Assembly: GCA_018823835.1 (NCBI GenBank)
Contig: JAHJHT010000002.1
Coordinates: forward strand, 310,001-374,000
Origin: Alphaproteobacteria bacterium
GTDB lineage: Bacteria; Pseudomonadota; Alphaproteobacteria; Rhizobiales; Rhizobiaceae
Direction of reading: 5' to 3'
Length of the DNA: 64,000 nt
Part shown: piece by piece, positions 1 through 64,000 of the stretch
Layout: each line of letters starts with the position of its first letter
Position numbering within the stretch: position 1 is the stretch's first letter
The notes under the pieces: model-generated
What the model was told of the DNA's origin: nothing
Databases searched by the model: none
What the model saw: the letters and a program-made list of their open reading frames with translations, nothing else
Translations under genes and position numbers: made by a program

Positions 1-1
1 T

Positions 2-436
2 CCCCTCAAGGCCGAGCCTTCGCCCTTCAACGCGACGACCGAGCCAGAACGCGCCATGCTGCGTGCAATGATCCTCGACAGTTATGACTGGTTCAAGGGA
101 CTGGTGGCCGAACGCCGGCCCCTGTCGGCCGCTGAAGTGGCGCTTCTCGCCGACGGCTCGGTGTTCACCGGTCGTCAGGCGCTGAAGAACAAGCTGGTCG
201 ACGAACTCGGCGGCGAGAGCGCGGCGATCGGCTGGCTGGAAACCAAGGGGGTCGACGCCGAATTGAAGGTCATCGAGTGGAAGCAGAGGGACGACAGCTC
301 GCTGTTTCCCTTGCCGCAGGCAGTGGCGACCTTAGCACGGCTGCTCGGCCTTCCGGAGGACAGCGCTACCATTTTGCACGAACTTGGCGCCGAACGCTTG
401 TTCCTTGACGGTCTCGTATCCGTCTGGCACCCTTAG
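2..436 (+). CDS. sppA: Signal peptide peptidase SppA (S49), C-terminal part
   Basis: The reading frame is open from the first bases, so the gene begins outside the window and the ATG at 56 offered by the ORF track is internal. The visible part matches the C-terminal half of S49 peptidases: the stretch LLADGSVFTGRQALKNKLVDELGG is the family segment that follows the catalytic domain (visible here as GSVFTGRQA and LVDELGG). The S49 enzymes are membrane-bound and degrade cleaved signal peptides. The catalytic Ser/Lys lie upstream and cannot be checked. It sits directly before ihfB, the usual alphaproteobacterial order. Confidence 0.85.
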   Translation, partial: PLKAEPSPFNATTEPERAMLRAMILDSYDWFKGLVAERRPLSAAEVALLADGSVFTGRQALKNKLVDELGGESAAIGWLETKGVDAELKVIEWKQRDDSSLFPLPQAVATLARLLGLPEDSATILHELGAERLFLDGLVSVWHP

Positions 437-519
437 CCGGGGTCACCAGCAGCGATAAAAAAAGACAATAAAATCATTCGCATATTCTTCAGTCTGTGAT
501 TGTGGCGGGGATCGCTCCT

Positions 520-804
520 ATGATTAAATCTGAACTCGTGCAGCTCATTGCGTCACGAAATCCGCATCTGTTTCTGCGCGACGTCGAGAACATCGTCGGC
601 GCCATCTTCGAAGAGATCACCGATGCACTCGCCGATGGCAACCGTGTAGAGCTTCGCGGCTTCGGCGCCTTTTCGGTCAAGAACCGGCCGGCGCGCACGG
701 GCCGCAATCCCCGCACCGGGGAATCGGTCGAGGTCGAGGAGAAATGGGTGCCTTTCTTCAAGACGGGCAAGGAATTGCGCGAACGGCTGAACGGCAGCAA
801 GTGA
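520..804 (+). CDS. ihfB: Integration host factor subunit beta
   Basis: A 94-residue HU/IHF-family DNA-bending protein that pairs with IhfA and acts in nucleoid architecture, recombination and transcription. It starts MIKSELVQ and has the beta-arm signature [18 protein letters not shown] followed by [15 protein letters not shown], both diagnostic of IHF-beta. I chose the ATG at 520 over the track's GTG at 496 because it gives the canonical N-terminus and has a G-rich stretch (GGCGGGG) 9 nt upstream. The short gap to sppA is AT-rich and could hold its promoter. Confidence 0.96.
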
Positions 805-835
805 GACTGCCGCCCCGAAGCTACCGGAAGAAAAC

Positions 836-1168
836 ATGCTGAACCGATTTGTGCTGATTGCGATCGTCGTCCCCCTGGCCATCATCCTGGTGGCGTTGGC
901 CGTGGCCAACCGCAATCCCGTGGCCTTCACGCTCGATCCCTTCAATCCGGGCAATCCTGCGCTGACCATGCAACTGCCACTGTTCGTGCTGCTGTTCCTC
1001 GCGGTCGGCATCGGCATGATCGTCGGCAGCCTGGCGACCTGGTTCAAGCAGGGCCGCTACCGCAAGATGGCGCGCCACCGCAGCCAGGAGGCAGACATGC
1101 TGCGCCAGGCCGCGGCGCGGGCGCCCGGCGACAAGGCTCCTTCCCAGGTCGCGCTGCCGCATCCCTAG
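836..1168 (+). CDS. LapA-like (DUF1049) inner membrane protein
   Basis: A 110-residue protein with two transmembrane helices, roughly residues 5-24 and 47-70, separated by a short loop that starts with ANRNPV. This is the typical LipopolysaccharideAssembly protein A (LapA)/DUF1049 pattern, followed by a basic cytoplasmic tail. In enterobacteria LapA takes part in regulating LPS synthesis; the role in rhizobia is unproven. The start ATG has GGAAG 5 nt upstream. It follows ihfB by 31 bp and is probably cotranscribed with it. Confidence 0.8.
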   Translation: MLNRFVLIAIVVPLAIILVALAVANRNPVAFTLDPFNPGNPALTMQLPLFVLLFLAVGIGMIVGSLATWFKQGRYRKMARHRSQEADMLRQAAARAPGDKAPSQVALPHP

Positions 1169-1202
1169 CAACAGCCCGGCGGCGGCCGGCGGAGTTCCAC
1201 AG

Positions 1203-2177
1203 ATGCTGACCATTTCGGCGGACGATATCGACGGCGCCCTGACCTTTCCGGGATTGGTCGAGACGCTGCGCGAGGCCTTCTCGGCCGGCGCTGTGCAGCC
1301 GGTGCGCCATCATCACACGATCGAACGGCCCGACGGCGCGGCCTCGACACTGCTGATCATGCCGGCCTGGTCGGATTTCCAGGCCGCGGGCACCTCGAAG
1401 GACGGCTATATCGGCGTCAAGGTCGTCACCGTGTCGCCAGACAATAACAGCATCGGCAAGCCGGCCGTCATGGGCCTCTATCTCCTGCTCGACGGCCCAA
1501 CCGGCGAGCCGCGCGCGCTGATCGATGGACAGCGGCTGACGCAGTGGCGAACGGCCTGTGCATCGGCGCTCGCGGCAACCTACCTGGCGCGCGAAGATGC
1601 CTCGCGCCTGCTGATCGTCGGCGCCGGCGCGCTTGCGCCCTTTCTTGCGAATGCGCACGCCGCTGTGCGGCCGATCCGCGAGATACGGATATGGAACCGC
1701 ACACCAGCCAATGCCCAAAAGGTGGCGGCCGCACTCGAAATTCCGGGCGTCTCGGTCTCGGTAGCCACCGATCTCGATGAGGCGCAGGGCTGGACCGACA
1801 TCATCTCGTCGGCGACCATTTCGACCGAACCGCTCGTCAAGGGCGCGCTGCTGCGCCCCGGCGTGCATGTCGACCTTGTCGGCGCCTTCACGCCTGACAT
1901 GCGCGAGAGCGACGACGAGGCGGTGCGGCGCGCCCGCGTCTTCGTCGATACGCGCGCCGGCGCCAGCAAGGAAGCGGGTGATATCGTGCAGCCCCTAAGA
2001 GCCAAGGTCATCGACCCGGACCATATCGTTGCCGACCTGCACGAGCTTGCGCGCGGTCAGAAGACCGGCCGCGAAACGAGGGACGAGATCACGCTCTTCA
2101 AGTCGGTCGGCGCCGCACTCGAGGATCTCGCCGCCGGCATCGCGGTCTACAAGGCGTTGCGACCCACTGCCGCCTGA
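1203..2177 (+). CDS. Ornithine cyclodeaminase/mu-crystallin family protein
   Basis: A 324-residue NAD(P)-dependent family member. An N-terminal substrate-binding part (GYIGVKVVTVSPDN) is followed by RTACASALAATYL and a Rossmann fold with LLIVGAGALAP near residue 140, then the WNRTPANAQKVA segment. Relatives are ornithine cyclodeaminase, alanine dehydrogenase (archaeal type) and delta1-pyrroline or piperideine-2-carboxylate reductases, so the substrate cannot be read from sequence. GGAG lies about 9 nt before the ATG. It follows the LapA gene by 34 bp on the same strand. Confidence 0.85.
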   Translation: MLTISADDIDGALTFPGLVETLREAFSAGAVQPVRHHHTIERPDGAASTLLIMPAWSDFQAAGTSKDGYIGVKVVTVSPDNNSIGKPAVMGLYLLLDGPTGEPRALIDGQRLTQWRTACASALAATYLAREDASRLLIVGAGALAPFLANAHAAVRPIREIRIWNRTPANAQKVAAALEIPGVSVSVATDLDEAQGWTDIISSATISTEPLVKGALLRPGVHVDLVGAFTPDMRESDDEAVRRARVFVDTRAGASKEAGDIVQPLRAKVIDPDHIVADLHELARGQKTGRETRDEITLFKSVGAALEDLAAGIAVYKALRPTAA

Positions 2178-2269
2178 TCATCGATTGCCGTAGCAGGTTC
2201 GGCGCTTTGTTGCGCCGACTTCTGGCCTATGGCAGAAGCAGCCAGCACCCCCGCCGGAGAGCCGTCTCG

Positions 2270-3316
2270 TTGAGCCAGAAGCGCGCCAAACGCCCAGACC
2301 GTCGTCGCGAGCACGGCGCGCCCAAGTCGCAGGCAAGACCCGCGCAGGCGCGCCCTGACGCCGACGAACCGCGGCAGGCGCCGCGCCCGCCGGCCACGCT
2401 GAAGCGCCGCGACGCACCCTTGCCGGCCGAACGGCTGCCCCTCATCCTCGAGGTCAAGCCGAACGACGACTACGCGCTGCTCGATAGCGGCGACGGCCAG
2501 AAGCTCGAGCAGTACGGCGCCTACCGCATCATCCGCCCCGAGAACCAGGCGATCTGGTTGCGCGCCCTGCCCGAGCGCGACTGGCAGAATGCCGACGCGA
2601 TCTTCACCGGCGACACCGAAGAGGAAGGCCTTGGCCGCTGGCGGTTCCCCGGCACGCCGCTCGGCGAGACCTGGCCAATGCGCCACGACGGCATCCATTA
2701 CCTCGGCCGCTTCACCTCGTTCCGCCATGTCGGCGTGTTTCCGGAACAAGCCTCGCATTGGGATCACATGGCCGGGCTGATCGAAAAGGCCGGACGTCCG
2801 GTGAAAGTGCTGAACCTCTTCGGCTACACGGGCGTCGCCTCGCTGGTCGCCGCGCGTGCAGGCGCCGAAGTCACTCATGTCGACGCCTCGAAGAAGGCAA
2901 TTGGCTGGGCCCGCGAAAACCAGGCGATAGCCGGCCTGCAGGACAAGCCGATCCGCTGGATCTGCGAGGATGCTATGAAGTTCGCCGAGCGGGAAGAACG
3001 CCGCGGCAGCGCCTATGACATCATCCTGTTCGACCCGCCGGCCTATGGACGCGGCCCGAAGGGCGAAGTCTGGCAGCTCTTCGCCGACCTGCCGGCACTG
3101 GCCGATCTCTGCCGCCGAATCCTGACGCCGAAGCCGCTCGCTGTCGTGCTGACGGCCTATTCCATCCGCGCCTCCTTCTTCGCCATCCACGCACTGATGC
3201 GCGACAGTTTCGCTGGCATGGGTGGAACCGTCGAATCCGGGGAGTTGATCATCCGCGAGAAGTCGGCCGGCCGTGCCCTCTCGACATCGCTCTTCTCGCG
3301 CTGGGTGGCCTCATGA
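2270..3316 (+). CDS. Class I SAM-dependent RNA methyltransferase (PF10672/COG1092-like)
   Basis: A Rossmann methyltransferase. Motif I is VLNLFGYTGVASLVAARAGA, the acidic loop is THVDASKKAI, and the catalytic-type motif is LFDPPAYGRGP, as in the 23S rRNA m5C methyltransferase-like family (RlmI relatives). The first ~60 residues are very basic and Pro-rich, suiting RNA binding. The track begins at 2207, but I prefer TTG at 2270 because GGAGA sits 9 nt upstream and the upstream residues are low complexity; 348 residues result. It overlaps the next RNA methyltransferase gene by 4 bp (ATGA), so the two are translationally coupled. Confidence 0.82.
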   Translation: MSQKRAKRPDRRREHGAPKSQARPAQARPDADEPRQAPRPPATLKRRDAPLPAERLPLILEVKPNDDYALLDSGDGQKLEQYGAYRIIRPENQAIWLRALPERDWQNADAIFTGDTEEEGLGRWRFPGTPLGETWPMRHDGIHYLGRFTSFRHVGVFPEQASHWDHMAGLIEKAGRPVKVLNLFGYTGVASLVAARAGAEVTHVDASKKAIGWARENQAIAGLQDKPIRWICEDAMKFAEREERRGSAYDIILFDPPAYGRGPKGEVWQLFADLPALADLCRRILTPKPLAVVLTAYSIRASFFAIHALMRDSFAGMGGTVESGELIIREKSAGRALSTSLFSRWVAS

Positions 3317-4173
3317 GCGAGCATCGTGCCAGCGGCGCGCCGGGCCAGGTCAAGGAAATAACCAGCCTTGCCAATCCGCTGATCAAGGACATCAAGTCCC
3401 TGGCGCTGAAGAAGTACCGCGACCAGCAGCACGCTTTCATGGCCGAGGGACTGAAGCTGATCATCGACGCCTTCGAACTCGGCTGGTCGATCCGCACGCT
3501 GGTCTATGCCAAGGCGGCGCGCGGTAATGCCGCCATCGAAAAGATCGCCGCGCGCACCGTCGCCTCCGGCGGTACCGTGCTGGAGGTCAGCGAGAAGATC
3601 CTGACCGCGATCACCCGCCGCGACAACCCGCAGGCGGTCGTGGGCGTCTTCGCACAGCGCCTTACCGCACTCGGCGACGTCAGGCCCGGCAACGACGACG
3701 TCTGGGTCGCCCTCGACCGGGTCCGCGATCCCGGCAATCTAGGCACCGTCATCCGTACCGTCGACGCCGTTGGCGCAAAGGGCGTCATCCTCGTCGGCGA
3801 GACGACCGATCCGTTCTCGCTCGAAACGGTGCGCGCAACGATGGGATCGATCTTCGCCGTACCGGTCGCAAAGGCCTCGCCAGAGGCCTTCCTTGCATGG
3901 CGGAAGGGTTTTCCCGGCCTGGTGGCCGGAACGCATCTCAAGGGAGCGGTCGACTACCGCTCGGTCGACTATTCGGGCCGCCCGGTGCTTCTTCTGATGG
4001 GCAACGAGCAGCAAGGCCTGCCCGAAGACCTCGCTGCCTGTTGCGATCGGCTGCTCAAGATCCCGCAGGCGGGTCGGGCCGATTCGCTCAATCTCGCGGT
4101 TGCCACCGGGGTCATGCTCTACGAGGTCCGGCGCGGTGCGCTTGCCATCGGCGATGGGGAGGCCGACGCTTGA
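3313..4173 (+). CDS. TrmH/SpoU family RNA 2'-O-methyltransferase
   Basis: A 286-residue SPOUT-class methyltransferase. All three knot motifs are visible: [17 protein letters not shown] (motif 1, RNA/catalytic Arg-Asn region), [15 protein letters not shown] (motif 2) and [16 protein letters not shown] (motif 3). The first ~100 residues form the usual substrate-binding domain. It transfers a methyl group to a ribose 2'-OH of rRNA or tRNA; the target nucleotide cannot be assigned. It is coupled to its neighbours at both ends by ATGA and TTGA overlaps. Confidence 0.9.
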
Positions 4174-4661
4174 AGCCGCTCATGTCCTATGCGCTGGTCG
4201 TCGCCGTCGCCGTGGCGCTCGACCAGTGGATCAAGCATCTTGTCGAGACCGGGCTCGTCATGCACGAGCAGGTAGACATCCTGCCCTTCCTCGCGCTGTT
4301 TCGCACCTATAACACCGGCGTCGCCTTCTCGATGTTCTCCTCCTTCGGTGACACGGGCCTGATCGTCCTTTCTCTCGCCGTCATTACCTTCGTGCTCTAT
4401 CTGGCGAGCCGCACGGAGCCCGGGCAGGTCCTTGCGCGGCTGGGCTTTGCGTTGATCGTGGGCGGGGCCATCGGCAACATCATCGACCGCACCCTGCATG
4501 GTCACGTCATCGACTACATCCTCTTCCACACGCCCGTCTGGTCGTTTGCCGTGTTCAACTTGGCCGACGCCTTCATCACCATCGGCGCCCTGATCGTGCT
4601 CGCCGACGAGTTCCTCGGCTGGTCACGGCAGGACGACAAGGATCGACCTTCGGCCGATTGA
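4170..4661 (+). CDS. lspA: Lipoprotein signal peptidase (signal peptidase II)
   Basis: A 164-residue A8 aspartyl peptidase that removes signal peptides from prolipoproteins in the inner membrane. Four hydrophobic spans are visible, and both catalytic Asp motifs are present: [10 protein letters not shown] and FNLADAFI. The YNTGVAFSM segment is also conserved. The ORF track extends to 3897, but that part is a shadow of the methyltransferase gene. I use TTG at 4170, which overlaps the previous stop (TTGA) and has GGGGAG about 8 nt upstream; the ATG at 4182 is the alternative. Confidence 0.95.
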
Positions 4662-4711
4662 CCGCGTTCGGCCGGCACTCCAATCTGCAGCCCTAAACAG
4701 GAAAAAAGAAG

Positions 4712-5701
4712 ATGAGCGACAGATTCAAGGCGATCCTGATTTCGCGCGATGCGGAAAAAAAGCAATCCGTCGAGGTCACCGAACTCGGTGAAGCCGACTT
4801 CATGGAGGGCGACGTCACCGTTGCCATCGAAGCGACGACGATCAACTACAAGGATGGCCTCGCGATCACCGGCAAGGCGCCGGTCGTACGGCGCTTCCCG
4901 CTGGTTCCCGGTATCGACTTCGCGGGCACGGTAGTCGCATCCGACACCGCCGACTGGAAGCCGGGCGACAAGGTGATCCTCAACGGCTGGGGCACCGGCG
5001 AGACGCACCACGGCGCGTTTGCCGGTAAGTCCCGGGTCAAGGGCGAATGGCTGGTACCGCTTCCGGCCGGCATGAGCGCGCGCGATGCCATGGCCGTCGG
5101 GACGGCGGGCTACACGGCCATGCTGTCCGTCATGGCGCTGGAGAAGCACGGCATCACGCCAGACATGGGGCCCGCGATCGTCACGGGTGCCGCCGGCGGC
5201 GTCGGCTCCGTGGCCATCTCGCTTCTTTCCGGCCTCGGCTACCACGTCGTCGCCTCGACCGGACGGCCCGAGGAGAGCGACTTCCTGAAGCAACTCGGGG
5301 CCTCCGAGATCATCAAGCGCGACGAACTGTCGGGCCCGGCCAAGCCGCTCAACAGGGAGCGCTGGGCAGCGGGCGTCGACGCGGTCGGCAGCCACACGCT
5401 CGCCAACGTGCTGTCGATGACCTCCTACGGTGGCGCAATCGCCGCCTGCGGCCTGGCCGGCGGCATGGACCTGCCGTCCAGCGTCGCGCCCTTCATCCTG
5501 CGCGGCGTCTCGCTGCTCGGCATCGATTCCGTCATGGCACCGCGCGCGATGAGGCTCGAGGCCTGGCGGCGCATCGCCACCGAGCTCGATCACGCCAAGC
5601 TGTCCGCACTGTCCCGAACGATCGGATTCGACGATATTATCGCCTCGGCGCGCGATATCGTCGACGGCAAGATCCGCGGCCGCGTCGTCGTCGAAATGTG
5701 A
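4712..5701 (+). CDS. acuI: Acrylyl-CoA reductase (AcuI/YhdH family)
   Basis: A 329-residue medium-chain dehydrogenase/reductase without the structural zinc motif. It has NYKDGLAITGKAPVVRRFPLVPGIDFAGTV at the N-terminus (seen here as NYKDGLAITG and PLVPGIDFAG), the NADPH-binding VTGAAGGVGSVAISLLS, and a C-terminal LLGIDSVM motif, all characteristic of AcuI/YhdH. These enzymes reduce acryloyl-CoA to propionyl-CoA and detoxify acrylate-type electrophiles. The start is preceded by AGGAAAAAAGAAG. It is followed by a strong hairpin, so it probably ends its transcription unit. Confidence 0.88.
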   Translation: MSDRFKAILISRDAEKKQSVEVTELGEADFMEGDVTVAIEATTINYKDGLAITGKAPVVRRFPLVPGIDFAGTVVASDTADWKPGDKVILNGWGTGETHHGAFAGKSRVKGEWLVPLPAGMSARDAMAVGTAGYTAMLSVMALEKHGITPDMGPAIVTGAAGGVGSVAISLLSGLGYHVVASTGRPEESDFLKQLGASEIIKRDELSGPAKPLNRERWAAGVDAVGSHTLANVLSMTSYGGAIAACGLAGGMDLPSSVAPFILRGVSLLGIDSVMAPRAMRLEAWRRIATELDHAKLSALSRTIGFDDIIASARDIVDGKIRGRVVVEM

Positions 5702-5712
5702 TTTGCCAAATG

Positions 5713-5741
5713 GCGGATCGGCTGGCTCCCAGCCGATCCGC
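5713..5741 (+). terminator. Perfect 13-bp hairpin after acuI
   Basis: GCGGATCGGCTGG and its exact reverse complement are separated by only CTC. It starts 12 bp after the acuI stop codon. The stem is strong, but the following sequence (TAAAATGCGATCTTTCC) has only a weak T run, so this may be a terminator or an mRNA 3'-end stabiliser separating acuI from the kinase gene. Confidence 0.55.
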
Positions 5742-5799
5742 TAAAATGCGATCTTTCCTCCAAAAGCTTCCCTAATCTCTCTCTGCCAAGTGTTTGCGC

Positions 5800-8088
5800 A
5801 TGATCGTGGACTCTGACAGCAGGGCGAAACCGCAGGCGCATTCTGGCACCGCAGGGCCGGATGGCGGAGCGGTGAACCGGCGCATCATGGCACCGCCTCC
5901 GCTTGCTCCGGTATTGCCCAAACGCGTGCCTCGCCTCCTGTCCTTCGCCACCATAGTTGCTGTTCTGATGTTGGCCGGCGTCGCCCGGTTGACGGGCGCT
6001 CCCGGTTTCTTGGTCGTCAGCCTGCTGGTTACCGGCATTGCCGGCATCGTCCTGTTCGCCAGGGCCCTGAAGGCCGAAGGTCGCGCCGCCCTCATCCTCT
6101 CCGAAAACGTCGCCCACAGCCGCGCCGAGATCGAGAACATTGCCGACCGGATGTGGGAGCTGCAGGAGAGCGAGGAGCGGTTCCGCGGCCTCATCGACGC
6201 GCTCGGCGATCTCGTCGTCCACCGCGACCGGGACGGCTGCATTGTCTACGCCAACCGGGTGTTTGCAGAGCTTGTCGGCATGGATCAGCGCGAGCTGGTC
6301 GGCCTGACGCTGGCCGAGATCGGCATCGACGTCGGCGTGGTGCCGGACGCCGCCTTCTCGGAAGGCGAGTGCCTGAGTTCCACCGACGTCGAGATCCGCA
6401 GCGCCAGCGGGCCACGCTGGTTCTCCTGGATCGAGCTTTCGGTGCGCGACAAGGCAAGCGACGACGTCTCGCACCGCGCGATCGCGCGTGACATCACACC
6501 GCGCAAGCGCGCCGAAACGGCGTTGATAAACGCGCGCGAGCGCGCTGAATTCGCCAGCCAGGCGAAGTCGCGCTTCCTGGCCACTGTAAGCCACGAGATC
6601 CGCACGCCGATGAACGGCATCATGGGGATGGCCAAGCTGCTCGCCGACACCGAGCTGTCGCCGGAGCAGCGCACCTATGTCGGTGCCGTATCAACCTCTG
6701 CAAGCGCTCTGCTGGCGCTGATCGAGGACCTGCTCGACTATTCCAAGATCGAGGCTGGCCGCTTCGACGCCGAACCGCAGCCCATGTCACCCCGAGAGAT
6801 CGCCGACAATGTTGTCGAACTCCTCGCCGCCAAGGCCTTCGCCAAGGGCATCGGCCTTGGCTGCCACGTGGCGCCAGAGGTGCCGCAGCTGATCACTGCC
6901 GACCCCGGGCGCGTCCGGCAGGTGCTGCTCAACCTGCTCGGCAATGCGGTCAAGTTCACCGATACCGGCGGCATCCTGCTGACAATCACCCGGGTCGGCT
7001 CCAACCCCGGCGCGATACGCTTCTCTGTCGCCGACACCGGCCCCGGTCTGCTGCCGCAGGAGATGGACCGCATCTTCCAGGAATTCGAGCAGGCCGACGG
7101 TACGTCCACCCGCGTCCATGGCGGCGCCGGCCTCGGCCTCGCCATTTCCAAGCGGCTGATCGAATCGATGAACGGCGCGCTGTCGGTCACCAGCGAGCAC
7201 GGCGAAGGCTCTGACTTCGTCTTCGAGATTCCGGCGGTCAGCGCTACGGAAGCGCCGCAGGAGCGCGGCAAGATTCTGGCCGGGCAGAAGCTGGTGGTAC
7301 TGTCGAAGAACCTCGTCGAGGCCCGCGCCATCGCCATGACGATCCATGCCTATGGTGGCAGCGTGGCGATTGCCAGTTCCGTCTCGCAGGCCTCCACGAT
7401 GGCGCAGGGCTGCAAGACGCTGCTGGTCGACGCGGCGATCGAGAAGGCTGACGGTCGCGTGCTCAAGCGGCTTCGCCAAGCCGGTTTCAACGCCGCCAAC
7501 GCCATCACCATGATAGCGCCGACCGATCGCGGCATGCTTGGTGAGTTCCGCGCCAGCGGCTATTCGACGTTCCTCGCGCGCCCGGTGCGCGGCGAGACGC
7601 TGCTTCGCGTGCTGCTGTCTGCTTTGGCCACGAAAGAGGCGTCGGTCGAGCCCGCAAGAGAGCCCGGCGTCAAGCCGGCGCGCAGGCGCGGACAGTTGCC
7701 AGGTCTTTCGGTGCTGGTGGCAGAGGACAATGAGATCAACGCCATGCTGGCGCGTTCGACATTGCTCAAGGCCGGTCATCGAGTCGACGTCGTGGGCAAC
7801 GGCAAGGCAGCGGTGGAGGCGGTCACCGGTGCCGGGGGCAAGCGCCCCTACGACGTCGTTCTGATGGACCTGCACATGCCGGTCATGGACGGTCTCGACG
7901 CGATCGCCGCCATTCGTCGCTACGAGGAGGAGGTCGGCTCCCCGCCGATTCCGATCATGGTGCTTTCGGCCGACAGCCAGGAAAAGACCCGTCATGCCAT
8001 CCTCGCTCATGGCGCGAGCGGCTTCGTGACCAAGCCGCTCGATCCCGATGCGCTGGTTCGCCTGGTGGAAGAACGCGCCGCGGCCTGA
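5800..8088 (+). CDS. Membrane-bound hybrid sensor histidine kinase (PAS-HisKA-HATPase-REC)
   Basis: About 762 residues. Order: two transmembrane helices near residues 43-85, a short coiled linker, a PAS domain around 125-240, HisKA with the phospho-acceptor His in [17 protein letters not shown], HATPase_c ([30 protein letters not shown]), a degenerate receiver-like segment, and a C-terminal receiver with [16 protein letters not shown] and the phospho-acceptor Asp in [16 protein letters not shown]. It probably relays phosphate to a separate HPt or response regulator; none is adjacent. I use ATG 5800, although TTG 5794 is in frame and neither has a clear ribosome binding site. Confidence 0.88.
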
Positions 8089-8201
8089 GGCCGTGTCCAC
8101 ACCGTCACGACTGCGGGCACATACGCCCCGAACCGATGTCGTTGCCATCCTGCTGAGCCGGCTACAGTCCGCTGTCTTGCCCGGCCCCGGCGAGCAAGCT
8201 A

Positions 8202-8219
8202 GTGTCACAATCCTGTTGC
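8202..8219 (+). promoter_or_regulatory. Candidate PHO box upstream of olsB
   Basis: Two direct half-sites, GTGTCAC and CTGTTGC, are separated by 4 nt. This is the 11-bp periodicity of PhoB boxes (consensus CTGTCAT-N4-CTGTCAT), with 9 of 14 half-site bases matching. It lies 51 bp before the olsB GTG. Ornithine lipids replace phospholipids under phosphate starvation and olsB is PhoB-controlled in Sinorhizobium, which makes the match meaningful but unproven. Confidence 0.42.
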
Positions 8220-8270
8220 ACTCCGTCCGTATCCCGGCGCCATGAGGGATGGCTCGAAGGAGAATCACCT

Positions 8271-9158
8271 GTGCGTGCAGCCTTGCCGGAGCGTGAAATC
8301 CATCAGGCCCTATCGCCGGCCGCGGTCGATAGAAATGCCGTGAGCCGCTTCGATGCCGGCGCTCCGCTTGGCCGGATCGGCAGCCTGGAGGTCCGGCTGG
8401 CGCGCAGTCTCGACGAAATCTCGGCCGCCCAGGAAGTCCGCTACCGCGTTTTCTACGAGGAACTCGGCGCCAACAGCGCAGAACTCGATACTACCGAGCG
8501 GCGCGACGCCGACCGCTTCGACCTCATTTGCGACCATCTGCTGGTTTTCGACACCGCCCTCCCCGGCCCCTGTCACAGGCAGATCGTCGGCACCTACCGG
8601 CTGCTGAGTCAGGAGGCGGCCAACCAGGCCGGCGGTTTCTACTCCGATGACGAATTCGAGCTGAAGAAGCTGATCGCCCGGCATCCGGGCCAGCGGTTCC
8701 TTGAACTTGGCCGCTCCTGCGTGCTGCCCCAATACCGCTCCAAGCGTACGATCGAAGTTCTCTGGCAGGGCATCTGGGCCTATATCAACCAACACAACGT
8801 CGGCGTCATGACCGGCTGCGCCTCGTTCCAAGGCGTCGTGCCGGCGGCACATGCCGAGGCCCTGTCTTTCCTGGCGCAGAACTGCCGGACCACGTCAGAC
8901 TGGGACATCCGCGCCGTGGCGAGGCGCTACTGCTCGATGGATCTCATGCCGCCCGAGGCTGTCAGCATGAAGTCGGCACTCGCCGCCATGCCGCCGTTGA
9001 TCAAGGGGTATCTCAGGGTTGGCGCGCGGATCGGCGACGGCTGCGTCATCGACCACCAGTTCGGCACCGTCGACGTCTTCATCGTGATGCCGGTGAAGGA
9101 GATCGCGGCCCGCTACGTCACCTACTATGGCGGCGAGGGGCAGCGCTACGCGGCCTGA
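8271..9158 (+). CDS. olsB: L-ornithine N(alpha)-acyltransferase (ornithine lipid synthesis)
   Basis: A 295-residue GNAT-superfamily acyltransferase. OlsB transfers a 3-hydroxyacyl group from ACP to ornithine, giving lyso-ornithine lipid. Family landmarks are QEVRYRVFYEELGA, DRFDLICDHLLVFD, VGTYRLLSQEAA, FLELGRSCVLPQYRSKRTI, LWQGIWAYI and GVMTGCASFQG. The track starts at 8202, but GTG 8271 has AAGGAG at an ideal 8-nt spacing and leaves the candidate PHO box upstream rather than inside the gene. OlsA, which adds the second acyl chain, is not in the window. Confidence 0.92.
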   Translation: MRAALPEREIHQALSPAAVDRNAVSRFDAGAPLGRIGSLEVRLARSLDEISAAQEVRYRVFYEELGANSAELDTTERRDADRFDLICDHLLVFDTALPGPCHRQIVGTYRLLSQEAANQAGGFYSDDEFELKKLIARHPGQRFLELGRSCVLPQYRSKRTIEVLWQGIWAYINQHNVGVMTGCASFQGVVPAAHAEALSFLAQNCRTTSDWDIRAVARRYCSMDLMPPEAVSMKSALAAMPPLIKGYLRVGARIGDGCVIDHQFGTVDVFIVMPVKEIAARYVTYYGGEGQRYAA

Positions 9159-9220
9159 GGCCGACAGCGCGCGTGACTAGCCCTGGCTGAACCCCGGGGC
9201 GCGCAGGGCCATTCGAGACA

Positions 9221-9853
9221 TCATGGAATGTCTTCCGGCCTTCGGCCTGGCCGAGCCCGGTAGGGTGGAAAGCTCCATCCAAACCTGATCGCGCCGCCGC
9301 GCACGGCAAAGGCACAACCAAAAGCAACCAGCGCTGCCGCGAAGCCCGGCAGGTAAGCAATATCGGCCAGCGTGTAGACGGCGGCTCCGGCCATTGCGGC
9401 CGAAACGTAGATTTCAGGCTTGATCAGCACCGAGGGTTCGCCGACCAGCAGGTCGCGCAGGATGCCGCCGAATGTCGCGGTCAGCATGCCCATGACGATG
9501 GCGACGACAGGCGAGCCGGTGATCGCCATGGCCTTGGCCGCACCCATCACCGAAAAGGCGGCGAGCCCGACGGCATCAAGCCAGATCAACAGCCTGTAGC
9601 GAGATTCCACAAGGTGCGCGGTGAAGTAAACGATTACCGCCACCGCGGCGCTGATGAGCACGTAGTGGTGATTGCCGACCCAGAAGACTGGGATGTTGAG
9701 GATGACGTCGCGCAAGGTTCCGCCGCCAATGGCGGTAACGTTCGCCAGGAACAGGAAGCCGATGATATCGAGCTGCCGGCGCGAGGCAGCCAACGCGCCG
9801 GTCGCGGCAAAAACCGCGACACCGGCATAGTCGAGAAGCTGGATTGCGTTCAT
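9221..9853 (-). CDS. TRIC-family (UPF0126/YicG) trimeric cation channel protein
   Basis: A 210-residue integral membrane protein with about seven hydrophobic spans and an internal repeat. Each half carries a Gly-rich motif followed by LRD: AIGGGTLRDVILN near residue 40 and TATFGGILRDLLVGEP near 130. This doubled GGG-x-LRD pattern defines the prokaryotic TRIC/UPF0126 family, homologues of animal trimeric intracellular cation channels that conduct K+ or other monovalent cations. It is convergent with olsB and 37 bp downstream of grpE on the same strand. Confidence 0.9.
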   Translation of the reverse strand: MNAIQLLDYAGVAVFAATGALAASRRQLDIIGFLFLANVTAIGGGTLRDVILNIPVFWVGNHHYVLISAAVAVIVYFTAHLVESRYRLLIWLDAVGLAAFSVMGAAKAMAITGSPVVAIVMGMLTATFGGILRDLLVGEPSVLIKPEIYVSAAMAGAAVYTLADIAYLPGFAAALVAFGCAFAVRGGAIRFGWSFPPYRARPGRRPEDIP

Positions 9854-9890
9854 CGCTCCCGCTTACCGGAATGCGATGGCGCCGGATAGA

Positions 9891-10526
9891 TCAGGCGTCT
9901 TTTTCGGCTTGTTCGTTGACCGGACCGGGCTCCGGCGGCGCTTCCGGGGTGACATGCTTGGGACCGCCCTTGGCGACGCCCACCATGGCCGGCCGGAGCA
10001 CCCGATCACCGATCGAATAGCCCGGCTGCACCACCTGAACGACCGTATTGGCCGCAACATCGGGGTTGGGAACCTCGAACATTGCCTGATGGAAGTTCGG
10101 GTCGAATTTCTCGCCTTCCGGCGCGAGCTTCTTGACCCCGTGACGCTCCATCGCGGAAAGCATGGCACGCTCGGTCAGTTCGACGCCCTCGATGAGGGCG
10201 GTGAAGCCAGCGTCGCCGGAACTCTTCGCCTCGGCCGGAATGGCGTCGAGGGCACGGCGGAGATTGTCGGAAACCGACAGCATGTCGCGCGCAAAGTTCG
10301 CCACCGCATAGGCACGTGCATCATGCACGTCTCGCGCCGTGCGGCGACGCAGGTTCTCCATGTCGGCCGCAACGCGCAGCGCACGGTCCTTCAGCTCCTC
10401 GTTTTCCTTCATCAGGCGCAACAGGGCCTCGTAGTCGCCGTCGGTCGTCCCTTCCGGGCGCTCGGCATTGGCTTCGGGCATCTGGGCGTCGTCAGGCGCG
10501 CGTTCGTCTTTTGAGGTGTCGCTCAT
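9891..10526 (-). CDS. grpE: Nucleotide exchange factor GrpE
   Basis: A 211-residue DnaK co-chaperone that exchanges ADP for ATP. A disordered acidic N-terminus (~45 residues) leads into the long coiled coil ([29 protein letters not shown]), then the four-helix region and the C-terminal beta domain with [14 protein letters not shown] and [24 protein letters not shown], both diagnostic. In many rhizobia hrcA precedes grpE, but no hrcA is upstream here. The 259-bp upstream gap is AT-rich and I could not settle a heat-shock promoter in it. Confidence 0.96.
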
Positions 10527-10785
10527 CGCGTTCTGTCATCTCGGCACTGTTTGAAGTCGTGCCGCATATCGATGTTTGACGGCCAAAAATCAAGGGGTAA
10601 AGGCCTCGGACAGCGATCGCCGAAACCTGCCATGGCGGGACCGGCTGTTACAGGCAGTCAACACGATCGATACAAATTTAGATAAACTTTACCATATCTT
10701 GTGGCGCACTGTCCGTTAGCCGCCGAAAGCTGGAACCATTCCAATGCGCGGGTAGTTTTGCTCCCAACAGAAGGCATTGGAACCC

Positions 10786-10998
10786 ATGAACGCCAGAATA
10801 CCCGATACACCCGGCAGCCTGCCGGTGGAAATCCGGCGCCAGCTCGGCTCCCCGGCAATGACGCGCTTCGTCCACTCGCTTCCAAGCTTTGGCGATCCGC
10901 CAGAGACGGACGACCGCTTCGCGACCCTGCTCGACGAACTGGATCGCGAAGAAAGCCGCAGAAAACAGGCCCGCAGCGCAAACATGACAGGGAATTAA
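10786..10998 (+). CDS. Small hypothetical protein, NepR-like tail
   Basis: A 70-residue protein I do not recognise with confidence. It starts MNARIPDTPGS, has IRRQL in the middle, and ends with DDRFATLLDELDREESRRK. That tail resembles the DRF-xx-LL-xx-L segment of NepR anti-sigma factors, but the rest does not align well, so this is only a hint. I prefer ATG 10786 to the TTG at 10777; AGAAGG lies 11 nt upstream. Charge pattern and codon use look like a real gene, and the overlapping minus-strand ORF at 10716 looks like its shadow. Confidence 0.55.
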   Translation: MNARIPDTPGSLPVEIRRQLGSPAMTRFVHSLPSFGDPPETDDRFATLLDELDREESRRKQARSANMTGN

Positions 10999-11055
10999 CG
11001 TAAGTTCTCGCTTCTATCGCTTGCCTGATACGCGCCGCTCTGCATAGGGTCGTCC

Positions 11056-12081
11056 ATGAACACGACTCTGCCCGACCCGCGCTCCGCGCAAAACGAGCGC
11101 GCTTGGGTAAAAGCGCTGTCAGCCTATCGTACGCCGAACCGGCTGCGAAGCTCGTTTGAACTCTCCGTCACCGTCATCCCCTTCGTGGCGCTGTGGGCTC
11201 TTGCCCTAGCCACGGTTGCCTATGGCTACTGGTGGGGACTCGTGCTGATTCTGCCGGCTGCGGGCTTTCTTGTCCGCCTTTTCATGATCCAGCACGATTG
11301 CGGGCACGGCGCCTTCTTCGCGCATCGCCAGACCGACGACTGGATTGGCAGGGTCATCGGCGTCCTGACACTGACCCCTTACGATTATTGGCGCCGCACG
11401 CATGCCGCGCACCACGCCGGCGCCGGCAATCTCGACCAGCGCGGCATGGGCGACATCACGACGCTGACCGTCGCCGAATATCGCGCGCTGTCCGGTTGGG
11501 GCAAGTTCCGCTATCGGCTCTACCGCCACCCTGTCGTGATGTTCGGCATCGGACCGGCCTGGCTCTTCTTCCTACAGCAGCGCCTGCCCTTCGGGCTTAT
11601 GCGCGCCGGCGTGACGCCTTGGGTTTCGACCATGGCCACCAACATAGGAATCGCGGTGCTCGCCGGCGGGCTGATCTGGTTCTGCGGCGTCGTGCCGTTC
11701 CTGGCGGTTCACCTGCCTATCGTGACGCTGGCTGGTGCCATGGGCATCTGGCTGTTCTACGTGCAGCACCAGTTCGAGGAAACGCATTGGGCTGAAGGCG
11801 ACGACTGGCAGTTTCAGCATGCCGCGCTGCACGGCTCCTCCCATTACGACCTGCCGCTGGTGCTACGCTGGTTCACCGGCAATATCGGCATCCACCACGT
11901 TCACCACCTGTCGAGTCGCGTGCCCTACTATCGGCTTCCGGAAGTGCTGCGGGACTTTCCCGAATTGCGCAATCTCGGCCGCATCACGCTGCTGGAAAGC
12001 CTGCGCTGCGTAAAGCTTGTGCTGTGGGACGAGAACCGGCGCAAGCTGGTGTCATTCCGCGAGGCCCGCGCGGCGGCATGA
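11056..12081 (+). CDS. Membrane fatty acid desaturase
   Basis: A 341-residue di-iron membrane desaturase with all three histidine boxes: HDCGH at residues 80-84, HAAHH at 116-120 and HHVHH at 280-284. Two pairs of hydrophobic spans flank the boxes (about 38-76 and 185-235). It introduces a double bond into acyl chains of membrane lipids. The spacing resembles the delta12/omega-type bacterial desaturases, but regiospecificity cannot be read from sequence. It is monocistronic by position, 57 bp after the small ORF. Confidence 0.9.
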   Translation: MNTTLPDPRSAQNERAWVKALSAYRTPNRLRSSFELSVTVIPFVALWALALATVAYGYWWGLVLILPAAGFLVRLFMIQHDCGHGAFFAHRQTDDWIGRVIGVLTLTPYDYWRRTHAAHHAGAGNLDQRGMGDITTLTVAEYRALSGWGKFRYRLYRHPVVMFGIGPAWLFFLQQRLPFGLMRAGVTPWVSTMATNIGIAVLAGGLIWFCGVVPFLAVHLPIVTLAGAMGIWLFYVQHQFEETHWAEGDDWQFQHAALHGSSHYDLPLVLRWFTGNIGIHHVHHLSSRVPYYRLPEVLRDFPELRNLGRITLLESLRCVKLVLWDENRRKLVSFREARAAA

Positions 12082-12175
12082 CGAGAAGGCGGACCGACAG
12101 GCCCGCCCCGCTTTTCCCGATCAATTGAATTGCAGACACGACGGGCCTGACAGCCCGCCGTCTCGTAGGCTCCCG

Positions 12176-12796
12176 TCAGGCAGCCTTGCGCTCGTCGCGC
12201 ATCAGGTGCTCGCCGTGCCGGATTTCGGTGCCGAGCACCTTCAGGCAGTTGCGCATGAAGGCCGCAAGGCCAGGCCAGCCCTTGGCCGACACCAGGTTGC
12301 CGTCGATATGGGCGCCGTCCGGCGCAACATCGATATAGTTGCCGCCGGCCAAGGTCACTTCAGGCTCGCAATATTGCAAAGCCGCGACTTCGCGCCCGCG
12401 CACTACGCCATCAACCGCGATGAGTATCTGGACGCCATGGCAGATGGTGAAGATCGGTTTGCCAGTCTCGTGGAAGTGGCGAACCAGCGCCTGCACGCGC
12501 TTGTCGATACGGATATATTCCGGGCCGCGGCCACCGGCACAATAGATCGCGTCGTAGCTGGCCGGATCGACCTCGGAGAAGGTCTTGTTGAGAATGTAAT
12601 CGTGCCCGAGTTTCTCGGTATAGGTCTGTCCGCCCTCGAAGTCGTGCAGCGAGGTCTTGATGATCTCGCCTGCCTTCTTGTCCGGGCAAACGACATGCAC
12701 CGTGTGCCCGACCGCATGCATGCACTGCTCGAAGACGAAAATTTCGTACTCTTCGCTGAACTCTCCGACCAGCATCAGTATTTTCTTGCCCGACAT
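12176..12796 (-). CDS. DJ-1/PfpI family protein
   Basis: A 206-residue class I glutamine amidotransferase-like protein. The nucleophile elbow TICHGVQILIA carries the reactive Cys, with an upstream Glu in VGEFSEEYEIF and the AGGRGPEYIR segment, as in PfpI/YhbO-type proteins. Members act as chaperones, deglycases or stress hydrolases, and which applies is unknown. The ribosome binding site decides the start: GGGAGG abuts the ATG at 12802 with no spacing but sits 6 nt before the second ATG at 12796, so I start there. Confidence 0.85.
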   Translation of the reverse strand: MSGKKILMLVGEFSEEYEIFVFEQCMHAVGHTVHVVCPDKKAGEIIKTSLHDFEGGQTYTEKLGHDYILNKTFSEVDPASYDAIYCAGGRGPEYIRIDKRVQALVRHFHETGKPIFTICHGVQILIAVDGVVRGREVAALQYCEPEVTLAGGNYIDVAPDGAHIDGNLVSAKGWPGLAAFMRNCLKVLGTEIRHGEHLMRDERKAA

Positions 12797-12880
12797 AATC
12801 ATCCTCCCTGGATAGCGACCGACATTTGAACGACAGAACAGTCGGGCGGCACTTTATGGCGAGGTTCGTTCGAATGCAAT

Positions 12881-12891
12881 TGGTCGGACCA
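12881..12891. promoter_or_regulatory. Candidate FadR/GntR-type operator
   Basis: TGGTCGGACCA is a perfect inverted repeat fitting the FadR-subfamily GntR consensus TGGT-N3-ACCA. It lies 84 bp upstream of the DJ-1/PfpI start in the gap between that gene and the sulfur cluster. No GntR regulator is in the window. A single 11-bp palindrome can occur by chance in this GC-rich DNA. Confidence 0.25.
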
Positions 12892-12933
12892 GATTGGCGG
12901 GGCTGTCCCGCAAACTGCCGACCGGCCGCCTGT

Positions 12934-13470
12934 TCAGTCGGCGCGGGCGCGCCGCCAGGCATAGCGCCCGGCCCGCTCGGCGGGTTTTGCCGCCGGCTGG
13001 TAGTGCAGCGCTATTCCACCGGTCACGCCCGTCTCCAGCCGCCGGATGAGCACCGGGTTCGTCACCTCGAACTCGTCGAAGCCGACGCGCAGCATGTGCG
13101 GCAGCTGGTCGACCAGGACATCGCCGGTCGCCCGTACCGCGCCCTCGAAACCATGGCGGCTGCGCAGGAGTTCCGCCTTTGAGAAGGAGCGGCCGTCGCT
13201 GAAGGCCGGAAAGGCAAGCGCCACCAGCGAAAGCTGGTCGAGAAGACCGACAATCTTGTCCAACGCATCGCCCGGCAGCAGGAGCACGCCAAGCCGCTCG
13301 CGCGCAGATATGCGCTCCTGCTCGCCGAGTTCAAGAAAGGCAGCCAACGGCAGGATGAAGCGGCCGTTGCCCGCCAGCGCCTCGGCACTTTCGGCATGCG
13401 TCCACTCGTCTTCGCGGAAGCCGCTTGGGGTCCAGAGCCGCGGCGCGGTCTCCGGTGTTGGGTCAGCCAT
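12934..13470 (-). CDS. DUF934 protein of the sulfite reductase cluster
   Basis: A 178-residue DUF934 protein. Visible family features are the LWTPSGFREDEW start region, an ILPLAAFLEL segment, LALAFPAFSDGRSFSKAELLR and the end region GIALHYQP. The family is found beside cysI/cysH in proteobacteria and is annotated as an oxidoreductase-like accessory protein; its biochemical role is not established. It follows cysH by 9 bp, and its ATG has AGGA 7 nt upstream, so it is the last gene of the cys operon. Confidence 0.85.
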   Translation of the reverse strand: MADPTPETAPRLWTPSGFREDEWTHAESAEALAGNGRFILPLAAFLELGEQERISARERLGVLLLPGDALDKIVGLLDQLSLVALAFPAFSDGRSFSKAELLRSRHGFEGAVRATGDVLVDQLPHMLRVGFDEFEVTNPVLIRRLETGVTGGIALHYQPAAKPAERAGRYAWRRARAD

Positions 13471-13479
13471 GCAACATTC

Positions 13480-14232
13480 CTACAAAGATGCGTCGGTGAG
13501 CGAGCGGTCGAGGCCCGACAGATGTATGCCGCACTCGACTTTCGCCTGTCCAGCCCAGCGGCCGCTGCGCGCGTCCTCGCCCGGCTGTACCGGCTGGGTG
13601 CACGGGAAGCAGCCGATCGACAGATAGCCATAGGCAACCAGCGGGTTTTCGCGCAACGCGTGGCTGCGCATGTAGTCGGCCTGGTCGGCGGTGGTCCAGC
13701 GGGCGAGCGGGTTGATGCGGATACGCGGCCCTACCGACTCAAACGCCGCGAGTTCAGCGCGCGTCGCGGCCTGGAAGCGCTTCCTGCCCGTGAACCAGGC
13801 ACGGAACGGCTCAATACCGCGCGCCAGCGGCTCCACCTTGCGGATGGCGCAACAGGCATCGGTATCCGACTGGTGCAGATTGCCATCGGGGTCGCGCTGC
13901 TCGAGCGCCGCCTCGTCCGGCGTGATGACGCGCACGTCGGTCAGGCCGAAATCGGCGATCAGCGCATCTCGGTAGGACAGAGTCTCGCCGAAATGCTTGC
14001 CGGTATCCAGAAAGATCACCGGCAGCGTGCGGTCGACGCTGGCGATCATACTGAGAAGCACGGCCGAATCCGCGCCAAACGACGACACGGCGGCGATCTC
14101 GCCGGCAAACTGGTCGCGCAGGGCGCGCTCGATGATCCTCTCGGGCGCGAGGTGCCCGTAGAGAGCGTCGAGGCTGGCGGCTTCCGCCAGCGCTTCGACT
14201 TCGGCCTCAGGCGGCCTTGGCTTCGCCAGCAT
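13480..14232 (-). CDS. cysH: Assimilatory adenylylsulfate (APS/PAPS) reductase
   Basis: A 250-residue PP-loop enzyme that reduces activated sulfate to sulfite with thioredoxin. SSFGADSAVLL is the nucleotide-binding loop. ACCAIRKVEPL and GCFPCTQPV supply the two Cys pairs (CC and CxxC) of the [4Fe-4S] cluster found in the APS-using, plant-type and rhizobial enzymes; the final catalytic Cys is in VECGIHL. I start at ATG 14232, overlapping the cysI end by 26 bp. The longer track ORF adds a low-complexity Arg-rich shadow. Confidence 0.93.
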   Translation of the reverse strand: MLAKPRPPEAEVEALAEAASLDALYGHLAPERIIERALRDQFAGEIAAVSSFGADSAVLLSMIASVDRTLPVIFLDTGKHFGETLSYRDALIADFGLTDVRVITPDEAALEQRDPDGNLHQSDTDACCAIRKVEPLARGIEPFRAWFTGRKRFQAATRAELAAFESVGPRIRINPLARWTTADQADYMRSHALRENPLVAYGYLSIGCFPCTQPVQPGEDARSGRWAGQAKVECGIHLSGLDRSLTDASL

Positions 14233-15877
14233 AGAGCGCCTCCTTGAACGGGGCCTGCCCAACACGCCGGTAGGCGTCAAGGAAGGTCTCCGAGCGGTCC
14301 GACCGGACGCGCAGATAGGTCTCCACGACCGTTTCGATGGCATCGGTGATCTCGTCGGGGCCGAAGCCGCGGCCGACGATCTCGCCGACCGAGGTGTTCT
14401 CGTCGCCCGAACCGCCCAGTGTTACCTGGTAGAGCTCGGCGCCCTTCTTCTCGACGCCCAGAATACCGATGTGGCCGACATGGTGATGGCCACAGGCATT
14501 GATGCAGCCCGAGATTTTCAGCTTCAACTCGCCGATGTCGCGCTGGCGCTCCAGCGAGGCAAAGCGCTTCGAGATGTTCTGTGCAACAATGATCGAGCGC
14601 GCATTGGCGAGCGCGCAGTAGTCAAGGCCCGGGCATGCGATGATGTCGGTGATCAGGTTAGAATTGGCAGTCGCCAGCTCGATCTCCACCAGCGCGTCAT
14701 AGACGGCCTTGAGGTCGGCGCGCGCGACATGCGGCAGGATCAGATTCTGCTCGTGGCTGACGCGGATCTCGTCGAAGGCATATTTCTCCGCGAGGTCGGC
14801 GATCGCCTCCATCTGGCTGTCGCTGGCGTCGCCCGGAGCCTCGCCGATCCCCTTCAGCGAGATCGTCACCGCGGCATAGTCGGGATGCCGATGGGTGACG
14901 ACATTCTGGTCGAGCCATTCGGAAAAATCGCGCGAATCGAGCCGCGCCAGGCGCACCGCTTCGTCGCCCTCCGGGCGCGGCGCGAGAGCCGGCGGCGCGA
15001 AGTAGCGCTCAATGGCGCGGATGTCTTCATCCGGCAGCTTCAGTTCGCCTTCCTTCAGCGCCGCGAACTCGGCCTCGACCTGGCGGGCAAATTCCTCCGC
15101 GCCGGTCTCGTGCACCAGAATCTTGATGCGCGCCTTGTACTTGTTGTCGCGGCGGCCGTGCAGGTTGTAGACCCTGAGGATCGCGGTGCAGTAGGAGAGC
15201 AGATCCTCTTCCGGCAGAAAGTCGTTGATCTTCTTGGCGACCATCGGGGTACGGCCCTGCCCGCCGCCGACATAGACGGAAAAGCCGAGTCCACCCTTGT
15301 CGTTCTTCTTCAGGTGCAGGCCGATATCGTGGGTCTGGATGGCCGCGCGGTCGCGCGCAGCCCCGGTCACCGCAATCTTGAACTTGCGCGGCAGGTAGGA
15401 AAACTCCGGGTGCACCGACGACCACTGGCGCAGGATCTCGGCATAGGGCCGCGGGTCGGCAACCTCGTCGGCCGCCGCGCCGGCGAAATGGTCCGCCGTC
15501 ACGTTGCGGATGCAGTTGCCGCTGGTCTGGATGGCGTGCATCTCGACGCTCGCAAGGTCCGCCAGGATCGCCGGGATGTCCGACAGCGCCGGCCAGTTGT
15601 ACTGGATGTTCTGGCGCGTGGTGAAATGGCCGTAGCCCTTGTCGTACTTACGGGCGATGTGGCCGAGCATGCGCAACTGCCTGGAGTTCAGCGTGCCGTA
15701 GGGAACAGCGACGCGCAGCATGTAGGCATGCAGCTGCAGATAGACGCCGTTCATCAGCCGGAGCGGCTTGAACTGGTCTTCCGTGATCTCGCCGGCAAGA
15801 CGGCGCTCCACCTGGTCGCTGAACTCTGCGACCCGGGCCTTCACGAAATCATGGTCGAACTCGTCGTAACGGTACAT
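14207..15877 (-). CDS. cysI: Sulfite (nitrite/sulfite) reductase hemoprotein
   Basis: A 556-residue siroheme and [4Fe-4S] enzyme that reduces sulfite to sulfide. Two ferredoxin-like half domains (LHAYMLRVAVPYGTLNSRQL; GHFTTRQNIQYNW) and the cluster motifs ACPGLDYCALA (C-x5-C) and SGCINACGHHH (C-x3-C) are present. I start at ATG 15877 (MYRYDEFDHDF), because the track's extra 145 residues are a shadow of the DUF2849 gene. It lies between DUF2849 and cysH in a minus-strand operon. No separate flavoprotein CysJ is present, as is usual in rhizobia. Confidence 0.94.
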   Translation of the reverse strand: MYRYDEFDHDFVKARVAEFSDQVERRLAGEITEDQFKPLRLMNGVYLQLHAYMLRVAVPYGTLNSRQLRMLGHIARKYDKGYGHFTTRQNIQYNWPALSDIPAILADLASVEMHAIQTSGNCIRNVTADHFAGAAADEVADPRPYAEILRQWSSVHPEFSYLPRKFKIAVTGAARDRAAIQTHDIGLHLKKNDKGGLGFSVYVGGGQGRTPMVAKKINDFLPEEDLLSYCTAILRVYNLHGRRDNKYKARIKILVHETGAEEFARQVEAEFAALKEGELKLPDEDIRAIERYFAPPALAPRPEGDEAVRLARLDSRDFSEWLDQNVVTHRHPDYAAVTISLKGIGEAPGDASDSQMEAIADLAEKYAFDEIRVSHEQNLILPHVARADLKAVYDALVEIELATANSNLITDIIACPGLDYCALANARSIIVAQNISKRFASLERQRDIGELKLKISGCINACGHHHVGHIGILGVEKKGAELYQVTLGGSGDENTSVGEIVGRGFGPDEITDAIETVVETYLRVRSDRSETFLDAYRRVGQAPFKEALYAGEAKAA

Positions 15878-15915
15878 TTTCGTCTCGCGGGGCGCGTCCG
15901 CCCTTCCCTGTTTCC

Positions 15916-16224
15916 CTAGGCCGCCTGCCCGGCGTCCGGCCGGGCCTGCTTGCCAAGGTCGTTTCGGTTGGTCGGCCCGGCGGCGCGGATGCGCTCGCGT
16001 AGGCGCGATGGCACGATCGCGCCATCGGTGAGTTCGACGTCGATGAGGTTCACGTCGACGACCTCGTTGTTGGCGTAGGCCGCGTCGCCGATGGCCTGTA
16101 GGTGGGCTTCCGCCTCTTTGTCCCCGGCGAGTTCGGCATCGCCGATGGTCTCGGCCCAGCCCTTGCTGGTCGAGAACCACACGGCCTCGCCGTCGGTCAG
16201 GCGGTTGGCGGTCAGTATCTTCAT
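15916..16224 (-). CDS. DUF2849 domain protein
   Basis: A 102-residue protein of the DUF2849 family, typically encoded between cysG and cysI in alphaproteobacteria. The start MKILTANRLTDGEAVWF and the VNLIDVELTDGAIVPSRLRE segment are family features. The function is unknown; its position suggests a part in sulfite reductase maturation or electron supply, which is inference. Its ATG overlaps the cysG stop (ATGA), so it is translated from the same message. Confidence 0.85.
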   Translation of the reverse strand: MKILTANRLTDGEAVWFSTSKGWAETIGDAELAGDKEAEAHLQAIGDAAYANNEVVDVNLIDVELTDGAIVPSRLRERIRAAGPTNRNDLGKQARPDAGQAA

Positions 16225-17675
16225 GCCACTGCTCCTTCGGCCTGGCGCGCTGCGGGCTTCCCGCGCCTGTGTGTCGCCAGCGGCTCGGAACGTTCAAAAT
16301 TCGCGCCGGCAACGGCGTCGCCGATGATCGTCATGACAGGACCGGTGAGGTCGCTGCGCTCCTCGAGCGAGGGCAGATCGGCCAGCGTGCCGTGGAAGCG
16401 CCGGCGGCTGGAGAGGCTGGCGTTTTCGACGACGGCGACCGCCGTGTCCGACGAAAGGCCAGCCTCGATCAGCCGTGAGGCGACATCGGCGGCGACCGAG
16501 CGACCCATGTAGATGGCAACCGTGGCGCCCGATATGGCCAGCTTGCCCCAGTCGGGCAGTGTGCCGCCCTTGAGGTCATGGCCGGTGGTGAACACCATCG
16601 AGGACGACACGCCGCGCAACGTCAGCGGCAACTCGAAATCGGCGGCGGCGGCAAAGGCCGCGGTAACGCCCGGCACAACCTCATAGGAAATGCCGGCCTC
16701 GCGCAGCGCCTGCATTTCCTCACCGGCGCGGCCGAACACCAGCGGGTCGCCGGACTTCAGGCGCACGACGCGCTTGCCCTCTTGTCCGAGCGCGACCAGA
16801 AGCTCGTTGATCTCGGCCTGCGACTTCGAGTGGCAGCCTTTGCGCTTGCCGACCGGCAACCGCTCCGAGTCGCGGCGTCCCATGGCGACCACCGCCTCGG
16901 GCACCAGCGCGTCATGAACGATGACGTCGGCGTCCATCAGCAGGCGTTGCGCACGCAGCGTCAGCAGGTCCTCGGCGCCGGGACCGGCACCGACCAGCGC
17001 AATGTGGCCCGTAGCGGGTCCGGCGCGGCGTGCAAGCAGTTCGGTCGCGGCGCGGCGCGCTTCCGAAATGTGGCCGATTTCCATGGCACGCGCCGGCGCA
17101 CCGCTGAAGAACTCGTTCCAGAAGCGTCGTCGCTCGCCACCCTTCGGCACGATCTTTTCCACCGTGCCGCGGAAGCTGTTGGCGAGACCGGCCAGCGCGC
17201 CGAGCGAGGGCGACAGCAAGCGGTCGATGCGGGCGCGCACGATCTGCGCCAGAACCGGTCCAGCGCCCTCGGTGCCGATGGCAATGGCGAGTGGCGCGCG
17301 GTTGACCAGCGCCGGGGTGAAGAAGTCGCAGAGTTCGGGGCGGTCGACCGCGTTGACGGGGATGCACTTGCGTCGCGCTTCGGCGCAGATGGCGCTGTCT
17401 TGCGCCTCGTCGCCGGTTGCCGCGAAGACGAGCACCGCGCCGTCCAGATGTTCCGGGCGAAAGGCTTCGGCAACCAGCTCGGCGTCGTTGGCGGCTATCC
17501 AGTCGACCAGTTCCGGCTCGGCAGCTTCAGCCACCACCCGCAGTCGGGCGCTCGACTGGCCGAGCAGCCTGGCCTTGGCGAGGGCCTCCTCGCCGCCGCC
17601 GACGACAAGCACGGCCTTGCCTTCAACCCGCATAAAGACGGGAAAGGCGTTGAGGCGGGCGATATCCTTGGTCAT
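16221..17675 (-). CDS. cysG: Siroheme synthase (multifunctional CysG)
   Basis: A 484-residue fusion. The N-terminal precorrin-2 dehydrogenase/ferrochelatase domain (VLVVGGGEEALAKARLL near residue 25) is followed by a dimerisation region and, from about residue 220, uroporphyrinogen-III C-methyltransferase with LVGAGPGAEDLLTLRAQR, VVRLKSGDPLVFGRAGEE and IYMGRSVA. It makes siroheme from uroporphyrinogen III, the cofactor required by the sulfite reductase three genes downstream, so the operon supplies enzyme and cofactor together. A large palindrome lies about 100 bp upstream. Confidence 0.94.
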   Translation of the reverse strand: MTKDIARLNAFPVFMRVEGKAVLVVGGGEEALAKARLLGQSSARLRVVAEAAEPELVDWIAANDAELVAEAFRPEHLDGAVLVFAATGDEAQDSAICAEARRKCIPVNAVDRPELCDFFTPALVNRAPLAIAIGTEGAGPVLAQIVRARIDRLLSPSLGALAGLANSFRGTVEKIVPKGGERRRFWNEFFSGAPARAMEIGHISEARRAATELLARRAGPATGHIALVGAGPGAEDLLTLRAQRLLMDADVIVHDALVPEAVVAMGRRDSERLPVGKRKGCHSKSQAEINELLVALGQEGKRVVRLKSGDPLVFGRAGEEMQALREAGISYEVVPGVTAAFAAAADFELPLTLRGVSSSMVFTTGHDLKGGTLPDWGKLAISGATVAIYMGRSVAADVASRLIEAGLSSDTAVAVVENASLSSRRRFHGTLADLPSLEERSDLTGPVMTIIGDAVAGANFERSEPLATHRRGKPAARQAEGAVA

Positions 17676-17772
17676 GGCATACGGCTTCCGAAAGTGTAGT
17701 CGGAAGTTTTACGCCCGGGGCCGATGGCGCTGAAGGAATGGGGTGGCGCTGCCCGGATTGGCAGGCAATTGG

Positions 17773-17802
17773 TTTTCTGCCGCTACCCGTCGCGGCAGAA
17801 AA
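17773..17802. repeat. Perfect 11-bp inverted repeat upstream of cysG
   Basis: TTTTCTGCCGC and its exact reverse complement GCGGCAGAAAA flank an 8-nt spacer. It sits between the SDR stop (17852) and the cysG start (17675), both on the minus strand. Both strands have A after the stem rather than T, so it does not look like an intrinsic terminator. It could be an operator for sulfur regulation of the cys operon or an RNA hairpin in the leader. Confidence 0.5.
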
Positions 17803-17851
17803 ATCTTCCGCGAGTTGCGCCTGGCCGGAATGGCTTGGCGCGATTGCCGCT

Positions 17852-18601
17852 TCAGACGTGCTGGCCGCCGTTGATGTGGATTTCGGAGCCGGTCACGTAG
17901 GAAGCCTGGCTGGAGCACAGGAAGAAGATGATGTCGGCCACTTCCGAGGTCGAGCCGAGGCGGCGCAGCGGAATGGTCTCGACGATCCGGTCCGTGCCGG
18001 GCGACAGGATAGCGGTGTCGATCTCGCCCGGGGCAATGGCGTTGACGCGGATGCCGTGCGGGCCGAAATCGGCAGCCATTTCGCGGGTCAGCGAACCGAG
18101 CGCGGCCTTCGAGGTCGCATAGGCGGTGCCGGCGAATGGATGCACCCTGGTGCCGGCGATCGAGGTGACGTTGACGATCGAGCCGCCGCTTGCCGCCAGT
18201 TCCTTGAACAGGCCGCGTCCCAGCATGATCGGCGCAAAGAAATTGACCTGGAAGACGTCACGCCAGACATGCATCGGCGTGTCTATCGAGTTCATCCGGC
18301 CATTGTCTTTCAGCTTGGGCGAAATGCCGGCGTTGTTGACCAGCGCATGCAGCTTGCCGCCATGGGCCTCGAGCCGGTGGCGGATTTCCGACACGGCGAT
18401 GCCGACATCCTCCTGGTCGGCGAGATCGACCTTGATGTGATCCTCCGGACCCGCCGGCCAGGGGCAATCGTCGGCAAAGGCCTGGCGCGAACAGGTGATG
18501 ACACGCCAGCCCTCGCGCGAGAAGCGCTTCACGGTCGCATGGCCGATGCCGCGGCTGGCGCCGGTCAGCACGATCGTCTTGCGGGTATCAATTTCGGCCA
18601 T
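17852..18601 (-). CDS. Short-chain dehydrogenase/reductase
   Basis: A 249-residue classical SDR. The cofactor motif TGASRGIGHAT is near the N-terminus, NNAGIS in the middle, the catalytic Ser in NVTSIAGTRVHPF, the Tyr-x3-Lys in YATSKAALGSL, and GxxVT-like SSQASYVTGSEIHINGGQ at the end. The sequence after TGASRGIG suggests NAD(P) use, but the substrate is unknown. I start at ATG 18601, which has GGAGA about 8-9 nt upstream, rather than the GTG at 18616. Confidence 0.88.
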   Translation of the reverse strand: MAEIDTRKTIVLTGASRGIGHATVKRFSREGWRVITCSRQAFADDCPWPAGPEDHIKVDLADQEDVGIAVSEIRHRLEAHGGKLHALVNNAGISPKLKDNGRMNSIDTPMHVWRDVFQVNFFAPIMLGRGLFKELAASGGSIVNVTSIAGTRVHPFAGTAYATSKAALGSLTREMAADFGPHGIRVNAIAPGEIDTAILSPGTDRIVETIPLRRLGSTSEVADIIFFLCSSQASYVTGSEIHINGGQHV

Positions 18602-18670
18602 GACGGGGTTCTCCACTGCGCTATGTAGCGCCGAGCACCAGACATTGCGAGGGGCAATCAGATGGCCGCG

Positions 18671-20854
18671 TCAGCCACCGGTCAGGATGTCGAGGATGGA
18701 GGTGCTGCGCTTGCGGACCGGGCCGCCGACATCGGCTGGCGGCATCGGACGGCCGATCGAGGCAGTGGGAACGTCATTGGCCGGTTGGAAGTCGTCCATG
18801 CGGCTGCTGGCGCTCGGCACACCCTGCGACACCTCGGCCACCGGCCTTTGCGGCTCGACGAGCGGCCTGTCCGCGCCCTGGGAATGCCAAGTGCCGGGAA
18901 GGGCTGCAACGGGCACGCCTTCGTGCGCGGCGACCATGAATTCGTGCCAGGCCTGCGCCGGCAGCGCACCGCCGGTCACCTTCTTCATTGGCGCGCCGTC
19001 GTCATTGCCGAACCAGACACCGGTGGTCAGATTGGCGGTGTAGCCAATGAACCAAGCGTCGCGCGAATTCTGGCTGGTGCCAGTCTTGCCGGCGGCCGGC
19101 CAGGCGAATGCCGCCTTCCTGGCTGTTCCGATCTCTACCGTACCGGTCATCATCGAGTTCATCATGCCGACGACCTCGGAGCTGACGACGCGCGGATTGC
19201 CGCTGCCGGTGTTCTCGTAGAGCACTTCGCCATCGGTCGAAGTGACACGCGTGATGAAATGGATGTCCGGCCGGTAGCCGCCGTTGGCGAAGGGTACATA
19301 GGCCGCCGTCAGTTCCAGCGGCGTCACTTCCGACGTGCCGAGCGCGATGGACGTGTTGGCCTGCAACTCGGATTCGATGCCCATGCGGTGGGCTGCCTCG
19401 ACCACGGCCGCCGGTCCGACCTCCATGGCAAGCTGCGCGGCGACCGAGTTCAGCGATTTCGCCAGGGCAGTGGCCAGCGTGACCCGACCGTAATATTTGC
19501 CGTTGTAGTTGTCGGGCGTCCACTTGCCGATCTTGATCGGCGCGTCGTTGCGAATGCTGTCTGGCGTACGGCCCTGTTCGAGCGCGGCCATGAAGACGAA
19601 GGGCTTGAAGGCTGAGCCCGGCTGGCGGCGTGCCTCCGAGGCGCGGTCGAACTGGCTGTTGGCGTAGTCGTAGCCGCCCACCATGGCACGCACGGCGCCG
19701 GAATTATCGATCGACACAAGCGCGCCCTGGCTGACGTTCAGCTTCTTGCGGTTCTCGTTGACCAGCCGTCGGATCGATTTCTCGGCCAGTTCCTGCAGGT
19801 CGAGATCGACCGTGGTGTCGACGACGATGTCGGTTCGCACGTCGCCGATCAGGCCCGGGAGTTCTTCCATGATGCGGTCGGCGACGTAGTTCTCCGAACC
19901 GGTCCAGTAGGAGGCGGCGCGCGTCGCGGGCGCGCTCATCGCCATGGTCAGTTCCTTGTCGCCGATCATCTTCTCGTCGCGCATGGCGGCCAGTACGACC
20001 TGGGCGCGTTCTTCCGCGGCCTTGGGATCGCGCGCCGGCGACAGGCGAGATGGCGCTTTCAGGAGACCGGCGAGCAGGGCCGCTTCGGACAGGCTGACAT
20101 CGCGCGCGCTCTTGCCGAAATAGCGCCTGGACGCCGCCTCCACGCCATAGGCGCCGGACCCGAAATAGACCCGGTTGAGGTACATTTCGAGGATCTGGTC
20201 CTTCGTATGCTCGTGCTCGAGCCAGATCGCGAGCAGGACTTCCTGTACCTTTCGCTCGATCGTCCTGTCGGGCTTCAGGAACAGGTTCTTGGCAAGCTGC
20301 TGTGTCAACGTCGAGCCGCCCTGGGTGAAGCGGCCCTGCATGACATTGGTGACCATGGCGCGGGCGAGGCCGAGCGGGTCGATGCCGAAATGCGAATAGA
20401 AGCGGCGATCCTCGATCGCCATCACCGCCTGCGGGATATAGGGCGACATCTCGTGCAGGCCGACAGCCTCGCCGCCGGTCATGCCACGGTTGGCAAGCAG
20501 CCTGCCATCGACGGAGACGATCTTGATGTTGGGCGAGCGGTCCGGGATCGACCAGGTCGTGGCAGCCGGCATCTTGGCGCCGTAGTAGACGACCACGCCG
20601 GCGGCCGCGATACCGCCCCAAATCGCCAGCACGAAGGTCCAGTAGAACAGCTTGCCCAAGCGGCCGAACATGCCGGACTTGCGACGGCCGCCGCGAGCCT
20701 TGCGAGACCGCTTCGCCGCGGGCTTGCGCCGTGTGCTCTTTGCCTTGCCGGCGGGTACGACACGGTCGTCATCGGTCACCGACAGCCCCCGGGCTTTGGC
20801 CCCTGCAGGAGTGTCGAATGTCGGCTCGATGCGCCGGTTGTTTCGTTTCGCCAT
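18671..20854 (-). CDS. Class A penicillin-binding protein (PBP1A family)
   Basis: A 727-residue bifunctional peptidoglycan synthase. A very basic cytoplasmic tail (~60 residues, rich in Lys/Arg) precedes one transmembrane helix (FYWTFVLAIWGGIAAAGVVVYYG). The glycosyltransferase domain has AIEDRRFYSHFGIDPLG and GGSTLTQQLAKNLFL. The transpeptidase domain has the nucleophile Ser in RRQPGSAFKPF, AKSLNSVAAQLA as the second motif, and AGKTGTSQNSRDAWFIGYT. It polymerises and cross-links the cell wall on the periplasmic side. The Pro-rich C-terminal tail is probably disordered. Confidence 0.94.
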   Translation of the reverse strand: MAKRNNRRIEPTFDTPAGAKARGLSVTDDDRVVPAGKAKSTRRKPAAKRSRKARGGRRKSGMFGRLGKLFYWTFVLAIWGGIAAAGVVVYYGAKMPAATTWSIPDRSPNIKIVSVDGRLLANRGMTGGEAVGLHEMSPYIPQAVMAIEDRRFYSHFGIDPLGLARAMVTNVMQGRFTQGGSTLTQQLAKNLFLKPDRTIERKVQEVLLAIWLEHEHTKDQILEMYLNRVYFGSGAYGVEAASRRYFGKSARDVSLSEAALLAGLLKAPSRLSPARDPKAAEERAQVVLAAMRDEKMIGDKELTMAMSAPATRAASYWTGSENYVADRIMEELPGLIGDVRTDIVVDTTVDLDLQELAEKSIRRLVNENRKKLNVSQGALVSIDNSGAVRAMVGGYDYANSQFDRASEARRQPGSAFKPFVFMAALEQGRTPDSIRNDAPIKIGKWTPDNYNGKYYGRVTLATALAKSLNSVAAQLAMEVGPAAVVEAAHRMGIESELQANTSIALGTSEVTPLELTAAYVPFANGGYRPDIHFITRVTSTDGEVLYENTGSGNPRVVSSEVVGMMNSMMTGTVEIGTARKAAFAWPAAGKTGTSQNSRDAWFIGYTANLTTGVWFGNDDGAPMKKVTGGALPAQAWHEFMVAAHEGVPVAALPGTWHSQGADRPLVEPQRPVAEVSQGVPSASSRMDDFQPANDVPTASIGRPMPPADVGGPVRKRSTSILDILTGG

Positions 20855-20951
20855 GAAGCCGCCATTCCGGTCCCGGGACTGGGACTCGGGGTGAAAGCTA
20901 AATGCGGCAATTTAAGGTGGGGTTAAGCTTAAAGGCTGCAACGGCTGAAAC

Positions 20952-20969
20952 GCCGCCGCGCGCGGCGGC
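20952..20969 (-). terminator. GC-rich hairpin downstream of the frameshifted small gene
   Basis: GCCGCC-GCGCGC-GGCGGC is a full palindrome and reads on the minus strand into GTTTC. It starts 17 bp beyond the stop of the small minus-strand gene. With only three T residues it is a weak intrinsic terminator candidate. Confidence 0.35.
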
Positions 20970-20985
20970 AACGACCCCTGCCCGA

Positions 20986-21131
20986 TCAGTTCTGCTGGAT
21001 CGATATGCCCTTGTCGTCGATCCGCAGCTCGACGCCGTCGGGCTTCGATTCCTCGCGAAACACGTAGATGCCGAGTGCGATGACCGCGACAATGAGTGCG
21101 CCGATGCAAGATAAAGCTGGTTCTGTTTCAT
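20986..21131 (-). pseudogene. Frameshifted small membrane protein (~48 aa)
   Basis: On the minus strand ATG 21131 opens MKQNQLYL and then runs into a meaningless frame. The +1 neighbour frame continues immediately as IGALIVAVIALGIYVFREES, then PDGVELRIDDKGISIQQN and a stop. Joining the two with one extra base gives a coherent 48-residue protein: a short N-terminus, one transmembrane helix and a polar tail. The junction is at CTTGCATCGGC (about 21107), where one base seems missing. I read this as a 1-nt deletion or a sequencing error in a short conserved-looking gene. The track shows only the two broken halves. Confidence 0.6.
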
Positions 21132-21164
21132 CGGCGCACCCAATCGTTTCAATGACTTGTGACG

Positions 21165-21419
21165 TCAGGCCCGCTTGACCAGTCGAATCAGCACCAGCAG
21201 GATGACGGCACCGATGGTCGCATACACGATTGCGTCGAGAATGCCATTTCCGAGCGATACGCCCAGCCTCGGAAACAGCCATCCGGCTATGAACGCGCCG
21301 ACTACGCCCACGACGATGTTGCCGAGCAGGCCAAAGCCGAAACCCTTGACGAGCAGTCCGGCAAGCCAGCCTGCGATGGCACCCACGATGAGGAAGATGA
21401 TCAGGCTTTCGATACCCAT
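21165..21419 (-). CDS. GlsB/YeaQ/YmgE family stress-response membrane protein
   Basis: An 84-residue, very hydrophobic Gly-rich protein with three membrane spans. GAIAGWLAGLLVKGFGFGLLGN and GVVGAFIAGWLFPRLG (seen as AIAGWLAGLL and VVGAFIAGWLF) are the family signature. Members belong to the transglycosylase-associated protein family and are often stress-induced; the molecular role is unclear. The start is MGIESL at 21419, because GGGAGGGG sits 6-7 nt upstream, and the track's ten extra residues contain that ribosome binding site. Confidence 0.88.
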   Translation of the reverse strand: MGIESLIIFLIVGAIAGWLAGLLVKGFGFGLLGNIVVGVVGAFIAGWLFPRLGVSLGNGILDAIVYATIGAVILLVLIRLVKRA

Positions 21420-21537
21420 GGTATTCCCCTCCCGGTGAACCCTCTTCAACCCGCTCGCGGCGAATCGAAAGGGTGCGGGAGCATCATAATCGACAATCGG
21501 ATTCGCGGCGAGCGGTCAGATGGTGCGTCGACGCCGC

Positions 21538-21783
21538 CTAATCGTCTTCGTCTGGACCGTCAGGCTTCCAGCTGTGCGGCTCAACGCGGATCTGGGTGTC
21601 GCTGTCGACGAAGGCCCACCAGCCCTCGTCCGTCTCGTCCCAGTCGCCGCCGGTCGGTTTCAGCCTCTGCACCGATCTGTATTGCGCGATCGACCGGTTT
21701 TCCTGCTCGTCACGGTCCCTCCACAGCACCGTGACCTTCGAGCCGTCCATAGGCGCCGTCGCGATCGGTCTCTCTCCGCTCAT
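21538..21783 (-). CDS. Small hypothetical protein
   Basis: An 81-residue acidic soluble protein that I cannot assign. It begins MSGERPIATAPMDGSKVTV and has paired Trp/Asp-rich segments (GGDWDETDEGWWAF, VEPHSWKP). It has no signal peptide, membrane span or Cys. The ATG has GGGAGA about 7 nt upstream. The composition and the strong ribosome binding site indicate a real gene. It lies between the GlsB-like gene and the RNase D-like gene, all on the minus strand. Confidence 0.7.
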   Translation of the reverse strand: MSGERPIATAPMDGSKVTVLWRDRDEQENRSIAQYRSVQRLKPTGGDWDETDEGWWAFVDSDTQIRVEPHSWKPDGPDEDD

Positions 21784-21836
21784 GGCTTGTCTCCCGTTTG
21801 CGCGCTCAACGCGGCGCTGGTCGAAGCGTTCCGCGC

Positions 21837-22454
21837 TCAGCTGTGGGCGAAGATGTCCTCTTCGGCCCAGCCCATGAGGTCGAGCTTGGCCCGCGTCGGC
21901 AGGAAGCGGAAGCAGGCGTCGGCCTCCTTGGCGCGGTTTTCCCGCGCAAGCCGTGCCATCAGCACCTCGCGCAGCCGGTGCAGATAGAGCACGTCGGAGG
22001 CTGCATATTCGAGCTGCTCGGGCGTCAGGGTCTCGGCCGCCCAGTCGGACGACTGCTGAACCTTGGACAGGCTGACACCAAGCAGTTCGTTGCAGATGTC
22101 CTTCAGCCCGTGCCGGTCGGTGTAGGTACGGGTCAGGCGCGAGGCGATCTTGGTGCAGAACACCGGCTCGGCCATGACGCCGAAGGCATTGTACAGCACG
22201 GCGATGTCAAAGCGGCCGAAATGGAACAGCTTGGTGATGCTGCGGTCGCGCAGAAGCTTAACCAGGTTCGGCGCCTTCTTCTGGCCGGGCGCAATCTGGA
22301 TCACGTCGGCTGTGCCGTCGCCGGGCGAGATCTGCACCACGCAGAGCCGGTCGCGGTGCGGGTTGAGCCCAAGCGTCTCGGTGTCGATGGCCACCGCCGG
22401 TACGGCGTAGTGGGCGAGGTCCGGCAGGTCGTGCTTGTGGAAGCGGATGGTCAT
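21837..22454 (-). CDS. RNase D-like 3'-5' exonuclease
   Basis: A 205-residue DEDD-type nuclease. The Exo motifs are VAIDTETLGLNP (Asp-x-Glu), LFHFGRFDIAVL (Asp) and LEYAASDVLYLHRL (Tyr-x3-Asp, the DEDDy subtype). It is about half the length of classical RNase D and lacks the HRDC domains, as in the short alphaproteobacterial forms. It trims the 3' ends of structured RNA, probably tRNA precursors. The gap to the upstream dipeptidase gene is 15 bp, so the two are likely cotranscribed. Confidence 0.9.
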   Translation of the reverse strand: MTIRFHKHDLPDLAHYAVPAVAIDTETLGLNPHRDRLCVVQISPGDGTADVIQIAPGQKKAPNLVKLLRDRSITKLFHFGRFDIAVLYNAFGVMAEPVFCTKIASRLTRTYTDRHGLKDICNELLGVSLSKVQQSSDWAAETLTPEQLEYAASDVLYLHRLREVLMARLARENRAKEADACFRFLPTRAKLDLMGWAEEDIFAHS

Positions 22455-22469
22455 GTCGGGGTTCCGGTG

Positions 22470-23858
22470 TCAGCGGGCCAAGGCATCGAGGATGCGCGCC
22501 CAGGAGCGCTGGCCCTTGTGGAATGAGGTTAGCTCATATTTCTCGTTCGGTGAATGGATACGGTCGTCGTCGAGTGCGAAACCGACGAGCAGCGAGTCCA
22601 TGCCGAGATAGGTCTGGAAGTCGCCGACCACCGGGATCGAACCACCACCGCCCGTCATGATGGCCGGGTTCGGCCACTCGTCCGACAGCGCCGCCTTGGC
22701 TTTGCTGAGGAAAGGCGCGTCGTACGGCAGCTGGATGCCCGGCGAACCGCCGTGCTCGTGGAAGGAGACAGAACAGTCGGCCGGAATGCGCTCCTCGACG
22801 AATTTCCGGAAGGCGGCCCTGATCTTTTTCGGGTCCTGCTTGTGCACCAGGCGGAACGAAACCTTGGCCGAAGCTTCGGCCGCGATCACCGTCTTGAAGC
22901 CCTTGCCGGTATAGCCGCCGGAAATGCCGTTGAACTCGGCGGTCGGCCGCGCCCAGACCAGTTCAACAGCCGAGCGACCCTTCTCGCCGGCCAGTTCGGA
23001 AAGACCGATCGGGCCGAGCATTGTCTCGGCGGTTTCGCCAAGCGTCTCCCATGACTTCAGGATCTGCGACGGTGTTTCCTCCACGCCGTCGTAAAAGCCC
23101 GGAATGGTGACGCGGCCCGTATCGTCGTGCACGTCCGCGAGGATTTTCGCCAGGATGCGGATCGGATTGGCTGCGGCACCGCCATACTGCCCCGAATGCA
23201 GGTCCCGGTTGGCGGCGCGAACGGTGATCTCCTCGCCGACCAGGCCACGCAGCGACGCCGTGATCGCCGGCGTCTCGCCGTCCCACATGCCGGTGTCGCA
23301 GACGAGTGCGAAATCTGCCTTCAGCTCGTCGCGGTTGGCGTCGAGAAACGGCTTCAGCGACGGGGAACCGGATTCTTCCTCGCCTTCGAACAGGATGGTG
23401 ACGCGACACGGCAGTTGGCCGTTGACCTTCTTGTAGGCGCGGCAGGCCTCGACGAAGAGCATTAACTGCCCCTTGTCGTCCGACGAGCCCCGCCCCGTGA
23501 TGACCTTGCGTCCGGGCTCGATCTCCTTGATCGCCGGCTCGAATGGGCCATCGGTCCAGAGCTCCAGCGGGTCTACCGGCTGCACGTCGTAGTGGCCGTA
23601 GAAAAGCACATGCGGGCTGTCGGCAGAGGGTCCTTCGTGGTGAGCGACGACCATCGGATGGCCGGGCGTATCGCGCAGGCTGGCGTCGAAGCCGATCGAG
23701 CGCAAATCCTCTACCAGCCACTCGCCGGCGCGCCTGCAATCGGCCGCATATGCGGGATCTGTCGAAATCGAAGGAATGCGCAGCAACGCAAAGAGCCGCT
23801 CGAGGCTGGCATCAAGATTGGAGTCGAGATGGTCGAGAACAGGGGGGAGTGACAACAT
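22470..23858 (-). CDS. M20-family dipeptidase
   Basis: A 462-residue zinc peptidase. Metal-binding features include HVLFYGHYDVQPVDP (His and Asp), GRGSSDDKGQLMLFVEA (bridging Asp), LFEGEEESGSPS (catalytic Glu pair), VCDTGMWDG (Asp) and a C-terminal IHSPNEKYELTSFHKG (His). An inserted dimerisation domain spans roughly residues 190-350. Relatives cleave dipeptides such as beta-Ala-His or X-Gly; the substrate is not determined. No signal peptide is seen, so it acts in the cytoplasm. Confidence 0.9.
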   Translation of the reverse strand: MLSLPPVLDHLDSNLDASLERLFALLRIPSISTDPAYAADCRRAGEWLVEDLRSIGFDASLRDTPGHPMVVAHHEGPSADSPHVLFYGHYDVQPVDPLELWTDGPFEPAIKEIEPGRKVITGRGSSDDKGQLMLFVEACRAYKKVNGQLPCRVTILFEGEEESGSPSLKPFLDANRDELKADFALVCDTGMWDGETPAITASLRGLVGEEITVRAANRDLHSGQYGGAAANPIRILAKILADVHDDTGRVTIPGFYDGVEETPSQILKSWETLGETAETMLGPIGLSELAGEKGRSAVELVWARPTAEFNGISGGYTGKGFKTVIAAEASAKVSFRLVHKQDPKKIRAAFRKFVEERIPADCSVSFHEHGGSPGIQLPYDAPFLSKAKAALSDEWPNPAIMTGGGGSIPVVGDFQTYLGMDSLLVGFALDDDRIHSPNEKYELTSFHKGQRSWARILDALAR

Positions 23859-23970
23859 TGCCGGATTGCCTTTCGAATCTGCGCGGCAACCCTAGTGCAT
23901 CAAAGGTTGGAATGGGACAGTCGATTGTCTCAATTCAGCGGCAAACCGGTCGAAATCCAATGGATTCGCA

Positions 23971-24128
23971 ACAAAAACGGACAAGAAAATGCCGCCGTGG
24001 CGGAGGGGACAACCACGGCGGCTTTACTACAAACGATGCGGCAGCCCGGAGAGGGGGGATGAGGCTGCCGCAATGTCCGGTCTAGGCGGGGGACGGGCCA
24101 TACTCCGGACTTCGGCTAAAAACCGCCG
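23971..24128 (-). ncRNA. Candidate three-hairpin small RNA with C-rich loops
   Basis: This lies in the 435-bp gap between the dipeptidase and polA. Read on the minus strand there are three consecutive hairpins: 24110-24075 (GTCCGG stem), 24071-24038 (GCGGCAGCC stem, 9 bp perfect) and 24022-23991 (GCCGCCGTGG stem, 10 bp perfect). Their loops carry CCCGTCCCCCGCC, CCCCCCTCTCC and CCCCTCC, which could pair with Shine-Dalgarno sequences. The last stem is followed by ATTTTCTTGTCCGTTTTTG, a T-rich tail. A CTTGAA box with an AT-rich element 17 nt on (about 24168-24140) is a possible promoter. The architecture resembles the alphaproteobacterial anti-SD-loop sRNAs (alpha-r14/cuckoo type). I see nothing else in the gap beyond the polA leader. 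Confidence 0.6.
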
Positions 24129-24293
24129 ATGACGATCATTTGGATATCTGAACATGGCGATTCAAGGGCACGAAGATTACAGTTGTGTAACATAGCCGTG
24201 ATCGCCGTTTGGTGCCCTTCCACACGTCAGTAATGATTGCGAAAAGTGGCCTTTGAGATGGACACGCTTTTGGCCGCGCGCTAGGCCTTGCGC

Positions 24294-27251
24294 ATGAAAA
24301 AAGGCGACCATCTCTTCCTTGTCGACGGTTCCGGCTACATCTTTCGCGCCTACCACGCGCTACCGCCCCTGACCCGCAAATCCGACGGCTTGCCGGTCGG
24401 TGCGGTCTCCGGCTTCTGCAACATGCTGTGGAAACTGATGCTGGAGGCCCGCAACACCGATGTCGGCGTCGTCCCGACGCATTTCGCGGTGATTTTCGAC
24501 TATTCGTCCAAGACGTTCCGCAACGACCTCTATGCCGAGTACAAGGCCAACCGCTCGGCGCCGCCGGAAGACCTGATCCCGCAATTCGGCCTGATCCGCC
24601 AGGCCACCAAGGCCTTCAACCTGCCCTGCATCGAGATGGACGGTTTCGAAGCCGACGACCTTATAGCCACTTATGCCCGCCTTGCGCACGAGGCCGGCGC
24701 GGACACCACCATCATCTCCTCCGACAAGGACCTGATGCAACTCGTCGGACCGAGCGTGTCGATGTACGACCCGATGAAGGACCGCCAGATCGGCGTGCCG
24801 GAAGTCATCGAGAAATGGGGCGTACCGCCAGAGAAGATGATCGATCTGCAGGCGCTGACCGGCGACTCCGTCGACAACGTGCCGGGCGTTCCTGGCATCG
24901 GCCCGAAGACGGCGGCTACGCTCCTCGAACAGTTCGGCGATCTCGACACGCTGCTGGAACGCGCCGCCGAGATCAAGCAGGAGAAGCGCCGCCAGTCGAT
25001 CATCGAGAACGCCGACAAGGCGCGAATCTCGCGTGAACTCGTAACGCTGAAGAACGACGTCGCGATCGCCGAGGGGCTGGCCGATCTCGTGCTGCATCCG
25101 CCGGACGGCCCCAAGCTGATCGCCTTCCTCAAGACGATGGAATTCTCCACGCTTACCCGCCGCGTCGCAGAGGCGACTGGTACCGAGGCGACCGAGATCG
25201 ACCCTGCAGCCGTTGCCATAGAGACCGGCGACAAGGCGCATGGGCCTGACGTTGGCTCCGGATCACCGGGCGAAGGCGAAGCTGCGGGCGACGGATCCGC
25301 ATCCGCCAGCGCTTCTCCTGGCTCCGCCATCGCGGCCCATTTCGGCGGCACCCCGGCGGCACTGGCCGCTGCGCGCGCCGAGGCGGCCGTCTCCAGCAAG
25401 GTCGAGACGTCGAACTACGCCTGTATCCGCGACTTGCAGACGCTGGCCGACTGGGCCGCCGAGGCCCTCGAGGCCGGACAGCTTGCGCTCGCACTGCACA
25501 CTTCCTCGATAGATCCTATGCAGGCTGAGATCTGGGGAATCTCGGTCGCCATCCGGCCGGGCCGCGCCGGCTACATTCCGATCGCTCACCGCAGTGGCGC
25601 CGAGGACCTGCTCTCGGGCGGTCCTGTCGAGGGCCAGATTTCGTTGCGCGAGGCGATCGCCCTGCTGAAACCCGTGATCCAGGACCCGTCGGTGCTAAAG
25701 ATCGGCCACGACATCAAGTCGAGCTACATCGTGCTTGCCCGGCACGGCATCGAGCTTGGCCCGTTCGATGACACGATGCTGATCTCCTACGTGCTCGACG
25801 CGGGCACGGCGGCGCATACGCTGCAGGGCCTTGCCGACCGCTGGCTCGGCCATGCGACGCAGACGCTGAAGGAACTTGCCGGCAGCGGACGCTCGGCACG
25901 CAGCTTCGACCAGATCGAGATCGAAAGCGCCACGCCCTATGCCGCAGAGGCTGCCGACGTCACGATGCGGCTCTGGGACGTGCTCAAGCCGCGCCTAGCC
26001 GCCAAGAGCCTGGTTTCGGTGTACGAGCGGCTGGAGCGCCCGCTGGTGCCGGTGCTTGCCCGCATGGAACAGCGCGGCATCTCCGTCGACAGGCAGATGC
26101 TTAGCCGGCTTTCTGGCGAGCTCGCCCAGGGTGCCGCAGCGCTTGAAGACGATATCTACAGGCTGGCCGGCGAGCGCTTCACCATCGGCTCGCCCAAGCA
26201 GCTCGGCGACATCATGTTCGGCCGCATGGGCCTGCCGGGCGGTTCAAAGACCAAGACGGGGCAATGGTCGACCACCGCGCAGGTACTCGAGGAACTCGCC
26301 GCCGAGGGCCACGAGTTGCCGCGCAAGATCGTCGACTGGCGGCAGCTGACCAAGCTCAAGTCGACCTACACCGACGCGCTGCCGGGCTACATCCACCCCG
26401 AAACCAAGCGGGTGCATACCTCCTACGCCATGGCGGCCACCTCGACTGGCCGCCTGTCCTCCAACGAACCCAACCTGCAGAACATCCCGATCCGCACAGC
26501 GGCCGGCCGCAAGGTGCGCACCGCCTTCATCGCCGAGAAGGGCAACAAGCTGATCTCGGCGGACTATAGCCAGATCGAGCTGCGCATCCTCGCCCATGTC
26601 GCTGACATTCCTCAGCTGAAGGCGGCATTCGCGCATGGCGACGACATCCACGCGATGACGGCGTCCGAAATGTTCAACGTGCCGGTCGAAGGCATGCCGC
26701 GCGAGGTGCGCAACCGCGCCAAGGCGATCAATTTCGGCATCATCTACGGCATCTCGGCCTTCGGGCTCGCCAACCAACTGTCGATTCCGCGCGAGGAAGC
26801 CGGCGACTACATCAAGCGCTATTTCGAGCGCTTTCCCGGCATTCGCGACTACATGGAAAGCACCAAGGCATTCGCTCGCGAGCACGGCTATGTCGAGACG
26901 ATCTTCGGGCGCCGGGCGCACTATCCGGAAATCCGGGCGTCCAACCCGTCGATCCGCGCCAACAGCGAGCGCGCGGCGATCAATGCGCCGATCCAAGGCT
27001 CGGCCGCAGACATCATCCGACGCGCCATGGTGCGGATGGACGCGTCGCTCGATGACGCCGGCCTATCGGACGTCCGCATGCTGCTGCAGGTACACGACGA
27101 GCTCGTCTTCGAGGCCCCGGCCGCCAGTGTCGAAGCCGCCATCCCGGTCATCCGCAAAGTGATGGAAGAGGCCGCCATGCCGGCGATTTCGCTGTCGGTG
27201 CCTTTGCAGGTCGACGCGCGTGCCGCCGACAACTGGGACGAGGCGCACTGA
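24294..27251 (+). CDS. polA: DNA polymerase I with degenerate proofreading domain
   Basis: A 985-residue family A polymerase for repair and Okazaki fragment maturation. The 5'-3' nuclease domain (1-290) has DGSGYIFRAYHAL and SDKDLMQLV. A long Ala/Gly/Ser-rich linker (~300-370) follows. The 3'-5' exonuclease-like domain lacks its acidic residues: the DTE motif reads ALH, KYD reads KSS and YAAED reads YAAEA. The polymerase domain is intact, with ADYSQIELRILAH, RAKAINFGIIYGIS and QVHDELVFE. I use ATG 24294, because MKKGDHLFLVDG is the usual N-terminus; TTG 24288 is the alternative. Proofreading activity is probably absent. Confidence 0.95.
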   Translation: MKKGDHLFLVDGSGYIFRAYHALPPLTRKSDGLPVGAVSGFCNMLWKLMLEARNTDVGVVPTHFAVIFDYSSKTFRNDLYAEYKANRSAPPEDLIPQFGLIRQATKAFNLPCIEMDGFEADDLIATYARLAHEAGADTTIISSDKDLMQLVGPSVSMYDPMKDRQIGVPEVIEKWGVPPEKMIDLQALTGDSVDNVPGVPGIGPKTAATLLEQFGDLDTLLERAAEIKQEKRRQSIIENADKARISRELVTLKNDVAIAEGLADLVLHPPDGPKLIAFLKTMEFSTLTRRVAEATGTEATEIDPAAVAIETGDKAHGPDVGSGSPGEGEAAGDGSASASASPGSAIAAHFGGTPAALAAARAEAAVSSKVETSNYACIRDLQTLADWAAEALEAGQLALALHTSSIDPMQAEIWGISVAIRPGRAGYIPIAHRSGAEDLLSGGPVEGQISLREAIALLKPVIQDPSVLKIGHDIKSSYIVLARHGIELGPFDDTMLISYVLDAGTAAHTLQGLADRWLGHATQTLKELAGSGRSARSFDQIEIESATPYAAEAADVTMRLWDVLKPRLAAKSLVSVYERLERPLVPVLARMEQRGISVDRQMLSRLSGELAQGAAALEDDIYRLAGERFTIGSPKQLGDIMFGRMGLPGGSKTKTGQWSTTAQVLEELAAEGHELPRKIVDWRQLTKLKSTYTDALPGYIHPETKRVHTSYAMAATSTGRLSSNEPNLQNIPIRTAAGRKVRTAFIAEKGNKLISADYSQIELRILAHVADIPQLKAAFAHGDDIHAMTASEMFNVPVEGMPREVRNRAKAINFGIIYGISAFGLANQLSIPREEAGDYIKRYFERFPGIRDYMESTKAFAREHGYVETIFGRRAHYPEIRASNPSIRANSERAAINAPIQGSAADIIRRAMVRMDASLDDAGLSDVRMLLQVHDELVFEAPAASVEAAIPVIRKVMEEAAMPAISLSVPLQVDARAADNWDEAH

Positions 27252-27252
27252 T

Positions 27253-27882
27253 TTGGCGGACATCTTCTCGGTTGCGCCGGCCACGCTCCTATCTTTCGCC
27301 GTGGCCAGCACGCTCATCGAGCTGACCCCCGGACCGAACATGACCTATCTGGCGCTGGTCGCGGCCGGCCATGGACGGCGCTTCGGTTTTGCCACCGTCG
27401 CCGGCGTTGCACTCGGGCTGGCCTTGGTCGGCGTCATTGCTGCACTCGGCGTCGGAGAACTCATTCAGGCCTCGTCGCTGCTCTACGAGGGGCTGCGCTG
27501 GGCCGGCGTCCTGTTCCTTCTCTATCTCGCCTGGGAAGGCTGGACGGCGAAAACCAATGTCGTCTCGAGCGGGAGCGTGTCGCACGGACGCTATTTCCTG
27601 CGCGGCCTCGTCACCAACCTGCTCAACCCCAAGGCTGCCGTCTTCTACGTCGCCGTGCTGCCGACCTTCGTCGAGCTCGATCAGCCGATCATCCCGCAGA
27701 CGCTGACCCTGAGCGCCGTCTATGTGGCCGTTGCGACGGTCATCCATGTTGCGATCGTCGTGCTTGCCGGATCGTTGGAGCCACTCCTCAACGAGCCGCG
27801 CCGCGAGACGGTGGCGCGCCGGACCCTGTCGGCGCTGCTCGCCGGCGTCGCCCTGTGGTTCGGCTGGTCAACCGCCCGCTAG
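27253..27882 (+). CDS. LysE/RhtB-family amino acid exporter
   Basis: A 209-residue protein with about six hydrophobic spans. The family signature LIELTPGPNMTYLALVAAGHGRR lies near residue 20 (LTPGPNMTYL is the hallmark), and the NLLNPKAAVFYVAVLP segment is also typical. Members export basic, neutral or hydroxylated amino acids; the substrate is unknown. It starts with TTG one base after the polA stop, so translation is probably coupled. Its end overlaps the zur stop by 4 bp tail to tail. Confidence 0.9.
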   Translation: MADIFSVAPATLLSFAVASTLIELTPGPNMTYLALVAAGHGRRFGFATVAGVALGLALVGVIAALGVGELIQASSLLYEGLRWAGVLFLLYLAWEGWTAKTNVVSSGSVSHGRYFLRGLVTNLLNPKAAVFYVAVLPTFVELDQPIIPQTLTLSAVYVAVATVIHVAIVVLAGSLEPLLNEPRRETVARRTLSALLAGVALWFGWSTAR

Positions 27883-28286
27883 GCCGCCTCGGCAAGGCAC
27901 TTGGCGCAGGTGCCGCGAAACTCGATAACCGCCTTCTTGGCCGCGAAACCGGTCGAGCCGACCCACTCGTCGAGCTGCTCGCCGACCTCGTGGTCCGAGA
28001 ATTCCGTAACCTGGCCGCAGATGTCGCAGATCGCGAAAGCCGTCATGCGGTGGCTGTGGTCGTGCGGCTCGGCGCAAGCGACAAAGGCGTTGAGGCTTTC
28101 CAGACGATGCACGAAGCCGCCCTTCATCAGCGTGTCTAGCGCGCGGTAGACCTGCAGCGGCGCGCGGAAACCGTCGTCGCGCAACTGGTCGAGCAGCGTA
28201 TAGGCGCTCAGCGGACCGACAGCGCCCTCCAGCCTTTCCAGCACGCGCAACTGGTTCTTGGTCAGCTTCTCGCGTGTCGCCAGCAT
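27879..28286 (-). CDS. zur: Zinc uptake regulator, Fur family
   Basis: A 135-residue Fur-family repressor. A winged helix (LTKNQLRVLERLEG... VYRALDTLMKGGFVHRLE) precedes the metal-binding dimer domain with CAEPHDHSHRMTAFAICDICG and the C-terminal GTCAKCLAE. The two CxxC pairs (CDIC, CAKC) and the HDHSH stretch fit Zur better than Fur. I start at ATG 28286, where GGAG-rich sequence precedes it; the track's 54 extra residues are low quality. It is transcribed divergently from the caspase operon. I see no clear Zur box in the 233-bp gap. Confidence 0.82.
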   Translation of the reverse strand: MLATREKLTKNQLRVLERLEGAVGPLSAYTLLDQLRDDGFRAPLQVYRALDTLMKGGFVHRLESLNAFVACAEPHDHSHRMTAFAICDICGQVTEFSDHEVGEQLDEWVGSTGFAAKKAVIEFRGTCAKCLAEAA

Positions 28287-28429
28287 TCCACTCCACTCCG
28301 ATTTCCAGCCAGTCGCGTTCGCGGCCGGCAAGCCTGATATGGCGATCGGCACGGCTTTATTCCACCGCGGCCGGCAGCAGGATATTGCGGAAGCTGCCCG
28401 ATGCAAATGCGTTCGCGGCCGGTTTCGGC

Positions 28430-28458
28430 TTGATCGCGGCCACAACATTCAAAATACT
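28430..28458 (+). promoter_or_regulatory. Candidate sigma-70-type promoter of the caspase operon
   Basis: TTGATC and AATACT are separated by exactly 17 nt, placed about 60 bp before the first caspase start. It sits in the 233-bp divergent gap to zur. The rest of that gap holds no gene. This is a pattern match only. Confidence 0.45.
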
Positions 28459-28519
28459 GCCCAATTCTTGGGGGACGATTGCAGTGCTTGGGACAAAAAG
28501 GGCTTGGGAGAATAGCAAT

Positions 28520-30730
28520 ATGTTGAAGTTTTTGCGGGTCGGCCTGCTGGCCGCCACGACGATGGTGGCTGCCGGTACGATGCTGGCCGCGCCGGCCATG
28601 GCGCGGACGAACCACGCGGTGCTGGTCGCCGTCACCGCCTATCCCGGGCTCCCGCAGAAGGCTTCACTTGTCGGACCCAACCACGATGCGAAACTGGTGC
28701 GCGACTACCTTCTGTCAAGCGCACCTGTCGCCTTCGACGAAGCCAATGTGACGTTGCTCGCCGACAATCTTGACGGCGCAGCCGCCTCGCCGACCCACGA
28801 GCACATTCTCGATGCGCTGAAGGCAGTCGCTGAGGGCGCCGAGCGCGATGACTTCGTCTACCTGCATTTTTCCGGCCATGGCGCGCAGCAGCCGGCGCTC
28901 GAGCCCGGAAGCGAGACCGACGGTCTCGACGAGATCTTCCTGCCGGCCGACACGGCGAAATGGGCCGACCGGACAAAAGGCGTCCCCAATGCGCTGATGG
29001 ACAACGAGATCGGTGCCGCTCTCGATGCGATCCGCGACAAGGGCGCCTTCGTCTGGATCATCTTCGATGCCTGCCACTCGGGCGACGCCACACGCGATAT
29101 CGCGCCGGCCGGCGAGCACGACCGCAAGGTCGAGTTCGACGATCTCGGCATTCCCGAGTCGGCCGTGCAGGCTGCGATGGCCGAGGCAGCGGCGACGCCA
29201 CAGGAGGCCGAAGCCGCGCGCCGCGAGGCTGCCTTCGAGCTTGGAACCTCCAGCCGCGGCATCGACGCCGGCACCGACCAGAGCGCCACCGGCGCGCAGT
29301 CGATCGCCAAGGGCGGCATGGTCGCCTTCTTCGCGGCCCAGACCATCGAGACGACGCCGGAAATGCCGCTGCCCAAGGGAACGCCAGGCGCGGAGAGCTA
29401 CGGGCTCTTCACCTACACGATCTTCTCCAAGCTGGCGGAGAACCCCAACATGACCTACCGCCAGCTCGGCCACGCCGTACTGCAGCAATACTCCGCCGAT
29501 GCAAGGCAGCGACCCACCCCGCTCTTCGAGGGCGAACTCGATGCGCGCGTCTTCGGTTCGGAAAAGATCGACACCGTCATGCAGTGGCAGGTCGAGGCCA
29601 AGGACGGCAAGGCAGGCCTGCCGGCCGGCCTACTGCATCGCCTGACGCCCGGAACGAAACTGGCGGTGCTTCCTTCGCCTGCTTCGGAACTGTCCGAGAC
29701 GCTCGGCTACCTCGAGGTGAAGTCGGCAAAGAACCTGACGAGCACGGTCGTGCCGGTCGCCTTCGAGGGCAAGCCTGCGCTCGACCTTGCCGCGATGCCG
29801 GCCAACGCTTATGCGCGGCTCGTCGAGCTGGCCGTCGACTATCGGCTCAAGGTGGCGCGCCCTGCCGGTGGCGACGGGTTCGACGCCGAAGTGGCCCTCG
29901 TCGACAGCGCGCTCGAAAAGCTCGCCACCGACGGCAAGGGCGTCAATGTCGAGATCGTCGAACCCGGCGCGGAGGCTGACGTTCGGCTCGCCGTGATGCG
30001 CGGCGACGCTTTTCCCGGGGCGAAATCCGCGAACGTCGCCGGCCCGGCGCTCTACTTCCTGCCATCCTCTGGCGATGCCGGCACCGCGACCGGCGAACAC
30101 CCGCCTCTGGTGGCGATCGATCCCTCCGACCCGGACAGGCTCGCCAAGGGCACGGCCGACAATCTGCTCAAGATCTTCCGCGCCACCAGCTTGTCGCGGC
30201 TTGCGGCGGCCAGCGACTACAAGCCCGACCAGGTCAACGTTCAGTTCATGATCCGGCGCGACGGCGCCGACGAGATGCAACCGCTCGAGACCGCCTCAGT
30301 GCCTGTGCTGATGCCCGACGACCAGGTGCACATCCTCGCCGAGAACAAGTCGACCAAAGTCGTCGACATCAACATTCTCTACGTCGGCAGCGACTACTCC
30401 ATCACCCATATCGACGCCCAGCGCCTGGTGCCCGGCGCGCGCATCGAGGAGGGGCTGTTCGCCTTTACCGACACGAGCTTCGGGCGTGAGCGGATGATTG
30501 CCGTGCTGACCGAGGCGCCGCCGCTTAGCGAGATCGAGGATCTTTCGTTCCTCGCCCAGCCGGGGGTCGCCAAAGTCACCCGTGACATCAACGCACCGGT
30601 CGGCTTCGCGGACATGCTGGCTGACATCGGCGCGGCACCCTCGACGCGCTCCGTCATGAAGCTCGGCGACAAGAGCGGCGCCAAGGGGGCAGTGATGATC
30701 TTCCCGATGGAGACGACGCCGCGGCTTTGA
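28520..30730 (+). CDS. Secreted caspase-family (C14) protease with C-terminal beta domains
   Basis: A 736-residue protein with a clear signal peptide ending AAPAMA (about residue 28). The caspase-fold domain covers roughly 30-340: HAVLVAVTAYPGL, the catalytic His in YLHFSGHGAQQ (His120) and the catalytic Cys in IFDACHSGD (Cys185), so it should be active. A 60-residue Ala/Glu-rich insert follows the Cys and might be a processing loop. The C-terminal ~370 residues look like beta-rich domains, with a DUF4384-like stretch around NILYVGSDYSITHI. The track starts at 28274; ATG 28520 has GGGAG 9 nt upstream. It is the first gene of a five-gene operon. Confidence 0.87.
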   Translation: MLKFLRVGLLAATTMVAAGTMLAAPAMARTNHAVLVAVTAYPGLPQKASLVGPNHDAKLVRDYLLSSAPVAFDEANVTLLADNLDGAAASPTHEHILDALKAVAEGAERDDFVYLHFSGHGAQQPALEPGSETDGLDEIFLPADTAKWADRTKGVPNALMDNEIGAALDAIRDKGAFVWIIFDACHSGDATRDIAPAGEHDRKVEFDDLGIPESAVQAAMAEAAATPQEAEAARREAAFELGTSSRGIDAGTDQSATGAQSIAKGGMVAFFAAQTIETTPEMPLPKGTPGAESYGLFTYTIFSKLAENPNMTYRQLGHAVLQQYSADARQRPTPLFEGELDARVFGSEKIDTVMQWQVEAKDGKAGLPAGLLHRLTPGTKLAVLPSPASELSETLGYLEVKSAKNLTSTVVPVAFEGKPALDLAAMPANAYARLVELAVDYRLKVARPAGGDGFDAEVALVDSALEKLATDGKGVNVEIVEPGAEADVRLAVMRGDAFPGAKSANVAGPALYFLPSSGDAGTATGEHPPLVAIDPSDPDRLAKGTADNLLKIFRATSLSRLAAASDYKPDQVNVQFMIRRDGADEMQPLETASVPVLMPDDQVHILAENKSTKVVDINILYVGSDYSITHIDAQRLVPGARIEEGLFAFTDTSFGRERMIAVLTEAPPLSEIEDLSFLAQPGVAKVTRDINAPVGFADMLADIGAAPSTRSVMKLGDKSGAKGAVMIFPMETTPRL

Positions 30731-30782
30731 CACGGCTCGTGCCCTGCCCGACAATGCCAGTCCCTGCCGAAAAGGTGGTTCC

Positions 30783-31160
30783 GTGACCAGACTGACAAGA
30801 TTGCACCGCGGCGTTGCCCTGCTTGGCGCGCTCATGTCCGCCTCCGCCGCCGGCGCCACGGAGCCCTGCGGCCTGTGCGACCAGAAAGTGGTGACCAACT
30901 CGGCGCTGGCTGCTTGTTTCCTCGAAGCCTACCCCTCGCTTGCCGGCAAGACCGAGGGCGCCGTTGTCGTCGATCTCAGCGCCTGCGAGCAGTCGCGCGG
31001 CATCGTGGATGCCCTGCGCCTGCCGGGCTCCGGCCCGCTGGAGCCAGACGTCGAATTCATCCTGACGCCCGAACAGCTCGGCTGCCTCAAGGCGAAGCTC
31101 GAGCAACCCGACCTGGCGCTCGACCCGACCGCGACGATCGAGCTGGACAGTTGCGAATGA
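30783..31160 (+). CDS. Small exported Cys-containing protein, function unknown
   Basis: A 125-residue protein with a signal peptide (cleavage probably after SAAGA, about residue 25). The mature part starts with EPCGLCDQ and has six Cys in all, including a CxxC pair, so disulfides are likely in the periplasm. I do not recognise the family. GTG 30783 is preceded by AAGGTGG with 6-nt spacing. Its stop overlaps the next start (ATGA), so it belongs to the caspase operon. Confidence 0.7.
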   Translation: MTRLTRLHRGVALLGALMSASAAGATEPCGLCDQKVVTNSALAACFLEAYPSLAGKTEGAVVVDLSACEQSRGIVDALRLPGSGPLEPDVEFILTPEQLGCLKAKLEQPDLALDPTATIELDSCE

Positions 31161-31855
31161 GCAAGGCGAAGACAGTCGTCGGCAAGGCCGCGCCTGCGCC
31201 GGAGAACAAGCCCGCCGCCCTCCCCGAGACGGCCGGCGCCATGCCGTGGCTCAGCGCGCATGAGGTGAAGAAGGAGTCCAACCCCTTCACAGAGCGGGAC
31301 TGGCGCATGCTGGTCTATGCCTGGTCCGGCCTGGTCATCCGCCTCACGCTGGTGCTCGGCGCCATCTTCTCGGTCTACCAGTATCTTGCCGCCCGCGAGG
31401 AAAAGCGCGTCGAGCGCGCGCTCGAACTCGTCGAGCTCTGGGAGCAGCCCGACTACCAGGCGGCGCAGCGGGCGCTGAAGCTGCGCATCGGCTCGCTCAA
31501 CGAACGCTATGCCAGCCTGGTCGGGGAAAACCCGACCGCCTCCGAGCAGGCGGTCTATGCCAGCCGCATCGGCATGGAGGCGCTGACGGCGGATGGCGGC
31601 ACCATGCCGCTCGCCGACTTCCAGGACCAGTTCGACCGCATCGTCTATTTCCTCAACCGGGTGTCCTTCTGCGTCGAGGGCGGACTCTGCTCGCGCGAGG
31701 TGGCCGACGCCTATTTCCGCGATTTTGCGCAATCCTTCTGGAGCTATTTCTCCGGCTATGTTGCCAGACAACGCAAGGCCTTCTCGCCGACCTACGCGCT
31801 GCCGATCGAGCAGTATCTCAAGGGTTCGGGCGCCGCGCCCGCCCGGCCGGAGTAG
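31157..31855 (+). CDS. Single-span membrane protein, possibly DUF4760-like
   Basis: A 232-residue protein: a Lys- and Pro-rich N-terminal tail (~45), one transmembrane helix around 53-72 (LVIRLTLVLGAIFSVYQYL), then a helical soluble domain beginning AREEKRVERALELVELWEQP. The end region (FDRIVYFLNRVSFCVEGGL...YFRDFAQSFWSYF) resembles DUF4760-type proteins, but I am not certain. There is no enzyme motif. The overlap with the upstream stop and the 4-bp gap to the WD40-caspase gene suggest a membrane partner of these proteases. Confidence 0.7.
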   Translation: MSKAKTVVGKAAPAPENKPAALPETAGAMPWLSAHEVKKESNPFTERDWRMLVYAWSGLVIRLTLVLGAIFSVYQYLAAREEKRVERALELVELWEQPDYQAAQRALKLRIGSLNERYASLVGENPTASEQAVYASRIGMEALTADGGTMPLADFQDQFDRIVYFLNRVSFCVEGGLCSREVADAYFRDFAQSFWSYFSGYVARQRKAFSPTYALPIEQYLKGSGAAPARPE

Positions 31856-31859
31856 CGCC

Positions 31860-34800
31860 ATGACTTCTGCCCCGAGACGCCGTTCCACCATCCGCCGGTT
31901 CATCGGCCTAGTCGCAGCGGCCGCCCTCGCCGGCTGCATGGCCATAGTGCACCCCGCCCTGGCGCAGGAGGCGCCACAGTTCTTCCTTGACCTAGACACC
32001 GGCGGCCACCGCGCCTTCGTCAAGGACCTCGCTTTCACGCCCGACGGCGAACTGCTGGTCTCGGCTTCCGACGACAAGACCATACGCATCTGGGACTGGC
32101 AGACCGGCGTATCGCTGCGCACCCTGCGCGGCCAGATCGGCCCCGGCAACGAGGGCAAGATATTCGGCATCGCCATCTCGCCTGACGGCAAGACCGTCGC
32201 CGCCGTCGGCTATTTCGGTCCGGGCCTAGGCGACAGCCCGCCCTATGGCGACGTCCGGCTGTTCGATCTCTCTACCGGCAAGATCAAGGCCGTGCTGAAG
32301 GGTCTCGACTACGCCAACTACGACGTCGCCTTCTCGCCCGACGGAACGGTGATCGCTGCTGGCGGCCAGGACGGCATCGTCAAACTGTGGCGCCAGGATG
32401 CGGCAGGCGAATCCGGCTGGTCCGATTTCGTCGCGCTCGACGCCGATTCCTACCGCATCAGCCAGGTAGGCTTTGCCGCCGGAGGCAATCGCCTCGTCGC
32501 CACGACGACCGACAACGGCATCCGCCTCTTCGATATGGCAACGCAGGCAGAGATCGAATTGCCGGAAGATGCCGAGCCGCTGCGCGACACCAGCGTCGTG
32601 TCGCTTGCGGTTTCCAGGGACGGCGCGCTGTTTGCCATCGGCACAGCGAACGGCGTCGTCGAAATCCGCCGCGCGGATGACGGCACGCTTGTCCACGCAC
32701 TGCCGCCGCAGGACTATCTCGTCGGCGCGCTTTCCTTCACCGGCACGGGCGACCGCATCGTGCTGTCCTGCGGCTATGGTTGCCGCGACGAACACCGGAC
32801 GCAGGTCTGGCCGATCGACGGCGACGCGCCCGTGCTCGACTATCGCGGCCATGACGGCACGGTCTCGGCGAGCATCGTCTCGCCCGACGGCGGCACCGTC
32901 GTTACCGCGGGCGGCACCCGCCACGTGATCCAGCTCTGGAACCCGCTGACCGGCGAGATGACGCGCGCCTTGCAGGGTCGCGGCCAACCGGTGATGGCGG
33001 TCGGTGCCGACCCGAAGACGCTCGAGATCGCCTGGGGCAATGTCGATCCCTGCCCTGATCGCAATGCCTGCCCTGAGGCGCTCGGAGAGCTCTCCATGCG
33101 GCTCGGCCTGCCGTCTCTGGAGCGATACTTCGAACAGCCCGAGCCGCTTGCCGGGGGCGCGGAACGCTACCGCCGCGCCGTCCTCGCCACCGGCGACTGG
33201 GCGCTGAAGGCGGCGGCTGGCGGCAGCTACGACCTCGACAACGCGATCCTCGAAATCGCGCGGGCCGGCGAAACGCGGCACCGCATTGAAAACGACGCCA
33301 CCAATGGATACCTGCACAGCGCCTTCACGCTCCTCGACAGCGGGACCAACCTGGTCACCGGCGGCAATGACGGCACGCTGATCGAGTACGGTGCGGAGAG
33401 TGGCGCCTTCGCCGGCGAATTCCGCGGCGGGCATACCGGCGAGATCCACGCCATGGCCGCGCTCGACAAGGCGGGCCTGCTGGTCACCGGCAGCGCCGAC
33501 CAGACGCTGCGGCTCTGGAACCTCCGGACGCGCGAACTGATCGTCTCGATCTACGTCGACGACACCGACTGGGTCGCCTGGATGCCGCAGGGCTACTACT
33601 ACGCTTCCGACAATGGCGACGAGCGCTTCGGCTGGCAGGTCAACCAGGGCCAGGACAAGGAAGGCCGCTTCGTCCGCGCCGGGCAATTGAAGACCTTCCT
33701 GTGGAGCCCCGAAATGGTGCGCCGCGCCATCATCCTGAAGAGTTCGAGCGCCGCTGTCTCCGAGATGCGCCCGGGCGCGGAGCGGCAGCTGGAGCGCCTG
33801 CTCGAGCGCAGGCCGCCCGAGTTCGACATCAAGCTCGCCGCAGACCAGTCGGGCGTGCGCGACGGCTATGTGGCGATCGAGATCATCGGCGCCGAGGAAG
33901 CCGAGACCGACGTCGCCGCCTTCTCGATCCTGTCCAACAGCCGCAATGTCGGCGACCTGACCTCCCGCTCGGTGACCGGTGGCGGCAAGACTACGATCAT
34001 CGAGGTGCCGATCCAGGAAGGCCAGAACGAGATCCGCATCACCGGCACCAACGCCGCCGGTTACTTGACCGAGCGCAGCGTGGCCGCACTCGGCAAGAAG
34101 AAGCGCGCCGCCGAAAAGAAGGGCAAGCTCTACGCCGTAGTCATCGGCGTCGAGAAGTACCCGTTCCTGAAGGAAGAGTGCAGCGGGCGGCCCTGCGACC
34201 TCAGCTACACGGTCGACGACGCCACCGCGTTCCTACACGTTCTGGAGCGCAACTCCGCGCCGCTCTTCACCGGCATGGAATCGCTGGTCATCGTCAACCA
34301 GGATTCGCTCGAGGAAACCTCGGAAGGTGCTGTCCGCCTCGCCGCTCTCGACGACGTGCTGGAACCCGACGCCGACACGATCAGCGACGAACTGACTGAC
34401 TTCCTCGACCTGCCGGGACCGGACGACACGACCATCGTCTTCGTTGCCGGCCACGGCATCAACATCGGCGAGGACTACTACTTCATCCCGACAGACGGGC
34501 GGAAGCAGGATGCCGATCGCTGGAAACGGTCTTCGCTCGTGGAGTGGTCCGACATCCAGAAGGCGGTGGAGCGCGCCGAGGGCGTGCGCTTCATGATGCT
34601 CGACACCTGCCATGCCGGCAACGCCTTCAACCCTCGCCTCGAAAAGGACGCCGCAGACGCCCGCATCGTCGTCTTCTCGGCGACAGCTGCCAACAACACG
34701 GCGCTCGAAATGGCCGAGCTCGGCCACGGCGTCTTCACCTACACGCTGCTCAAGGGACTGGAGGGCGAGGCCAAGACCTCGGAGGACGGCGTCACGCTGT

Positions 34801-34910
34801 TCGGCCTCGCCGACTATGTCGGGCGCGAGGTGGCGACACTGACCGATTCCCGGCAGAAGCCATTCTACTATGCCGGCGGCGTCGAGAACCTGCTGATGGC
34901 AAAGCCGTGA
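31860..34910 (+). CDS. WD40-repeat caspase-family (C14) protease, exported
   Basis: A 1016-residue protein. The N-terminus has a hydrophobic segment with LAGC (possible lipobox) and then ALAQ, so it is either a lipoprotein or cleaved later. WD40 blades run from about 45 to 430 and 560 to 660 (LVSASDDKTIRIWDWQTG; LLVTGSADQTLRLWNLRT). A linker with FGWQVNQGQ and an Ig-like segment leads to the C-terminal caspase domain from about 755: LYAVVIGVEKYPF, catalytic His865 in VAGHGINIG and Cys917 in MLDTCHAGNAF. Both catalytic residues are present. ATG 31860 starts 4 bp after the previous stop. WD40 domains usually mediate protein contacts, so it may gather partners or substrates. Confidence 0.9.
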   Translation: MTSAPRRRSTIRRFIGLVAAAALAGCMAIVHPALAQEAPQFFLDLDTGGHRAFVKDLAFTPDGELLVSASDDKTIRIWDWQTGVSLRTLRGQIGPGNEGKIFGIAISPDGKTVAAVGYFGPGLGDSPPYGDVRLFDLSTGKIKAVLKGLDYANYDVAFSPDGTVIAAGGQDGIVKLWRQDAAGESGWSDFVALDADSYRISQVGFAAGGNRLVATTTDNGIRLFDMATQAEIELPEDAEPLRDTSVVSLAVSRDGALFAIGTANGVVEIRRADDGTLVHALPPQDYLVGALSFTGTGDRIVLSCGYGCRDEHRTQVWPIDGDAPVLDYRGHDGTVSASIVSPDGGTVVTAGGTRHVIQLWNPLTGEMTRALQGRGQPVMAVGADPKTLEIAWGNVDPCPDRNACPEALGELSMRLGLPSLERYFEQPEPLAGGAERYRRAVLATGDWALKAAAGGSYDLDNAILEIARAGETRHRIENDATNGYLHSAFTLLDSGTNLVTGGNDGTLIEYGAESGAFAGEFRGGHTGEIHAMAALDKAGLLVTGSADQTLRLWNLRTRELIVSIYVDDTDWVAWMPQGYYYASDNGDERFGWQVNQGQDKEGRFVRAGQLKTFLWSPEMVRRAIILKSSSAAVSEMRPGAERQLERLLERRPPEFDIKLAADQSGVRDGYVAIEIIGAEEAETDVAAFSILSNSRNVGDLTSRSVTGGGKTTIIEVPIQEGQNEIRITGTNAAGYLTERSVAALGKKKRAAEKKGKLYAVVIGVEKYPFLKEECSGRPCDLSYTVDDATAFLHVLERNSAPLFTGMESLVIVNQDSLEETSEGAVRLAALDDVLEPDADTISDELTDFLDLPGPDDTTIVFVAGHGINIGEDYYFIPTDGRKQDADRWKRSSLVEWSDIQKAVERAEGVRFMMLDTCHAGNAFNPRLEKDAADARIVVFSATAANNTALEMAELGHGVFTYTLLKGLEGEAKTSEDGVTLFGLADYVGREVATLTDSRQKPFYYAGGVENLLMAKP

Positions 34911-36643
34911 GCCGGCAAATTTCTCCGGTGCTCATACAGCTCGGACTTGCAGCAGCCAGGCGGCTCCTGGCTCTGATCGCAGCACTGGCAGTTCTGGTCT
35001 CGCTCGGCGTCGGCAGCCGGGCTGCCGAGCCTGCATGCCCGCCTGCCGGTGGTGATTACCCGCGCCTCTACAGCGACTGGTCGTTGTTCGACAAGGCAAT
35101 CGCCGAGGTTGCCTCCTACGAACCCTCCAACGAGCGTCTCACCGGCATCACTTCGCCGCATCATCTGCTCGCCAGCCACCTGGTCGCTCTCGGCTTTCGC
35201 GCCGCATCCGGCTTCCGCTATAAGCGCATCATCCTGCTCGCACCGGACCATTTCTTCCGGTCGGACAAACCCTTCGCCACCACAACACATGGCTTCGACA
35301 CCGCGACGGGCCGCGTGGCTACCGACGCCGCGGCGGTGAGACAGTTGCTCGACGGCAGGGACTGGATCGAGGAGTCCTGCCTGTTCGACAAGGAGCACGG
35401 CGTGCGCGCGCTGCTGCCCTTCCTGCACCATTATTTTCCGGAGGCGTCGGTCATCCCCGTCGCCATCTCGATCAAGACCCGCCGCGCCGACTGGGAGCGC
35501 ATGGCCGAGGCGCTGGCGCCGCTTGTTGACGGCGAAACGCTGATCGTCCAGTCGACCGACTTCTCGCACTACCTGCCGCACCACGTGGCACGCCGCTTCG
35601 ACCAGCAGACGCTGAATACAATCGCGTCGGGCTCGCTCGACGCGATTGCCGGCCTGCGCCAGCCGGACCACGCCGACTCCGCCGGCGCGCTCTACATCCA
35701 GACGGCATTGCAGCGCCGCTTGTTCGGCGCGGCGCCCCTGGTCGTCGCCAACGAAAACATGCAGCAATATTCGGCCGGCCATATCGAGGAGACGACGAGT
35801 TACCTGGTCATCCTGTTCGGTCGTTTCGGCCCGGGCTTCAACAATCCGGCCGAGGGCAAGGAACGCTTCTACTACCTCGCAGGCGACACCATGTTCGGCC
35901 GCGCCATGACGCGCTTCCTGCTCGACGAGCGCCACAGCGAAAGTGTGGAGAACGAAATTCTGGCGCTGACGAAGTCGCGGCCGCTGGTCGTCAATCTCGA
36001 GGGCGTGCTCTTGCCCAACGTGCCGGAGGCGCTCGAGCACATGACGCTCGGCATGCCGGCGGAGCTTGCCGTCGACTGGCTGAAGCGGCTGAACGTCGCT
36101 GGCGTCGGCCTCGCCAACAACCATTCCATGGACCTTGGCGACGCCGGCTATGCAGAGACGCTCGGAGCGCTGAAGCAGGCTGGCATTCCCGCTTTCGGCC
36201 AGGGCGAGGCGCTGGAACTGCCCCGCCTCGACATCGTCGGCCTGACCGACATCGGCAGGAACGGCACCGACGCGCTCGACCTGATCGACCCCCCGCTGCT
36301 CGACCGCCTGGTGCGGCCCGATGCTCTGAGGCCCGTCGTCGCCTTCGTCCACTGGGGCAGCGAGTACGTCGCCGCGCCAGGTCCTCGCGAAAGAATGCTT
36401 ACCGACGAGATGCGGCTGCGCGCCGTCTCGGCCATCGTTGGCGCCCACCCGCATGTCGCAAGCGGTGCGCTCAACGCTCTCGGCGGCGGCGACACGCTGG
36501 AACTCTATTCGCTCGGCAACTTCCTGTTCGACCAGACCGCCGAGCGGTCGTCCGGTTCGCTGCTCGAGATCCGTGTCTTCGAGCAGGGGACCTTCTTTGC
36601 GCGGCTCATCCCGCTCCCAGCTTTCTACGACACGCCGGGCTAG
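34907..36643 (+). CDS. Exported MEMO (AmmeMemoRadiSam B)-CapA fusion protein
   Basis: A 578-residue protein starting at GTG that overlaps the previous stop (GTGA). Signal peptide (to GSRAAE, about 40). Residues ~70-300 match the MEMO/AmmeMemoRadiSam-B fold: HHLLASH, LLAPDHFF, KEHGVRALLPFLHHYFP, QSTDFSHYLPHH. The usual downstream CG pair is not seen (it reads ADSAGAL). Residues ~320-560 are a CapA/PgsA-type metallophosphatase: AGDTMFGRAM, VNLEGVL, ANNHSMDLGDAGY, FVHWGSEY, VGAHPHV, YSLGNFLFDQ. CapA motifs are complete, so a phosphoesterase-like or amide-bond-related activity is possible. I know of no described function for this fusion. Confidence 0.85.
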   Translation: MSRQISPVLIQLGLAAARRLLALIAALAVLVSLGVGSRAAEPACPPAGGDYPRLYSDWSLFDKAIAEVASYEPSNERLTGITSPHHLLASHLVALGFRAASGFRYKRIILLAPDHFFRSDKPFATTTHGFDTATGRVATDAAAVRQLLDGRDWIEESCLFDKEHGVRALLPFLHHYFPEASVIPVAISIKTRRADWERMAEALAPLVDGETLIVQSTDFSHYLPHHVARRFDQQTLNTIASGSLDAIAGLRQPDHADSAGALYIQTALQRRLFGAAPLVVANENMQQYSAGHIEETTSYLVILFGRFGPGFNNPAEGKERFYYLAGDTMFGRAMTRFLLDERHSESVENEILALTKSRPLVVNLEGVLLPNVPEALEHMTLGMPAELAVDWLKRLNVAGVGLANNHSMDLGDAGYAETLGALKQAGIPAFGQGEALELPRLDIVGLTDIGRNGTDALDLIDPPLLDRLVRPDALRPVVAFVHWGSEYVAAPGPRERMLTDEMRLRAVSAIVGAHPHVASGALNALGGGDTLELYSLGNFLFDQTAERSSGSLLEIRVFEQGTFFARLIPLPAFYDTPG

Positions 36644-36652
36644 GCGAGCGCC

Positions 36653-38446
36653 TCAGCAACCGGGAATGGCGTCGTCCGACAGTGTGCAGACAGGAGGCTC
36701 CATGCCGGGCTGAAAATTGGAATCTCGCGGCCGCATGAAGAAGAAGCTGACCGGCTTGCTCTTGCGCACGCTGCCGTCGGCGAATGTCGCGGCAACGCTG
36801 AACTGGTGGAACGACGACATTCGCGGTTCGGCCGCAAGTTTCAGACGTGCCACGTGTCGCGTGAGCTTCCTGTTTCCGCGCACCGGCAGCTCAATGGTGT
36901 AGTTCTGCTTGCCGACGGGAAAGTTCACGTCCTGGTAGCGCAATGCTTCCGGCGCCTGGTTATAACCTGCGCCGCACTCGGCCTGGTTCGGGGTCTCGAT
37001 CACCGCCAGCGAGAACTCGGCGCGGAACTGCTCCGACGCCGGATAGACATTGCCGGCATCGTCGGCCCAGCTGTAATCGAAGGTGCCCACAGCCGTCGTC
37101 GTCAGGAACTGGTCTCCCGACACGAAGTCGGCAAGCTCGCCGAAACCGACCTCGTTGAAGACCTGGCTACGGCAGACGTTTATGGCCTCGATGGACTGGC
37201 AGGAGAAGCGACCCTGCTCCAGCTTTCGCGTGTCAACGCCAGCCTCGTCAAAGATATTGCGGATGCCGACGTCGGTTCCCTGGTCGAAGCTGCCGACCGC
37301 GTGGCTGTAACTGCGGCTCGCCGGGCTGCCCTCGTCCTGTCCGGTGAACTGGAAGTTCATCGTCATGTCGCGCACGTCGCCCCAGCCATGGTTCTTGATC
37401 GAGAAGGACGGTCTGAAGCCGTTATACCCGCGATGGGGGACGATTGACAGCATCGGCTTGCGGTAGGCCTCGCTGTTGGCGACCTGCAGCTCCAGCCTGT
37501 CGAGATCGACACGCTTTCCATCGGTCGAGCCCATCTCGACTTCGACATAGGCTGGCGCATCGAGGTCGCGGTCTTCGAACATCCATTCGCTCTCGTGGAT
37601 CACCCCGGTGCCGTTCCAGAAATTGTTCATCTCCTCGTCGACGGGGTATACGGCGATGTCCTCCTCGCGCACGAGGTGCTGGTAGGCAAGGACGTCGTTT
37701 TCGATGGCCTGCTGCGTCATGCGCGGCTCGATCGCAACCGATATCTCCACCCTGCCGGCGTCGCCGCCCGACTGCGCCTTCATGAGCCCGCCAAGCGTCG
37801 CGTCGGCGACGATCTCCGGCCTGCCGCTCTCCAGCCCCATGGTCCAGCGCGAGATGTAGGTCGCGCCTCCGGCTAGCCTGGTCTCGCCTTCGCCATGCCT
37901 GACACCATGCGCGAAAGTGCCTGTGTAGATGCTGCCGTTCGTCTCGGCCAGACGGCCCTCGCCATCTGGACGGCCTTCGGAAAACTCGCCCTCGTAGCGG
38001 TTGCCCGCGGTATCGACATGGACGCCCCTACCGCTGAGGAGGCCGGCAGCGAAATGGCCCTCGAACAGTTCGCCCGAGCGAAACTGCAGCCGGCCCTCGC
38101 CATCAGGACGGCCGTCCTTCATCTCACCGACATAAGTGCTGTAGATGGTGTTGGGATCGTAGCTCGCCGATCCGCGCACGCGCCAGACGAGCTTGCCTTT
38201 GCCGGTCACGCTACCGTCTGCAGCAAGCGAGTCGGGTTCAGCCGGTTCCCAGACGAAGTCGAGTTTTTTTTCAGGTTCGCTGTCCCAGACGCGCACCGCG
38301 CGGCGGACGACCGTTCCTTCGTCCTTCTGGTAGATGACCTGGACGCGCTCGGCCCATGCGCCGGCCGGTGTTGCACTCTCGGCAATTGCCGGCGCGCCCG
38401 ACAGGCCAGCCAGAACGACCGCTACAACCCCAATCCCGAATTTCAT
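36653..38446 (-). CDS. Exported MORN-repeat protein, copy 1
   Basis: A 597-residue protein with a signal peptide ending APAIAE (about 23). A first domain (25-100) contains VWDSEPEKKLDFVWEPAE. Four MORN repeats follow at about 104-195 (YVGEMKDGRPDGEGRLQF, FEGHFAAGLLSGRG, YEGEFSEGRPDGEGRLAE, YTGTFAHGVRHGEGE). About 400 residues of unknown, probably beta-rich sequence follow, with conserved Cys and the tail PPVCTL. It is a paralogue of the next gene through its whole length. It converges on the MEMO-CapA gene with a 9-bp gap. Confidence 0.85.
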   Translation of the reverse strand: MKFGIGVVAVVLAGLSGAPAIAESATPAGAWAERVQVIYQKDEGTVVRRAVRVWDSEPEKKLDFVWEPAEPDSLAADGSVTGKGKLVWRVRGSASYDPNTIYSTYVGEMKDGRPDGEGRLQFRSGELFEGHFAAGLLSGRGVHVDTAGNRYEGEFSEGRPDGEGRLAETNGSIYTGTFAHGVRHGEGETRLAGGATYISRWTMGLESGRPEIVADATLGGLMKAQSGGDAGRVEISVAIEPRMTQQAIENDVLAYQHLVREEDIAVYPVDEEMNNFWNGTGVIHESEWMFEDRDLDAPAYVEVEMGSTDGKRVDLDRLELQVANSEAYRKPMLSIVPHRGYNGFRPSFSIKNHGWGDVRDMTMNFQFTGQDEGSPASRSYSHAVGSFDQGTDVGIRNIFDEAGVDTRKLEQGRFSCQSIEAINVCRSQVFNEVGFGELADFVSGDQFLTTTAVGTFDYSWADDAGNVYPASEQFRAEFSLAVIETPNQAECGAGYNQAPEALRYQDVNFPVGKQNYTIELPVRGNRKLTRHVARLKLAAEPRMSSFHQFSVAATFADGSVRKSKPVSFFFMRPRDSNFQPGMEPPVCTLSDDAIPGC

Positions 38447-38489
38447 GACAGTGCCCCCGACCTTCGGCCCCCACAGCCAACCTTACCTA

Positions 38490-38518
38490 AAGGTAGACAG
38501 GGGTCGGAATTCAGTCAA
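38490..38518 (-). promoter_or_regulatory. Promoter of MORN gene copy 1 (duplicated element)
   Basis: On the minus strand TTGACT and TACCTT are separated by 17 nt. The same boxes with the same spacing occur before MORN copy 2, as does the leader word GGGGGCCG, so promoter and leader were duplicated with the gene. Here the -10 region also forms TACCT-AA-AGGTA, a palindrome absent from copy 2. Confidence 0.6.
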
Positions 38519-38549
38519 ATCGTTGAACGGATGGGCTTGTCCGTCGTCC

Positions 38550-40337
38550 CTAGCAGCCTCCGACACTCGACAGGGTGCAGACCGGCGGCTCCATGCCCGG
38601 CTGGAATTTCGACAGCCGGGGCTGCACGTAATAGAGGTTCACCGGCTTGCTCTTGCGAATGCTTCCGTCTGTGAAATGCGCCGCCACGCTGAACTGGTGG
38701 AACGACGACATGGCGGGCTCGGCATCGAGCTTCATGCGTGCGATGTAGCTCGAAATGCTGCGGTTGCCGCGCACCGGGATGTCAATGCTGTAGTCCTTTT
38801 TGCCGACCGGCAGGTGTACCTCCTGGTAGCGCAGCGCTTCAGGCGCCATGGGCGCTAGGTCGCCGCATTCCGCCTCGATCGGATATTCGATCACCGCCAG
38901 CGCGATGTCGACGCGGAACGTCTCGCTGGCGTCGTAGACCGTGCCGCTGTCGTCGGCCCATTTATAATCGAGAGTCCCCGCCAGATTGGTGTAGATCTGG
39001 TCGTTTCCCTCCACGTAGTCGGCGATGTCGCCGAAACCGGCATCGTTGAAGACCTGACTTCTGCACACATCGACCGCTTCGCGCGACGGACAGGTATAGC
39101 GGGCCTTCGCCAGCCTCCCCGTCTCGACGCCGACCTCGTCGAAGATGTCCTTGATGGCGACATCGATGCCCTCATCGAACGAGCCGACGACACGCGAGAA
39201 GGCGCGGCTTCTGGGAATGTCATCCTTCTCGGTCGCGAACTGCAGCGTCATCTTCATGTCGCGCACATCGCCCCAGCCGTAGTTCTTGATCGAGAAAGAC
39301 GGGCGAAAGCCCGTGCATCCCTGGTGTGAAATCGTCGCCAGCATCGGCTTGCGGTAGGCCTCGCTGTTGGCGACCGCAAGTTCGAGCCGGTCCAGCTTCA
39401 CCTTGGAGCCATCGCGCGTGCGCACGCCCACCTCGACATAGGCGGGTGCATCCCAGTCCCGGTTGTCGAACATCCAGCTGTCCGTCGAAATCTGGCCGCT
39501 GCCGTTCCACAGGCCGTTGATCCTATCGTCGATGGGGTAGATCGCGATCGACTCGTCCTGCACGAGGTGCTGGTAGGTCATGACGCCACTGTCGCTGGCG
39601 CGCTGCGTCATGCGCGGCTCGATCGCCACGGCGATCTCGGCCTTGCCGGCATCGCCACCCGACTGCGCCTTCAGCAGCCCGCCCAGCGTCGCGTCGGCGA
39701 CTACTTCCGGTCGGCCACTCTCGAGACCCATCGTCCAGCGCGAGACATAGGTAGCACCGCCGGCCAACTGTGACGTTCCCTCGCCGTGCTTCAGCCCGTT
39801 TGCGAAGGAGCCGGTGTAGATTGTGCCCGTGGTCTCGGCGAGGCGACCCTCGCCATGCGGGCGGCCGGCGATGAACCCGCCCTCGTAGCGGTTGCCTGCC
39901 GTGTCGACATGCAGGCCCTTGCCCTCCAGCCGGCCGGCAACGAAATGGCCTTCGAAGAGTTCGCCGGAGCGGAACTGCAGCCGGCCCTGGCCGTCAAGCC
40001 GCCCGTCCTTCAGGCCGCCGACGTAGGTGCTGTAGATCGTATCCGGATCATAGCTCGCCGAGCCGCGCACGCGCCAGACGAGCTTGCCCCTGCCGTTCAC
40101 CGTGCCGTCGGCGGCGAGTGTTCCGTCTTCGGCAGGCTCCCAGACGAAGTCGAGGTTCTTTTCGGGCTCGCTGTCCCAGACGCGCACGGCGTGGCGCTGC
40201 ACCGTTCCCTTGTCCTTGACGTAGAGGACCTGAACGCGCTTGGCCCACGCGCCGTCCGGCGCTGCGCGCTCGGCAAATGCCGGCGAGATGAAAAAACCTG
40301 CCAGCAAGACTGCGACAAACCCGATCCTGCACTGCAT
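38550..40337 (-). CDS. Exported MORN-repeat protein, copy 2
   Basis: A 595-residue paralogue of the downstream MORN gene. It has the same order: signal peptide ending SPAFAE, VWDSEPEKNLDFVWEPAED, four MORN repeats (YVGGLKDGRLDGQGRLQF, FEGHFVAGRLEGKG, YEGGFIAGRPHGEGRLAE, YTGSFANGLKHGEG), and the long unknown C-terminal region with SEAYRKPML, RPSFSIKN-GWGDVRDM and tail PPVCTL. I start at ATG 40337 (MQCRIGF), which begins the signal peptide; the track adds 15 residues from upstream. MORN repeats commonly bind lipids or proteins, so an envelope location is plausible. Confidence 0.85.
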   Translation of the reverse strand: MQCRIGFVAVLLAGFFISPAFAERAAPDGAWAKRVQVLYVKDKGTVQRHAVRVWDSEPEKNLDFVWEPAEDGTLAADGTVNGRGKLVWRVRGSASYDPDTIYSTYVGGLKDGRLDGQGRLQFRSGELFEGHFVAGRLEGKGLHVDTAGNRYEGGFIAGRPHGEGRLAETTGTIYTGSFANGLKHGEGTSQLAGGATYVSRWTMGLESGRPEVVADATLGGLLKAQSGGDAGKAEIAVAIEPRMTQRASDSGVMTYQHLVQDESIAIYPIDDRINGLWNGSGQISTDSWMFDNRDWDAPAYVEVGVRTRDGSKVKLDRLELAVANSEAYRKPMLATISHQGCTGFRPSFSIKNYGWGDVRDMKMTLQFATEKDDIPRSRAFSRVVGSFDEGIDVAIKDIFDEVGVETGRLAKARYTCPSREAVDVCRSQVFNDAGFGDIADYVEGNDQIYTNLAGTLDYKWADDSGTVYDASETFRVDIALAVIEYPIEAECGDLAPMAPEALRYQEVHLPVGKKDYSIDIPVRGNRSISSYIARMKLDAEPAMSSFHQFSVAAHFTDGSIRKSKPVNLYYVQPRLSKFQPGMEPPVCTLSSVGGC

Positions 40338-40381
40338 GCCCAAACCCCGTTTCTCCCGGCCCCCAAAGCCGGCCTTCCGCA

Positions 40382-40410
40382 AAGGTATGCAGACGATCTT
40401 GTCCAGTCAA
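40382..40410 (-). promoter_or_regulatory. Promoter of MORN gene copy 2 (duplicated element)
   Basis: TTGACT-N17-TACCTT on the minus strand, embedded in GATTTGACTG-N16-TACCTTT that is shared with MORN copy 1. It lies about 43 bp before the start codon. Conservation of the boxes but not of the spacer sequence supports a real promoter. Confidence 0.6.
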
Positions 40411-40430
40411 ATCAGCATGTTGATAAGCAA

Positions 40431-40465
40431 AGGGAGCCGGCAACATGTGCTGTCGCCGGCCCCCT
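40431..40465 (-). terminator. Hairpin terminator of the trypsin-like gene
   Basis: On the minus strand AGGGGGCCGGC pairs with GCCGGCTCCCT around a 13-nt loop (one mismatch) and is followed by TTTGC. It starts 30 bp beyond the stop of the minus-strand serine protease, and before the MORN copy 2 promoter. Confidence 0.5.
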
Positions 40466-40494
40466 TCAAACGCTGATGATCGCGCCGTTTCAGC

Positions 40495-41583
40495 CTACTT
40501 CCAGAGGCTGTTGATCCAGGCGACGTAGCTGGCGTTCAGGCGCACAGCGGTGTTCGCCGACGGGCTTTCCGCAATGTTCACACCGACGACGACGCGCTGT
40601 TTGGAGTTTGAATCGTAGGCGTAGACAGAGCTGCCGCTGGAACCCGGATAGGTGTCGCAATCATACGAGAAGTTGATCGCGCCGACCTGCTCGGCCATCA
40701 CTTCGCATGTCGCGCGCCACATCAGTGCCGGCGGCTCCTTGTCGCCGGGATAGCCGACGATATTGGCGGTGAAATCGCCGAGCCCATCGTAATTGGCATA
40801 GCCGAGCCAGCCGAGGCTGTCGCCGATCGGCTCAGACAGCGTGATGATGCCGAGATCCCACGGCACGACCGAGCCGTAGTAGCCCTGGTAGTTGGTGATG
40901 AAGCCTTCAAGGATGCTCATCGATTCCGCGGCAACCGCTCCGAAGGGAGCATCACCGAAACCGTTGAGGCCCGGCGCGAAAAGCACGTCGGTCAGCCATT
41001 CCTGGTGCTCGACGCTGTAGACGCAATGCGCTGCCGTCAGCACGGTGCGCGGCCCGATCAACGTACCCGAGCAGCTGCCTACGCCACTCTTCGACTTGGC
41101 CTCGATGTAGCCGAACACCTTGAAAGGATAAACCTTGGTATTGGCGACCTGCACGCGGTCGTCGGTGCCGAAGACCTGCCTGTTGGCCTCTTCGCCTTCG
41201 CTGAAAGCCGGGTCCTCGGACTTCTCGATGTCGCTGGTACCCTTGCCCTCTTCTGCGCCCAGTTCCTTCAGAACCAGCCCGCGGACCTCTTCGCTCGGTG
41301 CCGAGCGCGTGACATTGCCGTCCGCCGACCGCGTCACAACGGTCAACGCCTCGACGGCCTTTTCCTCGTCGAGCATCGGCGCGGCGCGCGATTCTTCGCC
41401 GGCTTCGATCTTCGGCGGAGCACTCGGTGTTTCGCCCTGGAGCTGGTGATCGGTCGCCGGAGAACCGCGCGACTCTTCCCCTGTCCCCGGGCTGGCGGAA
41501 CCCATTTCCGCGAAGGCGGGGGCTACCCAGACGCCCGCCGACACGACAGTCGACAATGCAATAAGCTTAGCAAGTTTCTTCAT
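40495..41583 (-). CDS. Exported trypsin-fold (glutamyl-endopeptidase-like, S1B) serine protease, proenzyme
   Basis: 362 residues: signal peptide (APAFA, about 25), a 110-residue acidic propeptide, then a V8/GSE-like domain. The domain begins VFGTDDRVQVANTKVYPF directly after NRQ (Arg135). Catalytic His186 in VLTAAHCVYS, Asp in PWDLGIITL and Ser316 in YPGSSGSSVYA are all present, as is the CSGTLIGP segment. The propeptide repeats GEESR-x-x-P (GEESRGSP, GEESRAAP). Substrate preference cannot be read safely. It is divergent from the second protease gene; its ATG has GGGAGAG upstream. Confidence 0.88.
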   Translation of the reverse strand: MKKLAKLIALSTVVSAGVWVAPAFAEMGSASPGTGEESRGSPATDHQLQGETPSAPPKIEAGEESRAAPMLDEEKAVEALTVVTRSADGNVTRSAPSEEVRGLVLKELGAEEGKGTSDIEKSEDPAFSEGEEANRQVFGTDDRVQVANTKVYPFKVFGYIEAKSKSGVGSCSGTLIGPRTVLTAAHCVYSVEHQEWLTDVLFAPGLNGFGDAPFGAVAAESMSILEGFITNYQGYYGSVVPWDLGIITLSEPIGDSLGWLGYANYDGLGDFTANIVGYPGDKEPPALMWRATCEVMAEQVGAINFSYDCDTYPGSSGSSVYAYDSNSKQRVVVGVNIAESPSANTAVRLNASYVAWINSLWK

Positions 41584-41872
41584 AGTGAGACTCTCCCAAA
41601 GTCAGCAAGGGCCGGATGAGATAAGTGGAATCATGTCGATATTTTGGTCATCGCGGATTCCCGCCCGGCCACCCCCCGGCGGCATCGGCCCCATGTTCAC
41701 CCGCGATTCCCCGGAAAACCCGACCCTGCGTCAACCAGAACACACTGCCCAAATAAATCCAAGATTGAAAACGACAATTTGCTATCTCTTGGCCCGTGGG
41801 GGGCTTTAGATGATGCGGTGCGCCCGGGCTTGGGTCGAGCGCCGGCAGAATGGTTTGTCTCAGGAGGTCAAC
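41584..41872. other. Divergent control region between the two serine protease genes
   Basis: A 289-bp gap between divergent starts. It contains a short AT-rich block (CCCAAATAAATCCAAGATTGAAAACGAC region) about 100 bp before the plus-strand gene. I could not fix a promoter for either gene, and the TTGACT-TACCTT element of the MORN genes is not repeated here. No ORF is convincing. Confidence 0.5.
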
Positions 41873-42895
41873 TTGATTTTTGTGAATTCGAAACTGCCGC
41901 TGGCAGCTGCGGCGCTGGTCGTCGTCACGGCTGGAATGGGCGGCATCGCTCCGGCCAGTGGCGCTGAGATGCGGCCGGAACTGTCGCCGATGAGCCGCGT
42001 CACCGCGGCGCGTGCCGAAGCAGCGAAGTCCGACGACGGGTCGAACGATCGCGTCTTTGGCGGCAACGAGGCCGATCCCGGCGAATGGCCCTTCCAGGTT
42101 GCGCTGCTGTCCAGCAGCATGCTCGATGACAGCGTTGCCTCGCAGGCCAATGCGCAGTTCTGCGGCGGCAGCCTGATCGCACCGCAATGGGTTCTGACGG
42201 CGGCGCATTGCGTGACCGATGGCGGCATGACGGTCAGCCCCGACACCATGGTTGTCCTGACCGGGGCGACGAGCCTCGAGGAGGGCAGCCGCTTCATGGT
42301 CGCCGAGGTGGTGCGGCACGAGGGCTACGACGAAACGACGCTCGACAACGACATCGCGCTGCTCAAGCTCGCAGAGCCGGCCGACGCACCGACCGTGAAG
42401 CTGGTCGAGGCGCGAGGCGACGACAAGGGCAAGGTTCGCGTCACCGGCTGGGGCCGCATGGACGACGGCAACTTCCCGATGACACTGATGGAGGCTGAAC
42501 TCGACCTCGAACCGATCTCGGCCTGCAACGAGGGCATCCGGGCGATCTACGCCAGAGACCTGGAGCTCATCCTGCGCAATTTCGCGCCGCGCATGCTCTA
42601 CTCCGAGACGGGTATCACCAGCGCGACCAAGTCGATCGTCGACACGATGAGCGACCGGCTTACCGACAACATGATCTGCGCCGGCACCACGACCGGCGTG
42701 CGTGACGCCTGCAACGGCGACAGCGGCGGCCCGCTCTTCGTCGAGAAGCCTGACGGCGCCGTCCAGATCGGCATTGTCAGCTGGGGCGAAGGCCCGATGG
42801 ATGCAGCCGCCGCCTGTGGCCACGCCAATGCCTATGGCGTCTACACACGAGTCGCCAACTACAAGGACTGGATCGCCGGAAAGACCGGGATGTAG
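41873..42895 (+). CDS. Exported trypsin-family (S1A) serine protease, proenzyme
   Basis: 340 residues. The signal peptide ends near PASGAE (about 32). A short propeptide ends in NDR60, followed by VFGGNEADPGEWPF, the equivalent of the R|IVGG activation site of trypsinogen. Triad: His112 (LTAAHC), Asp160 (DNDIALL), Ser284 (CNGDSGGP). The residue six before Ser is Asp (DACNGDSGG), as in true trypsins, predicting cleavage after Arg/Lys. The start is decided by a perfect AGGAGG 5 nt before TTG 41873; the track start at 41810 has none. It lies next to, and divergent from, the other protease gene. Confidence 0.9.
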   Translation: MIFVNSKLPLAAAALVVVTAGMGGIAPASGAEMRPELSPMSRVTAARAEAAKSDDGSNDRVFGGNEADPGEWPFQVALLSSSMLDDSVASQANAQFCGGSLIAPQWVLTAAHCVTDGGMTVSPDTMVVLTGATSLEEGSRFMVAEVVRHEGYDETTLDNDIALLKLAEPADAPTVKLVEARGDDKGKVRVTGWGRMDDGNFPMTLMEAELDLEPISACNEGIRAIYARDLELILRNFAPRMLYSETGITSATKSIVDTMSDRLTDNMICAGTTTGVRDACNGDSGGPLFVEKPDGAVQIGIVSWGEGPMDAAAACGHANAYGVYTRVANYKDWIAGKTGM

Positions 42896-42903
42896 CGACC
42901 TCT

Positions 42904-42934
42904 TTCAGCCGCGGGCGTCAGGCCCGCGGCTGAA
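42904..42934. terminator. Bidirectional hairpin between convergent genes
   Basis: TTCAGCCGCGGGC and its exact complement GCCCGCGGCTGAA around a 5-nt loop, 8 bp after the serine protease stop and 16 bp beyond the GH43 stop. The stem is strong and both strands end in short A/T pairs. It probably ends transcripts from both sides. Confidence 0.55.
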
Positions 42935-42950
42935 GTCCGCCATTCCGGAA

Positions 42951-44564
42951 TCACGACGGCTGGTAGGCAAAATAGTCGAAGTCGGCGGAGCACGCCGTGC
43001 CGCTGGTATCGAATGCGGCCATGCCGACAAAGGCGCCGGTGAATGAGCCATGCTCGCCGCGCCCGCCTTCGTCCGAAATGACACTGGCGTCGAGGACAGG
43101 TCCAACGGGCTTCCAGTCGTCACCGTTGCGATAGCTGAACTGCAGCGATGCACCGTCAATCTCGGCCGCCAGCCCGACGGGTTCATTGCCGGGAAGCGGG
43201 ATCGGCGTCTCCAGCGGGAATGTGAGCCTCGCATCCGGCCAGTCGCCCGGGCAACTCATGATCATTAGCACCCGGCCGAGTCTGGCGTCGTGCGTCAGTG
43301 CCAGAAAATGCAGCTTGTGCCGGTTGTAATAGTGCACCAGCCCCGCCGCCTGCTGGAACGTCTCGGGCCGGAAGTCGAGTTCCGTCTCGATGAGCAGCGA
43401 GAAATGCTGCTGCCGACGCGCGACCAGCGCCTGCTCGAAGAAGCTGCCCAGCGATTCCCGCGCATGCAGCCTGAGGAAGCCCGGCCGCTCCGACAGCGAG
43501 AAGATGCGCTCGGGATAAGGCGTGCGCAGCCACTGGAAATCGAGCGGCAGATCCTGCCCGTCGAAATCATAGCGCGTCGCACCGTCCTGCGACTCGGCCT
43601 GCGCGCCCTGCGGCGCCGGAACCTGGACATCGGGCACCCTGCCGCCCTGCGCCAGCCGCAGCCAGCCATCGTCCGTCCAGACGACTTTCTGTATCGCCGT
43701 CTCGCGGCCGAGCGGCGAGCGCCGCGTGCCCAGCAGCGGCCGCGAACAGAGATGCGTATGGTAGAATTCGCCGTCCGGCGTCTCGACGATCTGGCCGTGC
43801 CCGGCGCGCTGAAGCACTGCTTCGGGCGCATCCTTCGACGTAATCAAATGGGTTTCCGGGTCGAGTTCGTAGGGGCCGTCGATCGACCGCGAGCGCGCCA
43901 TGGTCACCGCATGGCCGTAGCCAGTGCCGCCCTCGGCCGTTGTCAGGTAATACCAGCCGTTGCGCTTGAAGAGATGCGGCCCCTCGACCAGGCCGTGCGG
44001 GCTGCCCGCGAAGATGTTCTTTACCGGGCCGACCAGCCTGCCCGCCGCCGCATCGTATTCCTGCAAAAGAATGCCGGCAAAGGAAGGATGCTTCGGCTGC
44101 CCCCCGACGCCGCTCGAAACGTGGTTCCACAGCATGTTGAGGAACCACTTTCTACCGTCATCGTCGTGGAACAGCGACGGATCGAACCCCGACGAATTGA
44201 CGTAGACGGGATCCGACCAAGGACCCTCGATCGAAGGCGCCGTCACGACGTAGTTGTGCGTGTCCTTGAAGCTACCGTCGAGCCGCTTCACGTCCGTATA
44301 GACCAGCCAGAACAGCCCGTCGGCGTGAGACAGGCAGGGCGCCCAGATGCCGCCTGAATCCGGGTTGCCACGCATGTCGAGCTGGCTTGCCCGGTCGAGC
44401 GGCCGCTTTACCATCCGCCAGTTCACAAGGTCCCTGGAGTGGTGAAGCTGGACGCCCGGATACCATTCGAAGGTCGAGGTAGCGATGTAGTAGTCCGAGC
44501 CTACCCGGCAGATTGACGGGTCGGGATTGAAGCCGGTCAGCACCGGGTTGGAAATGCCTGTCAT
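42951..44564 (-). CDS. Glycoside hydrolase family 43 (beta-xylosidase-like)
   Basis: 537 residues, cytoplasmic (no signal peptide). The five-bladed propeller has the catalytic base Asp in FNPDPSICRVGSDYYIATST, the pKa-modulating Asp in FDPSLFHDDDGRKWF and the acid Glu in GLVEGPHLFKRNGWYYL. A C-terminal beta-sandwich (GH43_C2 type) follows from about residue 330. This architecture is that of GH43 beta-xylosidases/alpha-arabinofuranosidases (subfamily 11-like). It probably cleaves imported xylo-oligosaccharides, but no transporter for them is adjacent. Confidence 0.87.
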   Translation of the reverse strand: MTGISNPVLTGFNPDPSICRVGSDYYIATSTFEWYPGVQLHHSRDLVNWRMVKRPLDRASQLDMRGNPDSGGIWAPCLSHADGLFWLVYTDVKRLDGSFKDTHNYVVTAPSIEGPWSDPVYVNSSGFDPSLFHDDDGRKWFLNMLWNHVSSGVGGQPKHPSFAGILLQEYDAAAGRLVGPVKNIFAGSPHGLVEGPHLFKRNGWYYLTTAEGGTGYGHAVTMARSRSIDGPYELDPETHLITSKDAPEAVLQRAGHGQIVETPDGEFYHTHLCSRPLLGTRRSPLGRETAIQKVVWTDDGWLRLAQGGRVPDVQVPAPQGAQAESQDGATRYDFDGQDLPLDFQWLRTPYPERIFSLSERPGFLRLHARESLGSFFEQALVARRQQHFSLLIETELDFRPETFQQAAGLVHYYNRHKLHFLALTHDARLGRVLMIMSCPGDWPDARLTFPLETPIPLPGNEPVGLAAEIDGASLQFSYRNGDDWKPVGPVLDASVISDEGGRGEHGSFTGAFVGMAAFDTSGTACSADFDYFAYQPS

Positions 44565-44591
44565 TGTTCCCCCGCTTGCCGGCCGGGTTGC

Positions 44592-45635
44592 CTAGCGTGC
44601 CGGCCCTTCGCGCTCGGCCGACTTTGCCCAGAGATTAATGTTGGCGTCATGCGCGTGGCGGTCGATCTCGGCCAGCTCGCTGTCGCTGAAGTCCGGATTC
44701 TTCAGAGCTCCGACGCAATCCTCGACCTGCTCGGGCCGGCTGGCGCCAATCAGTGCCGTTGTCACGCGGCCGCCGCGCAGCACCCAGGCCAGCGCCATCT
44801 GTGCCAGTGTCTGGCCACGCTTCTCGGCGATCGCGTTGAGCGAGCGGATATTGCCCAGCGTCGCCTCGTTCAGGAAATTCTCCTTCAGCGACTTGCCCTG
44901 CGTGGCGCGGCTGCCTTCCGGCACGCCATTGAGGTATTTCGACGTCAGCATGCCCTGCGCCAGCGGCGAGAAGACGATCGAGCCGAGGCCCAACCCTTCC
45001 AGCGTGTCGAGCAGGCCATCCTCCTCGACCCAGCGGTTGAGCATGGAGTAGCTCGGCTGGTGGATGATGAAGGGCGTGCCGAGCGAACGCAGGATATCGG
45101 CGGCTTCGCGCGTTCGCTGCGAGTTATAGGACGAGATGCCGACATAGAGCGCCTTGCCGGCGCGCACCGCGCTGTCCAGCGCGCCCATCGTCTCCTCAAG
45201 CGGCGTATCGGGGTCGTAGCGGTGCGAATAGAAGATGTCGACATAGTCGAGGCCCATGCGCTTCAGGCTCTGGTCGAGGCTCGACAGAAGATACTTGCGG
45301 CTGCCCCATTCGCCGTAGGGCCCGGGCCACATGCCGTAGCCCGCCTTGGTGGCAATGACCATCTCGTCGCGGTAGCCGGCAAAATCGGTGCGCAGGATCT
45401 CGCCGAACGCTGCTTCGGCCGAACCGGGCCGCGGCCCGTAATTGTTGGCAAGGTCGAAATGCGTGATGCCGAGATCGAAAGCCTTCTGGCAGATCGCCCG
45501 CTTGGTCGCATGCGGCGTATCCTCGCCAAAATTGTGCCACAGGCCGAGCGAGATGGCGGGCAGCTTCAGGCCCGATCGTCCGCAGCGATTGTAGGTCATC
45601 GCGTCATAGCGATTGTCGGCTGGTTGCCAGCTCAT
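44592..45635 (-). CDS. mgrA: Aldo/keto reductase, L-glyceraldehyde 3-phosphate reductase type
   Basis: 347 residues of the AKR superfamily. It starts with RCGRSGLKLPAISLGLWHNFG, has the catalytic Asp/Tyr stretch HFDLANNYGPRPGSAE, the Lys in IATKAGYGMWPGPYGEWGS, the His in DIFYSHRYDPDTPLEETM, and a C-terminal NADPH site. The GPRPGSAE and MWPGPYGEWGS inserts mark the YghZ/MgrA (AKR14) group, which reduces L-glyceraldehyde 3-phosphate and methylglyoxal. It lies between GH43 and gnd on the same strand with short gaps. Confidence 0.85.
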   Translation of the reverse strand: MSWQPADNRYDAMTYNRCGRSGLKLPAISLGLWHNFGEDTPHATKRAICQKAFDLGITHFDLANNYGPRPGSAEAAFGEILRTDFAGYRDEMVIATKAGYGMWPGPYGEWGSRKYLLSSLDQSLKRMGLDYVDIFYSHRYDPDTPLEETMGALDSAVRAGKALYVGISSYNSQRTREAADILRSLGTPFIIHQPSYSMLNRWVEEDGLLDTLEGLGLGSIVFSPLAQGMLTSKYLNGVPEGSRATQGKSLKENFLNEATLGNIRSLNAIAEKRGQTLAQMALAWVLRGGRVTTALIGASRPEQVEDCVGALKNPDFSDSELAEIDRHAHDANINLWAKSAEREGPAR

Positions 45636-45672
45636 GCTCGTGTCTCCCGGTTGGGTCTGTCTGTGTGTCTGT

Positions 45673-47094
45673 TCAGCCGGCCGCGCCGCTGCCCCAAGGG
45701 CCGTGGTGCGCGCCGTCGGCGTCGATGCGCTCGAAACCGTGCGCGCCGAAGAAGTCGCGTTGCGCCTGGATGAGGTTCGAGGTACCGCGGCCGAGCCGGT
45801 AGCTATCGAAATAGGCGAGCGCGGAAGACAGTGCCGGCGTCGGCAGGCCCGCCTCGGCGGCGCGCGCCACGATGCGCCGCAGCGCCGGATTGGCCTCCTT
45901 CATCATCTGGACGAAATCTGGCGCCATCAACAGGTTCGCTACCGGCCCAGCGTTAAACGCCGTGGCGATGGTGTCGAGAAATTGAGAGCGGATGATGCAT
46001 CCGGCGCGCCAGATTTTTGCGATCGTCGGCAGCGGCAGATTCCAGTCGAACTCCTCCGAGGCAGCAGACATGACTGCAAAGCCCTGCGCGTAGGCAGCAA
46101 TTTTGCCGGCAAACAGTGCAAGCTCGAGATCCGCCAGAATGGCATCCCTGTTGCCCGAAACCGGCGAGACGCCCATGCCGTAAGCCTTCTCGGCTGCCAC
46201 CCGCTCGTCCTTCAGCGACGAGATCACGCGGGCGGCCACCGCCGCCTCGATCGCCGTCGCCGGGATTCCGAGTTGCTGCGCCTCGATGGCCGACCATTTG
46301 CCGGTGCCCTTCTGGCCGGCGCGGTCGAGGATCATGTCGACCATCGGCTTGCCGGTCTTCGGATCGTCGGCGGCAAGCACGGACGCCGTGATCTCGATCA
46401 GGTAGGAATTCAGACGCCCCTTGTTCCATGTGGCGAAAACAGACGCGATTTCCTTCGGGCCCATGCCCAGCCCGTCGCGCAGAACGCCATAAATCTCGGC
46501 GATCATCTGCATGTCGGCATATTCGATGCCGTTGTGAATGGTCTTGACGAAATGGCCGGCACCGTCGGTTCCGAGCCAGGCGACGCAGGGCTCGCCCTCA
46601 TACTTGGCCGAAATAGCCGTCAGAACCTTCTCGACACGCTTCCACGACGCTTCGGTGCCGCCGACCATGATCGAAGGCCCGTGGCGCGCGCCCTCCTCGC
46701 CGCCGGAGACGCCCATTCCGATGAAGGTCAGGCCGGAATTCTCGAGGTCCTTGAAGCGGCGCATCGTGTCATGGAAATTTGCGTTGCCGGCATCGATGAC
46801 GATGTCGTTTTCCGACAGCACGCCGCGCAGGTGCGCGATCTGCTCGTCAACTGCCTGGCCGGCCTGCACCATGATGATGACGGGGCGTGGCGGACGGATC
46901 GCGGCGGCAAGGTCCTCGATCGTCTCGCAGGGCACAACCATGTCCTGCAGGCTGCCGGCCTGGGCGTGGAATTCGCCGGTCCGCGACGTCGTGCGGTTGA
47001 AAACCGCGATGCGGTGGCCGTTCTCGGCAATGTTAAGCGCCAGGTTCGATCCCATCACGCCAAGGCCGATCAATCCGATTTCCGCTTCCGCCAT
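45673..47094 (-). CDS. gnd: 6-phosphogluconate dehydrogenase (decarboxylating)
   Basis: 473 residues. The N-terminal Rossmann fold has IGLIGLGVMGSNLALNIAENG and VFNRTTSRT. The catalytic region has GVSGGEEGARHGPSIMVGG and KTIHNGIEYADMQMIAE (Lys and Asn), then the helical C-terminal domain with KGTGKWS and the tail DSYRLGRGTSNLIQAQRDFFGAHGFER. It catalyses the NADP-linked oxidation of 6-phosphogluconate to ribulose 5-phosphate in the oxidative pentose phosphate pathway. I start at ATG 47094 (MAEAEIGL) rather than the GTG at 47112. Confidence 0.96.
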   Translation of the reverse strand: MAEAEIGLIGLGVMGSNLALNIAENGHRIAVFNRTTSRTGEFHAQAGSLQDMVVPCETIEDLAAAIRPPRPVIIMVQAGQAVDEQIAHLRGVLSENDIVIDAGNANFHDTMRRFKDLENSGLTFIGMGVSGGEEGARHGPSIMVGGTEASWKRVEKVLTAISAKYEGEPCVAWLGTDGAGHFVKTIHNGIEYADMQMIAEIYGVLRDGLGMGPKEIASVFATWNKGRLNSYLIEITASVLAADDPKTGKPMVDMILDRAGQKGTGKWSAIEAQQLGIPATAIEAAVAARVISSLKDERVAAEKAYGMGVSPVSGNRDAILADLELALFAGKIAAYAQGFAVMSAASEEFDWNLPLPTIAKIWRAGCIIRSQFLDTIATAFNAGPVANLLMAPDFVQMMKEANPALRRIVARAAEAGLPTPALSSALAYFDSYRLGRGTSNLIQAQRDFFGAHGFERIDADGAHHGPWGSGAAG

Positions 47095-47226
47095 CGTTTC
47101 ATCCCAATTCAAGTGCGCCGGATCGGCGATTGGCGCCGGCAGGGCGCCGGCGCGCGCGATGTTTGCCGCGCGCTGGCGCCTTCGTCAACACACCAGTTCC
47201 CGATTGGCACGCCGGGGTGCAGGCGC

Positions 47227-47658
47227 TCAGCCGGTCCGGCGCTTGCGCCCGTAAAGCTCCAGCCGGTGGTGCACGATGTCGTAGCCCAGCGCGAGCGCGA
47301 TCTCGTTTTGCAACTGCTCGATGCGGTCCGACTTGAACTCGATGACGTCGCCCGATTCGATATCTATCAGGTGATCGTGATGATCGCCGGTGGCATGCTC
47401 GAAGCGAGACGGGCCACCCTCGAAAGCGTGCCTGTGAATGGCGCCGAGATCACCCAGAAGCTTCATCGTCCGGTAGACCGTGGACAGCGAAATCGAGCTG
47501 TCGACCGCGACCGCGCGGCGAAAAATCTCCAGCGCGTCCGGATGGTCCTCGGTCTCCGACAGGATACCCAGGATGATGCGCCGCGGGCGGGTGATTCTCA
47601 CGCCGCGCCGGCGCAATTCCTTTTCGTAGTCCACTCTTCGCACTGCCTGCCGTTTCAT
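47227..47658 (-). CDS. Fur-family transcriptional regulator (Fur/Mur-like)
   Basis: 143 residues. The winged helix ([39 protein letters not shown]) is followed by a metal-binding dimer domain with [20 protein letters not shown], the conserved HHDH motif of Fur. It lacks the CxxC pairs of Zur and the HHH heme motif of Irr. In rhizobia the Fur orthologue usually senses manganese (Mur), so the metal cannot be assigned. It stands alone between gnd and the MoaD-like gene. Confidence 0.85.
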
Positions 47659-47718
47659 TGCCTGACTATGCGCCAGATGACAGTCAGTTGCAAAGAAATG
47701 ACGTCACGCCTGGGGAGT

Positions 47719-48036
47719 TCAACCGCCGCTGATAGCCGTCAGCACGAAAACCTCGCAGCCCGGCGACAGCGGCGTCCCGAGCCGCGCCCTTTCGCCGTCG
47801 ATGAAGATGTTGATGTGGCGGCGCACCGCCGGCGTCGAATCGCAGAGCCGGTCGCGCATGCCCGGAAACAGTTCGTCGAGCCGGTCCACCATCTCGTCAA
47901 CACTCGCGGCCGGCACCTCGAGGCGTCGCGGCGCGCCGGGAAAGAGGTCAACCAGACCCCCCGGCAGCCGCACGACCACTGTCCTCGGCGGCCGGTTGTG
48001 ACCCGGCCGCGGTGAAGTGCCGTCCATCTCAGGCAT
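47719..48036 (-). CDS. ThiS/MoaD-like beta-grasp protein with C-terminal Gly-Gly
   Basis: About 105 residues. A ubiquitin-like fold is suggested by VVVRLPGGLVDLFPGAPRRLEV near residue 20 and the ending LTAISGG, the di-Gly tail that is adenylated or thiocarboxylated in sulfur carriers. ATG 48036 overlaps the end of the upstream BNR gene by 8 bp; ATG 48027 is also possible, and the track's long extension is a shadow. No E1-like activating enzyme is nearby. Its close link to a BNR protein recurs in other genomes as far as I recall, but the function is unknown. Confidence 0.78.
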   Translation of the reverse strand: MPEMDGTSPRPGHNRPPRTVVVRLPGGLVDLFPGAPRRLEVPAASVDEMVDRLDELFPGMRDRLCDSTPAVRRHINIFIDGERARLGTPLSPGCEVFVLTAISGG

Positions 48037-49111
48037 CGACGACCAGCGTCTCGACAGAGGAGATCGCCGGCAGGTGTGCCGCCACCTCGATCCAGCTCTC
48101 GCCTTCGTCGGCGCTTGCGAACAGGGCACCGCCGCCGGTGCCAAAATAGACGCCCGCCGGCTCCAGCCGGTCTGTCGCCATGGCCTGGCGCAGCACGCCA
48201 AAATAGGCGTTTTCCTGCGGCAGGCCTTCGCGCATCGCCTGCCATGTCGAACCGCCGTCACGCGTGCGCCAGACCGCCGCCTTGGCGTCAGGCATGTAAC
48301 GACCGGCGGAATCGCCATTCAGCGGTACGAGGAAGAGCGTCGAGGGATCGCGCGGATGCGCCGCCGCCGGGAAGCCGAAACTGGAGGGCAGGCCGGATTC
48401 GATGCTCTCCCAGCTCCTACCACCGTCCTTGCTGCGGTACATACCGCAATGGTTCTGCTGGTACATCGTGTCGGGCTCGCCCGGCGCCATCACCAGGCAG
48501 TGCACGCATTGGCCGAATTCCGGGTAGTTCTGGCCCTCCGGAAAGAAGTCGGCGCGCGTGCCCCTGTTGCGCGGCTCCCAGGTCGCGCCGCCATCGGCAG
48601 TGTGAAACACGCCGGCGGCCGAAATGCCGACCCAGACCTGGCCGTCGTCCTCGGGGTGCAGCACCAGTGAATGCAGGATCAGGCCCGCGCCGCCAGGGTT
48701 CCAGTGCGGCCGCGACGGATGTTTCTGCAGCCCGTCGAGATGCTGCCAGGTCTTTCCGTTGTCGTCGCTCCTGAACAGGCCGGCCGGCTGAACGCCGGCA
48801 TAGAGCGCGCCATCGCGCGTCGCCAGGCTCCACACCGCCTTGATCGGTTCGACGCCGGCCTCATAGGCAAGCCCCTCGCTCGAATGGCTCCATGTCTCGC
48901 CCAGATCGTGGGATTTCCAGACCGCGGGACCGAACCATTCATTGCCGCCCCCGCCGAAAATCGTGCCGGTCGAAGGGTCGGCCATGACGTGGTTCATCGG
49001 CCAGGTCTCGCAATAGGGACCGCGCAGCTTCCAGTCCCTGCGCGCCTCATCGCTCTCGGCGATGAACGTGCCCTTCTTGGTACCCAGGAGAACGAGAATT
49101 TTCCTTGCCAT
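48029..49111 (-). CDS. BNR/Asp-box beta-propeller protein (sialidase-like)
   Basis: 360 residues with no signal peptide. Six Asp-box (S/T-x-D-x-G-x-S/T-W) repeats are visible: SHDLGETW, SDDNGKTW, TADGGATW, SKDGGRSW, TRDGGSTW, SADEGESW. They define a six-bladed propeller like that of sialidases and photosystem assembly factors. I see no sialidase FRIP motif or catalytic Arg triad, so an exo-alpha-sialidase label would be unsupported. The start is ATG 49111, with GGAGG just upstream. The overlap with the di-Gly protein gene suggests that the two products act together. Confidence 0.85.
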   Translation of the reverse strand: MARKILVLLGTKKGTFIAESDEARRDWKLRGPYCETWPMNHVMADPSTGTIFGGGGNEWFGPAVWKSHDLGETWSHSSEGLAYEAGVEPIKAVWSLATRDGALYAGVQPAGLFRSDDNGKTWQHLDGLQKHPSRPHWNPGGAGLILHSLVLHPEDDGQVWVGISAAGVFHTADGGATWEPRNRGTRADFFPEGQNYPEFGQCVHCLVMAPGEPDTMYQQNHCGMYRSKDGGRSWESIESGLPSSFGFPAAAHPRDPSTLFLVPLNGDSAGRYMPDAKAAVWRTRDGGSTWQAMREGLPQENAYFGVLRQAMATDRLEPAGVYFGTGGGALFASADEGESWIEVAAHLPAISSVETLVVDA

Positions 49112-49300
49112 CACCACCTCCACAAGCATGACCGGAAGGCCCCGCAGCGGTTGGTCCGGATGCGCGCGAGCGCCCAGAATCTAGGCCGAAATCCGGTTCC
49201 TGTCGATGCAAGGACGGTCGGCGACATGGCGCGCCGACACGCGACGCGGATTTTTTGGGTCCGCATCCCAGCGCGCCCGGGTCGATGCGCTGGCCAATCC

Positions 49301-50413
<1,113 letters not shown>

Positions 50414-50447
50414 GTGGTTTCCTCCCGAAAAACCTGTTTTCCGCAGT

Positions 50448-52115
50448 TCAGGCGATGCGCCCGAACCACGCCTGGTAGCTGTTCAGTCTGATCGTCCTGC
50501 CCTCGAGACCGCCGGCAAAGCCGTGTCCCGACAACGGCTGGACCGCGTCTCCCTCGCCGAGGTCGATCTCGGCCGGCTGGTCGCCGAGATTGAAGGCGCA
50601 GACCAGCTGTTCATTGCCCTCGCGCCGCGTGAAGGCGATGGCGTCGCCCTTTGCCGCGAGGAACTCGATGTCACCCTTGGCGAGCGCCGGGTGAGCGCGG
50701 CGAAAGTCGAGAAAGCGGCGGTAATGCTCCAGCAGCGAATGCGGATCGCCTTCCTGCCGGTTGACCGCCAGCGGCCGATGGTCGGCGGCAACCGGCAGCC
50801 AGGGACGGCCCGTCGAGAAGCCGGCATTGGTCTCGGCCTCCTCCCACACCATCGGCGTGCGGCAGCCGTCGCGGCCCTTGAACTCGGGCCAGAAGCGAAT
50901 GCCGTAGGGGTCGCGCAGGTCGTCGAAATTGAGATCGGCCTCGCCGAGCCCGAGTTCCTCGCCCTGGTAGAGGCAGACCGAGCCGCGCAGCGACATCAGC
51001 AGCGCCGAGATCACCTTGAGATAGGCGGTGCGGTCGCTCTCGCCCTGCGCCCAGCGCGAGGCGTGGCGCATCACGTCGTGGTTGGAGTAGGCCCAGCACG
51101 ACCAGCCGTCCTCGGCGACCCGGCCAAAGGATTCCAGCACTGCGCGGACACGTTCAGCGCTCAGCTTTTCCGGCGCAAGGAAGTCGAAGGAATAGCACAT
51201 CTGCACCCGGTTATCGCCGGCGGTGTAGGCGGCGACGACTTCCAGGCCACGCTGCGCATCACCGACCTCGCCGACAGCGGCGGCAGCCGGATACTCGTCG
51301 AGCAGGGCGCGGAATCGCTCGAGGAAGGCAACGTTCTCGGGCCGGCTCTTGTCGTAGATGTGATCCTGGTAGTTGTAGGGATTGACCGAGGGCGCGGTCT
51401 GGTCATTGCGCTCGGCAACCGGAAGCGCCGGGTTGCTCTCCAGCCCCTGGCTGTGGAAGTAGAAATTGATGGTGTCGAGCCGAAAACCATCGACGCCGCG
51501 GTCGAGCCAGAAGCGCGTCACCTCCAGCAGCGCGTCCTGAACCTCCCTGTTGTGGAAGTTGAGGTCGGGCTGTTCTGCGAGAAAATTGTGCAGGTAGTAT
51601 TGCTGGCGGCGTGTGTCCCACTGCCAGGCCGAGCCGCCGAAGATCGACAGCCAGTTGTTGGGCGGCGTGCCGTCCGGGCTGGCGTCGGCCCAGACATACC
51701 AGTCGGCCTTGGCGTTATCGCGGCTCGACCGGCTCTCGGAGAACCACGGATGCTCGTTGGCCGTGTGCGACAGCACCTCGTCGATCATCACCCGCAGCCC
51801 CAGCCGATGCGCCTCGGCAACCAGCGCATCGAAATCGTCGAGCGTGCCGAACATCGGATCGACGTCGCAATAGTCCGAGACGTCGTAGCCAAAATCCTTC
51901 ATCGGCGACTTGAAGAACGGCGAAATCCAGATCGCATCGGCGCCAAGACCGGCGATATAGGGCAGTCGCTGGATGATGCCGGCAAGGTCGCCGATGCCGT
52001 CGCCGTTGGAGTCCTGGTAGCTGCGCGGGTAGATTTGGTAGATCACCGCGCCGCGCCACCAGTCTCGGTCGCCGGCGAGCGCCGGCGCCTGTGCGGGCAT
52101 CGATACTGCAGGCAT
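50448..52115 (-). CDS. aglA: Alpha-glucosidase (GH13), cytoplasmic
   Basis: 555 residues. GH13 motifs: VSDYCDVDPMFG near the N-terminus, DGFRLDTINFYFHS with the nucleophile Asp, AVGEVGDAQRG with the acid Glu, and WAYSNHDVMRHASRW with the third Asp. There is no signal peptide, which fits hydrolysis of imported disaccharides (sucrose, maltose, trehalose in the rhizobial agl system). The first ATG (52124) overlaps the aglG stop, but GGGAGG abuts it and is 9 nt from the second ATG at 52115, so I start there. The long track extension is an aglG shadow. Confidence 0.92.
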   Translation of the reverse strand: MPAVSMPAQAPALAGDRDWWRGAVIYQIYPRSYQDSNGDGIGDLAGIIQRLPYIAGLGADAIWISPFFKSPMKDFGYDVSDYCDVDPMFGTLDDFDALVAEAHRLGLRVMIDEVLSHTANEHPWFSESRSSRDNAKADWYVWADASPDGTPPNNWLSIFGGSAWQWDTRRQQYYLHNFLAEQPDLNFHNREVQDALLEVTRFWLDRGVDGFRLDTINFYFHSQGLESNPALPVAERNDQTAPSVNPYNYQDHIYDKSRPENVAFLERFRALLDEYPAAAAVGEVGDAQRGLEVVAAYTAGDNRVQMCYSFDFLAPEKLSAERVRAVLESFGRVAEDGWSCWAYSNHDVMRHASRWAQGESDRTAYLKVISALLMSLRGSVCLYQGEELGLGEADLNFDDLRDPYGIRFWPEFKGRDGCRTPMVWEEAETNAGFSTGRPWLPVAADHRPLAVNRQEGDPHSLLEHYRRFLDFRRAHPALAKGDIEFLAAKGDAIAFTRREGNEQLVCAFNLGDQPAEIDLGEGDAVQPLSGHGFAGGLEGRTIRLNSYQAWFGRIA

Positions 52116-52120
52116 CGCGC

Positions 52121-53275
52121 TCATCCTCCCTTGACCGATCCCGCAAGCAGCCCGCGCACGAAGTAGCGCTGCAGCGAGAAGAACACGATCAGCGGCACGA
52201 TGATGGTGATGAAGGCCGAGGTCGTGAGGATTTCCCAGTCGCCGCCGCGCGAACCGAGTAGCGCGTTCAGTTTGCCGGTCAGCACCAGCTGGTCGGAGCC
52301 CGAACCGAGGAAGACGATGGCCACCAGCAGGTCGTTCCAGACCCAGAGGAACTGGAAGATGGCAAACGAGGCGAGAACCGGGAAGGACAGCGGCAGGACG
52401 ATCTTGATGAAAATCTCGAAGTCGCTGGCGCCGTCGATGCGCGCCGATTCCATCAGTTCGCGCGGCAGTCCGGCCATGTAGCTGCGCAGCAGGTAGATGG
52501 CGAAAGGCAGGCCGAAGCCGGTATGCGCCAGCCAGATGCCGAGATAGGTCTTCGACGGCACACCGAAGAACATGGCGACGCCGTTGTAGAGCTGCAGCAG
52601 CGGGATCAGCGCCATCTGCAGCGGCACGACGAGCAGGCCGATGATGACGGCGATGATCAACGCACGTCCCGGAAAGCGCATCCAGGCAAGCGCATAAGCG
52701 GCAAAGGCGGCGATCATGATCGGGATGACAGTAGCCGGCACGGTCACCGTCAGCGAGTTCACGAAGGAGCGGCCGATGCCTTCCGAAAACATCACCGTTT
52801 CGTAGTTCTCGGTGGTGAAACGCGGCGGCGCGGAGGACTCGTAGTAGACGCGCTGGCCGCGCTTGCCCTCCATCTCGACCGGAGAAGTCATCACGAAGGA
52901 GCCGTCCTCGTTGAGCTGCAGCGAGACGCCGTCGCCAAGGTCGGCAACCGCACCGGCTTCGAACTCGGTCGGCGCAGCCGATTTCAGGCCGAAGGCGCTG
53001 ATCCTGCGTGCCTCGCCGCCCTCGAAGATGTTTCCCTCGAGGACGAACTTGCCGTCCTTCTCTACCTGCGCCGTAGGCGGCGGCAGGCGGCCGGCTTCGG
53101 TCTGGCTGGAACTCGAGAAGGCGTTCCACCAACCCGAGGCGATGATCTGGTCCTTGTCGCGCAGCGAGGACACCAGGATGCCGAGAGTCGGGATCGTCCA
53201 GATGGTGACGAAAACCAGCACGGCGATGTGGACGCCGAAGCGGCCGAGGAAGCTTTTGCCCGTGGCGTTTGCCAT
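52121..53275 (-). CDS. aglG: Alpha-glucoside ABC transporter permease AglG
   Basis: 384 residues of the MalG type, with six spans and the EAA loop ELMESARIDGASDFEIFIKIVLPLS near the end. A periplasmic insertion of ~130 residues after the first helix (FVLEGNIFEGGEARR, QLNEDGSFVMTSPVEMEG) is a feature of AglG-type permeases. I start at ATG 53275 (MANATGKSF) because upstream residues in the track are low quality. The stop of aglF is 2 bp upstream and its own stop overlaps the first aglA ATG. Confidence 0.9.
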   Translation of the reverse strand: MANATGKSFLGRFGVHIAVLVFVTIWTIPTLGILVSSLRDKDQIIASGWWNAFSSSSQTEAGRLPPPTAQVEKDGKFVLEGNIFEGGEARRISAFGLKSAAPTEFEAGAVADLGDGVSLQLNEDGSFVMTSPVEMEGKRGQRVYYESSAPPRFTTENYETVMFSEGIGRSFVNSLTVTVPATVIPIMIAAFAAYALAWMRFPGRALIIAVIIGLLVVPLQMALIPLLQLYNGVAMFFGVPSKTYLGIWLAHTGFGLPFAIYLLRSYMAGLPRELMESARIDGASDFEIFIKIVLPLSFPVLASFAIFQFLWVWNDLLVAIVFLGSGSDQLVLTGKLNALLGSRGGDWEILTTSAFITIIVPLIVFFSLQRYFVRGLLAGSVKGG

Positions 53276-53276
53276 C

Positions 53277-54290
53277 TCAGTGATCTCCCGACTCGCGGTT
53301 CGCCTGGCGGATGTTCCAGACCATGATCGGCAGCACAGCCAGCATGATGATGATGGCGATGGTGGCGCCGCGGCCGAAATCGCCGCCGCCACGGAACATC
53401 CAGTCGAACATCAGGTTGGCCAGCACCTGGCTGTTCCACTGGCCGTTGGTCATGGTCAGCACGATATCGAAGACCTTGAGCACCAGGATGGTGATCGTCG
53501 TCCACACCACGGCGATAGTGCCCCAGATCTGCGGGATCATGATCTTCCAGAATATCTGGAACGGGTTGGCGCCGTCGATGACGGCCGCCTCGATGGTCTC
53601 CTCGGGAATGCCGCGCAGGGCTGCCGACAGGATCACCATGGCAAAACCGGTCTGGATCCAGATCAGGATCACCATCAGGAAGAAATTGTTCCAGAAGGGC
53701 AGCGATATCCAGACCTGCGGGCTGCCGCCGAGAAATTGCACGATGGCGTTGAGCAGGCCGATCTGCGTCTGGCCGTCACCCTTGTACTCGTAGATGAACT
53801 TCCAGATCACGCTGGCGCCGACGAAGGAGATGGCGAGCGGCAGGAAGATCAGGCTCTTGGCGATGGTACCCCACCAGATCTTGTCGGTCAGGACCGCGAT
53901 CACCAGGCCGAGGAAGGTGCAGGCCGCCGGCACCACGGCGAGCCAGAGAAGGTTGTTGAAGATCGAGTTGCGGAACTCGCGGTCGCCGAAGGCCCAGGTG
54001 TAGTTGGCAAAGCCGACGAAGTCCTCGCCGTTGCGGCCGTGGAAGGAGAGCCAGAGCGTCTGCACGACCGGGTAGATCAGGTAGACGGTCAGGATGATCA
54101 GCGCCGGGCCAATGAACAGCCAGGGGCGGATCAGGCCCTGCCGGCGCAGATTGTCGATTGCAGCCGTCCCGGCAACGCCGCGCGAGGGAAAGATCAAGTC
54201 GAGGAGGCGGTTGGCTCCCCAGAAATAGGCGACCGCGCCGCCGACGCCGACGATGATGGTGATGATGGCCGACAGAATTTGCGCCGCCAT
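53277..54290 (-). CDS. aglF: Alpha-glucoside ABC transporter permease AglF
   Basis: 337 residues of the MalF type. Hydrophobic spans begin at the N-terminus (ILSAIITIIVGVGGAVAYFWG), and the EAA loop AALRGIPEETIEAAVIDGANPFQIFWKI is near residue 230. It forms the inner-membrane channel with AglG. It is separated from aglE by 124 bp holding a strong hairpin, and GGGAGG precedes its ATG. The order matches the Sinorhizobium agl operon (aglE-F-G-A-K). Confidence 0.91.
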   Translation of the reverse strand: MAAQILSAIITIIVGVGGAVAYFWGANRLLDLIFPSRGVAGTAAIDNLRRQGLIRPWLFIGPALIILTVYLIYPVVQTLWLSFHGRNGEDFVGFANYTWAFGDREFRNSIFNNLLWLAVVPAACTFLGLVIAVLTDKIWWGTIAKSLIFLPLAISFVGASVIWKFIYEYKGDGQTQIGLLNAIVQFLGGSPQVWISLPFWNNFFLMVILIWIQTGFAMVILSAALRGIPEETIEAAVIDGANPFQIFWKIMIPQIWGTIAVVWTTITILVLKVFDIVLTMTNGQWNSQVLANLMFDWMFRGGGDFGRGATIAIIIMLAVLPIMVWNIRQANRESGDH

Positions 54291-54358
54291 GGCTTCCTCC
54301 CCTGTTGCCGGACCCGACCGAGCGCCTGGCGCTGCCGGTACGGGCGGCTTGCCGCTTG

Positions 54359-54383
54359 GATCCGGGCCGCGATGGCCCGGATC
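54359..54383 (-). promoter_or_regulatory. Intercistronic hairpin between aglE and aglF
   Basis: GATCCGGGCC and its exact complement enclose a 5-nt loop, 31 bp after the aglE stop. There is no T run on the minus strand, so it is better read as an mRNA-stabilising or attenuating hairpin. Such elements often follow binding-protein genes and raise their yield over that of the permeases. Confidence 0.5.
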
Positions 54384-54414
54384 TAGACTGTGGACGAGGT
54401 AACGCTCGACGCCG

Positions 54415-55770
54415 TTACTTGATGGCGTCCCAGCTGGTCTGGACGTTGGCCGCCACGTCGGCGGCCGGCTTGCCGCCGACCAGGTCGATCATGCCGGTCC
54501 AGAAGGCGCCGGCGCCAATCTTGCCGGGCATCAGGTCCGAGCCATCGAAGCGGAAGGTCGAGGCGTTGACCAGGATTTCACCCTGCTTCTTCAGCGCGTC
54601 GTTGGCGTAGGCATCCTTGTTCGCCGTCTTGAGCGGTGTCAGCAGGCCCGACTGCGCCATCCAGATCTCGTGCGCCAGCGGCATCTTCAGGAAGTCGATG
54701 AAGGCGCGCGCCGCCTTGGAGTCCTTGGTGATGGAGAACAGCGTGCCGCCGCCGAGCACGGGGTTGCCGAGATCGGCATGAGACGCGAAGGGCGGCAGGT
54801 AGAAGAAGTCGGCGTCGACGCCGAGTTCGGTGCCCTCCGGGAAGAAGGACGAGATGAACGATGCCTGGCGGTGCATGTAGCACTTCGGCGGGATCGAGAA
54901 GAGACCCTTCGGGCTGTCGCGGAAGTCGGTGGCGGCAACCGCGGCCGCACCGCCGTCGACATATTTGTCGTTGGTCGCGATGTCGGCGAAGATCTGCAGC
55001 GCCTCGACGACCGACGGGTCGTTGAACGGGATCTCGTTCTTGGTCCACTTGTCGTAGGTCTCGGGCGACTGCGTGCGCAGCATGATGTCCTCGACCCAGT
55101 CGGTCGCGGGCCATCCGGTGGCACCGCCCGAACCAAGCCCGATGCACCATGGCACGCCGCCATCGGCGACGATCTGGTCGGTCAGGGCCTGCATCTCTTC
55201 CCAGGTCTTGGGCACTTCGTAGCCGGCTTCCTCAAAATTCTCCGGTACGTACCAGACCAGCGACTTCAGGTCGGCCTTGTAGGGAAAGGCGAAATATTTG
55301 TCGGTGCCGTCCTTGTCCTTGTAGGTGCCGAGATCGACCCAGGACTGGCCGGCGCCGTAATTCTCGCGCACGAAGTCGGCGGTGGCGTCGTCAAGCGGGG
55401 TGAGCAGGCCCTTCGAGGCGAGATCCTGGATCAGGCCGGGCTGCGGCAGCACGGCGATGTTCGGCGGGCTGCCGGCCTGCGTGTCGATGACGATCTGCTG
55501 CTCGTAATTCTCCGAGGATGAGTACTTCAGGTCGACGCCGGTCGCCTCGATGAAATACTCCAGTACCGAACGGACCAGCGCCTCGTCCTCGCCGCGCCAC
55601 GGACCGAAGATGGTCAGCGTCTCGCCCTTGAGGTCTACGTTCTTGAGCTCGTCGTAGTTCGACCAGGTGAACTTGGAATCCTCGCCCGGCTTGAATTTGA
55701 GTTCGGCCGAGGCGGGTGCGGAAAGGGCAAGAGTGGCAAGCGCCACGCCCAGCAATAGGCTCTTTTTCAT
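54415..55770 (-). CDS. aglE: Alpha-glucoside periplasmic binding protein
   Basis: 451 residues, extracellular solute-binding family 1 (MalE-like). The signal peptide MKKSLLLGVALATLALSAPASA is typical. Family stretches include TLTIFGPWRGEDEALV, IDTQAGSPPNIAVLPQPG and YKADLKSLVWYVPENFEEAGY. It captures alpha-glucosides and delivers them to AglFG. I start at ATG 55770, because the 15 extra residues in the track precede the signal peptide. It is the first gene of the operon, facing aglR across a 353-bp control region with two operators. Confidence 0.92.
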   Translation of the reverse strand: MKKSLLLGVALATLALSAPASAELKFKPGEDSKFTWSNYDELKNVDLKGETLTIFGPWRGEDEALVRSVLEYFIEATGVDLKYSSSENYEQQIVIDTQAGSPPNIAVLPQPGLIQDLASKGLLTPLDDATADFVRENYGAGQSWVDLGTYKDKDGTDKYFAFPYKADLKSLVWYVPENFEEAGYEVPKTWEEMQALTDQIVADGGVPWCIGLGSGGATGWPATDWVEDIMLRTQSPETYDKWTKNEIPFNDPSVVEALQIFADIATNDKYVDGGAAAVAATDFRDSPKGLFSIPPKCYMHRQASFISSFFPEGTELGVDADFFYLPPFASHADLGNPVLGGGTLFSITKDSKAARAFIDFLKMPLAHEIWMAQSGLLTPLKTANKDAYANDALKKQGEILVNASTFRFDGSDLMPGKIGAGAFWTGMIDLVGGKPAADVAANVQTSWDAIK

Positions 55771-55883
55771 GATGGTCCTCCCTGTGGATCGCAAGACAAG
55801 GCGCGGAACCTCCATTCCGGCCTGCCGACGTGCTTCAACTGAGACCCGGGATCAAACCAATCGCAACGGCTTGAACGCGGGTT

Positions 55884-55897
55884 CCAAAGCGCTTTGG
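55884..55897. promoter_or_regulatory. AglR operator O1 (aglE side)
   Basis: CCAAAGCGCTTTGG, a perfect 14-bp palindrome with the GC centre typical of LacI-family operators. It is 114 bp before the aglE start codon, consistent with repression of the agl operon by the adjacent AglR. Confidence 0.75.
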
Positions 55898-56093
55898 CTA
55901 CTTTCATCTCGCCACCATTTGGTGCGCGAGTCAAGCGGCTTGTCTTCACGATTTCTTCCGCGCGCGAAGGTTTGGTGCGCTGCACTATAGTTTTGCGGCG
56001 CTGCACGCGCCGTTTTTGCTTCACTCTGCCTGATTTGGCGCTAAACTTGGAACGCAATGCGTGCATGCCACGGGGAGGAAATGCGCAGATGTC

Positions 56094-56107
56094 TCAAAGC
56101 GCTTTGA
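56094..56107. promoter_or_regulatory. AglR operator O2 (aglR side)
   Basis: TCAAAGCGCTTTGA, a perfect 14-bp palindrome sharing 12 bases with O1. It ends 16 bp before the aglR TTG and 6 bp before its GGAGG, so bound AglR could block its own transcription, and two sites 210 bp apart would allow looping. Confidence 0.72.
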
Positions 56108-56123
56108 AGGCGCGGAGGCTGTT

Positions 56124-57143
56124 TTGAATCTGAAGCAGCTCTCCGACATGCTGGCCCTGTCGCAGACCACGGTGAGCCGTGCGCTGAACGGCTATCCCGA
56201 GGTCAGCGAGGAAACGCGTCGGCGCGTCGCAGACGCCGCCAAGCGGCACGGCTACCGGCCCAATCCGAGCGCGCGGCGCCTGGCCACCGGCAAGGCCGGC
56301 ATGATCGGCTACGTGCTGCCGACAGGGGCCTCGGTCGACATCGACCCGCATTTCGTCGAGTTCCTGTCCGGTCTCGGCGACTATGCGCGCGGCCACGATC
56401 TCGACCTCGTGCTCAGCCCCGCCGACGCCAGTGAGGAGGAGACAACCTACCGCCGCATCGTCGCCAACAAGCAGGTCGACGCCGTCTATGTCTCCTCGCC
56501 CTGCCCGGCCGACCGGCGCATTTCGCTGCTCAACCGGCTCGGCATCCCCTTCATCGTGCATGGGCGCAGTGAAGGTCTGGGCTTCGACTACGCCTATGTC
56601 GACATCGACAACGAAATGGCCTTCCACGACGCGGCGCGCCTTCTGATCCAGCTCGGCCACACCCGGATCGCACTGATCAACGGCGACATCCGCCAGACCT
56701 TCGCGATCTTCCGCCAGCGCGGCGCGCAGAGCGCGCTGGCCGACAGCGGCCTGGCGCTGCCGCCTTCCTCGATCCGCTCAGTGGCGATGACCGAGGAGAA
56801 CGGCTACCGCGCAGCGCGCAGCCTGCTGGAAAGCGGCACGCCGCCGACGGCCATCATCTGCTCCTCGCTGATCATGGCGCTCGGCGTGGTGCGCGCCATC
56901 CGCGACCTCGGGCTCACCGTTCCGGGCGACGTCTCGCTGGTCGCGCATGACGACGTCTTTCCATGGCTGAGGCCGGAGAATTTTTCAGTGCCGCTGACAA
57001 CGACACGCTCCTCAATCCGGCTTGCCGGCCAGCGCATCGCCGAGCGTCTCGCCGCCCGCATCACCGGCCGCGAAAGCGACTTCGAAGGCGAGGTCTGGCC
57101 GGTCGACCTGGTGGTGCGCGCCTCGATCGGCAGCGCGCCCTAG
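56124..57143 (+). CDS. aglR: LacI-family repressor of the agl operon
   Basis: 339 residues. The HTH at the extreme N-terminus reads LKQLSDMLALSQTTVSRALNGYPEVSEETR, followed by the hinge helix (RPNPSARRLATGKA) and a periplasmic-binding-protein-like sensor domain. It should repress aglEFGAK until an alpha-glucoside binds. The start is TTG 56124, because GGAGG is 5 nt upstream and the HTH begins there; the track's 21 extra residues span the operator. Its stop nearly meets the subtilase stop, 1 bp apart. Confidence 0.9.
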   Translation: MNLKQLSDMLALSQTTVSRALNGYPEVSEETRRRVADAAKRHGYRPNPSARRLATGKAGMIGYVLPTGASVDIDPHFVEFLSGLGDYARGHDLDLVLSPADASEEETTYRRIVANKQVDAVYVSSPCPADRRISLLNRLGIPFIVHGRSEGLGFDYAYVDIDNEMAFHDAARLLIQLGHTRIALINGDIRQTFAIFRQRGAQSALADSGLALPPSSIRSVAMTEENGYRAARSLLESGTPPTAIICSSLIMALGVVRAIRDLGLTVPGDVSLVAHDDVFPWLRPENFSVPLTTTRSSIRLAGQRIAERLAARITGRESDFEGEVWPVDLVVRASIGSAP

Positions 57144-57144
57144 T

Positions 57145-58575
57145 CTACTTGAGCACTTCGGCGGCAGCCGCGTCGATCAGGCCATAGCCATAGTCAGCAT
57201 CGCGTCCCGCTTCCCCGAGATCCTTCGCCGTCGCCGACAGCGCCGCCTCGATCCAGTCGGCCGAGCGCTCCGGCGCGGCGTGGATCAGATTTGCGATGGC
57301 GCCCGAAACGATGGCCGCGGCGAATGAGGTCCCGGTAACGAGATCCTGGCCGCCGCCGACCGGTGCCATTACGTTGACGCCGGGCGCGGAGACGAAGACG
57401 TAGGGCCCGCGATTGGCCTGCTGCATCAGTTCGTCCTTGTCGTCGGTCGCGGTCACGGCGATCACGCTGTCATAGGCGGCGGGATAGCCGTACGGGGCCT
57501 TGGGGCCGTTGTTGCCCGCTGCCGCCACCAACACCATGTCGCGTCCGCGCGCCGCGGCGCAGGCGGCCTCGAGCATGTCGTTCTTCGGGCCGACGAAGCT
57601 CATGTTGATGATGCGTACGTCCTGCTCTGCCGCCCAGTCGAGCGCCGAGAGGATGATGTCCATGGTCGAGCGGCCACCCTCGAAGGCCCGTGCGTGGTAG
57701 ATCCTGGAGCCGGGCGCCATGCCCGGCAGGTCGCCGATGCCCGCGATCAGTCCGGCAATTGAAGTCCCGTGGTCGCGCACCGTCACCTCGACACCCGGCA
57801 TGGCGTCGAAGATGCCCTCGACCACGCCCTTCAGCGCCGGGTGCGTCTCGTCGATGGCGGTATCGATGACGGCTATGCGGACATTTTCGCCGCTGGCGCT
57901 GTCGGGCCTCAGCGCGATGCGCTGGAAGGCATAGTTCTGCGTGCCGGCCGCCTGCTGCAGGTCGTAGATGGAGTTGGGTACGCGCGCCTGTGTACGGGCG
58001 TCGCCGGCAAGCTGTGCGAGCACCAGGCCGACCGGGCGGCCGTCCGGAATGCCGAAGCGCACGACCGTCGAGCCGAGCAGCGTCGAGACCCGTTGTGACC
58101 GGATCTCGAGGCCGAAGGCAGCCGCCAGCGCCGAAACAACGGCCGCGTCGCCATCGACCGTTACCAGCACCTCGTCGGGCACGAATTCGCCGCTGACCGC
58201 GACGGGCGCCACGACCGGCGGTGCGGTCGTGAGCGAGCCGGGCGGCGGCGCGGCGGGCGACGACGGATCGGCACCTGCGGTCGCTGCCGGCTCCGATGTT
58301 GCTGCCGTATCGGCGGACGCGGGTTCGGCGGGAGATGAGGGTTCGCCCGACGCCGTTTGCGGAAACAGGTCAAAGATCAGTTCGGGCAGCACCACAGCCC
58401 CCGGCGCGGCAGTACCGCCATCCGGGCCGCAAACGCCGCCGGCTGCCATGGTCTGGATGCAGTCGAGCTGGTCCTGGGTGATGTTGGGGTCGTTGGTCTG
58501 CGCGGAGACAGGCAGGGCGGCCACCAGGACCGCCGCCAAGAATGCAATCAGGAATGCAACGCCTCTAGCCGCCAT
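57145..58575 (-). CDS. Exported subtilase (S8) serine protease
   Basis: 476 residues. Signal peptide (ALPVSA), a Pro/Ala/Ser/Thr-rich linker of about 80 residues, a small prodomain-like segment (DEVLVTVDGDAAVVSALAAAFG), then the subtilase domain. The triad is visible as Asp in RIAVIDTAIDETHPAL, His in VTVRDHGTSIAGLIAG and Ser in DLVTGTSFAAAIVSG, with the oxyanion Asn in LVAAAGNNGPKAPYG. I start at ATG 58575. It overlaps the anti-sigma gene end by 11 bp, so it is part of the sigma operon. Confidence 0.88.
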   Translation of the reverse strand: MAARGVAFLIAFLAAVLVAALPVSAQTNDPNITQDQLDCIQTMAAGGVCGPDGGTAAPGAVVLPELIFDLFPQTASGEPSSPAEPASADTAATSEPAATAGADPSSPAAPPPGSLTTAPPVVAPVAVSGEFVPDEVLVTVDGDAAVVSALAAAFGLEIRSQRVSTLLGSTVVRFGIPDGRPVGLVLAQLAGDARTQARVPNSIYDLQQAAGTQNYAFQRIALRPDSASGENVRIAVIDTAIDETHPALKGVVEGIFDAMPGVEVTVRDHGTSIAGLIAGIGDLPGMAPGSRIYHARAFEGGRSTMDIILSALDWAAEQDVRIINMSFVGPKNDMLEAACAAARGRDMVLVAAAGNNGPKAPYGYPAAYDSVIAVTATDDKDELMQQANRGPYVFVSAPGVNVMAPVGGGQDLVTGTSFAAAIVSGAIANLIHAAPERSADWIEAALSATAKDLGEAGRDADYGYGLIDAAAAEVLK

Positions 58576-59227
58576 CGGCCGGTTTCCTCCCGGGAACCAC
58601 AGTCTCGGCAAAAGGCTGGGCAGCAATAAGGCCGACAATCCTGTCATAGTCGGCAGCCGTCACGGCCCCGATACCGATCTTGAAGACGCCCCCTGCAGCG
58701 GGTCCGGCAAGCACCGTCGCGCCGTTTTCGGCGAGGAAGGCCGAGACGTCAGCTATCGTCGCCTCCGGCTTGAAGGTGACGAAGACGAACGGCATGTCCG
58801 CCGCTTCCTCTGTGCCGGCGATCTCGAAATCGCCGACAGACCCGATGGGCTGCAGCACCGCCTGCACCATCAGCAACGCGATGGCAGCAGCGGCGGCACC
58901 CCAGGCGACCGACGAGGGCACGCCCAGAAACCCCTGCCAGAGGCGCGCCAGCGTCGAGGGCGAGGCACGGCGCTCCGGGCCCGCCTCGGCGTCGAGCATC
59001 CTGTTGAACCGGGCGAGCGCGTCGGCCGGCGGCCGAACCGCCTCGTTGGCGGCCGAAACACCGGAGAACTCGGCCTCGGCCTCGGCCAGCGCATCGGCGG
59101 CTGCGGGATCGCTCGCCAGCCATTCCTCGACAGCGGCAAGGTCCTCGCCCTCCAGAGTACCGGTCAGGTAGAAGGGCAGCAGTGTTTCCAGTTCGTCGCG
59201 GCGCGACATCTTCGCGGGCTCGCTCAT
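58565..59227 (-). CDS. Membrane anti-sigma factor (zinc-less)
   Basis: 220 residues. The N-terminal cytoplasmic domain carries DELETLLPFYLTGTLEGEDLA, which resembles the anti-sigma LPWYVNGTLS motif, but the His and Cys of the zinc-binding form are absent. One transmembrane helix (VAWGAAAAAIALLMVQAVLQP) leads to a periplasmic domain of ~100 residues. The start is ATG 59227, overlapping the sigma stop (ATGA) with AAGGGG 6 nt upstream; the track's extra ~94 residues are a shadow. It presumably holds the upstream sigma factor at the membrane. Confidence 0.82.
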   Translation of the reverse strand: MSEPAKMSRRDELETLLPFYLTGTLEGEDLAAVEEWLASDPAAADALAEAEAEFSGVSAANEAVRPPADALARFNRMLDAEAGPERRASPSTLARLWQGFLGVPSSVAWGAAAAAIALLMVQAVLQPIGSVGDFEIAGTEEAADMPFVFVTFKPEATIADVSAFLAENGATVLAGPAAGGVFKIGIGAVTAADYDRIVGLIAAQPFAETVVPGRKPADGG

Positions 59228-59796
59228 GGCCATCCCCTTTCGAAGCCGGCCGCCTGCAGCGCCTCGCCGAGTTTCTTGCGGGCATAGAACATCCGGGTCT
59301 TCACCGTAGCCACCGGAATCGTGAGGATTTCGGCGATCTCTGTAACGGATTTGGCGTGGTAATAGGCAAGGTCGATCACCGAGCGTTGCTCTTCGGGCAA
59401 GGCATCGACCATGCCGCGCAGAGCACCTGCCTTGTTGTCCTTCATGACGGCGACTTCCGGCGTGTCGGCAGTGTCGGGCACCGCTGCCGCATCGGCGTCG
59501 TCGATCCATTCTTCCTTGCGCTTGCGCAGATGCGACAGCGCCTTGAAGCGAGCAATGCCGAGCAGCCAGGTCGAAACCTGCGAACGGCCCTCGAAGCCGG
59601 GTGCCTGCTTCCAGAGCTCCAGAAAAACTTCATTTGCGATATCGTCTGCCATCGATTCCGATCCCGTCTGGCGCGCCACGAACCGGTAGATCCGGGCGTG
59701 GTGGCGCATGAACAGGAGCCGCACGGCAGTTCGATCGCCCTTTGCGACGCGACCGACCAGTTCAAGGTCGGACTGCTGGCTTGGTGCGGCGCTCAT
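59224..59796 (-). CDS. ECF-family RNA polymerase sigma factor
   Basis: 190 residues. Region 2 reads FMRHHARIYRFVARQTGSESMADDIANEVFLELWKQ, with the typical linker (FEGRSQVSTWLLGIARFKALSHLRKR), and region 4 reads LPEEQRSVIDLAYYHAKSVTEIAEILTIPVATVKTRMFYARKKLGE. Its operon order of sigma, anti-sigma, exported protease suggests that the protease is the output or that it regulates the sigma factor. A GTGAACC box upstream could be an autoregulated promoter. Confidence 0.92.
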   Translation of the reverse strand: MSAAPSQQSDLELVGRVAKGDRTAVRLLFMRHHARIYRFVARQTGSESMADDIANEVFLELWKQAPGFEGRSQVSTWLLGIARFKALSHLRKRKEEWIDDADAAAVPDTADTPEVAVMKDNKAGALRGMVDALPEEQRSVIDLAYYHAKSVTEIAEILTIPVATVKTRMFYARKKLGEALQAAGFERGWP

Positions 59797-60090
59797 GTCT
59801 GGCGCGCGGCTCCTAAGCCTCTGTCGCGGCCGGGCTCGAAAAGGTTCACAGGAAACACCCTCTTTGTCTGCCCGTCAGGCTTAACCCATGAAGGTGCGGG
59901 GTTCCAACCCCGTATTCCGCAGGGGCAGCCGTCTTGCAGGTCGACTCGTGGCCTTGATCTACGGCCGCGTCCTGTTTGCTCGGCGAACTATGCCTCGCCA
60001 AGGTAATTTCGCCTTGGCCTGCGATCCATGGATAGCGACTGGGGATCGACCCGGTGCCTGGGCTGCGGTCCATTGCTATGGTGGATCGGC
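59797..60090. other. Gap upstream of the sigma factor, 294 bp
   Basis: Holds the candidate ECF promoter and one tRNA-like hairpin (CGGGG-TTCCAA-CCCCG at 59897-59912) that I rejected as a tRNA. No ORF has support here. It separates the sigma operon from the methyltransferase gene, whose stop lies at 60091 on the same strand. Confidence 0.5.
59823..59849 (-). promoter_or_regulatory. Candidate ECF-type promoter of the sigma operon
   Basis: On the minus strand GTGAACC is followed, 16 nt later, by CGAC. ECF promoters typically have a GAAC-type -35 and a CG-rich -10. It lies 27 bp before the sigma start codon. Self-recognition by this sigma factor is plausible but rests on the pattern only. Confidence 0.4.
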
Positions 60091-60876
60091 CTAGCTGAGG
60101 AACGGCTCCCATTTTGTGCCGTGCTTTGTCGAGACCAGTTCCGTTCGGGGCAATTCATTGGTCTCGATAACCGCCACGAATGGATACAGATGGATCCCCC
60201 TGATGCGGCTCTGGAAGGGCGTCGAGGGCACAACGGTACGGCGTTCCGGATCAGTGCCCGCAGTTTGGTTCCGGTTGTTGTTCAGCGTATCGGCAAGGCC
60301 GTGCACCATGCTTGCAAAGGAACTCCTTTCGCTGTGAATGTCCTCGCATAGATAGACGCCGCCGGGCGCGAGATGGGGTAGCATCTCTTCCATCGAAACC
60401 ATCTGCTGCTCCGGCAGATGCCCCCCGTCATCGATGACGATATCGACCTTCGGGACCTCGCGACGCAAACCCTGCCAGAAGTCCCGGTCTGCTTGATCGC
60501 CGATAAATATCCGGACGTCCGTCGATTCATAGCGTTTGCATGCCGGCTCGATGTCGACGCCAACGATCTTTGCACCGGGGCCGAAATAGTCTTTCCACAT
60601 CGCCAGGCTGCCCCCGCTAAACACGCCAATTTCAAGCACGGTGGGAGCGGCGCCCCTGAACTTCGAAAAATGCCGGTCATAGATGTCGAAATAGTGCCGC
60701 CACTTCCAGATACCGGGGCCGTCGATGTTGCGGTCGAAGAACTCTTCGAGATCATTCTTCGCGGGTCTATTTTCATACGACTTGAGAGCCGGCCACACCG
60801 GGGATGCTGCAAAGCGCTTGCCACGGGCCTGGTTGCCGATCCGCCATCGGATAGAGCGGGAGAACTTCTTGAACAT
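60091..60876 (-). CDS. Class I SAM-dependent methyltransferase (macrocin-O-methyltransferase-like)
   Basis: 261 residues. Motif I is VLEIGVFSGGSLAMWKDYFG, the acidic motif is IVGVDIEPACKRY, and the metal/catalytic region is VDIVIDDGGHLPEQQMVSME. This pattern matches the sugar O-methyltransferase group (macrocin/tetracenomycin type and CmcI-like proteins), often linked to surface glycan or antibiotic modification. I start at ATG 60876; the track's 361 extra residues are a ribokinase shadow. It is flanked by unrelated genes and uses more A/T than its neighbours, so it may have been transferred in. Confidence 0.8.
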   Translation of the reverse strand: MFKKFSRSIRWRIGNQARGKRFAASPVWPALKSYENRPAKNDLEEFFDRNIDGPGIWKWRHYFDIYDRHFSKFRGAAPTVLEIGVFSGGSLAMWKDYFGPGAKIVGVDIEPACKRYESTDVRIFIGDQADRDFWQGLRREVPKVDIVIDDGGHLPEQQMVSMEEMLPHLAPGGVYLCEDIHSERSSFASMVHGLADTLNNNRNQTAGTDPERRTVVPSTPFQSRIRGIHLYPFVAVIETNELPRTELVSTKHGTKWEPFLS

Positions 60877-60992
60877 GGACCTCTGCCCCGAATTGTCTGG
60901 CCTTGCATACAGTTTCACCCGGAGATTCGAAGTGGCTGATACGGGCCGCAGACTTTGACGCATGCCACACGAACGTGCCCGGCCGGCCAGCC

Positions 60993-61895
60993 CTATTCCT
61001 TGGCCAGCGCCGCATCCACGTCCTTGCCGTGCGGAATGGCCGGCTGAGCGCCCGGTTTCAGGCAGGCGAGAGAGCCTGCGGCCGCGGCGCGCCGCAGCGC
61101 CTGTTCGAGCGGCAGCCCGGCCGAAAGCCCTGCGCCAAGATAACCGCAGAAGGTGTCGCCGGCGCCAACCGTGTCGACCGGCATGATCTTCAGCGCAGGT
61201 ACACTGATATCGCCCTTCGGTGTTGCCGCCAGCACCCCATCGCCGCCCAGCGTCACGATCACGGTGCGGCCAGTCTTTTCGACGAAGGTGCGCATGCGCG
61301 CAGCGCGGTCGCCGCCCGCGAGTTCCAGCGCGTCGGCATAGAGGTCGAACTCGGTCTCGTTCGCAACAACGTAGTCGGCAGAGGCCAGGAGGTCGGCGGC
61401 GTCGGCGCGGAAAGGTGCCGTGTTGAGCACGCTGATGGCGCCGGCAGCGGTCGCGGTTGCCAGCGCCTTGCGCACCGTGGCGATCGGGATCTCGTGCTGC
61501 AGCAGTACGACCTCGCCCTTCTTGAGCAGGGCCTTTGTCATATCGCCTGGCAGCACAGTGGCGTTGGCGCCCGGCACCACGGCGATGACGTTTTCGCCCT
61601 TCTCGTCGACCAGGATCAGCGCCGTGCCGGTCGCCGCATGGGTTTCGCCGACTCCGGACAGGTCGACCCTGCCCTGCTTGAGACAGGCCAGCGCCTCGGC
61701 CGCGAAAGCGTCCTTGCCGACGGCGCCGATCATGCGCACCTGGCCGCCGGCCCGCGCCGCCGCCAGCGCCTGGTTGGCGCCCTTCCCGCCGGGCGCGGTG
61801 CGAAAATCGTCGCCGGGCACGGTTTCGCCCGCCGCCGGAAGGCGCGTCACATTGGCGATGAGGTCGAGATTGATGGAGCCGATGACCGTGATCAA
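60993..61895 (-). CDS. rbsK: Ribokinase
   Basis: 300 residues of the PfkB family. GSINLDLIANVTRLPAAGETVPG near the N-terminus is the ribokinase signature, then APGGKGANQALAAARAGG (PfkB motif 1) and PVDTVGAGDTFCGYLGAGL (motif 2 with the catalytic Asp). It phosphorylates D-ribose to ribose 5-phosphate. The start is TTG 61895 with GGGAGG 7 nt upstream. That ribosome binding site lies at the edge of a perfect palindrome. No ribose transporter is adjacent. Confidence 0.9.
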   Translation of the reverse strand: MITVIGSINLDLIANVTRLPAAGETVPGDDFRTAPGGKGANQALAAARAGGQVRMIGAVGKDAFAAEALACLKQGRVDLSGVGETHAATGTALILVDEKGENVIAVVPGANATVLPGDMTKALLKKGEVVLLQHEIPIATVRKALATATAAGAISVLNTAPFRADAADLLASADYVVANETEFDLYADALELAGGDRAARMRTFVEKTGRTVIVTLGGDGVLAATPKGDISVPALKIMPVDTVGAGDTFCGYLGAGLSAGLPLEQALRRAAAAGSLACLKPGAQPAIPHGKDVDAALAKE

Positions 61896-61904
61896 GAAGA
61901 TGCC

Positions 61905-61923
61905 TCCCGGAAATTTTCCGGGA
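61905..61923. repeat. Palindrome covering the rbsK ribosome binding region
   Basis: TCCCGGAAA-T-TTTCCGGGA, perfect 9-bp arms around one base. On the minus strand its 3' arm runs into GGGAGG, 7 nt before the TTG start. It could be an operator or a hairpin that masks the Shine-Dalgarno sequence. Confidence 0.5.
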
Positions 61924-61973
61924 AGCTAGCCTTTGTCGGCGCCGCTTTCCAGCGGCCATCGCACCAGAAAGCG

Positions 61974-62867
61974 TCAGGCCGAAAGCTGGCCTGCCTCCCA
62001 GCCCAGAATGGCGCGCTTGCGCGTCAGGCCCCAGTGGTAGCCTGTCAGCGCACCCGACTTGCCGAGCGCCCGGTGGCAGGGCACCACGAAGGAGACCGGG
62101 TTGGCGCCGACCGCGGCACCCACCGCGCGGCTGGCCGACGGCGAGCCGATCTCTTCGGCGATCGAGGAGTAGGAGCGCGCCTTGCCCATCGGAATCTTCA
62201 ACAGCGCCTGCCAGACGCGGACCTGGAAGTCGGTGCCGATCATGACGACACGCAGCGGCTGCTCCGCACGCCAGGCCGACGGATCGAAGATCCTCGCCGC
62301 ATAGGGCGCGGTGGCCGACATGTCCTCGACATAGGTGGCGTTCGGCCAGCGCCCGGACATGTCGGCGAATGCGGCACGCTCCTCGCCCGGATCGTTGAAG
62401 GAGAGGCCGGCAAGGCCGCGGTCGGTGACCATGACCAGCGCCACGCCGAAAGGCGACAGATGATAGCCATAGCGGATGGTGACGCCGTCGCCGCGCGTCT
62501 TGTAGTGGCCGGGCGACATCGCCTCATGCGTGACGAAGAGGTCGTGCAGGCGGCCAGGACCAGACATGCCGACCTCGTAGGAAGCCTCGAGCAGCGGCAG
62601 GCCCTCGTCGAGCAGCCTTCGCGCATGGTCGAGCGTCACGGCCTGCAGAAAGCCCTTGGGCGACAGGCCGGCCCAGCGGGTGAACAGTTTTTGCAGCGCC
62701 GTCGGCGTCTGGCCGACTTCGGCGGCGAGCGTCTCGAGCGAGGGCTGGTCGCGGTAGTCGAGGCTGATCTTCTCGATCACGCGCCGCACGGTCTCGTAAT
62801 CGCCGCCGGTCGGCGTGATATCGGTTTCGAGGATCGTCTCGGTTCTGAGTGGCATGTGTGCGTTCAT
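61974..62867 (-). CDS. Ada-like methylated-DNA--cysteine methyltransferase with AraC-type HTH
   Basis: 297 residues. The N-terminal ~110 residues form an AraC-type HTH (ETLAAEVGQTPTALQKLFTRWAGLSPKGF), and the C-terminal O6-methylguanine methyltransferase domain has the active Cys in VSFVVPCHRALGKSG and the preceding SRAVGAAVGANP. The zinc-binding N-terminal domain of E. coli Ada, which senses methyl phosphotriesters, is absent. It repairs O6-alkylguanine and may regulate transcription in another way. I start at ATG 62867, with GGAGA 8-9 nt upstream. Confidence 0.87.
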   Translation of the reverse strand: MNAHMPLRTETILETDITPTGGDYETVRRVIEKISLDYRDQPSLETLAAEVGQTPTALQKLFTRWAGLSPKGFLQAVTLDHARRLLDEGLPLLEASYEVGMSGPGRLHDLFVTHEAMSPGHYKTRGDGVTIRYGYHLSPFGVALVMVTDRGLAGLSFNDPGEERAAFADMSGRWPNATYVEDMSATAPYAARIFDPSAWRAEQPLRVVMIGTDFQVRVWQALLKIPMGKARSYSSIAEEIGSPSASRAVGAAVGANPVSFVVPCHRALGKSGALTGYHWGLTRKRAILGWEAGQLSA

Positions 62868-62955
62868 GGCAAAAATCTCCCGTGAACGCCAATATCTTCG
62901 CCGGCGGGCCGCTTCTCCACCCGATTCCTGCAGCTCAGGCCGGAATATTTCCAGC

Positions 62956-63444
62956 TTAACCGCGCTTGGCCCTGGCCAGCGCACCGGAGAAGGCCGAGGC
63001 GAAGCTCTCACGGTCGTCCGGGTTGAGGAAACTGCCGATCGGGACGCTTTCGCCACGCGAATCGACAGCCATGCTGGTGATGCCGATCTCGGCATGGCGG
63101 GCGACGGAGAAGCGCGACCAGAACGGATTGAAATGGTGCGCCACAGCCCTTCCCGACGGTGCGATCTTGCGGATGTCGAGGCTGGTGCGCGACAACGATA
63201 CCTCTTCGCGGACGCGAGCGGCGCGGTAGTTCAGCCGGAAGGCACCGTAGACGAGCAGCAGGTCGAGGCCGAAGAAGCCGAAGACCGGCCAGGCGCCGCG
63301 GGCGAGGAAGATCGCCCCGGCGACCAGCCAGATGGCGGCGAGCGTGCCCATCAGCACCATGAAGCCGGTGCGCCCAAGCGAGCGGTGCGGCGTCAGCAGC
63401 GCCCGGAAAAAGGGCTCGTCTGGGGCGAGGTTTGTGTCGCTCAT
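62956..63444 (-). CDS. DUF2244 membrane protein
   Basis: 162 residues with two transmembrane helices (about 28-48 and 53-70), separated by a short turn (ARGAWPVFG), and a soluble beta-rich domain containing HFNPFWSRF, typical of DUF2244. The family is common beside nth in alphaproteobacteria; its function is unknown. Its start codon is only 22 bp from that of nth on the other strand, so their promoters must overlap the opposite coding regions. Confidence 0.85.
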   Translation of the reverse strand: MSDTNLAPDEPFFRALLTPHRSLGRTGFMVLMGTLAAIWLVAGAIFLARGAWPVFGFFGLDLLLVYGAFRLNYRAARVREEVSLSRTSLDIRKIAPSGRAVAHHFNPFWSRFSVARHAEIGITSMAVDSRGESVPIGSFLNPDDRESFASAFSGALARAKRG

Positions 63445-63466
63445 GGGCCTCGATTATAGAGGGGCG

Positions 63467-64000
63467 ATGAAAGAACCCAAACAGAAAACCCGCGACAAAT
63501 TGCGCCTGCGCGACGGCTCCAACGCCAAGCCAAGGCCGCGGCCGAAGCGGCCGTTCTCGCGCTATACGCCGGAGGAGGTCGACGAGATCTTCCGGCGCTT
63601 CGCGGTGCAGCGACCGGAACCGAAAGGCGAGCTTGAACACGTCAACGCCTTCACGCTGCTGGTCGCGGTCGTGCTGTCGGCGCAGGCGACGGACGCCGGC
63701 GTCAACAAGGCGACGCGGGCGCTGTTTGCCGAAGCCGACACGCCGCAGAAGATGGTGGCACTCGGCGAGGCGGCGGTCGGCGGGCACATCCGCACCATCG
63801 GGCTGTGGCGCAACAAGGCGAAGAACGTCATCGCGCTGTCTGAAGCGCTGATCCGCGACCATGACGGCGTTGTGCCGGGCGACCGTGACGCGCTGGTCAA
63901 GCTGCCAGGCGTCGGGCGCAAGACGGCCAATGTGGTGCTGAACATGGCCTTCGGCCAGCCGACTATGGCGGTCGACACGCACATACTGCGCATAGGCAAC
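63467..64000 (+). CDS. nth: Endonuclease III, N-terminal part (runs off window)
   Basis: 178 codons are visible and the frame is open at the window end, so this gene is missing from the ORF track. After a basic N-terminus (KPRPRPKRPFSRYTPEEV) come FTLLVAVVLSAQATDAGVNKATRALF, the helix-hairpin-helix LVKLPGVGRKTANVVLNMAF with the catalytic Lys, and MAVDTHILRIGN with the catalytic Asp. It removes oxidised pyrimidines in base excision repair. ATG 63467 has GAGGGG just upstream. The C-terminal iron-sulfur cluster is out of view. Confidence 0.93.
   Translation, partial: MKEPKQKTRDKLRLRDGSNAKPRPRPKRPFSRYTPEEVDEIFRRFAVQRPEPKGELEHVNAFTLLVAVVLSAQATDAGVNKATRALFAEADTPQKMVALGEAAVGGHIRTIGLWRNKAKNVIALSEALIRDHDGVVPGDRDALVKLPGVGRKTANVVLNMAFGQPTMAVDTHILRIGN

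Follow-up and report, generated by a model that had tools for sequence, protein, structure and literature searches.

Locus and identity of the RNA

The window, the whole 64-kb stretch of DNA that was analysed, belongs to a 4.65-Mb genome and carries on its minus strand a small-RNA gene, with polA as its divergent neighbour on one side and the gene of an M20 family peptidase on the other. The features of the locus, in window coordinates, are listed below.

24294..27251, plus strand: polA (DNA polymerase I), divergent neighbour of ar7, with Pfam DNA_pol_A and 5'-3' exonuclease domains
24176..24191, minus strand: conserved dyad GTTACACAACTGTAAT (RTTAC-N6-GTAAY), a putative transcription-factor site and the sole exact copy in the genome
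24138..24168, minus strand: core promoter CCCTTGAA-N17-CCAAAT of RpoD/RpoH type, a single exact copy in the genome
23986..24131, minus strand: ar7 sRNA gene of 146 nt (Smr7C/SmelC023/sra03 family), running from about 24131 (5') to 23986 (3') according to the Rfam match and the block identical to relative L073
24112..24129, minus strand: 5' hairpin H0 (UCGGC/GCCGA), from the minimum free energy (MFE) fold; unpaired in the Rfam consensus
24075..24110, minus strand: hairpin H1 from the fold, stem of 6 bp plus 3 bp, loop CCGUCCCCC (24096-24088) with the conserved seed GUCCCCC
24037..24072, minus strand: hairpin H2, stem of 11 bp (10 Watson-Crick and one GU), loop CAUCCCCCCUCUCC (24061-24048) with the conserved seed CCCCUCUCC
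23991..24022, minus strand: terminator hairpin H3, 11 bp (10 Watson-Crick and one GU); its loop contains CCCCUCC, and the hairpin runs out into AUUUU and a U-rich stretch
22470..23858, minus strand: M20 family peptidase gene, downstream of ar7 (Pfam Peptidase_M20)

The peptidase gene starts 127 bases downstream of the RNA on the same strand. Beyond it lies an RNase D-like 3'-5' exonuclease of 205 aa (21837-22454, minus strand), which adjoins the peptidase in many relatives with long enough flanks.

An Rfam search placed the minus strand at 24131-23986 in ar7 (RF02342): the hit scored 113.7 bits, where 60 bits is the gathering cut-off, and covered the complete model (positions 1-145 of 145). 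This is the sole Rfam match at gathering score in the window and the only ar7 match in the genome; matches to 6C, snoRNA and microRNA families in the region stayed below cut-off and looked like chance. A first-pass annotation, made from the sequence alone, had drawn the unit at 24128-23971. Its location was right, but its ends are corrected to 24131-23986 by the Rfam match together with a block of identity to a congeneric genome. It had also placed the small RNA on the minus strand, and folding agrees: this strand has a folding energy of -70.2 kcal/mol (z = -6.3), which none of 200 shuffles attained, whereas the plus strand folds more weakly (z = -3.7).

PolA of the window is 92% identical to that of uncultured Rhizobiaceae bacterium L073 (isolate Biocath_Alpha_17), whose matching genome, G038, falls in the same genus as the window's; the PolA proteins of Mesorhizobium, Pseudaminobacter, Aminobacter, Chelativorans and Brucella are 74-78% identical. 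Window and L073 share the RNA without a single difference (146/146), while the DNA around it is 70-88% identical (polA 87.6%, the promoter stretch 81%, the gap between the sRNA and the peptidase gene 70%, and the part of the peptidase gene that was compared 83%). The identical block spans 23986-24131 with not one base more at either end, and these are the very ends given by the Rfam match. The minus-strand RNA gene is real, and it is the ar7 orthologue of a catalogued RNA.

The equation of Rfam ar7 with SmrC7/sra03/SmelC023 of S. meliloti rests on common location, size and structure and on Smr7C as a name that the two share, rather than on the alignment of a named S. meliloti sequence. The window's RNA shows a full-length match above cut-off, the divergent polA, two central hairpins whose stems covary and whose loops are fixed, a terminator hairpin and the expected length, and it differs from the named RNA in its host only, an uncultured member of the Rhizobiaceae (in the GTDB sense) related to Mesorhizobium. 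In S. meliloti, SmrC7 (sra03, SmelC023) occupies the interval from polA to SMc02851; RACE and Northern blotting gave a mapped 5' end, a length of 148-150 nt and a 106-nt processing product, and the RNA is approximately 13-fold more abundant in nodules (PMC2780559). It is treated further in PMC2573895 and PMC2873474. In a survey of Rhizobiales sRNAs, SmelC023 RNAs have four hairpins and a terminator, the loops of their middle domain are conserved, and all members of the family but one adjoin the DNA polymerase I gene (PMC3927594). The downstream neighbour is the M20 peptidase gene in the window but a MarR gene in Rhizobiaceae proper (PMC3927594).

Across 80 named polA loci, ar7 lies on the strand opposite to polA in 78, and no ar7 was found at E <= 0.01 in the other two (L074 and L121, from Oryzicola mucosus and Mesorhizobium sp. 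65-26). An ar7 match was present in 125 of 151 genomes sampled from the window's GTDB family, 100 of them above cut-off, and was missing from most of the 1-2-Mb genomes in this sample. In an order-wide sample every match above cut-off fell within the family, and in a class sample only the window's own genome exceeded the cut-off; two sub-threshold matches from outside the family (L031 and L032) were unconvincing as ar7 RNAs. L042 and L063 carry ar7 matches with no polA found within flanks of approximately 3 kb, so ar7 can lie away from polA. Genome G084 has two ar7-like copies (L058 and L059, from approximately 3001), and polA is missing from the flanks of both. The third hairpin seems to be absent from one copy, and loop 2 is altered in the other. 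As a find, the locus itself is mostly ordinary, being the orthologue of a catalogued RNA, but the family is kept in most of the genomes sampled, among them symbionts and associates of plants and animals, and expression of the S. meliloti orthologue goes up strongly in alfalfa root nodules.

Hairpins and conserved loops

The MFE fold of the RNA consists of four hairpins, H0, H1, H2 and the terminator H3. Three hairpins of 6, 9 and 10 bp had been proposed before; these are present, but H0 had been missed, and the main stems comprise 6+3, 11 and 11 pairs. Of 57 relatives, 54 have the H0 stem, whose compensatory variants include CGGC/GCCG, CGAC/GTCG and CAAC/GTTG. On the 3' side of H3, the T-rich end noted earlier is indeed U-rich, although it reads AUUUU and then CUUGUCCGUUUUUG rather than a long unbroken run of U, and a simple terminator scan did not call H3 with this end. 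The arrangement of four hairpins, the last of them an intrinsic terminator, is strongly supported.

Covariation, which the first-pass annotation had named as a check, is extensive. In a MAFFT alignment of 40 members, 25 of the 36 stem pairs have changed on both sides, compared with 14.1 +/- 1.6 in shuffled alignments, none of 500 of which reached this count; such changes affect 10 of 11 pairs in H2 and 9 of 11 in H3. In the same alignment 94.2% of cells pair, and shifting the partners by 1-3 columns lowers pairing to below 48%. A second set of 79 matches gave 27 of 36 pairs changed on both sides, a count that leans towards the model because the matches were aligned to a model built in the same analysis. 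The C-rich loops, also pointed out previously, proved to be constrained across family members: of 65, 61 carry the loop 1 seed GUCCCCC, 54 the loop 2 seed CCCCUCUCC and 54 a CCUCC in their final 45 nt. The stems thus vary so long as pairing survives, while the loops are nearly fixed, as this evidence strongly supports. Degenerate ar7 copies occur in L071 and L066 (from approximately 3001), hosted by genomes of 1.1 Mb and 3.6 Mb, respectively; loop 1 with its GUCCCCC is gone from both and the terminator loop is retained.

Promoter and phased upstream dyad

ar7 has a conserved promoter of its own, as is strongly supported: the -35 element CTTGAA is present in 84 of 98 relatives and the 17-bp spacer in 83 of 98. 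Published elements are CTTGAA-N15-16-CCTATAT for RpoH1 (PMC4843759) and CTTGAC-N17-CTATAT for RpoD (PMC8844928). The ar7 -35 element agrees with that of RpoH1 and is one base off that of RpoD, and its -10 element, CCAAAT, matches the two in part. The promoter of the SmrC7 orthologue appears under RpoD and RpoH1/2 in a review (PMC7143759).

Upstream of the promoter, the pattern RTTAC-N6-GTAAY occurs at one place in the genome, compared with two per strand for a reversed control pattern. It is conserved and a probable transcription-factor site. The dyad consensus gave no match in a literature search, and neither it nor the CTTGAA-N17-CCAAAT promoter is described in the papers that were read. Among the 120 polA loci in which both promoter and dyad were found, to which the count is confined, the gap from the dyad to CTTGAA is 9-11 bp in 106, 19-21 bp in 12, 31 bp in one and 41 bp in one, with none in between; the distance from the dyad to polA ranges from 74 to 529 bp across these loci. 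The gap class changes at least seven times on a tree of PolA N-termini. If any phase were allowed, we estimate the chance of such phased gaps at (3/10.5)^7, or approximately 2 in 10,000; the dyads at 31 and 41 bp match less well, and dropping both weakens this estimate but leaves the phasing unlikely to be accidental. Gaps of whole helical turns suggest an activator. On the simplest reading of these spacings, a putative regulator would have to bind the helix face that RNA polymerase also occupies, and its target would be the sRNA rather than polA.

Mode of action and alternatives

The RNA had initially been assigned to the ar14 or cuckoo RNAs, or to their relatives, with three anti-Shine-Dalgarno loops. 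The Rfam search of the minus strand did return a family, but it was ar7 rather than ar14 or cuckoo. Like ar7, ar14/NfeR1 (RF02344) and the cuckoo RNAs (SmelA075/SmelA099) have several hairpins with variable stems and fixed C-rich loops, and in four other genomes (L067-L070) the second, weak match of the ar7 model, at 31-34 bits, is a true ar14 gene; this score backs the looser term "relative" weakly at most. Membership itself did not hold up, and we consider it barely credible. The ar14 model gave no match at E <= 10 in 23800-24300, and the CcsR1 model (RF02791), for the cuckoo/CcsR families, scored 20.5 bits at the locus, far under its cut-off of 65.3. Separate, multicopy ar14 genes lie elsewhere in the window's genome, with five matches, four of them above cut-off. 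Published ar14 has three hairpins with CCUCCUCCC in each loop (PMC10746234), whereas the three loops of ar7 differ from one another and none of them (CCGUCCCCC, CAUCCCCCCUCUCC or the CCCCUCC loop) contains CCUCCUCCC. Duplex energies with AAGGAGGUG are -5.4, -7.0 and -9.4 kcal/mol for loops 1, 2 and 3, compared with -13.6 kcal/mol for the ar14 loop. Only loop 3, with its CCUCC core, is a fair anti-Shine-Dalgarno sequence, so one third of the earlier claim stands and loops 1 and 2 drop out of it. ar7 and ar14 are alike in outline and may be related or convergent. Another Rhizobiales sRNA, EcpR1 (SmelC291/sra33), resembles ar7 in having a conserved loop seed and a link to stress, and in S. meliloti it acts as a repressor of dnaA and gcrA (PMC4414408); it is, however, a separate family at a different locus, and published locus data rule it out as the polA-adjacent RNA (PMC3927594).

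Two further explanations concern what the RNA does. Its position on the same strand as the M20 peptidase gene, which was found together with polA in 119 loci, would suit a cis-acting leader or attenuator of that gene. The spacing to the peptidase gene nevertheless ranges from approximately 0.1 to 0.9 kb, the MarR gene takes its place in Rhizobiaceae proper (PMC3927594), and in S. meliloti the RNA is transcribed independently, as a molecule of approximately 147 nt that ends at a terminator of its own (PMC2780559, PMC2873474), which makes a leader very improbable. Hyperconserved loops on covarying stems would fit equally well if the fixed loops were bound by a protein or by other RNAs, as in a sponge. 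The genome holds no excess of extended complements to the loop 1 and loop 2 motifs (12 compared with 30, and 4 compared with 6, for reversed-pattern controls), which is in keeping with that idea; therefore targeting of mRNAs, if any, would proceed via short seeds. On the other side, a protein-binding RNA comes with no candidate protein, and mRNA pairing is the mode of action of further rhizobial RNAs whose conserved loops are GC-rich or C-rich (NfeR1, PMC10746234; EcpR1, PMC4414408). We regard a protein-binding or sponge function as unlikely, though less so than a leader.

We consider it probable that ar7 (Smr7C) is a trans-acting small regulatory RNA whose loops pair with mRNAs and whose expression follows stress or growth state. 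The exposed C-rich loops may serve as seeds for G-rich stretches at or near the ribosome-binding sites of several mRNAs, and pairing would block translation or trigger decay. This would proceed without Hfq, the SmrC7 orthologue not having been recovered with FLAG-tagged Hfq (PMC2848018). The terminator loop (CCUCC) could bind Shine-Dalgarno sequences generally, whereas loops 1 (GUCCCCC) and 2 (CCCCUCUCC) would be restricted to fewer mRNAs. Expression would respond to stress or growth state through the RpoD/RpoH-type promoter and a putative activator at the phased dyad. The cut that yields the 106-nt form in S. meliloti lies approximately 45 nt in, near loop 1, and the short form would therefore keep only hairpins 2 and 3. 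A more specific version, in which ar7 is switched on throughout the family by a putative factor at RTTAC-N6-GTAAY on the polymerase's face of the helix and acts via the GUCCCCC and CCCCUCUCC seeds rather than as a general anti-Shine-Dalgarno RNA, is one that we put forward tentatively, at a little short of an even chance.

No published ar7 target was found in the literature. Among the matches to the extended loop complements, one in L156, over the possible start codon of a transporter-permease-like gene, contained a mismatch and was too weak to retain. The targets and regulators of ar7 could be sought by way of its loop seeds, its additional 5' hairpin and the phased dyad.

What the first reader, a model, noticed from the sequence alone, without database searches (positions are those of the whole stretch)
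34907..36643. MEMO-CapA fusion exported as one protein
Seen: MEMO-type motifs (HHLLASH, STDFSHYLP) followed by a complete CapA metallophosphatase set (AGDTMFG, NLEG, ANNHSMDLG, HWGSEY, SLGNFLFD) behind one signal peptide. MEMO proteins are normally cytoplasmic and stand alone or beside AMMECR1 and a radical SAM protein; CapA acts on poly-gamma-glutamate or other surface polymers. The CG pair of the MEMO family is missing here. Inference: the MEMO part may have become a binding or accessory domain for an envelope enzyme.
Basis: partly seen in the sequence, partly recalled or inferred. Interest (0 to 1): 0.68.

Follow-up and report, generated by a model that had tools for sequence, protein, structure and literature searches.

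The report
Exported MEMO-CapA fusion in gene cluster
A bacterial gene joins two unrelated metal-enzyme domains (a relative of the human protein MEMO1 and the surface-polymer enzyme CapA) into one exported protein, and it nearly always travels with the same secreted partner protein beside caspase-like or immune-type signalling genes, which points to an undescribed envelope system.

Summary
The fusion is real. Window 34907-36643 (578 aa) passes both the Memo and PGA_cap (CapA) cut-offs, and full-length fusions were found at 15 other alphaproteobacterial loci (one on a plasmid) and in 18 Patescibacteria genomes, so it is no frameshift or assembly join. 'CG pair missing' is correct but is not a loss of the site: the exported clade has an almost invariant Asp (D257) where ordinary MEMO has the metal-binding Cys (human C244). 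With H85 and H115 this would restore the 2-His-1-carboxylate triad of extradiol dioxygenases. The CapA metal residues are intact. No fusion genome tested has AMMECR1. In alphaproteobacteria the gene is bound to a secreted MORN-repeat protein with an unnamed C-terminal domain: 6 of 398 genomes of the order have that domain, all among the 7 with the fusion. The pair lies beside exported caspase, WD40-caspase and trypsin genes (this window) or TIR/nSTAND1-WD40 genes. I conclude: an exported bifunctional metalloenzyme, a distinct MEMO subfamily in an undescribed envelope module. Substrate and phenotype are unknown; a stress or conflict role is inferred only from the neighbours. New variant of a known kind.

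The parts
34907..36643 (+). MEMO-CapA fusion protein, 578 aa, hydrophobic N-terminal export signal
34907..35026 (+). signal peptide or signal anchor (residues 1-40)
   Evidence: hydropathy peak 2.81 at residue 21...GSRAAEP; AF2 helix 7-34 then low confidence
35093..35647 (+). Pfam Memo PF01875 match (residues 63-247); the fold continues to about residue 305
35159..35161 (+). H85, matches metal ligand H49 of human MEMO1
   Evidence: PMC11081632
35249..35251 (+). H115, matches metal ligand H81 of human MEMO1
   Evidence: PMC11081632
35675..35677 (+). D257, replaces metal ligand C244 of MEMO1; almost invariant in the exported clade
   Evidence: one search gives a rival register two residues away
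35876..36640 (+). CapA (PGA_cap) metallophosphoesterase-type domain, residues 324-578, with D327, N363/E365, N404-H406, H482, H514, H516, N538 invariant
28520..30730 (+). exported caspase-family peptidase (PF00656), SGHG and DACHSG motifs present; ATG start chosen by inspection
30783..31160 (+). small Cys-containing exported protein, conserved at this place in L001, L097, L098, L113
31157..31855 (+). membrane protein with DUF4760 (PF15956)
31860..34910 (+). WD40 propeller plus caspase domain, with N-terminal export signal
36653..38446 (-). secreted MORN-repeat protein with the conserved C-terminal domain (CTD) found only with the fusion
38550..40337 (-). second MORN-CTD paralogue (67% identical)
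40495..41583 (-). secreted trypsin-like protease
41810..42895 (+). second trypsin-like (S1, GDSGGP) protease, conserved in L097, L098, L113

Best explanation
The gene encodes an exported, two-site metalloenzyme that works in the periplasm or at the cell surface. The N-terminal MEMO half is a member of a distinct exported clade in which an Asp takes the place of the usual cysteine ligand, giving a predicted H85/H115/D257 mononuclear site like that of extradiol dioxygenases. The C-terminal CapA half has an intact two-metal phosphoesterase-type site. I think the two halves act in sequence or on adjacent groups of one envelope polymer or exported peptide, working with the secreted MORN-CTD partner, and that caspase/trypsin proteolysis or WD40/STAND signalling encoded next door switches the pair on. 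Shown: the fusion, its conservation, the intact residues, the clade, the absence of AMMECR1, and the partner and neighbour linkage. Inferred: metal identity, catalysis, complex formation, proteolytic control. Unknown: the substrate.
For: Both domains over cut-off in the window protein and found in 24 of 24 fusions. Fold matches to MEMO1, then to DOPA and aminophenol extradiol dioxygenases, and to MslH. Ligand-position residues kept in nearly all exported MEMO while ordinary MEMO has C at the third position. Human MEMO1: H49/H81/C244 bind Fe, C244S and H49A abolish binding, and LigB has Glu at the C244 position (PMC11081632). Exported MEMO separated from ordinary MEMO at 100 SH-aLRT. No AMMECR1 in 10 fusion genomes, control positive in 5. 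MORN-CTD in 6 of 398 genomes, all among the 7 fusion genomes (chance about 1e-12 if genomes were independent, which they are not) and adjacent in each. Two recurring neighbourhoods: caspase/WD40-caspase/trypsin (window, L097, L098, L113; mostly L001; partly L100) and nSTAND1-WD40 (L099, L114, L115, L181, plasmid L188).
Against: No biochemical evidence for either site. The D257=C244 equivalence rests on sequence alignment: one profile comparison with the 24-fusion alignment slides by two residues there, and the alphaproteobacteria-only profile may also be out of register, while the Patescibacteria profile, the all-exported profile and the many-sequence alignment agree on D=C. Model coordinates could not be read, so ligand geometry was not measured. 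L116 and L186 have ruined MEMO sites. L001 shows no MORN gene in the 6 kb held downstream, though a second fusion in the same genome has one. In the STAND neighbourhood the STAND protein looks cytoplasmic, so coupling to an exported enzyme needs an unseen link. Neighbour genes vary, so functional coupling beyond the MORN-CTD is weaker.
Confidence: 0.62

Rival explanations
1. The MEMO half is a non-catalytic binding or accessory domain for an exported CapA enzyme.
For: L116 and L186 keep CapA but have a degenerate MEMO site. The cysteine shown to bind iron in MEMO1 is absent.
Against: H85, H115, D218, H221 and D257 stay in nearly all other exported MEMO sequences, at 20-60% identity to the window protein. 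Patescibacteria keep exported MEMO without CapA in the same gene (L183, L170, L176), so it does not exist only to serve CapA.
Confidence: 0.2
2. The cluster is a stress-response or antiphage/conflict system (caspase or STAND-TIR sensor) in which MEMO-CapA is the envelope-acting effector. This is compatible with the best explanation and adds a biological role to it.
For: TIR-nSTAND1-WD40, CHAT-TPR-S, patatin and TPR-S-cyclase neighbours. Caspase, trypsin and STAND modules are common parts of the conflict systems described in PMC7159879 and PMC8195603. Patchy distribution, plasmid copy.
Against: In the window type the proteases themselves carry export signals, unlike what I know of the described systems. 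PADLOC gives only generic caspase, repeat or TIR-like hits and nothing for MEMO-CapA or the MORN protein. No paper searched links these families.
Confidence: 0.3
3. An ordinary capsule or poly-gamma-glutamate enzyme that happens to carry a MEMO domain; the neighbours are incidental.
For: CapA family name; no phenotype is known for the neighbours.
Against: The 6-of-6 co-occurrence and adjacency of the MORN-CTD, conserved gene order in four to six genomes, and no polymer-synthase gene among the neighbours that were scanned.
Confidence: 0.15

Closest known systems
MEMO1 / AmmeMemoRadiSam protein B (Pfam PF01875, TIGR04336)
   Same: Fold (7KQ8 best PDB match); both His ligand positions, D189/H192 equivalents, EH motif.
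   Different: Exported; fused to CapA; Asp in place of ligand Cys; no AMMECR1 in the genome; separate clade.
CapA / PGA_cap (PF09587), incl. lasso-peptide epimerase MslH (8GQ9)
   Same: All family motifs (GD, NLEG, NNH, HWG, GxHxH, SLGN).
   Different: Preceded by a MEMO domain in the same chain; linked to MORN-CTD and protease/STAND genes.
LigB-type class III extradiol dioxygenases
   Same: Related fold (2-aminophenol and DOPA dioxygenases among PDB matches); a 2-His-1-carboxylate triad is predicted.
   Different: Asp rather than Glu; exported; no aromatic-pathway gene seen among the neighbours scanned; only 1 of 24 members hits Pfam LigB, weakly.
NTP-dependent conflict systems (Kaur et al. 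2020/2021: VMAP, iSTAND, EACC1, nSTAND1)
   Same: Caspase, trypsin, TIR, nSTAND1, WD40 parts.
   Different: Exported components, MEMO-CapA and MORN-CTD; the first paper names Memo only for a related radical-SAM domain and the second not at all, and neither mentions MORN.

Membership tests
MEMO (PF01875 / MEMO1-like) | sequence over the curated cut-off and MEMO fold | tested here: met
   61.8 vs 27 bits; 7KQ8 top fold match
MEMO (PF01875 / MEMO1-like) | His-His-Cys metal site (H49, H81, C244) | tested here: not met
   both His present, Cys replaced by D257; human site from PMC11081632
AmmeMemoRadiSam system protein B | partnership with AMMECR1 and radical SAM | tested here: not met
   no AMMECR1 in 10 fusion genomes, control positive; radical SAM partner not searched
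CapA / PGA_cap | domain over cut-off with all metal motifs | tested here: met
   107 vs 27 bits; motif residues invariant in 24
CapA / PGA_cap | role in poly-gamma-glutamate or other polymer | not testable with these tools
   needs assay; not every gene of every locus was scanned for a synthase
Class III extradiol dioxygenase (LigB) | 2-His-1-carboxylate iron triad | tested here: inconclusive
   residues present by alignment, geometry not measured, one comparison shifted by two
Class III extradiol dioxygenase (LigB) | ring-cleaving activity | not testable with these tools
   needs assay
STAND/caspase conflict systems | linked caspase/trypsin/TIR/STAND genes | tested here: met
STAND/caspase conflict systems | defence or cell-death phenotype | not testable with these tools
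   needs experiment

The most novel reading that the evidence does not exclude
An undescribed exported signalling or conflict module in which caspase/trypsin or TIR-STAND sensing controls an envelope-acting, two-site MEMO-CapA enzyme with its obligate secreted MORN-CTD partner; its MEMO half is a catalytic 2-His-1-Asp oxygenase-type enzyme and could be the first MEMO protein with an assignable reaction.
Probability: 0.25. Interest if true: 0.85.

Novelty: new variant of a known kind. Interest (0 to 1): 0.6.

Why it matters
The primary molecular function of MEMO1 is unknown and its Cys ligand is an unusual variation on the dioxygenase site (PMC11081632). An exported clade that keeps the fold but puts Asp where the Cys was, and is physically fused to a second enzyme, gives a natural comparison and a small set of genes for finding what chemistry the fold performs. 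The strict tie to a secreted MORN protein next to caspase or STAND genes names a new envelope module to test.

Tried and rejected
Frameshift or assembly join: rejected, the fusion recurs in many genomes. Loss of the MEMO site: rejected for most members. Known antiphage system: PADLOC gives only generic caspase, repeat and TIR-like hits. Fold of the MORN-CTD: the model (pLDDT 77.5, pTM 0.63) matches only MORN proteins in PDB with confidence, nothing convincing for the C-terminal domain. Literature: no paper in the library holds both Pfam accessions, or PGA_cap with Memo and fusion. A 2019 JBC natural history of the dioxygenase superfamily (title and journal recalled from memory; cited as Burroughs et al., 2019 in PMC7159879) could not be read: the DOI tried from memory is not held, so an earlier mention of the fusion there cannot be excluded. 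AF2 coordinates are not exported, so ligand distances were not measured. The alignment of human MEMO1 itself stops before C244; the Cys column was reached through bacterial MEMO.

Full report
1. The observation. The window ORF 34907-36643 encodes 578 aa on the + strand with a GTG start that overlaps the upstream stop codon by 4 bases. Pfam assigns Memo (residues 63-247, E 8e-17) and PGA_cap (E 1e-30), both well over their cut-offs; NCBIfam calls it AmmeMemoRadiSam B. The N-terminus is a strongly hydrophobic export signal. The AF2 model built on eight fusions has pLDDT 85.7 and pTM 0.85. Against PDB it matches Fe-bound MEMO1 (7KQ8) first, then the CapA-family epimerase MslH, and further down the DOPA and aminophenol extradiol dioxygenases and calcineurin-like phosphoesterases.

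2. Not an artefact. Full-length fusions occur in a Rhizobiaceae MAG (53% identity), in genomes G032 (63%), G049 (60%), G097 (47%) and G092 (41%), in G368, G263, G405 and G431, in four more genomes of the window's family (G1096, G1101, G1106, G1160), on a conjugative Rhizobium leguminosarum plasmid (40%; annotated there only as AmmeMemoRadiSam B), as a second copy in the Rhizobiaceae MAG (L148/L181), and in Patescibacteria. A scan of ORFs in the fetched loci found 18 Patescibacteria genes with both domains, plus one (L186) with a very weak MEMO half. All 24 fusions of alignment A2 match both Pfam domains. Distribution is patchy: 7 of 398 genomes of the order, 7 of 151 in the family, 2 of 399 in a phylum-wide sample.

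3. The MEMO site. In human MEMO1 iron is bound by H49, H81 and C244; C244S and H49A do not bind iron, and LigB-type dioxygenases carry Glu at the C244 position (PMC11081632). In the window protein H85 and H115 match H49 and H81. At the cysteine position ordinary bacterial MEMO proteins carry C (15 of 16 in my set), whereas the exported clade carries D in every sequence long enough to judge; D257 is invariant over the 24 fusions. Register: the many-sequence L-INS-i alignment, the individual alignments of most Patescibacteria sequences to an ordinary-MEMO HMM, and profile comparisons with the Patescibacteria-only and all-exported profiles place D on C. The 24-fusion comparison puts C two residues further on, and the alphaproteobacteria-only profile is ambiguous, because of a short insert before the motif there. 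I therefore regard D257=C244 as likely, not proven.

4. A separate clade. On a quick ML tree the exported MEMO domains and ordinary MEMO fall on two sides of a branch with SH-aLRT 100. All 12 alphaproteobacterial fusions on the tree group together (92), with two Patescibacteria exported MEMO proteins that are not fused (L183, L170; both encoded beside DUF3160) as nearest relatives (99). The tree has long branches and no bootstrap, so the order of fusion and fission events is open. None of ten fusion genomes has AMMECR1, while the control genomes ring; the window genome has one Memo only.

5. The neighbourhood. In the window the gene is the last of a + strand run: caspase (28520-30730), a small Cys-containing exported protein, DUF4760 membrane protein, WD40-caspase (31860-34910), MEMO-CapA. 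It faces two MORN proteins (67% identical to each other) and two trypsin-like proteases. The same order, with one or two MORN genes, is found in L097, L098 and L113, without the MORN and trypsin genes in L001 as far as held, and in reduced form in L100. In L099, L114, L115, L181 and the plasmid L188 the caspase genes are replaced by nSTAND1-WD40 proteins (two with a TIR domain found), and sometimes CHAT-TPR-S, patatin, TPR-S-cyclase or WG-repeat genes are near.

6. The constant partner. The C-terminal domain of the MORN protein (A3) was sought in the same 398 genomes: 6 have it, all among the 7 with the fusion, and next to it; chance about 1e-12 if genomes were independent, which overstates it because of kinship. 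The seventh genome (G431/L116, 83% complete) has a wrecked MEMO site (N, D, H, R, D, P, D at the seven listed positions) and no MORN-CTD match; its contig ends about 500 bases upstream of the gene. The plasmid copy has the C-terminal domain without MORN repeats.

7. How it most likely works. Shown: export signal, two predicted metal sites with intact residues, a fixed secreted partner, linkage to proteases or STAND genes. Inferred: the enzyme acts on an envelope polymer or exported peptide with the MORN-CTD partner, under proteolytic or STAND-type control. The reading as a conflict system borrows from PMC7159879 and PMC8195603, which describe caspase, trypsin, TIR and nSTAND1 systems without these partners; the export signals of the window-type proteases are unlike those systems as I know them, so I hold it at about 0.3.

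8. Novelty. Both domains are known; the exported Asp-type MEMO clade, its fusion to CapA and the MORN-CTD module were not found described in the library, but one relevant survey is not held. New variant of a known kind.

Noticed in passing
window 28520-42895: Conserved cluster of exported proteins: two caspase-family proteins, DUF4760, MEMO-CapA, two MORN-CTD proteins, two trypsin-like proteases.
   Followed up: yes
L188 (R. leguminosarum plasmid pRL31b3, 12050-41624): Plasmid-borne fusion beside a MORN-less CTD protein, TIR-nSTAND1-WD40 and CHAT-TPR-S genes.
   Followed up: partly
L116:7906-9780: Fusion with degenerate MEMO site but intact CapA residues, without a MORN-CTD partner found.
   Followed up: partly
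L183:2403-5870, L170:206-2598: Unfused exported MEMO of Patescibacteria next to DUF3160 genes; nearest relatives of the alphaproteobacterial MEMO halves.
   Followed up: partly
L002:7894-9744, L003:4159-5991, L184:7314-9128, L185:7820-9820, L187:7541-9325: Large (about 600 aa) membrane-anchored protein beside the exported MEMO genes of Patescibacteria, without Pfam match; the L002 and L003 proteins are homologous and share a CGKPVIYLYPEKT motif, homology of the others not tested.
   Followed up: no
L182:1000-2423: MEMO and CapA as separate adjacent reading frames (split or frameshifted fusion) in a Patescibacteria genome.
   Followed up: no
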